DNA from: Ignavibacteria bacterium
Lineage (GTDB): Bacteria > Bacteroidota > Ignavibacteria > Ignavibacteriales > Melioribacteraceae
Direction: 5' to 3'
DNA: 41,817 bases
Assembly (NCBI GenBank): GCA_012719345.1
Contig: JAAYAN010000058.1
Location: forward strand, 1-41,817
Under the pieces are notes generated by a model, which did not search any database, had not been told where the DNA came from, and was given only the letters and a program-made list of their open reading frames with translations. Below are positions 1 through 41,817 of the stretch, piece after piece. A program made the translations under genes and the position numbers. The stretch's first letter is position 1, and every line of letters begins with the position of its first letter.

Positions 1-2270
1 TTATAACCTCCGCCTTCGTCCGATGGAATAGATTCGGGATACTTATACCGCATTAGATATACGTCAATGTTATTAAGCGGGAGATTACTTTCTTCATTTT
101 TTACCGTAATATTTAAGTTGTAGCTTCGTACAAGCGAGCATAAAGTGCCAAAATCCTGAACGTGGCTGGCTTCGTTAAAATAAATATCTCCGTAATAACT
201 GTTGCCTTCATCGGGCGAACAATAATAGGGGCTGTTTACAATTACTCTCAGCGCCCGGTAAATATGCCCGCTGTATTTATTTCCGCCCGCAGGAAAATCT
301 TTCACTTTGCGATATGCCCCGATACTGTCCACCATAAAAGACTGTAACCCGACATTATAAACAACATTCCCTGAAGAATCTGTTGCGGCGTAAGAAACCA
401 CTTTATTTCTGTCGCTGTCTTTAACATAATCGGATACATCTACATAACCTCCGCCCATTTTACGAAGAATGTATTTTATTACTAATTTTGTTTGGATATT
501 TTTTAACGGAAATGTGCAGGACTGTCCGTAAAACTTGTATTTAAGAACTCCTTTAAATTGTGCATAAACTGTTGCGGGATTAATATTTGCTTCAAGATAT
601 TGGACAGTATAATCGTCAGCGTAAACCGCCTTATCTCCCTGTCCTAACAAAGTAAAAGAGTTTCCTTGGGAACCGCTGAAATTGAGTTTAAAAGGCGAAT
701 AATTCGCCGGATGATTATTATCAGCAGAAAATACACGGACAGTATATTCATCGCCGGCATATTTATTTTGGACAAGCATAGGTAAAACCAGCGAGCCGTC
801 TTTTTCAACATTCCTATCATAAATAACATATTCAGAATTCGGGTTATTCTCTGTCCTTTTCGAATCTCCTTCATCTATAGGAATGTCATCTCTTACTCCT
901 TTGCGTGTTACCCTGACAATATATTTCATAGAATCATTTGCATTAAGCGGATCCCACAATTTAAGAAACACTTGGTAACGTCTTGCTTTTGCGGTTAATG
1001 TTCCTGCGTCCGCCGTTCCATCCTGATTAAGCATAATATTCTGCGAAGGACTTGCGTAATAGTTACTGTTAACTTTTAAACGCAAAACTTTATAAATATC
1101 TCCTTTAACAAATCCGGCATCAGTTATTCTAATAGTTGTGTCTTCTGCCATCATATAAGTACTGTCGGCATAATTAAATGAGAAATCAAAATTGCCGGTA
1201 TTATCTGTCTGGGAAGTTGCTAAAACTTTTCCGACATCATCAAATTTATAGCTTAAATCAGCTTTGGATAAGACAACCGGAAGTCCTGCCCTTTTAAGTA
1301 TATATTCAACACATAAACTTACCGATACATTTTTAAGAGGTTTTGCTTCAGCCGAAGATCCTGGCCAGTCATAAATCAGTTTACCCGAAATCTTTTTTAC
1401 AGCATAAACAGGTTTTCGAATTGGGGGCTTTGAAATAACAGAAGTATTTTTTCTTACAAAAGTCCATATTTCGCTTTTACCCTGATTGACAGATGCCGGC
1501 TGACCGTATTCGTCCAAGGCTTGTATCTGCCAGACATAAGTTTTTCCCGTTTCCAAAGGGAATCCGTCTGCCGGATAAAGATGAATTGTTGCTCCTGTTA
1601 ATATTGTTTCGTAAACCGGAACATTTGCTGTTATTGCTTTTAGAGGTGTTTGGCGATACATCACTTCGCAAATACGTAAAGCATATTTTATTATTTTCCC
1701 GGTCGAAGAAAAAACCGGTGTCCATTGAAAAGAAGGATTTGCTACATTTATCGTATCTTTGTCTGCGGGATATATTAATTGCGGTTGATCGGGAAGGTTT
1801 ATCGAAAAGTCTGCACAGGCTTCGGTAAGCAATTCTCCTTTTTCACTGTATAATGAAATGCATATAGTATAGTCGTCTTCGGGCAGTCTGCCGGCCTTCA
1901 TCACATTTGTAACAAATTTTTTATTTAGATTGGATTCATTTATATTTAGAATATCTGTGTTTCGGAAAATTTTCGTTAAAGGTCCAGAAGGAAATAATAA
2001 GTTATTTCCTTTTACCGTTCCAAGCTCGCCGTATCTTTTGCCAGACAGCACTGCTTTTGTATAAGTATTCTGTTCTTTGTTTCCGTTATAAATAACAGTG
2101 TAAGCAAGCATCCGGGGATCGCTTTCCCAATCGGCAATGTAAGGAGACGGATTAGGCGAAACTGTGATAATGGAATTCCAATTAATATTTTGTGCATTTG
2201 CTGCAACAATAAAAATAAAAAGTAAAGCTGTTTTTATTGTGTTTTTAAATAGTTCTTTTACTTTTTGCAC
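1..2270 (-). CDS. Large secreted FN3-like repeat protein, 3' end outside window
   Basis: The frame is open from a GTG at 2270 to the window edge (at least 756 codons), so only the N-terminal part is visible. The GTG start is chosen because a GGAG ribosome-binding site lies 5 nt upstream and a signal peptide follows directly (Lys-rich start, hydrophobic LLFIFIVAANAQ). Residues about 165-265 look like a fibronectin type III-like unit (YPADKDTINVANPSFQWTP), common in cell-surface proteins of this group. Two related modules follow, starting near residues 287 and 567. Both contain G-x-L-x-Y, PLKN, YIL and later V-N-S-x-Y-Y-x-S-P, giving a period of about 280 residues. It is probably exported and surface-associated or outer-membrane-linked; its function is unknown. 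I see no enzyme motif in the visible part. A 14-bp perfect inverted repeat lies upstream. Confidence 0.8.
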   Translation of the reverse strand, partial: MQKVKELFKNTIKTALLFIFIVAANAQNINWNSIITVSPNPSPYIADWESDPRMLAYTVIYNGNKEQNTYTKAVLSGKRYGELGTVKGNNLLFPSGPLTKIFRNTDILNINESNLNKKFVTNVMKAGRLPEDDYTICISLYSEKGELLTEACADFSINLPDQPQLIYPADKDTINVANPSFQWTPVFSSTGKIIKYALRICEVMYRQTPLKAITANVPVYETILTGATIHLYPADGFPLETGKTYVWQIQALDEYGQPASVNQGKSEIWTFVRKNTSVISKPPIRKPVYAVKKISGKLIYDWPGSSAEAKPLKNVSVSLCVEYILKRAGLPVVLSKADLSYKFDDVGKVLATSQTDNTGNFDFSFNYADSTYMMAEDTTIRITDAGFVKGDIYKVLRLKVNSNYYASPSQNIMLNQDGTADAGTLTAKARRYQVFLKLWDPLNANDSMKYIVRVTRKGVRDDIPIDEGDSKRTENNPNSEYVIYDRNVEKDGSLVLPMLVQNKYAGDEYTVRVFSADNNHPANYSPFKLNFSGSQGNSFTLLGQGDKAVYADDYTVQYLEANINPATVYAQFKGVLKYKFYGQSCTFPLKNIQTKLVIKYILRKMGGGYVDVSDYVKDSDRNKVVSYAATDSSGNVVYNVGLQSFMVDSIGAYRKVKDFPAGGNKYSGHIYRALRVIVNSPYYCSPDEGNSYYGDIYFNEASHVQDFGTLCSLVRSYNLNITVKNEESNLPLNNIDVYLMRYKYPESIPSDEGGGY

Positions 2271-2307
2271 AATTACTCCGGATATAATTGTTATTCTTTT
2301 ACTTCAA

Positions 2308-2345
2308 TATAAATGACTAATTTTAATTTACATTAGTCATTTATA
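2308..2345. repeat. 14-bp perfect inverted repeat upstream of the secreted repeat protein
   Basis: The arms 2308-2321 (TATAAATGACTAAT) and 2332-2345 are exact reverse complements separated by 10 nt. The repeat lies 38 bp upstream of the GTG start at 2270, so it could be an operator or a 5'-UTR hairpin for that gene. No adjacent T-run on either strand makes it a clear terminator. The rest of 2271-2495 is AT-rich with no gene that I can support. Confidence 0.6.
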
Positions 2346-2495
2346 CTTATCTCGTATTTTATAATGTAAACTTTTTCTTACCGAAATGCAATTTTTCAAT
2401 CTTTATTTACATTATTTTTTTACGTTTGATAAAAAAACAAAGTAAATATATTTATACCTGCTTTCCTGCGTAAACTTGTTCAACCCACATTTTGT

Positions 2496-2804
2496 TTACC
2501 GATCCCCATTCAACTTTTTTTTTAACCTGAGATTGTCTTCAACTATTTCGCTTATTAGGATTTCCTTATCTTTCAGCTTTTCTTCCAGCTTGTTTATTTT
2601 TGCTTCTTCAGTCCGGCTTCCGGTTTTGCTTTTACTAAATGTTTCCAGCGCTCCGGTGAACAATTCTTTCTTCCACAAATAAAATAAATTCGGATGTATA
2701 TTATACTGCTCGCACAGTTTTCCTACCGATTCCTGGTTCTCTAAATGTTCACGTAATACCGATACTTTGAATTCCGCACTGTACTTCCTCTTTCCGTTTT
2801 TCAT
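2496..2804 (-). CDS. Orphan IS3-family transposase OrfA (helix-turn-helix subunit)
   Basis: The 102-residue product has the layout of IS3/IS911-type OrfA: a basic start (KRKYSAEFKVSVLREHLE), then the helix-turn-helix KLCEQYNIHPNLFYLWKKEL, then a C-terminal coiled coil (about residues 60-97). OrfA normally binds the IS ends and is joined by a -1 frameshift to OrfB, the DDE catalytic subunit. No OrfB follows: the next 225 bp downstream carry no DDE-type frame. I also found no terminal inverted repeats around it. It has a good AGGAG site. It is therefore either a remnant of an insertion or a domesticated DNA-binding protein, and it should not transpose alone. Confidence 0.8.
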   Translation of the reverse strand: MKNGKRKYSAEFKVSVLREHLENQESVGKLCEQYNIHPNLFYLWKKELFTGALETFSKSKTGSRTEEAKINKLEEKLKDKEILISEIVEDNLRLKKKLNGDR

Positions 2805-2931
2805 TTCTAACTCCTGAAGTTTTTTATACGTAATTTAATTCTTCAAAAGTTCCTTTCCAACTTAAGCATTATAAATCTTTGGCAGAATTATATGTTCAAT
2901 CCTTTTTTTTCAAAGGTCCTATATTTTCGAC

Positions 2932-2962
2932 TTGATGTCCTTTTTAATAATAGTTATTTTTG
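2932..2962 (+). promoter_or_regulatory. Bacteroidota-type promoter of the metal-uptake operon
   Basis: TTG at 2932-2934, a 20-nt spacer, then TATTTTTG at 2955-2962. This matches the TTG/TAnnTTTG consensus of the Bacteroidota primary sigma factor. Transcription would start near 2969, leaving about 13 nt before the ATG at 2982. Confidence 0.55.
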
Positions 2963-2981
2963 TGCAAGATTATTTGGAACT

Positions 2982-3452
2982 ATGAATACAAAAAGATTAA
3001 ATATTTTCACGTTATTTTTATTAGTTACAGTTTTATTTTCGCATGCCGGAGTTTTAATAGAATCATACAGATGTTATTGCCAATCGCATCTGGAAGAAAG
3101 TGTTGTTGATTCTTGCTGCAAAACTTCTTCAGTTAAAACGCAGCATAATAGCTGTGAAGAAGATCAACAATCTGAAATGCTCACTCACAATGATTGCTCA
3201 TCCGATTGTGAAGGCAATTGTGTAGTTACAACTTATAAAAAACTTGATATTGACCTTCTTACAGCAAGTAATCAGGAAGTTAAAATATTCCTTCCTTTTG
3301 ATATTATTTTAATTGATAAAAACAATGATGAGCTTTCTAAAACGGTTTTATCAGCTTCTTCAACAATAAATGAAAGTCTGCCCCACCCGTTTGGCAAAAC
3401 CCTTGTAATTAAACTTCAACAACCAAAAATACCTTCGCCCGAAATAAGTTAA
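2982..3452 (+). CDS. Exported Cys-rich small protein of the metal-uptake operon
   Basis: ATG 2982 is preferred over the TTG-started longer frame at 2892. It follows a Bacteroidota-type promoter and directly begins a signal peptide or membrane anchor (NIFTLFLLVTVLFSHAG). The 156-residue product then has clustered cysteines: CYC, CC, and single cysteines within about 60 residues, with His residues between them (HNSC, HNDCSSDCEGNC). The C-terminal part (KIFLPFDIILID to the end) has no Cys and ends in a Pro-rich segment. The arrangement resembles the small HYC_CC_PP-type proteins often encoded beside TonB receptors and HMA proteins in Bacteroidota, but that match is from memory. A periplasmic or membrane-anchored metal (copper?) ligand is inferred from the Cys/His clusters and neighbours. 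It is the first gene of the operon, 36 nt before the TonB receptor. Confidence 0.6.
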   Translation: MNTKRLNIFTLFLLVTVLFSHAGVLIESYRCYCQSHLEESVVDSCCKTSSVKTQHNSCEEDQQSEMLTHNDCSSDCEGNCVVTTYKKLDIDLLTASNQEVKIFLPFDIILIDKNNDELSKTVLSASSTINESLPHPFGKTLVIKLQQPKIPSPEIS

Positions 3453-3488
3453 GCGTTTTTTATTAACTTATTTTTAAAGGAGAAGGAA

Positions 3489-5684
3489 ATGATACGAATA
3501 TTATTTTCTGTTCTTTTTTGCGCTGGAATTATTTTTCCGCAAAAACTGAGCGGAATTATTTATGGCGAGTTTGAAACAAACTTCAGAACGCCTCTGCCCG
3601 GCGTAAATATTTTTTGGGCAGATACGGAACTCGGCACAATGACCGATACCGAAGGCAAATTTCAATTATATAAAACTTCGGCGGATACTTCCCTGCTGGT
3701 TGTAACCTATGTTAGTTTTAAACCCTATACTATTAAAGTTGCAAAAACTGATGAATACGTTGAGATAATTCTAAAAGAAAACAGAGAGTTGAACGCGATT
3801 GAAGTTACTGCTCGAAGCAAATCTATAACTATAAATGACTTAAATCCCATTTTAACAATGGAAATAACCCGCGACGAATTAAAAAAAGCCGCTTGCTGCA
3901 ATCTTTCGGAAAGCTTTGAAACAAACGCATCAGTGGATGTTTCGTACAGCGATGCAGTTACCGGAGCAAAGCAGATAAAATTGCTTGGACTTGCCGGGAA
4001 ATACAGCCAGATTATGACTGAAAACATCCCGAATATACGGGGACTTGCCTCGGTTTACGGCTTGTATTATATCCCAGGACCCTGGATGCAGTCAATCCAG
4101 ATATCGAAAGGAACCGCTTCGGTTGTGAACGGGTACGAATCTGTTTCCGGACAAATTAACATCGAGTTCAAAAAGCCGATGCAAAGCGAAAAGTATTATG
4201 CCGATATTTTTACAAACAGTGAACTAAAAAGCGATTTCAACGCGAATACTTATTATGAAATAAGTCCCGAATTAACTACCGGTGTTTTATTTCACGCGGA
4301 ATATTTTAACAGGCTTCCCGATCATAATAACGACGGATTTATTGATAATCCTAATATCAGACAGATAAATCTTCTAAACAGATGGGAATACACAGGGTTC
4401 GAGAACTGGCATATTGCCGCATCTTTCAGTTATTTGAACGATAAAAGACACGGCGGACAGGGCGGGTTTAACAGACCTGCTTCTTCCGGAATTTATAAAA
4501 CCGAAATGGATGCCAATCGCTTTCAGGGCTGGTCAAAAATCGGTTATATGTTCAATAACGATAAAAACACGAGCATCGGTTTTATCAATATGATAACTTC
4601 GCATCGTTACAATTCTGCTTTTGGAATGAGAAAATATGACGCGAAGGAATTCAGCTACTATTCGAATCTTATATTGGAATCCAACGTTTTTAATGAGCAG
4701 CATAAAATCAATACCGGTTTAAGTCTTGTTTACGATGACTATCAGGAAAATCTTGAGAATGTAAATTACGATAATACGGAAACTGTACCCGGAGCGTTTT
4801 TCCAATATACATTTTCACCGGATAAATCTTTTTCTGTAATCGGAGGAATAAGAGCGGATAATCACAATAAATACGGTTTATTCTTTACTCCGCGTTTGCA
4901 CATAAAATACAGCCCTTTCGAAAATACAAACCTGCGAATTGCTGCCGGAAAAGGTTTCAGAACGGCGAGAATAATTTCTGAAAATATTCCGCTTATCACT
5001 TCTTCGCGTAAATTTGTTTTCGAGAAAAACCCTAAAATGGAAGAAGCTGTAAATTACGGAATTAACATCACGCAGTATATTACAATAAATGAACGGGCTA
5101 TATCTATCAGCGGCGATTTTTACAGAACCGATTTCCTTAACAAGATTGTTGTTGATTTGGATAAAAGCTCCAAGGAAGTAAATTTCTACAATTTGAGCGG
5201 TAAATCTTATGCGAACAATTATCAATTGGAATTAAGTTATGAGCTGTTTCCGCAATTTGATGTTCTTGGCGCTGTTAGATTTTCCGAAACTAAAACCGAT
5301 TATGAAAAAGGTTTAAGATCGGAACCGCTTAATAATCAGTTCAAAGGTCTGCTTTCTTTCTCGTACCTAACAAATTTACGATTATGGCAATTCGATTTTA
5401 CAGCCCAGTTCAACGGTAAATCGCGCTTACCTGATTTTTCCGATAACCCGGAAATAAATATGCGGAAATACTCGCCGAACTACACGATTTTAAATGCACA
5501 GATAACCAGATTTTTTAAAGGCTGGGAAGTCTATTTAGGCGCTGAAAACTTAACCGGATATACGCAAACCAAACCGATAATTTCTTCGGATAATCCTTTC
5601 GGGGATAACTTCGATGCATCGGTAATTTGGGGACCAGTTTCCGGTAGAATGTTTTATATGGGCGCAAGATTTTCAATAAATTAA
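3489..5684 (+). CDS. TonB-dependent outer-membrane receptor, probable metal (copper) uptake
   Basis: The 731-residue product has a signal peptide (about 1-18) and then a carboxypeptidase-regulatory-like beta-sandwich domain (about 20-100, with PLPGVNIFWADTELGTMTD and later VSFKPY). A plug domain follows (about 120-240, with TENIPNIRG and ISKGTASVVNGYESVSGQINIE). The rest is a 22-strand-type barrel with alternating aromatic strands, ending in a typical terminal beta-strand (FYMGARFSIN). The plug begins with the motif AACCNLSESFETN, whose adjacent Cys pair (residues 136-137) recurs in receptors encoded beside HMA-domain proteins. It would import a metal or metal chelate using TonB energy. The substrate copper is inferred only from the Cys-rich upstream protein and downstream CxxC protein. 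A strong AAGGAGAAGG site precedes the ATG, and the HMA gene begins 12 nt after the stop. Confidence 0.85.
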   Translation: MIRILFSVLFCAGIIFPQKLSGIIYGEFETNFRTPLPGVNIFWADTELGTMTDTEGKFQLYKTSADTSLLVVTYVSFKPYTIKVAKTDEYVEIILKENRELNAIEVTARSKSITINDLNPILTMEITRDELKKAACCNLSESFETNASVDVSYSDAVTGAKQIKLLGLAGKYSQIMTENIPNIRGLASVYGLYYIPGPWMQSIQISKGTASVVNGYESVSGQINIEFKKPMQSEKYYADIFTNSELKSDFNANTYYEISPELTTGVLFHAEYFNRLPDHNNDGFIDNPNIRQINLLNRWEYTGFENWHIAASFSYLNDKRHGGQGGFNRPASSGIYKTEMDANRFQGWSKIGYMFNNDKNTSIGFINMITSHRYNSAFGMRKYDAKEFSYYSNLILESNVFNEQHKINTGLSLVYDDYQENLENVNYDNTETVPGAFFQYTFSPDKSFSVIGGIRADNHNKYGLFFTPRLHIKYSPFENTNLRIAAGKGFRTARIISENIPLITSSRKFVFEKNPKMEEAVNYGINITQYITINERAISISGDFYRTDFLNKIVVDLDKSSKEVNFYNLSGKSYANNYQLELSYELFPQFDVLGAVRFSETKTDYEKGLRSEPLNNQFKGLLSFSYLTNLRLWQFDFTAQFNGKSRLPDFSDNPEINMRKYSPNYTILNAQITRFFKGWEVYLGAENLTGYTQTKPIISSDNPFGDNFDASVIWGPVSGRMFYMGARFSIN

Positions 5685-5696
5685 AAGGAGATTAAA

Positions 5697-6014
5697 ATGA
5701 AAAAGTATAATTCGTTTTTTGCAATCGCGTTATTAACACTATCTTTAATTGCTTCGGGCAATGAAAATAAAAATATCAAAAAGGTAATTTTCGATACATC
5801 AATTCATTGCAACAATTGCTCCGATAAACTTTTTAACTCCCTGCCAAAAGAAAGTGGAGTTATTGATTTGGAAGTAAATGTTGAGAAAAAGGAAGTTACT
5901 GTGGTTTTCGATCAGCAAAAAATTTCAGTGGATATATTAGCCGAAATTATAAATAAACTTGGCTATTCTGCTTATATTAAAAAAATCAGTAATTATTCAG
6001 AAGACAAACAGTAA
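5697..6014 (+). CDS. Exported heavy-metal-associated (HMA) domain protein
   Basis: The 105-residue protein has a signal peptide (about 1-20) followed by one HMA ferredoxin-like fold. The metal-binding loop is IHCNNCSDK, with CxxC at residues 38 and 41. The regular beta-alpha-beta pattern ends in INKLGYSAYIKK, as in CopZ and MerP. In this family the two thiolates bind Cu(I) or another soft metal. Having an export signal, it probably acts in the periplasm, accepting metal from the TonB receptor or scavenging it. It is the third gene of the operon with an AGGAG site, and an intrinsic terminator follows 7 nt after the stop. Confidence 0.85.
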   Translation: MKKYNSFFAIALLTLSLIASGNENKNIKKVIFDTSIHCNNCSDKLFNSLPKESGVIDLEVNVEKKEVTVVFDQQKISVDILAEIINKLGYSAYIKKISNYSEDKQ

Positions 6015-6020
6015 ATAAAA

Positions 6021-6054
6021 AAAAAGCCCTTCCTTTTTTTGGGAGGAGCTTTTT
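6021..6054 (+). terminator. Intrinsic terminator after the metal-uptake operon
   Basis: A-rich stem (AAAAAGCCCTTCC, 6021-6033) pairs, with two mismatch or wobble positions, with GGGAGGAGCTTTTT (6041-6054). The loop is T-rich and the T-tract is part of the stem, so it may work in both directions. On the other side it faces the convergent gene ending at 6084. Confidence 0.6.
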
Positions 6055-6083
6055 AGAAATAAATATTAATAATTTTTCAGGAT

Positions 6084-6656
6084 TTAAAAACTGCCGATAT
6101 ATAAATTTAAAGATGCCCCCGAGTAGCCTTTAACAGGGCTAAAGTTCGCATAAAATCCAATTCCCATTCCAAGATAACTTGTAATATCCTGTTTTAATTC
6201 AACTTCCAGAGGAAAGCCGATTCCTTTTTTCAACTCGTAATTATATTTATCAAAAATGAAAAACGTCTCTTTCACTTCTCCTCTTTTGTTCCAGATATTA
6301 TATGAGATTCCAGCTCTTGTAATAAGAGAATAATTAAACTTTTTTTTTATTAATAAAAATATCGGGAGCGGAAATATCAAACCTCTCATTTTAAAATCAT
6401 AAGAGCGTCCATATTGTAAGGAATATGTATTAATATACTCTTCACCAAGTATTGGAAAATAGTTAAAGCTGAATATCCCGTAATCTGTTCTATAATTTAG
6501 CGAAGCATTTCCATTCAAACCGCCATCTGAATCAGGGAAATTTGCAGATACAAAACCCAATCCTGCCTGAACCCAGATAGAATTTGATGTTTCGTTTTGC
6601 GCAGGTAAAAATGTAAACGATAGTAAAAACAAGCTGAAAATACTTAAATATTTCAT
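6084..6656 (-). CDS. Putative outer-membrane beta-barrel protein, unknown function
   Basis: ATG 6656 is chosen over the upstream in-frame start at 6695 because an AAAGGAGCC site sits just before it and the signal peptide (MKYLSIFSLFLLSFTFLPAQ) begins there. The 190-residue mature-type sequence alternates hydrophobic/aromatic and polar residues: GLGFVSANF, YGIFSFNYF, YSLITRAGISYNIW, LGMGIGFYANFS. It ends in a short aromatic strand, as small outer-membrane barrels of 8-10 strands do. I do not recognise a named family. It is monocistronic and convergent with the metal operon. Confidence 0.65.
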   Translation of the reverse strand: MKYLSIFSLFLLSFTFLPAQNETSNSIWVQAGLGFVSANFPDSDGGLNGNASLNYRTDYGIFSFNYFPILGEEYINTYSLQYGRSYDFKMRGLIFPLPIFLLIKKKFNYSLITRAGISYNIWNKRGEVKETFFIFDKYNYELKKGIGFPLEVELKQDITSYLGMGIGFYANFSPVKGYSGASLNLYIGSF

Positions 6657-7257
<601 letters not shown>

Positions 7258-7316
7258 GGATTTCAGGCACGAAATATATTAAATTTGAAGTTTAATTAAA
7301 ATCTTAAAATCAAATT

Positions 7317-8396
7317 TTACCAATTTAATTTTTCTTTAATAACGGGTTCCAAAAAGTCGGCTATTATTTTATGACCTGTAACATTAGGATGCCACTGGCA
7401 GCCGAAATCATCAGGGCGTTTAAGTTTTACATCAAGCTTTACAAAATGCAGTTTACTGTCTTTTGTTAATTTAATTAAAGAATTAACAACTGTGTAAATT
7501 TCAAAACAGCTTGGGTCGTTACGTGTAGGTCCGCATAAAGAAAAAATATGGGCTTCTGGATATTTTGCTCTTAATTCCTTTATAAAGCCAAGATATGCTT
7601 CGCGGAATTTCCATATTGACGGATATGGGCGCTGCCAAAAATCATTTTTACCGATTCGTATTACAACCGCGTCGGGTTTCCAATTTTTATCATCGTGTAT
7701 AAGTGTATCGTTATAACAAACACGGTTATAAACTGTCGGCATCGGATTTTCGGAAAAAAGCCTTTCCCCGAAATTGCGTATAATTCCAATTCCCGAAACT
7801 GCTACAACAGCATAATCAGATTCAAACCGGCGCGCAAGCACCGGACCGAATCCTAGGTAATTATTTTCGGTTTCTGCAGAAAATTCGCATTCAGGGCTTT
7901 CCCCTTCGTTGCCGAAACCCGCAACAAATGAATCGCCAATGAATTCAATGCTTCTTTTAGCTTTAAAATTAGTTTTTACTAATTTGCAGCCTTTATCTAA
8001 TAAAAAGCCGTTAAACTCTGTCTGCCCAAAACTTGCTTCGGTACGTTTGGTTATTTTTATTGTATGAATTGTATCTGCCAGACTGTCGGCAATACTGTAA
8101 ACTCTATTTGAATCTTTTGTTGTAATAACTTTAAAAAACTTGCCGTCCAAAAAAACATTAAAAGTATTCGAACTGTCATATAATTTTACCGCAACAGAAG
8201 TGCCTTCGAATTTTGCTTTTATGTAAACGCCAGGCCAGTCAAATTTTATTTTTTTCGGATTTCTTTTATCAACACGTCCGCAGAAATAAATTGAAGGATC
8301 ATCGGCATCTATTTCTCCTTTCGACAGAAAAAGATCGCAGGAATTAAAAGAAACGCTCATTATTATCAGGGAAAATATTATTAAATATTTGTTCAT
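7317..8396 (-). CDS. SGNH/GDSL esterase lipoprotein, carbohydrate esterase family 2 type
   Basis: ATG 8396 is used; a TTG directly before it (8399) would add one residue. The N-terminus is a lipoprotein signal with lipobox-like FNSC (Cys20). Residues about 35-135 form a beta-rich domain like the CE2 N-terminal jelly roll (YFCGRVDKR, GVYIKAKFEGTSVAVKL). The catalytic SGNH domain follows: block I IEFIGDSFVAGFGNEGE with nucleophile Ser156, GKND (residues 249-252), and block V QWHPNVTGH with His336. CE2 enzymes remove acetyl groups from plant polysaccharides such as xylan or mannan using a Ser-His dyad. The enzyme would sit in the outer or inner membrane facing the periplasm or the outside. It stands alone between two tRNA-Ser genes, with no glycoside hydrolase beside it. 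The exact substrate is unknown. Confidence 0.8.
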   Translation of the reverse strand: MNKYLIIFSLIIMSVSFNSCDLFLSKGEIDADDPSIYFCGRVDKRNPKKIKFDWPGVYIKAKFEGTSVAVKLYDSSNTFNVFLDGKFFKVITTKDSNRVYSIADSLADTIHTIKITKRTEASFGQTEFNGFLLDKGCKLVKTNFKAKRSIEFIGDSFVAGFGNEGESPECEFSAETENNYLGFGPVLARRFESDYAVVAVSGIGIIRNFGERLFSENPMPTVYNRVCYNDTLIHDDKNWKPDAVVIRIGKNDFWQRPYPSIWKFREAYLGFIKELRAKYPEAHIFSLCGPTRNDPSCFEIYTVVNSLIKLTKDSKLHFVKLDVKLKRPDDFGCQWHPNVTGHKIIADFLEPVIKEKLNW

Positions 8397-8538
8397 CAAT
8401 TTCTAGCATAAAAAATCATTTTCCTATCTGGAAAATTAAAACCAGTAATTTAGTTTTTTTTTAGCAAAAAATAACTAAGTTTTAAGGATTTTTTAGTTTT
8501 AATCAAATTTTATTCTTATTTTTCAATTCAGTTTTTTT

Positions 8539-8626
8539 GGAAAGGTGCCGGAGTGGTTGAACGGGACGGTCTCGAAAACCGTTTAAGTCTTTATGGCTTA
8601 CGAGGGTTCGAATCCCTCCCTTTCCG
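8539..8626 (+). tRNA. tRNA-Ser (anticodon CGA)
   Basis: The 88-nt class-II cloverleaf has acceptor GGAAAGG/CCTTTCC with discriminator G, anticodon stem ACGGT/ACCGT with loop CTCGAAA, a long variable arm, and T-arm GGTTCGAATCC. Anticodon CGA reads UCG. CCA is not encoded. Confidence 0.95.
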
Positions 8627-8709
8627 CAAAAAACATTATTTTTTTACGAAAAGATTTATAAAAATCAACTTCAATTTATTTCCCGTTTAAATTATTTTTA
8701 AGCCCAAAA

Positions 8710-9582
8710 TCAAAAGAAATTTCTTAAAATAAGAATCAGTATAAATGCTGTAATAAATGCAGAAATGATAAAAATTGCGGCAATTTTAAGTTTACTGATT
8801 TGTTTTCGTTCAGTTTTGTTTTTTACATTTATTTGTGGTGTTTTCTTTACCTTTTTACTTAAATAAGACTGAGTAACAGCCGGCTTTATTTCGGGTTCTT
8901 TCGGTTTGTAATCTGAGTCTTTGCTGCCTTCTTTAAAGAATTTTTCATACTTCAATGTTCCATCAGAATTATACGATTTATTAACTCCGTTTCTTTTACC
9001 GTCTTTAAATACAATTTCTTCTTTTATTTTTCCATCATCATAAAATATTCTGGTTACACCGTCTTCCCTTCCGTAGTTAAAATTTTTCTCCCCTAGTTTT
9101 TGTCCGTTTTCGTAATAAAATTTCGAAAGACCATGCGGCTGCCCGTTTTTATATTTCCATACGCCTTTTAATTTGCCCGATTTATAAAATGTTTTTGTAA
9201 CTCCTTCAAGTTTTCCGTTAACAATGGATTCATCTTTTCGCAGAATGCCTGTCTGGTAATATGTTCGGGCATAACCTTCACGTATTCCATTAATAAAAGT
9301 CATTTCAGTTTTCAATTCGCCGTTATCATAATAATACTTTGTTTCGCCGTTTTGAACATTGTTGATAAACTCCATCTCAATTTTTATCATTCCGGTATGA
9401 TAAAATATTCTGCAGGGTCCGTGTTTCTTATTCTCTTTATATGATAAGGTTTGAATTAGTTTTCCTTCTTCGTTAAAATATTTAGCCCTGCCGTTAAGCA
9501 GTCCGTCCGAAAGATTTTTTTCGCTGCGGATTCTTCCGTTTTTATAATATGTTCGTATTAATCCCGATTTAACTGTTGCCAT
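8710..9582 (-). CDS. MORN/YwqK-like repeat protein with C-terminal membrane anchor
   Basis: The 290-residue product carries about nine tandem repeats of 22-24 residues over residues 1-215. The pattern is Y-Y-x-N-G-x-[IL]-[KR]-x-E-x-x-[FY]-x-[ND]-G-x-x-x-G, as in MORN_2 and 'YwqK family' proteins. A charged, Pro-containing linker follows (about 216-262), then one hydrophobic helix (about 268-288, IAAIFIISAFITAFILILIL). No signal peptide is present, so the repeats probably stay in the cytoplasm on a tail anchor. YwqK-type proteins are annotated as antitoxins by similarity, but no toxin gene is adjacent, and MORN-like sheets also act as scaffolds. The real role is unknown. It is probably monocistronic, 73 nt from the upstream methyltransferase. 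Confidence 0.7.
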   Translation of the reverse strand: MATVKSGLIRTYYKNGRIRSEKNLSDGLLNGRAKYFNEEGKLIQTLSYKENKKHGPCRIFYHTGMIKIEMEFINNVQNGETKYYYDNGELKTEMTFINGIREGYARTYYQTGILRKDESIVNGKLEGVTKTFYKSGKLKGVWKYKNGQPHGLSKFYYENGQKLGEKNFNYGREDGVTRIFYDDGKIKEEIVFKDGKRNGVNKSYNSDGTLKYEKFFKEGSKDSDYKPKEPEIKPAVTQSYLSKKVKKTPQINVKNKTERKQISKLKIAAIFIISAFITAFILILILRNFF

Positions 9583-9655
9583 ATCACTAAAAACTATATT
9601 TTTTTAAGTAATAATCGTATTTAGATTGTTTTTTTTTAGCAATATGAATTTAGTT

Positions 9656-10603
9656 TTATATTTCCTTTACTTTTAACAAATGAAGACTGTAAAGATTATC
9701 CGGATCAGTCCAAACGCAATTCATTTCAAAATAAGGATAAGTAATATCTTCTATATCAGAAAGATTATACTTGTAAAACCACTGAGTTAAAATTTTCTCA
9801 TTCTTTTCCAGAAAAATCTTATTACCGAAAATGTGAAGGAGCTGATTTGTTTTACTGATCAGATACATTTCAGCGCGGCTCATTTTTTCGTTGTAAAAAA
9901 CAAAATGACCGAATTTTTCTGCATCAAAAATCTGCCCGAATTCCTCATTAAGATAGTTTAAAATATTTTTATTCAACTCTTCTGTTAATCCTTTGTTATC
10001 GTTATATGCACTTTCAATAATTTCTTTATTTTTCTTTAAATCAGCGCCAATCAGTAAAATACCATTCTCTCCGCATGTTTTTGCTATATTTTTTACAAAA
10101 TTTTTTAGCTCTGATGCAGTAAGGGAGCTTATTTTTGAGCTGGGCAAATAAATTATTTTCTGTTCAAATTGATTTTCGGTTTCAGGCATTTCAAATTTTT
10201 CTGTTAAACTTCCTATAACAGGATTTATTTTAATATTAGGATATTCCTGCTTTAAATTTACTGCGGATTCCATCAGTCTTACTTCGGATAAATCTACGGG
10301 AATAAATGCAATTAAATCGGGTATATGATCCAATAATATTCTTGTCCTTGTATAGTCTCCGGAGCTGAATTCAACTAAGACCGAATTTTCCGAGAAAAAT
10401 GACGTTATTTCGTTTATGTGTTCAGTTAATATTTTTACTTCTGCACGGGTAATGTAGTATTCATCTAAAAACGATATTTTTTCTGTAATTTTTCCATCAT
10501 CGCGGTCAATTAAATTATGAGGAAAATATTTATGGACTACTTTAAGACCATGTATTAATTGTGTAAGCAAATCTTCAGCTTCAATCTTTTTAGTACTTAT
10601 CAT
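9656..10603 (-). CDS. EgtD-family SAM-dependent methyltransferase, substrate unknown
   Basis: The 315-residue protein follows the EgtD (L-histidine N-alpha-methyltransferase, Methyltransf_33) pattern. It has LDEYYITRAEVKIL (residues 46-59), the SAM-binding segment LVEFSSGDYTRTRILLD (76-92), FIPVDLSEVRL (100-110), GILLIGADLKKN (181-192), and N-rich LTEELNKNILNYLNEEFG with Asn211. Length matches the family. Known EgtD binds histidine partly through a Glu and Ser in a T-E-x-S motif near the C-terminus; here the corresponding stretch reads TQWFYKY (273-279), with Gln and Phe. No egtB, egtC or egtE lies nearby. A different amino-acid or amine substrate is therefore likely. A strong AAGGAGGAGG site precedes the ATG. 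The call is sure as a family member and unsure as to the reaction. Confidence 0.75.
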   Translation of the reverse strand: MISTKKIEAEDLLTQLIHGLKVVHKYFPHNLIDRDDGKITEKISFLDEYYITRAEVKILTEHINEITSFFSENSVLVEFSSGDYTRTRILLDHIPDLIAFIPVDLSEVRLMESAVNLKQEYPNIKINPVIGSLTEKFEMPETENQFEQKIIYLPSSKISSLTASELKNFVKNIAKTCGENGILLIGADLKKNKEIIESAYNDNKGLTEELNKNILNYLNEEFGQIFDAEKFGHFVFYNEKMSRAEMYLISKTNQLLHIFGNKIFLEKNEKILTQWFYKYNLSDIEDITYPYFEMNCVWTDPDNLYSLHLLKVKEI

Positions 10604-10757
10604 TAAACACCTCCTCCTTGTTTATTTTTTAAAGGTTTATTTTCTTCTCAGCTAATGTTTAAATTTCCGACAAATTGCTTTAATAATCACAACATTAATT
10701 ATTCGGTTGACTTTAAGAAAATAAAAAGTAAATTAAATGCGATAAATAAATTTTAAT

Positions 10758-11165
10758 TTATTTTATTCCCCTGTCTGCAAAAAATTGAGTATACTTTTTA
10801 TCAGTCTTCAGGATATGATTTACCAGCCATTCTTTTAAAAACTGGCTTATTTCAATTGTCAGCGAAAAACTGCCCGAATTTAATTGTTCGTTTAATTCTC
10901 CAACTTTTTTTACAAGCATATCATGTTCTTTTTTATGAATTTCAAAATCGGGATATTTATGAATCTTCATTAAATTTTCTTCATCTCTGAAATGAATTAT
11001 TGTGTATTGTGTAAGTTTTTGAATAATACTGTTAATTATTTCTTTTGCTTTTCCGGATTGTCGTGCTTCAAACAAATCATTAACCATTTGCAGCAATTGT
11101 TTATGCTGGCTATCAATTTTTTCAATTTTTACGCTATAGTTTTCATCCCAATTATAAAGCGGCAT
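10758..11165 (-). CDS. Bacteriohemerythrin (di-iron O2-binding protein)
   Basis: The 135-residue single-domain protein has all seven di-iron ligands of the family: His21 (DSQHKQL), His58 and Glu62 (HFRDEENLM), His77 and His81 (HKKEHD), His117 and Asp122 (HILKTD). The N-terminal W-x-x-x-Y-S-V-x-I start is also typical. Hemerythrins of this kind bind O2 reversibly in a four-helix bundle and serve in oxygen supply, sensing or detoxification in the cytoplasm. It is monocistronic, with 154 nt to the EgtD-like gene downstream. Confidence 0.92.
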   Translation of the reverse strand: MPLYNWDENYSVKIEKIDSQHKQLLQMVNDLFEARQSGKAKEIINSIIQKLTQYTIIHFRDEENLMKIHKYPDFEIHKKEHDMLVKKVGELNEQLNSGSFSLTIEISQFLKEWLVNHILKTDKKYTQFFADRGIK

Positions 11166-11249
11166 ATTTTGTTTCCTTTTTTTTTTGAGTAATAATCGGA
11201 ATTTTAAATTATACTTTTAAGAGGATTTTTTTACTAATTCTTTAATTCA

Positions 11250-11280
11250 AAAAAAAACCCGCACTTAGCGGGATTTTTTT
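11250..11280 (-). terminator. Intrinsic terminator of the ilv-leu-cimA operon
   Basis: The GC stem CCCGC/GCGGG (11258-11262 with 11268-11272) has a 5-nt loop, flanked by A-runs and T-runs on both sides. In the minus orientation it follows the cimA stop (11286) directly, with a long U-run. It is symmetric enough to work in both directions. Confidence 0.85.
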
Positions 11281-11285
11281 TAATT

Positions 11286-12866
11286 TTATTTGAGTTGTTT
11301 TTGCACGTATAGAGATTTGTAAAGTTTAAAATTGATGCTGTCTGTTAATGCCTGAAGCGACGCGTGAATTATGTTTTCGGAAACGCCGACTGTACCCCAC
11401 GTAGAGTTGTTATCACCCGATTCCACAAGAACTCTTACCTTTGCATCAGTTCCTTCTTCTCCGTCAAGAACACGCACTTTGTAATCTACAAGCTGCACTT
11501 CGGCAATTTCAGGATAAAACCGCGATATTGCTTTCCGCAGAGCGTGATCCAATGCGGCAACAGGACCGTTGCCATCTGCGGCGGTATGCTCTATAACATT
11601 TTCAACTTTAACCTTTAAAACAGCTTCAGAATAATCGTTCTTGTTTTCATCGAACATCACATTTACTTTTGCGTAATCAACTGTAAAGAATGGTTTATAA
11701 TCATTCAATTCGCGTCTTAACAAAAGTTCAAATGATGCTTCTGCTCCGTCAAACTGAAATCCTTGGTACTCAAGAGTTTTAAGATACTGAACAAAATTCT
11801 TACTGAATTCTTTTTCATCAGGTAAATCTATACCTAATTCTTTTGCTTTGTAACGGATATTGCTCTGTCCGGAAAGGTCCGATACCAGAACTCGCTGTTC
11901 GTTTCCAACAGTTTTCGGGTCAATATGCTCATACATCCGGCTATCCTTAAGAACCGAACTTACGTGAATGCCTCCTTTATGTGCAAACGCCGATTTCCCA
12001 ACAAAAGGCGATCTTTTGTTTGGAATCAGGTTCATAACTTCATCCACATAATAGGAAAAAGAAGTAAGGTATTTCAAATCAATCAGACTTTTAGTTTCCA
12101 ATTTCATTTTTAAAATTAGATTTGGAATTATCTGAATAAGATTTGCATTTCCGCATCTTTCACCAAGTCCGTTTATTGTTCCCTGAACATGAAACGCACC
12201 GGCCGAAACAGCACTTAAAGAATTTGCTGTTCCAAGTCCTCCGTCGTTATGAGCGTGAATTCCAATAGGAGTGGAAATATGTCTTTTTACATCTGTAACA
12301 ATATTAAATATTTCCTGAGGAAGAGAGCCTCCGTTTGTATCGCATAATGTTATAACATCAGCTCCGGCTTGTTCTGCCGCTTTTAGCATTTTTATTGCAA
12401 ATTCGGAATTGTCTTTATAGCCGTCAAAATAATGCTCGGCGTCAAAAATAACTCTTCTGCCGTAACTCCTTACATATTCAACCGATTTATAAATCAGCTC
12501 TTCATTTTGTTCATCAGTTAATCCGAGGCTTTTTTGCGAATGAAATCTCCAGGTTTTTCCAAAAATAGTTACAGCGGGAGTTTCCGATTTTATAAGCATA
12601 TTAAGATTATGATCTTCCTTAACTTTATCGGGAAACCTTGCTGTTGAACCAAAAGCGCAAACCTGAATATTTTTAAGATCGAGCAGTTTAACTTTCTGAA
12701 AATACTCTTCGTCTTTCGGATTGCTGCCAGGCCATCCTCCTTCAATAACGTCAATTCCAAACTCATCAAGCTTTTGCGTTATAAGAAGTTTATCCTGAAT
12801 TGAAAGATTTACTCCTTCACCCTGCGTTCCGTCTCGTAAAGTTGTATCAAATATTTCAACTGACAT
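11286..12866 (-). CDS. cimA: (R)-citramalate synthase
   Basis: The 526-residue protein condenses pyruvate and acetyl-CoA to (R)-citramalate, the first step of the threonine-independent route to 2-oxobutyrate and isoleucine. DRE-TIM motifs are visible: FDTTLRDGTQGEGV (6-19), HAHND metal ligands (204-208), GLGERCGN, and AFAHKGGIH. A C-terminal LeuA-type regulatory domain follows (about 390-510, ending in the allosteric-fold pattern). The sequence is clearly distinct from LeuA in this operon: it has GTQGEG instead of GEQSPG and HAHND instead of HCHND, which fits the CimA (TIGR00977) branch. It is the last gene of the ilv-leu operon, so its product can be fed directly to LeuC/LeuD and LeuB. An alternative name in old annotations is 2-isopropylmalate/homocitrate synthase family. 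Confidence 0.9.
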   Translation of the reverse strand: MSVEIFDTTLRDGTQGEGVNLSIQDKLLITQKLDEFGIDVIEGGWPGSNPKDEEYFQKVKLLDLKNIQVCAFGSTARFPDKVKEDHNLNMLIKSETPAVTIFGKTWRFHSQKSLGLTDEQNEELIYKSVEYVRSYGRRVIFDAEHYFDGYKDNSEFAIKMLKAAEQAGADVITLCDTNGGSLPQEIFNIVTDVKRHISTPIGIHAHNDGGLGTANSLSAVSAGAFHVQGTINGLGERCGNANLIQIIPNLILKMKLETKSLIDLKYLTSFSYYVDEVMNLIPNKRSPFVGKSAFAHKGGIHVSSVLKDSRMYEHIDPKTVGNEQRVLVSDLSGQSNIRYKAKELGIDLPDEKEFSKNFVQYLKTLEYQGFQFDGAEASFELLLRRELNDYKPFFTVDYAKVNVMFDENKNDYSEAVLKVKVENVIEHTAADGNGPVAALDHALRKAISRFYPEIAEVQLVDYKVRVLDGEEGTDAKVRVLVESGDNNSTWGTVGVSENIIHASLQALTDSINFKLYKSLYVQKQLK

Positions 12867-12898
12867 ATTAAACCTTATTAATCCTTTTCTAAAGAATT

Positions 12899-13459
12899 TT
12901 ATGCAATCATTGAATTTTTACGGGCATATTCAAATATTCCTCCCGCTTCAACAATAGGAAGAACATCACCAAGAGGTTTTAATTCGTAAGTTTTGCCGTC
13001 CGATAAATTACTTAAAGTATTTTCTTTAAGATTTATTTCAAGATTGTCGCCTGTTTTAATTTTATCATTCATTTTTCCAAATGATTCGTATGGAACAACA
13101 AATCCCCCGTCAACCGAGTTCCGGTAAAAAATTCTTGCATACGATTCTGCAATTATTACTTTTGCCCCTGCTACCTGCAATGCAAATGGAGCATGCTCGC
13201 GGGATGAACCGCAGCCGAAGTTAGATCCTCCGATAATAATCTGAAATTCAGATTCGCAGTTATCTCCTTTAACAAAAGGAATATTTCCGCCTGGCAGACC
13301 TGATTGCGGCAAAGGGACTGCAGATAATGCATAATGTCCGTATTTTTTCTTTTCTTCCGGATCAGTTAAACTGTATACAAGATGTTCTGCAGGAATTATC
13401 TGATCGGTATCGATATTATTTCCTAAAACAAACGCTTTTCCTTTAATTATATTTTCCAT
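12899..13459 (-). CDS. leuD: 3-isopropylmalate dehydratase small subunit
   Basis: ATG 13459 is chosen, with AGAGAG upstream, giving 186 residues; the frame also opens at 13486 but that would overlap leuC. The product starts IIKGKAFVLGNNIDTDQIIPAEHLVY and contains the swivelling-domain motif FGCGSSREHAPFAL, diagnostic of LeuD. With LeuC it isomerises 2-isopropylmalate to 3-isopropylmalate. By the same chemistry it converts citramalate to 3-methylmalate for isoleucine. It is 16 nt downstream of leuC. Confidence 0.95.
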   Translation of the reverse strand: MENIIKGKAFVLGNNIDTDQIIPAEHLVYSLTDPEEKKKYGHYALSAVPLPQSGLPGGNIPFVKGDNCESEFQIIIGGSNFGCGSSREHAPFALQVAGAKVIIAESYARIFYRNSVDGGFVVPYESFGKMNDKIKTGDNLEINLKENTLSNLSDGKTYELKPLGDVLPIVEAGGIFEYARKNSMIA

Positions 13460-13475
13460 TTTAATCTCTCTTATT

Positions 13476-14771
13476 TTACAAAACATCTCGTGGATCGGTA
13501 ATTACGCCTGTAAGCGCCGAAGAAGCTACTGTTAAAGGTGATGCCAAATAGACTTCCGATTTCTTGCTTCCCATTCTGCCAGGAAAATTTCTATTTGTTG
13601 TAGAAATTACAACGTCTTTGTCAACTGATCTGCCGAAAGTATCGGAAGGTCCGCCAAGACAAGCGGCGCAAGATGATTCGCCTATTTCACAGCCGGCATT
13701 TTTGAATATTTCTTTCAGGGAAATTCCGTTTATTGTTTCTTCTTCCATTTGTTTAGCAACAGCAGTACTTCCCGGAACAATAAATGTAGGCACTTTTACT
13801 TCTTTTCCTAAAAGCAGTTTTGCTGCAAATCTGAAATCGGTAATTTTACCTCCTGTACAGGAACCAATATAGCATTTGGTAAGTTTTGTTCCTTCAACAC
13901 TTCTAACAGTTCCTCTGTTATCGGGACTGTGCGGTTTGGCTACAACAGGTTCGAGTTTGGTAACATCATAAACATATTTGCTTTGATATTTTGCATCTTC
14001 GTCGCTTCGGTAAATTTCGTAAGGGGCGTTAGTTCTTTCTTTAACAAAAGCTTCAGTCTTTGCATCCGCTTCAATAATTCCGTTCATACCGCCGCATTCA
14101 ATAGCCATATTTGTTAATGTCATTCTTTCGTACATTTCCAAATCAAAAACCGCTTCGCCGTCAAATTCCATTGCCCGGTAAGTGGCTCCGTCTGTTGTAA
14201 TATCGCCTAAAATCTGCAAGATTAAATCTTTTGCAGTCAGATATTCGGGCAGTTTTCCGTTAAAAGTAAATTTCATCGATTCAGGTACTTTTTCCCAAAT
14301 TTTTCCTGTTCCAAGAATAAATGCCGCATCAGTATTTCCTACACCTGTAGAAAACATACCGAATGCGCCTGAAGTACAAGTGTGAGAATCAGTTCCGAAA
14401 AGTACTTTTCCGGGAAGATTATAACCTTCCTCGGCAAGAGCAATGTGGCATACTCCTTTATATCTTGGAGTTCCTACATCGTAATAATTCGGCAAATCGT
14501 AATCGGCTGCAAACTGACGAAGTATTTCAACATTACGGTTAGCATATTTATCTGCTGTAAATATGTAGTGATCGGGAAAGATAACAAGTTTATTCTTATC
14601 CCAGACTTTTGCCTCTTTTCCAAATTCATTTTTCCATATTTGAATTGTAGGCGGTCCGCAAACATCGTGCGTCATCAACACATCCACGTTCAGCCAGATA
14701 TTTTCACCGGGAGATACTCTGTCCCTGCCGCTGGCATTAGCTAATATTTTTTCTGTTATTGTCATTCCCAT
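13476..14771 (-). CDS. leuC: 3-isopropylmalate dehydratase large subunit
   Basis: The 431-residue aconitase-fold subunit is of the shorter LeuC2/homoaconitase-like type. Three cysteines that hold the [4Fe-4S] cluster are visible: Cys305 (YIGSCTGG) and Cys368/Cys371 (SSCAACLGG). Other family motifs are FGTDSHTCTSGAFG and the NRNFPGRMG end. The first ATG (14771) has an AAGGAA site 8 nt upstream; a second ATG lies two codons later. It works with LeuD, encoded next, and probably serves both the leucine and the citramalate-isoleucine routes. The gene sits 12 nt after leuA. Confidence 0.95.
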   Translation of the reverse strand: MGMTITEKILANASGRDRVSPGENIWLNVDVLMTHDVCGPPTIQIWKNEFGKEAKVWDKNKLVIFPDHYIFTADKYANRNVEILRQFAADYDLPNYYDVGTPRYKGVCHIALAEEGYNLPGKVLFGTDSHTCTSGAFGMFSTGVGNTDAAFILGTGKIWEKVPESMKFTFNGKLPEYLTAKDLILQILGDITTDGATYRAMEFDGEAVFDLEMYERMTLTNMAIECGGMNGIIEADAKTEAFVKERTNAPYEIYRSDEDAKYQSKYVYDVTKLEPVVAKPHSPDNRGTVRSVEGTKLTKCYIGSCTGGKITDFRFAAKLLLGKEVKVPTFIVPGSTAVAKQMEEETINGISLKEIFKNAGCEIGESSCAACLGGPSDTFGRSVDKDVVISTTNRNFPGRMGSKKSEVYLASPLTVASSALTGVITDPRDVL

Positions 14772-14783
14772 TTTATAATTTCC

Positions 14784-16367
14784 TTAAATTGCGTCTATCT
14801 TTGCTTTTTCGTGATTATTTATTTCATTTGTTTTCTGAAACTTAATCAGATAATTTATTGCCTGTAAAAATGCTTTACCGCTGGCTTCAATTATATCAGT
14901 TGAAACACCTCTTCCGGTAAATGACTTTTCTCCGCTTCGTATACGAACCAGAGCTTCACCCATTGCCTGTCTGCCAGAAGTAACAGAACGCACCTGATAT
15001 GATTCAACATTTGATTTGATATCGAGAGCTCTTTCTATTGCATTGAATAAAGCATCAACAGGACCGTCTCCGGTTGCCGATTCCATCAAAGATTCCTCTC
15101 CTGCAGTTATTTTAACAGTAGCAGTTGGAATAGCACTTGTTCCTGCACTTACCTGAATGTTGCTAAGTTCATAAAAATCGCTTTCTTTGTTTATCTCATC
15201 GCCCATTAAGGTTCGTAAGTCGTCATCAAATACTTCTTTTTTCTTATCGGCAAGTTCGGTAAACATCTTATAAACTCTGTCAAGTTCATCTCCGGTTAAT
15301 TTATAACCTAATTCATCAAGACGGGCTTTTAAACCATGTCTTCCCGAATGTCTGCCTAAAACTATTTTTGTTTTTCTAACGCCTACGGTTTCAGGGGTCA
15401 TAATTTCGTATGTATTTCTGTTTTTAAGCATACCGTCCTGATGAATTCCCGATTCGTGGGCAAAAGCATTTTCGCCTACAATAGCTTTATTTGGCTGAAC
15501 AATCATTCCGGTAAACCCCGAAACCATACGGCTTGTGTTATAAATTTCTTCGGTTTTAATATTTGTATAATAACTGAAATAATCTTTACGCACTTTTAAA
15601 GCCATAACAATTTCTTCGAGTGATGCATTTCCGGCACGTTCGCCTATTCCATTAATTGTGCATTCAACCTGTCTTGCTCCGTTTTCAATTGCTGAAATTG
15701 AATTAGCTACACCAAGCCCTAAATCGTTATGACAATGCACGCTTATAATGGCCTTATCAATATTGCTTACTCTTTTTCTTAATTCGGCAATCATATTCCC
15801 AAATTCACTGGGTAAAGTATACCCTGTTGTATCGGGAATATTAATTGTAAGAGCACCAGCAGATATTGCTGCTTCAACTACCTCTGCAAGATAACCGATT
15901 TCAGTTCTTCCGGCATCTTCTGCAGAAAATTCAATATCGTTGCAGAATGTTTTTGCATAAGCTACTGCATCGTAACTCATCTGAACAACGGTTTTACGTT
16001 TTTCCTGAAGCGTTTTTCCGTATTTGTCTTCTCCGAATTTTCCTAATATGTGAAAGTCTGAAGTGCTTGCGAAAGTGTGAATTCTTGGTTTTGCAGAATG
16101 TTTGATTGCATCGTAGGCCGTTTTTATATCAATTTCTTTAGCCCGGGCTAAAGCTGCCACTGTCATTCCAACTTCTCCTGCCACTCGTTCAACAGCTTCA
16201 AACTGTGTAGGAGAAGAAACCGGAAATCCGGCTTCAATAATATCCACGCCTAATCTTTCAAGCTGACGTGCTATTTCTACTTTTTCATAAACATTTAAAG
16301 ATGCGCCCGGAGATTGTTCCCCGTCTCTTAAAGTTGTATCGAAAACAAATATTCTGTTATCTGACAT
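14784..16367 (-). CDS. leuA: 2-isopropylmalate synthase
   Basis: The 527-residue protein condenses acetyl-CoA with 2-oxoisovalerate, the first committed step to leucine. Motifs: FDTTLRDGEQSPGASL (9-24), substrate and metal residues HCHNDLGLG (211-219), GIGERAGNASLEE, and AFAHESGIHQDG. The C-terminal leucine-binding regulatory domain (about 395-510) contains TGDGPVDA and GRGVSTDIIEASG. It is expected to be feedback-inhibited by leucine. Normal length for the family. It follows leuB in the operon with an AAGGAA site. The tail of about 15 residues (NEINNHEKAK) is polar and not conserved. Confidence 0.95.
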   Translation of the reverse strand: MSDNRIFVFDTTLRDGEQSPGASLNVYEKVEIARQLERLGVDIIEAGFPVSSPTQFEAVERVAGEVGMTVAALARAKEIDIKTAYDAIKHSAKPRIHTFASTSDFHILGKFGEDKYGKTLQEKRKTVVQMSYDAVAYAKTFCNDIEFSAEDAGRTEIGYLAEVVEAAISAGALTINIPDTTGYTLPSEFGNMIAELRKRVSNIDKAIISVHCHNDLGLGVANSISAIENGARQVECTINGIGERAGNASLEEIVMALKVRKDYFSYYTNIKTEEIYNTSRMVSGFTGMIVQPNKAIVGENAFAHESGIHQDGMLKNRNTYEIMTPETVGVRKTKIVLGRHSGRHGLKARLDELGYKLTGDELDRVYKMFTELADKKKEVFDDDLRTLMGDEINKESDFYELSNIQVSAGTSAIPTATVKITAGEESLMESATGDGPVDALFNAIERALDIKSNVESYQVRSVTSGRQAMGEALVRIRSGEKSFTGRGVSTDIIEASGKAFLQAINYLIKFQKTNEINNHEKAKIDAI

Positions 16368-16406
16368 TTTTTTAGTTCCTTATTTTAACCTGTGAATAAA
16401 TTATTC

Positions 16407-17507
16407 TCACAGGGTGAACACTCCAAGTCCCTGTTCGTGATAAATTTCATCAAAGCTTTTAATTATTTCTACAGTCATTTTTTCTGTAGAAATTTCTTTA
16501 CCGCCTTCAGTCATAATATCTTTTGTGCGGTATCCAGCTTTAAGTGTTCTTTCAATTGCCTGATAAATTATTTCGGCAGCTTTAGGAACTTGTAGAGTAT
16601 GTTCAAATAACATTGCCACCGATGCAATAGTTGCTATCGGGTTAGCTATGCCTTTACCGGCAATGTCGGGAGCGCTGCCATGTACCGGTTCGTATAAAGC
16701 GTATTTCGAACCAAGACTTGCAGAAGGCAGCATTCCAAGACTTCCGGTAATCATTCCGGCAATGTCACTCAAAATATCTCCAAAAAGATTAGATGTAACA
16801 ATAATATCAAATTGTTTAGGATTACGGACAATCTGCATTGCTGCATTGTCTACATACATATCAATTAATTCAACGTCCTCGAAATCCTTATGAACTTCGT
16901 GAACTATTTTTCTCCAAAATTGCGAAACTTCAAGTACATTTGCTTTATCAATTGAATGTACTTTTCCGGCTCTGTTACGCGCTGTTTCAAAAGCTTTACG
17001 CGCAATCCGCTCAACTTCTTCTTTATAATAAATCATTGTGTTAAAACCTTTTTCTTCGTCATATCCGCGGGGCGTTCCAAAATAAATTCCGCCTGTAAGT
17101 TCCCGGAAGACAATAAAATCAGTTCCTTCCACAACTTCTCGCTTTAGAGATGATGCGTCGGCAAATGCACTGTAAATTTTTGCAGGACGTATGTTTGCCC
17201 AAAGTCCCAGAGATTTTCTCAGTTGAAGAAGAGCAGCTTCGGGTTTAAGATTATGTTCAAGGTTTTCCCATTTATATCCGCCAACAGCGCCAAGGATAAC
17301 TGCATCCGAATCTAAGCATGTTTTTAATGTATCCTCTGTTAACGGAGTTCCGAATTCCTCGTATGATGCTCCGCCTATGAGTTTTTCATTATACTTAATT
17401 TCTATTTTAAATTTTTCGGCAACAGTATTTAATACTTTTACGCCGGCTTTAACAACCTCCGGGCCAATGCCATCGCCCGGAAGTAATGTAATTTTATAAG
17501 ATACCAA
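16407..17507 (-). CDS. leuB: 3-isopropylmalate dehydrogenase
   Basis: The start is TTG at 17507: an AAGAGG site lies 7-8 nt upstream, the residues after it (SYKITLLPGDGIGPEV) are the normal N-terminus, and no ATG lies near. The 366-residue enzyme oxidises and decarboxylates 3-isopropylmalate with NAD+. It shows LRKSLGLWANIRPAK (substrate arginines), RELTGGIYFG, the metal-binding Asp region NLFGDILSDIAGM, and the NAD-binding EPVHGSAPDIAGKGIANP. It may also act on erythro-3-methylmalate in the citramalate route. It is 11 nt after ilvC. Confidence 0.95.
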   Translation of the reverse strand: MVSYKITLLPGDGIGPEVVKAGVKVLNTVAEKFKIEIKYNEKLIGGASYEEFGTPLTEDTLKTCLDSDAVILGAVGGYKWENLEHNLKPEAALLQLRKSLGLWANIRPAKIYSAFADASSLKREVVEGTDFIVFRELTGGIYFGTPRGYDEEKGFNTMIYYKEEVERIARKAFETARNRAGKVHSIDKANVLEVSQFWRKIVHEVHKDFEDVELIDMYVDNAAMQIVRNPKQFDIIVTSNLFGDILSDIAGMITGSLGMLPSASLGSKYALYEPVHGSAPDIAGKGIANPIATIASVAMLFEHTLQVPKAAEIIYQAIERTLKAGYRTKDIMTEGGKEISTEKMTVEIIKSFDEIYHEQGLGVFTL

Positions 17508-17517
17508 TTTATTCCTC

Positions 17518-18513
17518 TTATTTTTTCTTAATTATATACGACATCATATCTCTTAGTTTTTTTCCAACTACTTCAATAGGGTGTTCTGTATTAATTTTTC
17601 TTAATTCTTTAAGATTAGGAGCGCCTTTTGCATTTTCTTCAATCCATTCTTTTGCAAACGAACCATCCTGAACTTCTGTTAAGATTTTTTTCATTTCTTT
17701 TTTGGTTTCAGCTGTAATAACGCGCGGTCCTCTTGTCATTCCTCCGTATTCAGCTGTATCGCTTACCGAATAGTTCATTCTCGATAAACCGCCTTCATAG
17801 AATAAATCCACAATAAGTTTAAGTTCGTGCATACATTCAAAATATGCAAGTTCGTCTGGATAACCGGCTTCAACCAAAGTTTCAAAACCAGCTTTTACCA
17901 AATCGGCAGCTCCTCCGCAAAGAACTGCTTGTTCGCCGAATAAATCTGTTTCGGTTTCATCTTTAAAAGTTGTTTCGATTACACCGGCTTTTGTTCCGCC
18001 AATACCTTTTGCCCAGGAAAGAGCAAGTTCTTTTGTGTTTCCCGAATAATCGTTTTGAATAGCAATTAAGCAAGGAACGCCGTCGCCCTGCTGAAATGTT
18101 CTGCGAACAAGATGTCCAGGGCTTTTAGGAGCAATCATCATAACGTTAACATTGCTTGGAGGTACTATTTGTTTATAATGAATATTAAATCCGTGAGCAA
18201 AAACCAAAGTATCGCCTTCTTTCAAATTCTGGGCAATTGATTTTTCGTATACAATTTTTTGAATCTGATCGGGTAAAAGAATCATTATTACATCAGCTTG
18301 TGCTGAAGCTTCTTCTGCTGTAGTAACTTTAAGTCCTGCAGCTTCTGCAGCTTTCCAAGGTTCGCTTCCGGGAACTTCTGCAACAACAACATTAATTCCG
18401 CTTTCGGTTAAGTTTAAAGCATGTGCATGTCCCTGACTTCCGTAACCGATAATAGCTACTTTTTTCTGTTTTAGTAAATCGAGTGATGCATCGTTGTCAT
18501 AATACACTTTCAT
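17518..18513 (-). CDS. ilvC: Ketol-acid reductoisomerase, class I, possibly NADH-preferring
   Basis: The 331-residue class I (short) KARI converts acetolactate and acetohydroxybutyrate to dihydroxy acids. It has the Rossmann motif GYGSQGHA (residues 23-30), metal-ligand region [13 protein letters not shown], and [14 protein letters not shown] in the knotted C-terminal domain. The cofactor-specificity loop after beta-2 reads [18 protein letters not shown] enzymes usually have Arg and Ser there (like GLREGSKSW) to hold the 2'-phosphate. Here an acidic Glu46 closes the strand, and Val47 and Pro52 replace the usual Arg and Ser. NADH or dual use is inferred. It is the fourth gene of the operon, with AGAGG upstream of the ATG. 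Confidence 0.95.
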
Positions 18514-18531
18514 TGTAATACCTCTATTTGT

Positions 18532-19044
18532 TTAATTGACATTTGAATATTCTTTTTTAATTTTTGTCTGCTCGCCTCTTTTTAAAGCAACTGTTCCAGA
18601 CCGCGCAATTTCAATAATTCCGAAAGGCATAAGAACATTTATTGCGGCATCAATTTTATCAGGCGGACCTGTAACTTCAATCATAATGGATTTGTTATTT
18701 ATATCAACAACACTTCCTCTGAAAATATCGCAAATATCCATTATTTCCGCGCGTTGTCCTTTATGATAACTGACTGTCATAAGTGCCAATTCTCTTTCAA
18801 CTCTTGGCTGGTCTGTAAGATCAACAACTTTTATTGTATCTATAAGTCTGTTTAATTGTTTAACAATCTGTTCAATAATCTGATTGGGTCCGCGAGTTAC
18901 CAAAGTCATTCGCGAAAGATCGCTGATTTCCGTTTCACCAATAGAAATACTGTCTATATTAAATCCTTTACCGCTGAACATTGTTGCTATTCTGTCGAAA
19001 GCTCCAAAACGGTTTTCAACTAAAACTGAAATAGTATGTTTCAT
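18532..19044 (-). CDS. ilvN: Acetolactate synthase small (regulatory) subunit
   Basis: The 170-residue protein has the N-terminal ACT domain (ISVLVENRFGAFDRIATMFSGKGFNIDSISIG, the valine-binding region) and the C-terminal ALS_ss domain (RELALMTVSYHKGQRAEIM). It binds IlvB and gives it feedback sensitivity to valine. Full length for the family. The ATG lies 2 nt after the ilvB stop, a tight coupling typical of the two subunits made in equal amounts. The symbol ilvH would be equally valid. Confidence 0.93.
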   Translation of the reverse strand: MKHTISVLVENRFGAFDRIATMFSGKGFNIDSISIGETEISDLSRMTLVTRGPNQIIEQIVKQLNRLIDTIKVVDLTDQPRVERELALMTVSYHKGQRAEIMDICDIFRGSVVDINNKSIMIEVTGPPDKIDAAINVLMPFGIIEIARSGTVALKRGEQTKIKKEYSNVN

Positions 19045-19046
19045 AA

Positions 19047-20762
19047 TTACACCATCCTTTTAGGATTTAAACGTTTAACCATCATTTCCGACACGCTTGC
19101 TCCGGCTGGAACCATCGGAAAAACCATATCAGCCTTTACAACTCTGAATTCTACTAATGCAGGTCCTTCATTATAAGCAAGTAATTCATCAAGCATTCCG
19201 TCAACATCTTCAGGTTTTTCACATCTCATAGCTTTTAATCCGAAAGCTTCAGCAACTTTAACAAAATCGGGATTGCTGGCACTTAAATCTGTAAAGCTGT
19301 ATTTTTCTGCATGAAACAATTCCTGCCATTGGCGCACCATCCCCAGAAAACTATTATTCATTATAATAAATTTTATAGGAAGATTATAAGCTTTAGCAGT
19401 AATTAATTCCTGAATATTCATTTGAAATCCGCCGTCACCGCTTACGGAAACAACCGGTTTGTCCTTGATTCCAAATGATGCTCCTATTGAGGCAGGAACA
19501 GAAAAACCCATTGTTCCAAGTCCGCCACTGGTAATATGCGAGCGAGGATTATTAAATTTATAATATTGTGCAGCCCACATTTGATGCTGACCAACATCGG
19601 TTACAATTACTGCATTACCGTTAGTTTTATAAGATAATCTTTCATAAACATATTCAGTTCTTAAATTGTCGTCTTTTTCATAATAAAGCGGACATTGTTC
19701 CTGCCATCCTTTTATGTGCGCCCACCATTCATCAAGATTAGGGCGTTTGGTTATTTCGCTGGCTATTTCAGCAATTACGTGTTTTACATCTCCTACAATA
19801 GGTAAATCTACAACAACATTTTTATCAATGGCTGTAGGATCAATGTCTACGTGAATTTTATAAGCATGCTGAGCAAAAGTATCAACTTTTCCGGTAACCC
19901 GATCGTCAAAACGCGCACCCAGAGATACAATTACATCGCAATTATTTACAGCCTGATTAGCCCAAAATGTCCCATGCATTCCAAGCATACCGAGAGATTG
20001 AGGATCTGTTCCCGGAAACGCTCCCAGACCTTGCAGAGTCATTGTTACAGGGAAATTATTTTCTTTAGCCAGCAATCTTAATTCATTTGTACCGCCAGAC
20101 ATAATCACACCGCCGCCTACATATAACAAAGGGCGTTTGGCTTTTTGTAAAACTTCTGCAGCTTTCTTTATTTGGTTGTAATGCCCCTGATATTTAGGTT
20201 TATATCCTCGTATTTCAACTTTTTCAGGATAATCAAATTCACAAACAGAATTAACTACATCTTTCGGCAAATCAACAACTACGGGCCCAGGCCTTCCTGT
20301 TGAGGCAATAAAAAAAGCTTTACGAATTGTTGAAGCCAATTCATTAACATCCCTTACCAAAAAACTATGCTTTGTAATCGGTCTGGTTATACCAACAATA
20401 TCCGCTTCCTGAAATGCATCATTTCCTATAAGATGAGATGCAACCTGACCTGTAAACACAACCAATGGAACTGAATCCATATAAGCATTGGCAATTCCTG
20501 TAACTGTATTAGTAGCTCCTGGACCTGATGTTACTAATACTACTCCTATTTTTCCGGTAGCTTTTGCATAACCTTCAGCTGCGTGAGTAGCACCTTGTTC
20601 GTGACGAACAAGTACATGCTGAAGAAAATCTATGTCGTATAATTTTTCATATATTTTAAGAACAGCTCCTCCGGGAAAACCAAAAATATGTTCAACTCCT
20701 TCTCTTCGCAAACATTCAAAGAAAATATCCGCGCCGCTCATTTTTTTCGATTGATCTTTCAT
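19047..20762 (-). CDS. ilvB: Acetolactate synthase large (catalytic) subunit
   Basis: The 571-residue thiamine-diphosphate enzyme joins two pyruvates, or pyruvate with 2-oxobutyrate. The catalytic Glu55 is in RHEQGATHAAEGYA. The FAD-type middle domain has GARFDDRVTG, and the TPP/Mg motif GDGGFQMN...NN starts near residue 441. Complete length and all three domains. The AAAGGATAAAAA site precedes the ATG. It lies between ilvD and ilvN and is controlled with them by the leader attenuator upstream of ilvD. Confidence 0.95.
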   Translation of the reverse strand: MKDQSKKMSGADIFFECLRREGVEHIFGFPGGAVLKIYEKLYDIDFLQHVLVRHEQGATHAAEGYAKATGKIGVVLVTSGPGATNTVTGIANAYMDSVPLVVFTGQVASHLIGNDAFQEADIVGITRPITKHSFLVRDVNELASTIRKAFFIASTGRPGPVVVDLPKDVVNSVCEFDYPEKVEIRGYKPKYQGHYNQIKKAAEVLQKAKRPLLYVGGGVIMSGGTNELRLLAKENNFPVTMTLQGLGAFPGTDPQSLGMLGMHGTFWANQAVNNCDVIVSLGARFDDRVTGKVDTFAQHAYKIHVDIDPTAIDKNVVVDLPIVGDVKHVIAEIASEITKRPNLDEWWAHIKGWQEQCPLYYEKDDNLRTEYVYERLSYKTNGNAVIVTDVGQHQMWAAQYYKFNNPRSHITSGGLGTMGFSVPASIGASFGIKDKPVVSVSGDGGFQMNIQELITAKAYNLPIKFIIMNNSFLGMVRQWQELFHAEKYSFTDLSASNPDFVKVAEAFGLKAMRCEKPEDVDGMLDELLAYNEGPALVEFRVVKADMVFPMVPAGASVSEMMVKRLNPKRMV

Positions 20763-20792
20763 TTTTTATCCTTTCGATAATTTTGAAAATGT

Positions 20793-22472
20793 TTAGGGCA
20801 TCTTTAATACAGCACCAGTACTTGCAGAAGTTACCATCTGCGAATATCGTGCAAGATATCCTTTTTTAATTTTCGGTTCGAATTTATATATAGCTTCCAA
20901 TCTTGAAGATATTTCTTCGTCACTTAGTTCAACTTCAAGTTTTTTATTCGGAATATCAATACAAATAATATCTCCTTTTTTTAGGGCAGCAATAGGTCCT
21001 CTGTCGGCTGCTTCCGGAGAAACATGTCCAATTGCAGCTCCTCTGGTACCTCCCGAAAACCTTCCGTCAGTAATAAGAGCAACTTTATCACCTAATCCCA
21101 TACCCATAATTGCGCTCGTAGGAGATAACATCTCAGGCATTCCGGGTCCGCCTTTTGGTCCTTCATATCTGATAACAACAACTTCACCTGGAACTACTTC
21201 ATTATTAAGAATTCCTTTAACAGCTTCTTCCTGCGATTCGAATATTCTGGCAGGACCTTTATGAACAAGCATTTTAGGATCGACTGCACCGGTTTTAACA
21301 ACTGAACCGTCTGGAGCAAGATTTCCATATAAAATGGCCAATCCGCCAGTAGCAGAATAAGGATTTTCGATGCTTCTTATAACAGAACTGTCTTTAATTT
21401 CTGACCCTTTTATATTTTCTTTTAATGTCTTTCCAGTTACAGTTATACATTCTGTATTTAATAAGCCTTCAACTTTATTTAATTCATTTAATATTGCCGA
21501 AATTCCTCCTGCTCTATCAACATCTTCCATATGAACAAGATTTGTTGCCGGACTGACTTTGCAGATGTAAGGTGTTTTATTGGAAAGTTTATTTAAAATA
21601 GAAAGGTCAAAATTCAATCCTGCCTCGGTTGCAACTGCAAGCGAATGCAAAACAGTATTTGTGCTTCCGCCCATTGCCATATCAAGTGCAAATGCATTTA
21701 TAAATGATTTTTCGGTAATTATATCCAAGGGTTTAATATCATTTTCTACTAAATACATTATTTGTTCGGCAGCTTTTTTTACTAATTCTTTTCTCTTAGG
21801 TGAGGTTGCTAAAACCGATCCGTTTCCCGGTAAGGCAATTCCTAAAGCCTCCATTAAGCAGTTCATCGAGTTTGCAGTAAACATACCCGAGCATGAACCG
21901 CAAGTTGGGCATCCGTTTTTTTCAAGCTGGAATAATTCTTCATCATTAATTTCACCTGTTTTGTATTTCCCAACACCTTCAAAAACTGAAATCAAATCAA
22001 CTTTTTTTCCGTTTGCCAGTTTACCTGCATTCATTGGTCCTCCGGAAACAAATATTGTTGGAATATTTAACCGGACTGCTGCCATCAACATTCCCGGAAC
22101 AATTTTATCGCAATTTGTAATACATACCATCCCGTCAAGTCTGTGTGCTTCAATAACGGTTTCCACACAGTCTGCAATAAGTTCTCGACTTGCCAAGGAA
22201 TATCTCATTCCTATATGACCCATCGCTATGCCGTCATCAACACCAATAGTATTGAATTCAAAAGGTACACCGCCGGCTTCGCGAACAGCTTCTTTTGCAA
22301 TTTTTCCAAATTCCTGCAAATGAACATGTCCGGGAACAATATCTGTGTATGAATTGCATATCCCAATAAAAGGTTTTTTAAAATCTGCTTCGCTTTTAAT
22401 AACGCCTGTTGCTCTTAATAGACTTCTGTGAGGCGCTTTTTCAAAACCTGTTTTAACTAAATCCGATCTCAA
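20793..22472 (-). CDS. ilvD: Dihydroxy-acid dehydratase
   Basis: The start is TTG at 22472: a strong GGAGG lies 5 nt upstream, and [22 protein letters not shown] is the normal N-terminus. The 559-residue Fe-S enzyme dehydrates dihydroxy acids to 2-oxoisovalerate and 2-oxo-3-methylvalerate. Cluster cysteines are Cys39 (GICNSYTD), Cys121 (TNCDKIVPG) and Cys194 ([13 protein letters not shown]). [10 protein letters not shown] and [13 protein letters not shown] are family signatures. It is the first structural gene of the operon, preceded by a leader of about 270 nt containing the Ile/Leu/Val leader peptide. A TTG start may keep basal translation low. Confidence 0.95.
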
Positions 22473-22518
22473 TTTTTCCTCCGATATTTCAAAATAAATA
22501 AAAACTTTGTATTTCGGT

Positions 22519-22575
22519 CAATCCCGAATTGCTTTTATTTTTTTGTGAATTTTTTGGTAAGCTTTCTCGGGATCG
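22519..22575 (-). promoter_or_regulatory. Attenuator hairpin between the leader peptide and ilvD
   Basis: In the minus-strand RNA, CGATCCCGA (22567-22575) pairs with TCGGGATTG (22519-22527) as a 9-bp stem (one G-U). The core GATCCC (22569-22574) can instead pair with GGGATT (22624-22629) inside the leader reading frame. The two structures are mutually exclusive. The nearest run of five U's is about 13 nt after the stem, so it is not a textbook intrinsic terminator. Control may be by another termination mode or by ilvD ribosome-site access. Confidence 0.55.
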
Positions 22576-22581
22576 ACTTTA

Positions 22582-22731
22582 TCAGCCAATAAGTAGCACA
22601 ACCACTAGTAGGCTAATTATAATAATCCCTAGAATAATGATGTTTTCCGGAAGGTTTGTAACTTCGTCAAAAGCAACAGCTTTAGAAGATGTTGTTTTGA
22701 TTTTGGCGATATTTAATTTTTTATTATTCAT
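22582..22731 (-). CDS. ilvL: Ile/Leu/Val-rich leader peptide of the ilv-leu operon
   Basis: This 49-codon frame was found by reading the ilvD leader. It runs from ATG 22731 to TGA at 22582-22584. Residues 31-49 read IIILGIIIISLLVVVLLIG: 17 of the last 19 codons are Ile, Leu or Val, the three end-products of the operon. This is the classic composition of an attenuation leader peptide, as in E. coli ilv and leu operons. It lies about 10 nt after the predicted transcription start, with no Shine-Dalgarno, and ends 110 nt before ilvD. When charged tRNA is scarce, the ribosome should stall in the codon run and change folding of the downstream RNA. The N-terminal 30 residues are charged and ordinary. 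The gene symbol is by analogy only. A membrane peptide is the alternative, but composition and position argue against it. Confidence 0.85.
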   Translation of the reverse strand: MNNKKLNIAKIKTTSSKAVAFDEVTNLPENIIILGIIIISLLVVVLLIG

Positions 22732-22747
22732 TACGATTTATTTAGGG

Positions 22748-22778
22748 CAAAACTAATGTTTGTTTCCTATTTTGTCAA
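22748..22778 (-). promoter_or_regulatory. Promoter of the ilv-leu operon (Bacteroidota type)
   Basis: On the minus strand TTGACA (TTG at 22776-22778), a 20-nt spacer and TAGTTTTG (22748-22755) match the TTG/TAnnTTTG consensus. The start would be near 22741, about 10 nt before the leader ATG. Confidence 0.7.
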
Positions 22779-22903
22779 GAGATTACTTAATTTTTTTTTA
22801 TTTTTTTTGTTTTTTTTCAATTAATTAAGGATTCTGGTTATAAATTATAAACTATTCTTTATTATCCTTGATTTTTTTTCTGCATCATACTATCATAATT
22901 TTC

Positions 22904-22935
22904 TTGACAATGAAATATATAATTTAGTAGTTTTG
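22904..22935 (+). promoter_or_regulatory. Promoter of the SAM riboswitch-metYX transcript
   Basis: TTGACA (TTG at 22904-22906), a 21-nt spacer and TAGTTTTG (22928-22935), the same -7 box as the divergent ilv promoter. The start would fall near 22942, about 40 nt before the aptamer. The spacer between both promoters (22779-22903) is very T-rich and has no gene. Confidence 0.7.
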
Positions 22936-22983
22936 CATTCAACTTAGTAATAATTGTTCATTAAAAATTTGTCTTGATAATTG

Positions 22984-24494
<1,511 letters not shown>

Positions 24495-24498
24495 AAAT

Positions 24499-25632
24499 AT
24501 GACAGATTGTAAAACTAAATTTGTAAAATTATTCGATTCGAAAAATCCATTTATTCTGGAATCTGGTAAATGCTTGAGTGAAGTGAAAGTAGCTTACCAG
24601 ACTTACGGAAAATTAAATCCGGAAAAAAATAATGCAATAATGATTTGCCATGCATTGACGGGACTTGCTCATGCCTCAGGAATTCAAAAATGTATCGAAA
24701 ATGATAATTCCAGTAATCCCGATTTATTAAAAGAATATTCCACTCAATATTTGAATAAGCCCGGCTGGTGGGATCCTTTAATAGGCAAAGAAAAAGTATT
24801 TGATACCGAGAAATTTTTTATTATTTGTCCCAACATTTTAGGAAGCTGTTACGGTACAACAGGACCGACAAGCATAAATCCCGAAACCGGTAAAAATTAT
24901 GCCGGGGATTTCCCTGTAATTACAGTAAGAGATATGGTAAAACTTCAGAAAAGTCTTGCAGATTTTCTTGAAGTGAAAAAACTTAAGTCAGTTGCTGGAG
25001 GTTCATTAGGCGGAATGCAGGTTCTGGAATGGGCAGTTATGTATCCCGAATACGTTGAATCGATTATTCCAATAGCAACATCGGCAGGTCATTCTCCATG
25101 GGCAATAGGTTTAAATGAAGCTGCCCGTAATGCAATAAAAAACGATCCTGACTGGAATAATGGTTTTTATTCAGAACAACCTCGTAAAGGTTTGGAGCTT
25201 GCCAGGAAAATAGCAATGATAAGCTACAGAAGTTTTGAATCTTTCAAACATAAGTTCGGAAGAAACCGCGTATATGAAAACGATAACTATTCTGCTGAAA
25301 ACATATTCCAAGTTGAAAATTACCTTAATTATCAAGGAAATAAATTGTTAAAACGTTTTGATGCTAATACTTATATTACACTTTCAACTGCAATGGATCT
25401 TCACGATTTATCTGTAAACCGAAAAAGTATCAGCGAAACGCTTTCTTCAATTACTGCGAGAACTTTAGTTATCGGCATAAGCACCGATATCCTCTACCCT
25501 GCTTCGGAACAAAAAGAAATAGCTTCACATATTTCCGGAGCTGAATATGCAGAATTAAATTCTATTTACGGTCACGATGCGTTTTTAATTGAATTTGAAC
25601 AATTAAGCAGGATAATTTCCAAATTTTTATAA
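24499..25632 (+). CDS. metX: Homoserine O-acetyltransferase
   Basis: The 377-residue alpha/beta-hydrolase-fold enzyme acetylates homoserine for methionine synthesis. The nucleophile is Ser169 in GGSLGGMQ, with charge-relay Asp in GISTDILYP and His in YGHDAFL. The family stretch [16 protein letters not shown] and MDLHDLS are present. The substrate (acetyl- rather than succinyl-CoA) is inferred from the MetX family and its pairing with MetY. It starts 4 nt after metY and has no strong ribosome site of its own, so translation is likely coupled. No clear terminator follows; only a weak 7-bp hairpin lies at 25676-25696. Confidence 0.93.
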
Positions 25633-25780
25633 TTTCTTTTTTGAACTGTTGTATTTTTATTTATGTTATGTAATCAAAGATAAAGCAGATATCTTTAATT
25701 AAATACTGTTTGTATTATTTTTCTTAATTGAATATTTTAATTGAGATAATATTATTATTTCAATAATTAAAGGAGGATTT

Positions 25781-26275
25781 ATGATTTCCGCTAAAATGGA
25801 AAAAGTTTTGAATGAACAAATCAATGAAGAATTATTTTCTTCTTATTTATATTTATCGATGGCAAGCTATTTCGAAAACACAAAGTATACCGGATTTGCA
25901 CAGTGGATGCGTATTCAATCACACGAAGAATACGAACATGCTATGAAATTTTTTGAATTTATAATTGAATTAGGCGGAAAAGTTACACTTGCAGCCATAG
26001 AAAAACCTAAAGCAAAATGGACTTCACCTAAAAATGCATTTGAAGAAGCTTTGAAGCATGAACTTCATATTACTGATAAAATCAATAAACTTGCAGATTT
26101 AGCTATTGAAGAAAAAAATCATGCTGTAGGTTCTTTCTTAAAATGGTTTGTTGACGAGCAAGTTGAAGAAGTTAGTCATGCTCAAGGTATTGTAGATAAA
26201 TTTGATCTCATCGGGGATAGTAAAGGCAGTTTATTTATGCTAGATCGTGAACTTGGAAAACGTTCCAAAGATTAA
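25781..26275 (+). CDS. ftnA: Ferritin (non-haem, FtnA type)
   Basis: The 164-residue four-helix protein stores iron as a 24-subunit shell. Its ferroxidase residues sit at the same numbers as in E. coli FtnA: Glu17, Tyr24, Glu50, His53, Glu94, Glu126, Gln127, Glu129 and Glu130. The sequence SSYLYLSMASYFE and RIQSHEEYEHAMKFF are typical. No haem-binding Met of bacterioferritin is evident at the usual place. A strong AAAGGAGGA site precedes the ATG. It is monocistronic; an AT-rich hairpin with T-run follows. Confidence 0.93.
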   Translation: MISAKMEKVLNEQINEELFSSYLYLSMASYFENTKYTGFAQWMRIQSHEEYEHAMKFFEFIIELGGKVTLAAIEKPKAKWTSPKNAFEEALKHELHITDKINKLADLAIEEKNHAVGSFLKWFVDEQVEEVSHAQGIVDKFDLIGDSKGSLFMLDRELGKRSKD

Positions 26276-26293
26276 TTAAATTTTTTTCTGATA

Positions 26294-26320
26294 TTTTAAG
26301 TACTAACTTAAATTTTTTAT
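26294..26320 (+). terminator. AT-rich terminator-like hairpin after ferritin
   Basis: TTTAAGT (26295-26301) and ACTTAAA (26306-26312) are perfect complements with a 4-nt loop, followed by a T-run. The stem has almost no GC, so its strength is doubtful. Confidence 0.4.
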
Positions 26321-26384
26321 TTCTTTATTTAATAAATATTGTTAATTTAGGTTTCTTAAAATTTTCAGTTATGCAGGAGATAAA

Positions 26385-26624
26385 ATGGCTAGAAGATGTC
26401 AGATAACCGGTGTAGGACCTAGGAGTGGAAATACGGTTTCGCATGCTCATAATAAAGCAAGAAGAAGATTTTTACCTAATCTTCAGAAAAAAAGATTGTG
26501 GGTTCAGGAATTAAACAAATTTGTTACTGTTAAATTATCAACCCGCGCTTTAAGAACAATTTCCAGAAATGGAACAAGCCAGCTGGCTAAACTCGTAAGA
26601 GAAAATAAAATTAAAGTTAATTAA
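26385..26624 (+). CDS. rpmB: 50S ribosomal protein L28
   Basis: The 79-residue basic protein begins ARRCQITGVGPRSGNTVSHAHNKARRRFLPNLQ and continues with RALRTISRNG, a full L28. Only one Cys (residue 5) is present, so it is the zinc-free form. The gene has AGGAG upstream, stands alone (rpmG is not beside it) and ends in a strong terminator. Confidence 0.97.
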   Translation: MARRCQITGVGPRSGNTVSHAHNKARRRFLPNLQKKRLWVQELNKFVTVKLSTRALRTISRNGTSQLAKLVRENKIKVN

Positions 26625-26657
26625 AAAAAAGCCCAAACAATGTTTGGGCTTTTTTTT
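26624..26657. terminator. Bidirectional terminator between rpmB and the Trp-rich protein gene
   Basis: GCCCAAACA (26631-26639) and TGTTTGGGC (26641-26649) are perfect complements, flanked by an A-run before and a T-run after. It therefore serves rpmB (+) and the convergent gene ending at 26663 (-). Confidence 0.9.
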
Positions 26658-26662
26658 AATCT

Positions 26663-27880
26663 TTATCTCCTGCTTCTTCGTTCACCGCTCTTTGTATTTT
26701 CATTTTTATTGCTGTTTCCTCTTGAACTAGCATTCGGTTCCGCAGTTCTCGTTTCCCTTTGTCTTTGAGGACTTACCTCTCTTTGTGGAGTATTCTGCCG
26801 CTGAGTATTAATCTCTCTTTGAGGGAAAGAATCTCTTCGAGGGCTGACTTCTCGTTTTGGTTCGGCAGTTTTCTGCTGTTCAAATTCATTTTTCTGAAAT
26901 CTCCTTGTTTCATCCGAATTGTTTTTTCTTCTGTTTACTTCAATGTTGTTTCTTTCTGATAAAGATTTATTGTCACTTCGTCTTTCTATATTTCTTTGAG
27001 GAACCTGAGTAACTTTTTTGTCAGAATATTCCCTTCTTACGGACTCATTGCTAGTTCTGTGCGATTCAGGAATAAATTGAGTTCTCAAATTACTTTTCTG
27101 CTCTGTTCTCTTAAGTCTTATTTCTGTCCTGTCAGAATTTCGATTAATTTCACTGCGTTCAGGTCTGTATATTTTATTATCATTTCTTCTTTCATAAACA
27201 TTTCTATCCGAGCTTCTCGTAATTTCATTGCTGCGCAACTTATAACCGCCTCGTTTTTCAATAATTTCTTTATCAACGCCCTGGTTTATAATTCTTCCGT
27301 TATCATAACCGTAATTGGTACGATACTTTGTATGAGCGTGAACTCTGTGTTTATTTCTGTCGTTTATAAAGAACTTATGAATTCCAGGATTACAGAAATG
27401 ACCATAGCTTACATAATTCCAATGTTTATAATGAGCACGCCATCCTATCGAAAAATGAATTCCAACACCAACCCGGAATTCGGCATAAGGAGGTAAAGGT
27501 GCCCAGCCTATATAATTGTCATCGTATCTCCATTCAACCCAAGCAGGTGCCCACTCGTTACCGGGAATCCATAACCAGCCGTAATAATCATCGTGATACC
27601 ATCTTCCGTAGTGATATGCTGCCCATCCAAAAGGTTCGTAACTATCCCAATACCAACCGTCATCAGTCCATATCCATCTTCCGTTTGAATAAGGCTGCCA
27701 GTTAAAAGCTACACTTGCAGGACGCCAGGCAACAACATCATAATCTATTTCAATCCAGTCACCGTAAGGAGTTAATGATGAATAAAAAAATCCTATATTT
27801 ACTCCGCCTTTAAGTGTTTTAGCTTCTGTTAACTCAGTAAAAGCTAATACTATTATCATAATTAAAAACAAATGTTTCAT
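26663..27880 (-). CDS. Secreted Trp/Tyr-rich (DUF6600-like) protein with Arg-rich tail
   Basis: The 405-residue product has a signal peptide (about 1-20). A Trp/Tyr/Gly-rich domain follows (about 35-140), built from short repeats such as YGDWIEIDY, NGRWIWTDDGWYW, FGWAAYHYGRWYHD, YGWLWIPGNEWAPAWV and YIGWAPLPP, which resemble the DUF6600/YXWGXW-type domain. The second half (about 215-405) is low-complexity: Arg, Asn, Ser, Glu and Gln with repeated SPQRE/TPQREV pieces, predicted disordered and strongly basic. The protein should be exported; an envelope or extracellular binding role (acidic polymer, DNA or polysaccharide) is only a guess from the basic tail. An AAGGAGGA site gives the start. Confidence 0.75.
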   Translation of the reverse strand: MKHLFLIMIIVLAFTELTEAKTLKGGVNIGFFYSSLTPYGDWIEIDYDVVAWRPASVAFNWQPYSNGRWIWTDDGWYWDSYEPFGWAAYHYGRWYHDDYYGWLWIPGNEWAPAWVEWRYDDNYIGWAPLPPYAEFRVGVGIHFSIGWRAHYKHWNYVSYGHFCNPGIHKFFINDRNKHRVHAHTKYRTNYGYDNGRIINQGVDKEIIEKRGGYKLRSNEITRSSDRNVYERRNDNKIYRPERSEINRNSDRTEIRLKRTEQKSNLRTQFIPESHRTSNESVRREYSDKKVTQVPQRNIERRSDNKSLSERNNIEVNRRKNNSDETRRFQKNEFEQQKTAEPKREVSPRRDSFPQREINTQRQNTPQREVSPQRQRETRTAEPNASSRGNSNKNENTKSGERRSRR

Positions 27881-27969
27881 TTTATTCCTCCTTTATTTGT
27901 TTTTATTCAATAAACAATTGCAATGCCATTTAAATAATTGATTTTTTAATTAAAATTAAAGGTATTAAA

Positions 27970-28001
27970 ATAATAGTGTATATTATTTAATACACTATTA
28001 T
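27970..28001. repeat. Perfect inverted repeat in a divergent intergenic region
   Basis: ATAATAGTGTAT (27970-27981) and ATACACTATTAT (27990-28001) are exact complements with an 8-nt loop. The repeat lies between the divergent genes starting at 27880 (-) and 28077 (+). It could be an operator for either gene or a 5'-UTR hairpin. The other bases of 27881-28076 are AT-rich without a recognised promoter. Confidence 0.55.
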
Positions 28002-28076
28002 AATTTTTAATTCATTTATTTTAATTGAGACTGACAATAATCTTCGTTAATTTTCAGAGAATAATTTGAGGACATT

Positions 28077-29744
28077 ATGAAATTATTTTGCACATTTTTT
28101 TTTGTAATAATTATTTTTATAACAAACTGCAGCAAAGAAAATGAGGAAATCTTAAAAGAGGAAAATATGCTTCGCGAAAAAATAGAGAAATTTGTTCCTA
28201 CGCTTATAAAATACGACGAATCAATATTGACTGAAAGACAGAGAATTATTGTGCAAAAACTTTATGAAGCTTCTAAAATAATTGATAGAATATTTCTCGA
28301 TCAAGTTTATGCGAAAAATTACATAATAGAATCCGAATTAAAAACAAGTAAAGAAAAAAGAGGTATTCTGGCTTACCAATTATTCAAAATGAACTTCGGT
28401 CCTTTTGACAGAATTGATCACAACAGCTCTTTTTGGGGTAATCATAAAAAACCGGCAGGAGCAAATTTTTATCCTGAAGATTTAACTAAAGAAGAATTTG
28501 AAAAATGGGTTAAGGATAATCCAGATGATGAAAAGGCTTTTACATCGGAATTTACTATAATACGAAGAAAAGATAACAAACTTGCAGCAATTCCCTATTC
28601 TGAATATTATAAAGAAGAACTTGAGAAAGCTGCGCAATTGTTGGAAGAGGCTGCTAATTACTCCAAAAATGCTTCATTAAAAAAATATTTAAAACTTCGG
28701 GCAAAAGCATTCCGCACAAACGATTATTACGAAAGCGATATGGCTTGGATGGATCTTAAAGATCACGTAATAGAAGTAGTAATAGGGCCCTATGAAGTTT
28801 ACGAAGATGAACTGTTCAATTATAAAGCGTCTTTTGAAAGCTTCCTTACTATCGTTGATCCCGCAGAAAGCAAAAAGCTCGAAAGATTTGCGTCCTATCT
28901 GGATAAAATGGAAACTAATCTTCCAATTCCTGACGAGCATAAAAACTTTAACCGAGGTGCAGAATCGCCGATTGTGGTTGTTCAACAGGTATTCAGCGCC
29001 GGAGATACAAAAGCAGGAGTACAGACACTTGCATTTAATCTTCCCAATGATGAAAGAGTAAGGAAAGCTAAAGGCAGTAAAAAAGTTTTGATAAAAAATA
29101 TGCACGAAGCAAAATTTGATAAACTACTTAAGCCTATTGCCGAAAAAGTTCTAACTGAAGAACAGCTTAAATATGTTACATTCGATGCATTTTTTAATCA
29201 CACACTTATGCACGAAATTAGTCACGGCATCGGTCCCGGTTTTATTAAAATAAACGGAAGAGAAACTGAAGTTAAAAAAGAATTAAAAGAAACTTATTCT
29301 AAAATTGAGGAATGTAAAGCTGATATCCTAGGCATGTTCAATAATATGTTTATGATTTCACAAGGTGAATACACCAAGAAAGAAGAAAAAGAAATCTGGG
29401 TAACTTTTCTTGCCGGAATTTTCCGTTCGGTACGTTTTGGAATAAACGAAGCTCACGGCGGCGGAAATGCAATAATTTATAATTATTTTCTGGAAAACGG
29501 AGCCTATGCTTTTAACGAAAAAACAGGGAAAGTTTCAGTTAATTTCGAAAAAGCATACGATGTTTTGAAAACCCTTTCGCAAAAAATCTTGATGATTCAG
29601 GCAGAGGGAAATTATAATGCTGCAAAAGAACTTATTTCCAAATATGGAACAGAATCGCATTCTTTAAGTATTTTAAGGAAAAATTTAGAATCTTTACCAG
29701 TCGATATAAGACCGGTTTTTCAGATTGAGGGAAAAAGAAATTAA
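28077..29744 (+). CDS. M49-family (dipeptidyl-peptidase III-like) zinc peptidase lipoprotein
   Basis: The 555-residue protein has a lipoprotein signal (lipobox-like FITNC, Cys18) and an M49-type catalytic region. The zinc motif is HEISH (379-383) and the second motif is EECKAD (411-416). Classical DPP III has the six-residue HExxGH and EECRAE; the shorter HEISH form is, as I recall, known from a Caldithrix enzyme. Such enzymes release dipeptides from the N-terminus of short peptides. The lipid anchor places it at a membrane outside the cytoplasm, so peptide scavenging is inferred. It has GAGG upstream and is monocistronic, convergent with the TIGR02757 gene. Confidence 0.82.
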   Translation: MKLFCTFFFVIIIFITNCSKENEEILKEENMLREKIEKFVPTLIKYDESILTERQRIIVQKLYEASKIIDRIFLDQVYAKNYIIESELKTSKEKRGILAYQLFKMNFGPFDRIDHNSSFWGNHKKPAGANFYPEDLTKEEFEKWVKDNPDDEKAFTSEFTIIRRKDNKLAAIPYSEYYKEELEKAAQLLEEAANYSKNASLKKYLKLRAKAFRTNDYYESDMAWMDLKDHVIEVVIGPYEVYEDELFNYKASFESFLTIVDPAESKKLERFASYLDKMETNLPIPDEHKNFNRGAESPIVVVQQVFSAGDTKAGVQTLAFNLPNDERVRKAKGSKKVLIKNMHEAKFDKLLKPIAEKVLTEEQLKYVTFDAFFNHTLMHEISHGIGPGFIKINGRETEVKKELKETYSKIEECKADILGMFNNMFMISQGEYTKKEEKEIWVTFLAGIFRSVRFGINEAHGGGNAIIYNYFLENGAYAFNEKTGKVSVNFEKAYDVLKTLSQKILMIQAEGNYNAAKELISKYGTESHSLSILRKNLESLPVDIRPVFQIEGKRN

Positions 29745-29776
29745 TAGTAAAAAAGGATTAATGAATAAATATAATA

Positions 29777-30577
29777 TTAGAGTTTTAATTTCCTCATTCC
29801 TATATGGCAGATTGCAAAATCGTATTTAACAGGATCGCGGGAATCAAACTTTTTAAGATTTTCTGTAATTTCTTCAGCCATTCCCCAGCTTATATTTTTT
29901 GCAGAAGTTAAATTTAATTCTTTACAAATTCTTGCAACATGAGTATCAACAGGAATAACTAGTTTGTCTGTGGGAATTTCTTTCCACAACCCGAAATCAA
30001 TTTCATCTTTTCGTATCATCCACCTGAGAAACAGATTCATTCTTTTGCAAGCGCTGCCTTTTGCAGGATCGGGAAACATAAAAGTTAAACCTTGCGATGC
30101 TTCTTCCCTTCCCCTGGCAGCATCAAGCAGATTACGCGAAAAAAAGGCAACCGCATCTTTCAGATTTTTTTCCTGCGGAAAATAATATAAAAGAAAAAGC
30201 TGTCTTAATGAACCGTCTTCAGTATAAATTCTGTGCAATGCCCGGAATAATCTGGCAATATCTTCGCTTGTATAAAATCGGTGGATTATATTCGTAAAAA
30301 CTTCGGCATCTTTTGAATAATTAAAATTTTCAACAAATTCATAAGGTTTGTATTCGGTAATCTCAAATATTTTTCCTAGAGTTTTAATAATCTGCTGAAC
30401 ATTTCCGTACGAAAAAACAGAAGATATAATACCGGCAATTTCAATATCTTTTTCTTCCGAAAATTTATGCAAAAATTGTACTGGATCGGGAGATATACAG
30501 GATTTATCGAATGATTTATAATGTTCATTTAGCTTTTTTTTAATGGTAGAATCCGATAGGATTTTATGTTTTATCAT
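29777..30577 (-). CDS. TIGR02757/DUF2400 family protein, function unknown
   Basis: The 266-residue cytoplasmic protein matches the TIGR02757 pattern. It has SPDPVQFLHKF near residue 30, KRMNLFLRWMIRKDEIDFGLW (about 177-197), and VIPVDTHVARI (about 207-217). The last segment resembles the helix-hairpin-helix/Asp region of base-excision glycosylases, so DNA binding or repair is a guess from fold similarity. The ATG overlaps the stop of the upstream DUF3307 gene by 4 nt (ATGA), so it is translated with the SatD module. Confidence 0.8.
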   Translation of the reverse strand: MIKHKILSDSTIKKKLNEHYKSFDKSCISPDPVQFLHKFSEEKDIEIAGIISSVFSYGNVQQIIKTLGKIFEITEYKPYEFVENFNYSKDAEVFTNIIHRFYTSEDIARLFRALHRIYTEDGSLRQLFLLYYFPQEKNLKDAVAFFSRNLLDAARGREEASQGLTFMFPDPAKGSACKRMNLFLRWMIRKDEIDFGLWKEIPTDKLVIPVDTHVARICKELNLTSAKNISWGMAEEITENLKKFDSRDPVKYDFAICHIGMRKLKL

Positions 30578-31311
30578 AATTTATCCGCAACTAAAAGAGC
30601 CGTTAAAAATGCAAATAATGCTGAAATTAAAGTTCCGATAAGCACGTATTCGGCAAAATATCTTTTATCTAGAGCTTTAAACCTTGCAAATGATTTTGCC
30701 GCTATTATTAAACCTATTGCCGAATACTGACCTAGTAAAATCAAAATGTAAATAAATATTCTTTCCAAAATTCCTATCAGCTTTCCCGCACCTGATAATT
30801 TTTGGTCATCCGATTCTTTTTGTGCATCAATTTCGTTTATTCCCAAATTTAACTTTTTCAGTATTACTTTTATTATAACTGACGATTCCAGCATCAGGAA
30901 TAATAGTCCGAAAAGAAACAAACACGATTTATTCCAATCAGGATAGCTGAATAATTCCGAAATTATTACAAAAGGATATGAGCTTTGCAGCCAATATATA
31001 AACCGGTAATTAAAATCTAGGTCAAACAAAGGAGAAGAAAAAAATAACAAAGCAATCAATATTCCTATTGATTCTCTTATTCTGAGAGAATCGGAATTTT
31101 TAATTTTCTTTGATAATAAATAAAACAGATAGTTTAAAAGCATTAAGCAGATAAATAGTAAAATTACTTTCCAGCTATACTCAACCAGCATCAATCCCAA
31201 AGCTTGAATTAAAGTTTTTTTAACTGCTTTATTTTTATTTTCGGCAAAACTGCTAAAATAGGTAAATAATCTCGAAATGAAGAAAACACTTAATAAATAT
31301 ATCAGTATCAA
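30574..31311 (-). CDS. DUF3307-like polytopic membrane protein, partner of SatD
   Basis: The 245-residue protein has six or so hydrophobic segments and a polar loop near residues 160-175. The C-terminal half carries the family stretch GKLIGILERIFIYILILLGQ...AIGLIIAAKSFARFKALDKRYFAEYVLIGTL, which I recognise from DUF3307 proteins encoded beside SatD. The start is TTG at 31311, overlapping the satD TGA (TTGA), with no ATG nearby, so translation is coupled. Its role is unknown; membrane signalling or transport with SatD is inferred only from the conserved pairing. Confidence 0.7.
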   Translation of the reverse strand: MILIYLLSVFFISRLFTYFSSFAENKNKAVKKTLIQALGLMLVEYSWKVILLFICLMLLNYLFYLLSKKIKNSDSLRIRESIGILIALLFFSSPLFDLDFNYRFIYWLQSSYPFVIISELFSYPDWNKSCLFLFGLLFLMLESSVIIKVILKKLNLGINEIDAQKESDDQKLSGAGKLIGILERIFIYILILLGQYSAIGLIIAAKSFARFKALDKRYFAEYVLIGTLISALFAFLTALLVADKL

Positions 31312-31928
31312 TTGAGGTTCCCGTTAATTATTAATCCAATTTCTTTAAATGTATCGGATATTACTGGGATTGAGCCGTCCTTAATAGTTTTATATACGGC
31401 TCTTTTGCTTAAATTTAATTCCGTGGCTATTCTGTTAATGTCGTAATTAAGACAGTTCATAACAAATACTTTAAGTCTGTTTTCGTTCCAGCTTTTTATT
31501 TCTTCCGAAATTAATGTAAGTGTGTGATTAATCAATTTATTTTCTTTAATTACAGAATTCAGATAAAAAAGCGAGTTGCTTTTTTTTACAATTGTCATTC
31601 CGTCGCGTGCAGCGTAAAAAGCGGGACCATCCATACCTTCAACGGAATTATCAGAAAACCGCGCCGTTATTTCCCCTATTCCTATTGAAAAGCGGATTTT
31701 CTGCGGAAAGACTGATTCGGCTATTCGTAACATATCAAAAAATAAAGAATCGGCATTATTATATACTGCCTGGAATTCGTCGCCCAATATTATTTTATAA
31801 GGTGCCTGCAAATTCGGGTTTCCGCGGTTAACAAGATTTATCCCCGATTGTAATTTTTGCTGTATACCGTTTCGGTCGATTATCTTTTTAGAATTTACTA
31901 AGTCGCCGATTAATGAAATCTTTTTCAT
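31308..31928 (-). CDS. SatD family protein with C-terminal helix-turn-helix
   Basis: The 206-residue protein begins KKISLIGDLVNSKKIIDRNGIQQKL, the SatD hallmark. It continues with KIILGDEFQAVYNNADSLF and RFSIGIGEIT, which resemble the core of nucleotide-cyclase-like folds. The C-terminus (about 163-185, DINRIATELNLSKRAVYKTIKDG) is a helix-turn-helix. It could be a DNA-binding sensor, with its signal passing to or from the DUF3307 membrane protein. SatD was first named in a streptococcal secretion/acid-tolerance operon, but the molecular function is unknown. It is the first gene of a three-gene overlapping operon. Confidence 0.75.
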   Translation of the reverse strand: MKKISLIGDLVNSKKIIDRNGIQQKLQSGINLVNRGNPNLQAPYKIILGDEFQAVYNNADSLFFDMLRIAESVFPQKIRFSIGIGEITARFSDNSVEGMDGPAFYAARDGMTIVKKSNSLFYLNSVIKENKLINHTLTLISEEIKSWNENRLKVFVMNCLNYDINRIATELNLSKRAVYKTIKDGSIPVISDTFKEIGLIINGNLN

Positions 31929-31950
31929 TTATTTCCGTACTGTATATGTG

Positions 31951-31958
31951 CAAATATA
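31951..31958 (-). promoter_or_regulatory. Possible -7 element of the satD operon
   Basis: CAAATATA on the plus strand reads TATATTTG (TAnnTTTG) on the minus strand, about 23 nt before the satD ATG. No TTG lies at the right distance upstream, so the promoter is only tentative. Confidence 0.3.
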
Positions 31959-32032
31959 AATAATGTATTATTATGGTTCATTATTATATTTTGCACTTTT
32001 ATCGTTCACTATTAATTTATAATATCTATTGA

Positions 32033-32752
32033 TTAAACGTTTCTGTTAATAATCTTTAAAATCTCTTTAACAGCTTCTTCAACTCCAACAAAAATTGAAC
32101 GAGCAATAATTGCCTGACCGATACTCACTTCATCAATATCTTTAATTTCAATAAATTCTTTTAAATTTGAGTAATTTAACCCGTGACCGGCGTTAACACC
32201 AAGTCCAAGCTTTTTGGCGTGTCTTACAGCCTGACGGATTCTTTCCAGCTCGTCAAACATATCCTCTTCATTTTTCGAATTTGCATAAACACCTGTATGA
32301 ATTTCAATGAAATCAGCTCCAATTTCGGCCGAGGCATCAATTTGATTTAAATCCGGTTCGATAAACATTGAAACTATTATTCCTGCGCTTTGAAGTCTTT
32401 TTACTGCATTTCTTAAATGATCAATATTATCAATAACATTTATCCCGCCTTCTGTGGTAAGCTCAAGCCGTTTTTCGGGGACAATTGTTGCAAGTTCGGG
32501 TTTTACATCGCAGGCAATTTCAATAATTTCATCAACTGCAGCCATTTCCAAATCCAGTTTGGTAGTAACAAGTTCTCTTAAAAGTCTTAAATCTCTTTCA
32601 TTTATATGTCTGCGGTCTTCGCGTAAGTGGACTACAATACCATCTACTCCGTATTGTTCAGCCATAAGAGCAAAAGTAACCGGATCAGGCTGTGCTTCAC
32701 CTCTGGCATTTCTAAGTGTAGCAACATGATCTATATTTAAAGAAAATTTCAT
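32033..32752 (-). CDS. pdxJ: Pyridoxine 5'-phosphate synthase
   Basis: ATG 32752 is preferred, with TGGAGTG just upstream; a GTG two codons earlier (32758) falls in that site. The 239-residue TIM-barrel enzyme joins 3-amino-2-oxopropyl phosphate and deoxyxylulose 5-phosphate to make PNP, in the DXP-dependent vitamin B6 pathway. Motifs: SLNIDHVATLRNARG at the N-terminus, HLREDRRHI (substrate His/Arg), LEMA (catalytic Glu), and NAGHGLNY (catalytic His). Normal length. It is monocistronic or co-transcribed with the CPBP gene 56 nt upstream. Confidence 0.95.
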   Translation of the reverse strand: MKFSLNIDHVATLRNARGEAQPDPVTFALMAEQYGVDGIVVHLREDRRHINERDLRLLRELVTTKLDLEMAAVDEIIEIACDVKPELATIVPEKRLELTTEGGINVIDNIDHLRNAVKRLQSAGIIVSMFIEPDLNQIDASAEIGADFIEIHTGVYANSKNEEDMFDELERIRQAVRHAKKLGLGVNAGHGLNYSNLKEFIEIKDIDEVSIGQAIIARSIFVGVEEAVKEILKIINRNV

Positions 32753-32808
32753 AAGCACTCCACAAGTTTTGAAATATAAAGCAGTAAGTTAAAAATATTC
32801 GGAATAAA

Positions 32809-33609
32809 TTAAAACAACCTTGCAATTATATTTAATAAAGAATCAAATCCAACACCGTAATCTTCTGCATTGTATCTTAAACGCGAAAAAATATCGATAG
32901 AAAACATCACTCCAAAATGAACAATAATGCAATAATAAACAGAGCGAGTTCTTAAAGCAAGAATGCCTAAAGCAATTCCGCCGAAAATCGCTCCAAAAGT
33001 TTCGAGAGCAGGTTTTCCGTTATGAAGAATAACAAAAGGTATCATTTGGATAAGAACTGAATAATTGCCGAATTTTTCTTCCAATCCGAAAAGCATATAC
33101 CCTCTCCACATAAATTCCCATGATACGAGATAAAGAAAAATACCGATTTCGTAGATAAAAAATTTACTTAAGTCAGTGCGGGCTGAATCCAGATGCGGGT
33201 ATTTTGCTGCAAATTCCGGGGCCGCAGAAACAAACCATAAAATCGGAATCATAAATCCAAGAAATATTATTGTATAAAATATTCCGGTCTTGTAATCACC
33301 TTTTTTGAATCCGAAATCCCGGACATTTTTCTTGAAATAATAAATTATAATAAGAACAGGAATTATAAGCAAAGTAACTGTGTCTCCCGCAAACCAATAA
33401 ATAAATTCATATAAATCAATATTCGGATTGTCGAAATATTCAGGATAGATATTTATTTTAAAAAAACGGCGGGAGGTATAATACCAGGAAAGGGTTTGAA
33501 GAACAGCAACACTGATAAAAATCAATACTATATTTTTATCTGTCAGTTTTACTGCGCTGAAAAGAATTCCAAAATCCTTTTTAAGTTTGTTAAACACAGA
33601 TTCATCCAA
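32809..33609 (-). CDS. CPBP-family intramembrane metalloprotease-like protein
   Basis: The 266-residue protein has about seven membrane helices. The CPBP (Abi/CAAX prenyl-protease-like) motifs are present in modified form: WEFMWRGYML (Glu165, Arg169; usually EExxxR, here E-F), FVILHN (His196) and IVHFGVMFSID (His231). These residues would bind zinc and cut inside the membrane, but the missing second Glu leaves activity uncertain. The start is ambiguous: TTG at 33609 directly after a stop codon, or GTG at 33597 with GGA seven nt upstream. The substrate is unknown. Confidence 0.75.
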   Translation of the reverse strand: MDESVFNKLKKDFGILFSAVKLTDKNIVLIFISVAVLQTLSWYYTSRRFFKINIYPEYFDNPNIDLYEFIYWFAGDTVTLLIIPVLIIIYYFKKNVRDFGFKKGDYKTGIFYTIIFLGFMIPILWFVSAAPEFAAKYPHLDSARTDLSKFFIYEIGIFLYLVSWEFMWRGYMLFGLEEKFGNYSVLIQMIPFVILHNGKPALETFGAIFGGIALGILALRTRSVYYCIIVHFGVMFSIDIFSRLRYNAEDYGVGFDSLLNIIARLF

Positions 33610-33732
33610 TTATTTTTCATAATCATTTTAAATCTAACAATACTAACAGTTATTTCTAATAATAATTATTAAAAAAAGATGCCTGCAGTCAATTTTTTCT
33701 TCTATGGTTAGGATATTTATTGACTAAACTGT

Positions 33733-34311
33733 TTATTTTTTATTGAGAAGTTTTGCCGCTTCAAATTTAATGAATGATGAAAAGCTTTGAATATTGTTCT
33801 TTTGCGAAGTTTTCTTCAATCCGAAAAATACTTTCGTGTTAATTTGCGGATTTACTATTACTTCAATTATAAGAAACATTATACCCAGATTTGCATAAAC
33901 ATCTGCCATATTAGGTATTCCTGGTCCCGGCCAAATTATAAAATCACGCACATAACCAAAATAAAGGCTGTCTGTTAAGTTACCGATGTTTGCAGAAAAG
34001 AATAAAATAAATGTCCATTCTGCAATTAAACTTTTTCTGTAATTTGATACATAATATTTAAAAAATAAAATACCAATTGGAATAAGAAATATCTGAATTG
34101 CATTTGAAAAAAGTCGTATAAAACCGAGTTCTTCGCCAATTCCAAATACAAGTCCGTAATTTTTTGCGAATGTCAGCCCGAATCCTAAATACTTAAAAAC
34201 AATTTGTCCCGGAAGAATGTTTTCGGAAGCGAAGTACTTAGTTAGCTGGTCTGCCGAATAAAGTAAAATTATGTTAAAAAACATAAAAAAAGCTTTTTTG
34301 TTAACTTTCAT
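33733..34311 (-). CDS. lspA: Signal peptidase II-like (prolipoprotein) aspartic protease
   Basis: The 192-residue, four-helix membrane protein shows LspA landmarks: DQLTKY (Asp21), KNYGLVFGI (Asn51), NIGNLTDSLYFGYVRDF with catalytic Asp123, and NMADVYANLG with catalytic Asp137. LspA removes lipoprotein signal peptides before the lipidated Cys. One deviation is Ser115, where LspA normally has Arg in GNxxDR. The protein also carries about 35 extra polar C-terminal residues. The lipoproteins encoded in this window would be substrates. It overlaps the upstream yceH stop (TAATG). It could be a second, diverged copy. Confidence 0.8.
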   Translation of the reverse strand: MKVNKKAFFMFFNIILLYSADQLTKYFASENILPGQIVFKYLGFGLTFAKNYGLVFGIGEELGFIRLFSNAIQIFLIPIGILFFKYYVSNYRKSLIAEWTFILFFSANIGNLTDSLYFGYVRDFIIWPGPGIPNMADVYANLGIMFLIIEVIVNPQINTKVFFGLKKTSQKNNIQSFSSFIKFEAAKLLNKK

Positions 34312-34955
34312 TAAAATTGATTTTTAAACTGTTCAAACTCAGTTCTTAATTGCTGAAGTTCTGTTTTAAGATTTTCAATTTCAGCTGTAAGTTCAGAAAT
34401 TTTATCTAAATTTTCACAAAGATTTTCATCTTCCTGTGTATAAAAATCCAGATTAGGTTCCCCATTTAATAAATGCATATAACGAGATTCTTTTGTACCG
34501 GGTAATTTTGGTAATTTTACCACCATTGGGTTTTCGCGTTTCATCAATTCAGATATAACTTCATCAACTTGTAGTAACGATTCAAATTCAAACATCCTGC
34601 CGCTTCTGCCCTTTATTTCACCCGGCGTTTGTGGTCCCCGTAACATCAGTACACACAAAACAGCTGTTTCCTGCTGCGATAGTTCCAGCGAATTACTGAA
34701 ATTCTGCCTGAATTTTGGCACTCGCGAATCTCTGCTTTCAACTAATGTAGCAAGTGATTTGTCGCGCAATTTATTCAAGACTTTTTCAATAAGTCTTTCA
34801 TCAAAATTAACAACCGGATTACGGCTGGACTTTTGATTACAAGCATTTTTTAAGTAATTAATAGTCAGCGGATAATATTCCGGAGTTGTAAATTCTTTTT
34901 CAATTAAAGCTCCAATTATCCGTGTTTCTTCAAAAGTTAATATCAGATTGCTCAT
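34311..34955 (-). CDS. yceH: UPF0502/DUF480 family protein (YceH-like)
   Basis: The 214-residue protein has two winged-helix units. The first starts LTFEETRIIGALIEKEFTTPEYYPLT and contains NACNQKSSRNP. The second contains LCVLMLRGPQTPGEIKGRSGRMFEF. A C-terminal coiled coil follows (about 180-212, ISELTAEIENLKTELQQLRTEF). These are exact YceH/DUF480 hallmarks. The function is unknown; the winged helices suggest nucleic-acid binding. Its ATG overlaps the stop of the thioredoxin-like gene by 4 nt, and lspA overlaps its own stop. Confidence 0.92.
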   Translation of the reverse strand: MSNLILTFEETRIIGALIEKEFTTPEYYPLTINYLKNACNQKSSRNPVVNFDERLIEKVLNKLRDKSLATLVESRDSRVPKFRQNFSNSLELSQQETAVLCVLMLRGPQTPGEIKGRSGRMFEFESLLQVDEVISELMKRENPMVVKLPKLPGTKESRYMHLLNGEPNLDFYTQEDENLCENLDKISELTAEIENLKTELQQLRTEFEQFKNQF

Positions 34956-35728
34956 TCTTTCATATGTTTTTTAATTATTTCTATAAGTTTATCTTTTACC
35001 GAATTCTCGTCCTTATAACCTGCCGCCACAGCTTTTTTCATCCACATTTCTTTATTTTTTGTGTTTTTATTTGCTTCGGCAATTTGTGAAAGACCGGCAT
35101 AAGCCCCTGCAATTTTTCCTTTTTCGGCTGCAGTTTTGTAATATTTTATTGCTTTGCTGCTATTATTTAATACATTATGTTCAAAAAAACCTAAAACAAA
35201 ATTTATCTCTGCGTTTTCCGGATTATTTAAGACTAACGAATTAAACTTATCGTATATAAAATAATCTTGATATCCCAGAAGTTTATATTTTTCGTCATCA
35301 AAATATTTTAATAAAGATGTAAACTGTTCTGCAGGAATGTAACCCGGAACAACCTGCAAGAAATCAGAATTCGGAGCGAAAAAGCCTGTTGCCGGATATC
35401 CTGTTACACCAGCAGCTTGTGCAAATTCCGAATATTTAAACTTTTTGCCTTGAAAAGTAACTTCACCTTCTTTTTCAGGATTCAACTTCACTGCAACAAA
35501 ATTATCGGATAAAAAATTAATTATTTCTTTTTTACTGTAAACTTCGCTGTCCAATTTTTTACACCATCCGCACCAGTCTGTATAAAAATCCACAAGTATA
35601 TGTTTATTTTCTTTTTTAGCTTTTACAACCGCATCATTAAAGCTCATCCATTCAATGTTCTCTGCATTAACCGAGCCCAACAAATAAATAACTAAAAACA
35701 ACGACCAAAATCTTAATTGCGCTTTCAT
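34952..35728 (-). CDS. Exported thioredoxin-like protein (CGWC) with C-terminal helical repeats
   Basis: The 258-residue product has a signal peptide (about 1-22) and a thioredoxin_7-type domain (about 25-145). The active site is FYTDWCGWCKKLDSEVY, with redox Cys pair in CGWC, and the cis-Pro is in GVTGYPATGFF. Residues about 160-250 form TPR/Sel1-like helices (AEINFVLGFFEHN...AAEKGKIAGAYAGLSQIAEA). It probably reduces or delivers disulfide equivalents in the periplasm; the partner is unknown. It is the first gene of a thioredoxin-yceH-lspA operon with overlapping stops, and AAAGGA precedes its ATG. Confidence 0.82.
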   Translation of the reverse strand: MKAQLRFWSLFLVIYLLGSVNAENIEWMSFNDAVVKAKKENKHILVDFYTDWCGWCKKLDSEVYSKKEIINFLSDNFVAVKLNPEKEGEVTFQGKKFKYSEFAQAAGVTGYPATGFFAPNSDFLQVVPGYIPAEQFTSLLKYFDDEKYKLLGYQDYFIYDKFNSLVLNNPENAEINFVLGFFEHNVLNNSSKAIKYYKTAAEKGKIAGAYAGLSQIAEANKNTKNKEMWMKKAVAAGYKDENSVKDKLIEIIKKHMKE

Positions 35729-35832
35729 AAATATCCTTTCTCTATTTTTTTTAAAAACATTTTTTACGAGTTATTTAGTTCATTTGATGCAGTTTTGCGC
35801 ATTAAGATTCCGAATGAATTTGAATAATAAAA

Positions 35833-35853
35833 AATCCCGCAATATGCGGGATT
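35833..35853 (-). terminator. Terminator after the DHOD-like gene
   Basis: AATCCCGCA (35833-35841) and TGCGGGATT (35845-35853) are perfect complements with a 3-nt loop. An A-run on the plus side becomes a T-run in the minus transcript. It directly follows the stop of the gene ending at 35858. Confidence 0.8.
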
Positions 35854-35857
35854 AAAA

Positions 35858-36856
35858 TTATATAAGCGATTTAAAGCTTTGCAGAGTTTTCATATAATTT
35901 GCTCGTTCAAAAGCAGCAGGTTCGGCAACTGATTTCTGACTCATACTGCCCTTCATTTGCGAAATAGAGGAATATTCTTTTTCTTCCATCCATTTTTCAA
36001 GATCAGCCAATATTTCCTTAATCCGTCCCGGACCTTTTCTTAAAAGTTCGGAACAAATCATTGCAACATCTCCGCCTGCCATCATAACTTTCAAAACATC
36101 CAAGTGAGATTGAACTCCGCTGGTTAAAGCAAGTCCGCATTTTATATTTCCGTACAAAATAGAAATCCATCTTAAAGGAAGTCTTAATTCCGAATTATGA
36201 CTTAATTGAAGATTTGGAAATACTTCGAGGTTTTCAAGATCGAAATCCGGTTGATAAAAACGGTTAAATAAAACAAGCGCATCAGCTCCGGCATCATCCA
36301 TTCTTCTTGCCATATTCGAAAGTGAAGTAAAATAAGGACTTAATTTAATTGCAACAGGAATACTTACGCTTGATTTTACAGTTTTAAGCACATCAACATA
36401 CATATTTGCAACTTCCGAACCTGTAACATTCGGGTTTGTAGCAACATAATACAAGTTCAATTCGATTGCATCTGCGCCTGCCTGCTCAATATTTTTGGCA
36501 TACTGGGTCCAACCGCCTTTGCTTACACCGTTTAAGCTGCCTATTATAGGGATATCCAACGATCTTTTTAAATCAGCTATATGATCAAGATACTTAACGG
36601 GTGTTAGATTAAATTTATCTGGTTCCGGAAAATAAGATGTAGCCTCTGCAAAACTTTCTGTACCATATGATAAATAATGGTCAAGTTCGCCCGATTCGTG
36701 AGTAATCTGCTCTTCAAACAATGAATAAACAACCAATGCAGCTGCCCCGGCATCTTCCAATCTTTTTGCAGAATCAACCGTATGGGATAACGGCGATGAT
36801 GAGGGAACAATCGGATTTTTAAGTTTAAGTCCCATATATTTTGTTGATAAATCCAT
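35858..36856 (-). CDS. Dihydroorotate dehydrogenase-like flavoprotein
   Basis: The 332-residue TIM-barrel protein is of the 'DHOD-like' subgroup, often found beside NifJ. Seen: [61 protein letters not shown] and ALTSGVQS in the FMN-binding barrel. True PyrD has a different active-site loop, and a role in pyrimidine synthesis is not assured; an NifJ-linked redox role is inferred from the conserved neighbourhood. It follows nifJ by 60 nt, which includes a hairpin at 36889-36911. Confidence 0.85.
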
Positions 36857-36888
36857 TTTTTCTCCGGTTTAATTTAACTAAAATCAAA

Positions 36889-36911
36889 TGTCCGGCATAA
36901 TGCCGGACATA
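36889..36911 (-). terminator. GC-rich palindromic hairpin between nifJ and the DHOD-like gene
   Basis: ATGTCCGGCAT (36889-36899) and ATGCCGGACAT (36901-36911) are perfect 11-bp complements with one central base. It begins just after the nifJ stop (36917). The T-run after it is only interrupted (TTGATTTT), so it may act as a partial terminator or as an mRNA end stabiliser for nifJ. Confidence 0.6.
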
Positions 36912-36916
36912 TAAAT

Positions 36917-39900
36917 TTAATTCGAATTTTCGTTTTCTATTTTTGTATTTAAGTCCATTTGAGACATTTGCTCATACATTTTCCAGCGTTTGTTCACTTC
37001 TTCCTGAGCTTTTTCCAATAATTCCTGAGCTACTTTTGGATTTGCCTTGGTAAGCATTCTGTACCTGTTTTCGGTATATATGTATTCCTCAAGTTTTATT
37101 TTAGGAGCTTTGGAATCGAGTTTAAGCGGATTTTTTCCTTCTGCAGCAAGTTCTGGATTATATCTTATTAACGGCCAGTGACCGCTTTCTACTGCAAGTC
37201 TCTGGTTATCCATTCCTTTTGCCATATTAATACCGTGAGCAATGCAATGGCTGTATGCAATTATCAAAGAAGGCCCTTCGTAAGCTTCAGCTTCGAGAAA
37301 AGCACGCAATGTCTGTAAATCGTTGGCGCCCATAGCAACTTTTGCAACATATACATTTCCGTAATTCATTGCCATCATAGCTAAATCCTTCTTAGCTGTA
37401 GGTTTTCCGCCTGCGGCAAATTTTGCAACTGCTCCAAGACTTGTAGATTTGGACATCTGTCCGCCTGTATTTGAATACACCTCTGTATCGAGAACAAGTA
37501 TATTTACGTTTTTACCTGAAGCCAGAACATGATCTAAACCGCCGTATCCAATATCATAAGCCCATCCGTCGCCGCCCATAATCCAGACTGATTTTTTTAC
37601 AAGATAATCTGCAACGGTTATTAATATTTTTGCTTCCTGAGAATTTAATTCGAAAAGTTTTTTCTTTAATTCATCAACTCTTAAGCGTTGTTCATATATA
37701 TCTGCTTCTGTTTTCTGCACAGCCGAAAGAATACTTTCAGCAAGTTCGTTTCCGATTTCATTCTTTAATAATACAAGAAGTTCTTTTGCATATTCATTCT
37801 GCTTATCAAGGGATAATCTCATACCCATTCCGAACTCTGCATTATCTTCAAATAACGAATTAGACCATGCCGGTCCTCTGCCATCTTTATTAACAGCCCA
37901 AGGAGTTGTAGGAAGATTTCCGCCGTAAATAGAGGAACAGCCCGTTGCATTTGCAACAACCATTCTGTCACCGAATAATTGCGAAACAAGTTTAACATAA
38001 GGTGTTTCACCGCAGCCCGAGCAAGCTCCCGAATATTCAAACAAAGGTTCCAAAAGCTGACAGCCCTTTATTGTAGAAATATTGGCTTTAGCTCTATCAA
38101 ATTCAGGAAGATTAAGGAAAAACTCGTAATTTTCTTTTTCCTGTTCTCTTATAGGAATCTGAGGAACCAAATTAAGCGCTTTATATTTTTTTTCAGTCTT
38201 ATTCTTTGCAGGACAAACCTCAACGCATATACCGCAGCCGGTGCAGTCTTCTACAGCTACCTGAATTGTATATGCCATTTCGGTAAATTCCTTGCCTTTT
38301 GCTTCAGTATATTTAAATGTTTCCGGTTTTCCGGCAACAAGTTTATTATCGTACGCTTTAATTCTTATTGCTGCGTGAGGACATACCATTGCGCATTTTC
38401 CGCATTGTATACAAACTTCCGGATCCCATGCAGGAACTTCGAGAGCAATGTTTCTCTTTTCCCATTTTGTAGTTGCTGAAGGGAAAGTACCATCTAACGG
38501 CATTTCGCTTACAGAAACCAAATCTCCTTTGTTCTGCATTATTTTTGCCAAAGTGGTTTTAACATATTCAGGAGCTTTATCCGAAACAATACTTGGCAAT
38601 TTAAATCCTGTAACAGTTTTGCCATTTAAGTCAACCTGATATAAATGTTCAAGGGTGTCATCAACAGCTTTAAAGTTCTTTTGAACTACAGCCTCTCCTT
38701 TTGAACCATAAGTTTTTTTAATTGCTTTTTTAATTTGATTAATTGCTTCTTCTTTTGGAAGAATTCCTGAAATTGCAAAAAAGCATGTTTGCATAATTGT
38801 ATTAATTCTTGCACCCATACCTGTTTTGCCAGCAACATCGTAACCGTCAATAACATAGAAGTTTAATTTATTATCAAGAATTGTTCTTTGAATGCTTTCC
38901 GGAAGGTGATTCCAAACTTCGTCTTTGGAATATGGAGAATTCAACAAGAAAGTTCCGTTTTCCTTTATATTTTCCAGAACATCAAATTTTTCGAGCATAT
39001 TGAACTGATGGCATCCGATAAACTTTGCTTTCTGAACTAAATATGTAGATTTTATAGGCTTTTTACCGAAACGGATATGAGAAACAGTAGTTGAACCTGA
39101 TTTTTTTGAATCGTATACAAAATATCCCTGAGCATAATTATCCGTTTCTTCACCAATAATTTTTATAGAGTTTTTATTTGCACCGACCGTTCCGTCTGCA
39201 CCAAGACCATAAAACATTCCGGTAAATACATCATCGCCTTCGATATTAAAGTTTGGATCGAATACCAGACTTGTATTTGCTAAATCGTCATTTATACCAA
39301 TAGTAAAATGGTTTTTAGGAGAATCTTTTTTAAGTTCATCATATACTGCTTTAATCATTGCAGGTGTAAATTCTTTCGAACCAAGTCCGTATCTGCCGCC
39401 AATAATCTTAGGCATTTTAGCAAATTTAGAAGAATCTTCGTTTATTGCTGCAACAATATCAAGATATAACGGCTCTCCAATACTTCCGGGTTCTTTTGTT
39501 CTGTCGAGAACAGCAATTTTTTCTACAGTTGCCGGTAAAGCCTCTATTAAATGCTTAACTGAAAATGGTCTGAACAATCTTACTTTCAGCAATCCAACCT
39601 TTTCTTCAAGTTTTTCCGATAAATATTCAATTGTTTCTTCTGCTGCTTCTGCACCCGAACCCATCATAACAATTACGCGTTTAGCATCCGGGGCGCCGGT
39701 ATAATCGAACAGATGATATTGTCTACCTGTCATTTCTGCAAATTTATCCATTACATTCTGTACTATTGCAGGACATTCATCATAAAATTTATTAACAGTT
39801 TCTCTTTGCTGGAAGTAAACATCCGGATTCTGAGCTGTTCCTCTAATAAAAGGATTTTCGGGTGTTAAAGCTCTTTTTCTATGTTCAGCAACCAGTTTAT

Positions 39901-40489
39901 CATCAATAAATGACTTCAAATCTTCTACTGCAAGCTGTTCAATTTTGTTAATTTCGTGAGAAGTTCTGAATCCGTCAAAAAAATGGATAAAAGGAACTCT
40001 GCTTTCTAAAGTTGCTCTGTGAGCAATAAGAGCCATATCCATAACTTCCTGAACTGCTCCTGAAGATAATAATGCCCAGCCAGTCTGTCGTGTAGACATT
40101 ATATCGCTGTGATCACCGAAAATAGAAAGAGATGATGCTGCAAGAGCGCGGGCAGTAACGTGAAAAACTGTTGATGTTAATTCGCCTGCAATTTTATACA
40201 TATTTGGAATCATCAACAATAAACCTTGCGAAGCTGTAAATGTTGTTGTTAAGGCTCCTGTTTGAAGCGCTCCGTGAACTGCTCCGGATGCTCCGCCTTC
40301 ACTTTGCATTTCAGCTACATTTGGTATTGAGTTCCAAATATTTTTCTTTCCTTCAGATGCCCATTGATCCGATAGTTCCCCCATTCCTGATGATGGTGTT
40401 ATCGGATAGATTGCGATAACTTCACTTAACCGGTATGCCACATACGCTGCAGCCTCGTTACCGTCAATAGTGATTTTTTTTCTTTCCAT
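36917..40489 (-). CDS. nifJ: Pyruvate:ferredoxin (flavodoxin) oxidoreductase
   Basis: The 1190-residue single-chain enzyme oxidises pyruvate to acetyl-CoA and CO2, passing electrons to ferredoxin or flavodoxin. Domains in order: N-terminal pyrimidine-binding domain (EAAAYVAYRLSEVIAIYPITPSSGMGE), transketolase C-type domain (about 255-400), gamma domain (about 415-640, RFGKKPIKS), and a 2x[4Fe-4S] ferredoxin domain (CIQCGKCAMVCP near 693, CTGCGICVEVCP near 751). The TPP-binding domain is last (CSGCGETPYVKLVSQLFGDR near 821, GGDGWAYDIGYGG near 972). Full length. It is cytoplasmic and oxygen-sensitive as a class; in an anaerobe or facultative cell it supplies low-potential electrons. An AGGAATAA site precedes the ATG. 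Confidence 0.95.
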   Translation of the reverse strand: MERKKITIDGNEAAAYVAYRLSEVIAIYPITPSSGMGELSDQWASEGKKNIWNSIPNVAEMQSEGGASGAVHGALQTGALTTTFTASQGLLLMIPNMYKIAGELTSTVFHVTARALAASSLSIFGDHSDIMSTRQTGWALLSSGAVQEVMDMALIAHRATLESRVPFIHFFDGFRTSHEINKIEQLAVEDLKSFIDDKLVAEHRKRALTPENPFIRGTAQNPDVYFQQRETVNKFYDECPAIVQNVMDKFAEMTGRQYHLFDYTGAPDAKRVIVMMGSGAEAAEETIEYLSEKLEEKVGLLKVRLFRPFSVKHLIEALPATVEKIAVLDRTKEPGSIGEPLYLDIVAAINEDSSKFAKMPKIIGGRYGLGSKEFTPAMIKAVYDELKKDSPKNHFTIGINDDLANTSLVFDPNFNIEGDDVFTGMFYGLGADGTVGANKNSIKIIGEETDNYAQGYFVYDSKKSGSTTVSHIRFGKKPIKSTYLVQKAKFIGCHQFNMLEKFDVLENIKENGTFLLNSPYSKDEVWNHLPESIQRTILDNKLNFYVIDGYDVAGKTGMGARINTIMQTCFFAISGILPKEEAINQIKKAIKKTYGSKGEAVVQKNFKAVDDTLEHLYQVDLNGKTVTGFKLPSIVSDKAPEYVKTTLAKIMQNKGDLVSVSEMPLDGTFPSATTKWEKRNIALEVPAWDPEVCIQCGKCAMVCPHAAIRIKAYDNKLVAGKPETFKYTEAKGKEFTEMAYTIQVAVEDCTGCGICVEVCPAKNKTEKKYKALNLVPQIPIREQEKENYEFFLNLPEFDRAKANISTIKGCQLLEPLFEYSGACSGCGETPYVKLVSQLFGDRMVVANATGCSSIYGGNLPTTPWAVNKDGRGPAWSNSLFEDNAEFGMGMRLSLDKQNEYAKELLVLLKNEIGNELAESILSAVQKTEADIYEQRLRVDELKKKLFELNSQEAKILITVADYLVKKSVWIMGGDGWAYDIGYGGLDHVLASGKNVNILVLDTEVYSNTGGQMSKSTSLGAVAKFAAGGKPTAKKDLAMMAMNYGNVYVAKVAMGANDLQTLRAFLEAEAYEGPSLIIAYSHCIAHGINMAKGMDNQRLAVESGHWPLIRYNPELAAEGKNPLKLDSKAPKIKLEEYIYTENRYRMLTKANPKVAQELLEKAQEEVNKRWKMYEQMSQMDLNTKIENENSN

Positions 40490-40932
40490 TTATTTATTCC
40501 TAATTTTTAATAATTAAATTTATTCTGTAAGAATTGTTCCGAGGATAAAGAGTTTTTTCATTTTTATTTTTACGAATTTTTTATCAGAATTTTGGTTTGC
40601 ATTATTAGAGAATTACCGGATTCAGAAGTATTGAAAATACCACTATTTACAAAAATAATCAAGCTATTCTTAATATCTCGGTTCAACTTTTATTTTTTTC
40701 TTCAACAGTAGTTTACAAGTATTTTTTTAAAAAGATTTTATTGGATAAGCTGCACTAACCGATAATTATTATATTTATTTTTTTGAACAAAAAGACTTTT
40801 CTTATAAGTTTAAGTAAAAGCCCGTATCTTGTTGTTTTATAGCCACTTATACTTTTTCTTTGTAATTATTGCTGCAATATTTATTTAACTCTTTGAAGTT
40901 ATGATAATTTTTCGATCTTGTCTTTTATTTTT
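40490..40932. other. Intergenic region upstream of nifJ
   Basis: This 443-bp stretch between the truncated DnaE frame and nifJ has no gene that I can support. I looked for the missing DnaE C-terminal region in all three minus frames and found nothing like it. A TATTTTTG box on the minus strand (40650-40657) could be a -7 element for nifJ. However, the nearest TTG is 26 nt away, longer than the 20-21 nt seen elsewhere in the window, so it is only tentative. Confidence 0.5.
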
Positions 40933-41817
40933 TCAGGCTAATTTTAATTCATTTTTCTCTTTATTCAGAATCGATAAAGTATCTCTTAAAACACCTAAAG
41001 ATCTCTGACTAAGCAGATCTATTTTTATTAGTCCAAGTTCTTCAACAGGATACATATCCGGCTGAGTTACAATTAAACCCAAACCTTTGTTTTTTGCATA
41101 CTCAAGCGCCAGATAATCGGTAACCGGTTTTTCTGTAATAATAATACCTCCCGGATGAATACTTGAATGACGCGGTATGCCAGCAAGTTTCGAAGCAATA
41201 TTTACAATGGTTTTCCAAGGTTCTTCATCAAATTTTAAGGATTTTGATTCGGGAAATTTTCCGGCAATTTCCGGAAGATTTTCTGCGCTTGTCCAAGGTA
41301 TTTTCTTGCTGTATTTTAAGATTTCGCTTTCGGATATACCAAAAACTTTTGCAGTTTCTCTGAATGCGCTTCTTGCCCTGAAAGTTACTTTCGTTGAAAT
41401 CATTGCAACCCGGTCGTAACCGTATTTATCAAAAACATACCTTACTATTTCATCTCTTTCTTTCCACGAAAAATCCAAATCAATATCCGGCGGAGAGAGT
41501 CTTCCTCTGTTCAGAAATCTTTCAAAATAAAGATTATGTTTTATAGGATCTACCTGAGTTAGTCCCAGGCAATATGCAACAAGACTGTTAGCAGCAGACC
41601 CGCGTCCTATTGTAAGCATTTTCCGCAAATGAGCTTCGCGTACAATATCCCAAACTACCAGAAAATAATCGGTAAAGCCAAGCTCCTCAATCACATCAAG
41701 TTCATGCTGAAGCCTTTTTACGGCTTTTTCTGTTATCGGTTTAAACCTTTCTTCAAGCCCTCGGAAACAAATCTTCCAAAGATAAGAAAATGATGTTTCG
41801 GAAACAGGTAGCGGAAA
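40933..41817 (-). CDS. DnaE-like DNA polymerase III alpha, N-terminus outside window, C-terminus truncated
   Basis: The frame is open to the window edge and ends at a stop at 40933, giving 294 residues of the catalytic palm. Visible: LGFTDYFLVVWDIV, GRGSAANSLVAYCLGL, YFERFLNRGRLSPPDIDLDFSWKERDEIV with the first two catalytic Asp (codons near 41479-41487), and GLIKIDLLSQRSLGVL with the third (codon at 41017-41019). The spacing between them (about 154-156 residues) matches E. coli DnaE D401/D403 to D555. Normal DnaE or DnaE2 continues several hundred residues (thumb, fingers, HhH, OB fold); here only about 27 residues remain. The cause could be pseudogenisation, a split gene or a sequencing frameshift. 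I see no intein motif at the break. Confidence 0.8.
   Translation of the reverse strand, partial: FPLPVSETSFSYLWKICFRGLEERFKPITEKAVKRLQHELDVIEELGFTDYFLVVWDIVREAHLRKMLTIGRGSAANSLVAYCLGLTQVDPIKHNLYFERFLNRGRLSPPDIDLDFSWKERDEIVRYVFDKYGYDRVAMISTKVTFRARSAFRETAKVFGISESEILKYSKKIPWTSAENLPEIAGKFPESKSLKFDEEPWKTIVNIASKLAGIPRHSSIHPGGIIITEKPVTDYLALEYAKNKGLGLIVTQPDMYPVEELGLIKIDLLSQRSLGVLRDTLSILNKEKNELKLA

Follow-up and report, generated by a model that had tools for sequence, protein, structure and literature searches.

The nine-gene ilv-leu-cimA operon in the window (the whole stretch of 41,817 nucleotides that was analysed, from contig JAAYAN010000058.1 of an Ignavibacteria bacterium) is preceded by a short open reading frame (ORF) that ends in a run of isoleucine, leucine and valine codons. 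Judged by comparison with related genomes, this frame is almost certainly the sensor part of a ribosome-mediated attenuator that responds to charged Ile, Leu and Val tRNAs. We also think it probable, with appreciable reserve, that this sensor is coupled to a translational output, namely control of translation initiation at ilvD; this part of the proposal would follow from statistics over relatives and is not evident in the window's own sequence. The short ORF with its end-product codons lies between a promoter and the first gene of the operon, in the following arrangement:

22773..22778, minus strand: TTGACA, -35-like element of the leader promoter (from sequence)
22748..22755, minus strand: TAGTTTTG, presumed Bacteroidota-type -7 element (from sequence)
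22731..22582, minus strand: ORF of the leader peptide, 49 amino acids, ATG start, Shine-Dalgarno (SD) site absent
22585..22641, minus strand: Ile/Leu/Val control codons, peptide IIILGIIIISLLVVVLLIG; four of the five Leu codons are CTA, which is rare
22478..22482, minus strand: Shine-Dalgarno sequence GGAGG of ilvD (from sequence)
20793..22472, minus strand: ilvD, first gene of the operon, TTG start at 22472 (family models)
11286..20762, minus strand: ilvB, ilvN, ilvC, leuB, leuA, leuC, leuD and cimA (family models)
11258..11272, minus strand: intrinsic terminator that closes the operon, CCCGCTAAGTGCGGG and a run of nine T (from sequence)

A preliminary description, made from the letters of this DNA, had pointed out both the operon and the frame. 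Family models confirm the gene order ilvD-ilvB-ilvN-ilvC-leuB-leuA-leuC-leuD-cimA, with leuC and leuD passing the cut-offs only for broader models of the IPM-dehydratase family. The TTG start that had been assigned to ilvD is matched in relatives by ATG, GTG or TTG at the same place, ahead of conserved RSD residues. The 49-codon frame close to a predicted promoter was recovered at exactly the same coordinates, and its stop, placed about 110 nt before ilvD in that description, is 109 nt away. The complete leader sequence is MNNKKLNIAKIKTTSSKAVAFDEVTNLPENIIILGIIIISLLVVVLLIG, with IIILGIIIISLLVVVLLIG as its C-terminal part. Ile, Leu and Val make up 16 of the final 19 residues, the highest-ranking tail among the 455 ORFs of 20-120 amino acids in the window, where the background is 5.0 such residues on average (standard deviation 2.2). 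The leader frame matched no Pfam or NCBIfam family.

The assignment of TAGTTTTG uses the motif TAnnTTTG, which we take to describe the -7 element of Bacteroidota. A promoter-like pattern lies upstream of 66 of 74 leaders in relatives, and the distance from the end of the TA..TT hexamer to the leader ATG is 18 nt in the window, with a median of 20 nt over 62 relatives; transcription would start about 10-12 nt before the leader ATG. The leader start had been described as devoid of a Shine-Dalgarno site, and indeed no SD-like 4-mer precedes it in the window, where ilvD has GGAGG at 22482..22478. The same distribution is seen in relatives with a start downstream of the promoter-like pattern: SD-like 4-mers occur at 2 of 62 leader starts versus 57 of 62 ilvD starts.

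Of 58 relatives searched with ilvD, 32 gave a match, as did 76 of the 164 genomes of the order. By their titles as deposited, the relatives with a match are Melioribacteraceae, other Ignavibacteriales, Calditrichota, Marinimicrobia and KSB1, and then Chloroflexota. Removal of 24 sequences whose last 200 nt were identical to another reduced 101 upstream regions to 77 distinct ones of the close type (Ignavibacteriota, Calditrichota, Marinimicrobia, KSB1); left out were L023 (not oriented, on a contig as long as that of L081) and L027-L030 (ilvD 44-48% identical), for which no start was obtained, and L048 (cut at the contig end). A leader ORF, defined as a short frame whose last 22 residues include 10 or more Ile/Leu/Val, is found in 74 of the 77. 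The exceptions are L073, where the count of 10 is reached in a misplaced frame and which was excluded by hand, and L079 and L086, which do not satisfy the definition. The leader stop is 96-146 nt from ilvD in the 74 leaders, except for one at 229 nt. In 58 aligned rows, the tails contain 69% Ile/Leu/Val in frame, versus 33% and 6% in the other two frames. The order of these residues is variable: in 75 close pairs, 163 exchanges stay within Ile, Leu and Val, and 100 lead to a different residue. Recurrent features of many tails are LGI and a terminal Gly; the N-terminal half of the leader is not conserved as judged by eye. The alignment of relatives that the preliminary description had proposed thus finds the ORF kept in 74 of 77 distinct upstream regions, together with the position of its stop and the Ile/Leu/Val run, in the correct frame only. 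On this comparison, the leader frame is not a chance ORF.

The comparison also supports a bias in the choice of codons. CTA accounts for 189 of 448 Leu codons (42%) in the 74 tails versus 155 of 2847 (5.4%) in 60 ilvD genes, and its share is still 40% when the codon within RNA segment 1 (see below) is disregarded. Val codons of the tails are enriched in GTC and GTG, and Ile is mostly encoded by the common ATT. CTA control codons occur also in the leu leader of Escherichia coli. In addition to their 69% Ile/Leu/Val, the tails contain 0.6% Phe, 0.1% Met and 1.9% Ala. The leader RNA contains segments that may pair in alternative ways:

22624..22632, minus strand: segment 1, CUAGGGAUU, within the control codons, partner of segment 2 (family-level pairing)
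22566..22577, minus strand: segment 2, GUCGAUCCCGAG, 4 nt past the leader stop (pairing, covariation)
22517..22528, minus strand: segment 3, UUCGGGAUUGAC, 12 bp with segment 2 (pairing, covariation)
22513..22528, minus strand: hairpin 3:4, UUCGG-GAUUGA-CCGAA, alternative to 2:3, with no directly adjoining U tract

At the level of the family, the leader ORF is accompanied by mutually exclusive helices 1:2 and 2:3, both supported by the comparison, 1:2 being the weaker. The set of 58 rows consists of the 74 leaders minus 11 with no recognisable 2:3 region and 5 with no segment-3 motif; L080 and L081, which have no LGI motif, were further left out of the alignment of 56. In this alignment, 83% of the cells of 2:3 are paired, double changes occur in 9 of 14 pairs (as many in 6 of 500 shuffles), and the covariation score is equalled by none of 500 shuffles. 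In the unselected set, the helix scores at the 5% level or better against shuffles in 59 of 74 leaders. For 1:2, 89.5% of the cells are paired and the covariation score is likewise equalled by none of 500 shuffles; only 2 of its pairs are double-changed, as many as in 266 of 500 shuffles, and sliding the helix by one column leaves the covariation alike (0.127 vs 0.121) but lowers pairing to 67%. The wobble position of the Gly codon in segment 1 forms GC in 44 sequences, AU in 3, UA in 1 and GU in 1, and is unpaired in 7 (n=56); where segment 2 has UUCC, 3 of 4 leaders use GGA, versus 6 of the 52 others (Fisher p 0.011). The synonymous-codon test of 1:2 gave a mean z of -1.10 (n=58) and a combined value of -8.4, with 17 of 58 leaders singly at 5% or better. 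Synonymous choice in the tails thus favours pairing of segments 1 and 2, and the rare CTA is enriched there. In the window alone, 1:2 is unremarkable (37% of shuffles are as good), and RNAalifold run on the first alignment returned a single 8-bp helix, which is part of 2:3.

Cognate pairs of segments score better than permuted pairs, in tests that ignore phylogeny, with z of -6.6 for 1:2, -11.4 for 2:3 (inflated by the selection of the 58 rows, as are the 2:3 scores in the start and SD pairing tests below), -5.6 for 3:4 and -4.6 for the ilvD start paired with the stretch 5' of segment 3, each reached by none of 2000 permutations. The control pairs S1:S3, S1:SD, S1:START, S4:SD and S2:START are null; the controls S1:S4 (z -5.8), S2:SD (-2.0) and LOOP:SD (-1.8) are not, and the S1:S4 signal is probably due to sequence shared by segments 1 and 3. 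As a local hairpin, 3:4 has a mean z of -1.42, with 36 of 58 rows below -1; when the register is fixed, shuffles do equally well, 276 of 500 reaching its paired cells. In 8 of the 9 Marinimicrobia leaders (L062, L065, L067, L069, L070, L075, L085, L087), the Ile/Leu/Val frame is kept and helix 2:3 is unsupported, so that their RNA switch may differ.

If the peptide itself were the product, rather than the act of decoding it, the frame might encode an independently functioning small membrane protein, and the 19-residue hydrophobic tail could indeed span a membrane. General transmembrane helices, however, are not dominated by Ile, Leu and Val to such an extent, and the near-absence of Phe, Met and Ala speaks against a general membrane peptide; the rare Leu codons, the synonymous choice in favour of pairing with segment 2, the unconserved N-terminal half and the null result with Pfam and NCBIfam also argue against this reading, which we consider extremely improbable. 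A nascent chain acting as an arrest peptide, sensing free amino acid instead of slow decoding, might account for the recurrence of LGI and the final Gly in many tails; but the position of LGI is that of segment 1, where RNA pairing can account for it, and the order of Ile, Leu and Val in the tail varies, which makes such an arrest mechanism very unlikely.

The enterobacterial type of attenuation invoked in the preliminary description is borne out in its sensor, a leader peptide responding to Ile/Leu/Val that is supported by conservation, rare-codon bias, the synonymous-codon test and covariation; the terminator that should go with it is missing. An intrinsic-terminator-like feature was detected in 3 of 58 ilvD leaders, and at least 5 U within 8 nt past the 3:4 stem in 4 of 58, and on these counts hairpin 3:4 was rejected as an intrinsic terminator with an adjacent U tract. 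In the window, a U-rich stretch begins 8 nt past the 3:4 stem. In the distant leaders L167 (upstream of ilvD) and L166 (upstream of ilvB, assuming that the first ATG is the start), the hairpin ends 15 and 17 nt before the start codon, respectively, which leaves no room for a U tract. The form of a terminator in this genome is displayed by the canonical one at the operon end, 11272..11258. With the expected terminator missing, attenuation of transcription in the classical manner is probably not the output.

The ilvD start and SD, on the other hand, show pairing with leader RNA that is supported at the family level. The loop (5' of segment 3) pairs with the ilvD start with a combined z of -6.3 (57 rows, 23 below -1), and the stretch between segment 4 and the SD (seg4-5) pairs with the SD with a combined z of -5.9 (38 rows, 16 below -1), the matching controls being between -0.7 and +1.4. 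In the window alone, the start pairing is equalled by 20% of shuffles and the SD pairing by 76%. A simple model of accessibility predicts a higher energy for opening the ilvD start in the 'off' state for only 28 of 58 rows (mean 0.5 kcal/mol, p 0.04), and for the window it predicts the opposite direction. Pairing of segment 2 with the ilvD start, suggested by the fold of the window (6% of shuffles as good), is not borne out by the family (z +1.0). Pairing of the leader tail with the ilvD SD is null in the family (S1:SD z -0.23); only the whole-leader fold of the window pairs the CUUCCG codons with the SD region. A weak signal connects the flank of segment 2 with the region 5' of segment 3 (combined z -2.1), and a pseudoknot could allow the start-region helix and 2:3 to exist together. 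The rarity of terminators (3 of 58), together with the start and SD pairing in the family, is what points to initiation of translation as the likely output.

The proposed mechanism would operate as follows. Translation of the leader would begin very close to the 5' end of the RNA, without an SD. Scarcity of charged Ile, Leu or Val tRNA would slow the ribosome in the control codons, where it would cover segment 1, so that 2:3 forms; when the supply is good, a ribosome at the stop would cover segment 2, and segment 3 would pair with 4; with no ribosome, 1 would pair with 2 and 3:4 would form as well. In the 3:4 state, the sequence immediately 5' of segment 3 may pair with the ilvD start region, and the RNA between segment 4 and the SD may pair with the SD, whereby ilvD would be poorly translated and the operon kept low. 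Ribosome stalling, the identity of the 'on' state and the translational rather than transcriptional level of the output are what we infer. The leader would work like a leader-peptide attenuator, and its membership in the translational class is plausible.

The same sensor might instead have a transcriptional output, in which 3:4 promotes pausing of RNA polymerase or Rho-dependent or otherwise non-canonical termination, and 2:3 prevents it. The 1-2-3-4 layout is that of classical attenuators, Rho is encoded in the genome, the trp and his leaders of this and related genomes use terminators (see below), and there is the U-rich stretch past the 3:4 stem of the window. Against this stand the low counts of U tracts and terminators in the family, the hairpin that abuts the start codon in L167 and probably in L166, and the family-level support for pairing of the ilvD start and SD; a transcriptional output thus appears unlikely, if worth keeping in mind.

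The genome has leaders of its own that end in terminators. The Trp leader (L173, contig C236, upstream of trpE; relatives L179-L208) is MKMTNKKYNSVNWLWWWRNPNISTQ, contains WLWWW, and its conserved intrinsic terminator is a hairpin with a U run immediately after it; the His leader (L174, contig C269, upstream of hisG; relatives L209-L237) is MLKKVIHLHHHSNLC, contains HLHHH, and here too a U run adjoins the hairpin. Among own and related trpE loci (loci from 30 of the 37 genomes with a match; L197 was not oriented), the Trp leader is present in 29 of 29 oriented loci and the terminator in 28 of 29, and among 29 hisG loci, the His leader and the terminator are present in 28 each, counts that come from a loose leader rule with no chance control and include at least L212 and L231 as apparently spurious. 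A leader-bearing ilvD is found also in 18 genomes of the trp set and 19 of the his set. No Thr/Ile-rich leader was seen ahead of the homoserine dehydrogenase gene.

The ilvD leader of Chloroflexota is different. In the 16 of 36 loci (L089-L124) that match the leader pattern, all within L097-L123, the peptide reads MNxxFSLSLIVVVLAVLIIKDxFxVRMATVRVK. All 16 have a canonical terminator after it, the 5' arm of which looks, by eye, complementary to leader codons GGUUAGGAUGGC. On the Bacteroidota/Ignavibacteriota side, it may well be, though we would not lean either way, that an ancient leader peptide detects a shortage of branched-chain amino acids and sets translation initiation of ilvD (or ilvB, or leuB), with trp and his controlled by terminators.

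A covariance model built from 56 leaders had one match in the own genome at E up to 1, the ilvD leader. With strict filters and a limit of E 0.01, 26 of 395 genomes of the phylum had matches. Six of the matches are outside the order, and family models place them upstream of ilvD (L165, L167) or ilvB (L166, L168, L169, L170). These distant matches are weak (E 1e-4 to 7e-3), but their genomic position is telling, and by eye each locus has a frame that ends rich in Ile/Leu/Val, in L170 on the reverse strand. In genome G002, which has a divergent ilvD (48% identity), the leader with its RNA segments precedes leuB-leuA instead (L164).

No T-box or other Rfam leader was found at the leader (window 20000..25000, E up to 5). 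The leader part of 15 loci matched no Rfam family at E up to 1, a result that need not separate it from the ilvB-II, ilvB-OMG and Leptospira motifs discussed below, which may lie outside Rfam. At gathering scores, the window contains only a SAM riboswitch and two tRNAs, and scans at low thresholds added one chance-level match in the window and one tRNA elsewhere. The SAM riboswitch (RF00162, 84 bits, 22984..23086, plus strand) is in the opposite orientation, before a gene for a PLP enzyme of Cys/Met metabolism; the first ATG of this ORF (23046) is inside the aptamer, so that the true start is probably later.

Known systems resemble the leader in part, as far as the relevant passages of their descriptions go. 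The Listeria Rli60 attenuator, genetically tested, likewise has a leader peptide rich in branched-chain codons, segments 1-4 and an ilvD-led ilv-leu operon; by its description, it differs in a 13-aa peptide, a ribosome binding site (RBS) and a terminator, as opposed to about 50 aa, no RBS, no canonical terminator and another phylum here (PMC5864092). The attenuator of Staphylococcus aureus ilvD has an Ile/Leu-rich short ORF in the same position, but its peptide is of 26 aa, has an RBS and a terminator hairpin 52 nt past the stop, and responds mainly to Leu (PMC5794164). The Corynebacterium ilvB-II, ilvB-OMG (41 members in several phyla) and Leptospira ilvB motifs share an upstream ORF rich in branched-chain codons before ilv genes, ilvB-II differing by its intrinsic terminator (PMC10272879). 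Actinobacteria offer a further comparison in the LEU element and the translational T-boxes of ileS: a leader ORF with control codons is again present, and masking of the SD that follows has been proposed for leuA; in the LEU element, the run of Leu codons itself pairs with the SD (PMC1262725), unlike the leader tail studied here. The LEU element is thus the nearest proposed case of SD sequestration, and Rli60 and the S. aureus attenuator are the nearest tested systems.

In translational attenuators of the ermC type, a stalled ribosome masks segment 1 and frees a downstream start site. Their arrest is induced by a drug, whereas supply of amino acids is proposed here. Such attenuators are mentioned in PMC2965389, a 2010 paper which, in the part concerned, knew leader peptides only from Proteobacteria, Actinobacteria and, newly, Firmicutes. 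Leader-peptide-like short ORFs in Bacteroides 5' UTRs are described in general terms in a passage of PMC7366714, and one in PMC4833913 cites Lopatovskaya et al. 2010 for variants that overlap the ribosome binding site. Among the literature matches listed, we found no description of such a leader in these phyla, with Lopatovskaya et al. 2010 as a place that could hold earlier predictions. Within that listing, the impression that the case is undescribed stands for these phyla; outside enterobacteria, leader-peptide attenuation of ilvD-led operons is known from Listeria (Rli60) and S. aureus.

If true, the proposal would add little-studied phyla to those in which leader peptides control branched-chain amino acids, with an amino-acid-sensing leader peptide that apparently acts without a terminator and starts from a very short 5' end without SD, beside an SD-bearing gene. 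It would also mean one sensing principle with two levels of output within one genome, where the terminator-bearing trp and his leaders may offer a natural contrast for asking why control is exerted at transcription in one case and at translation in another.
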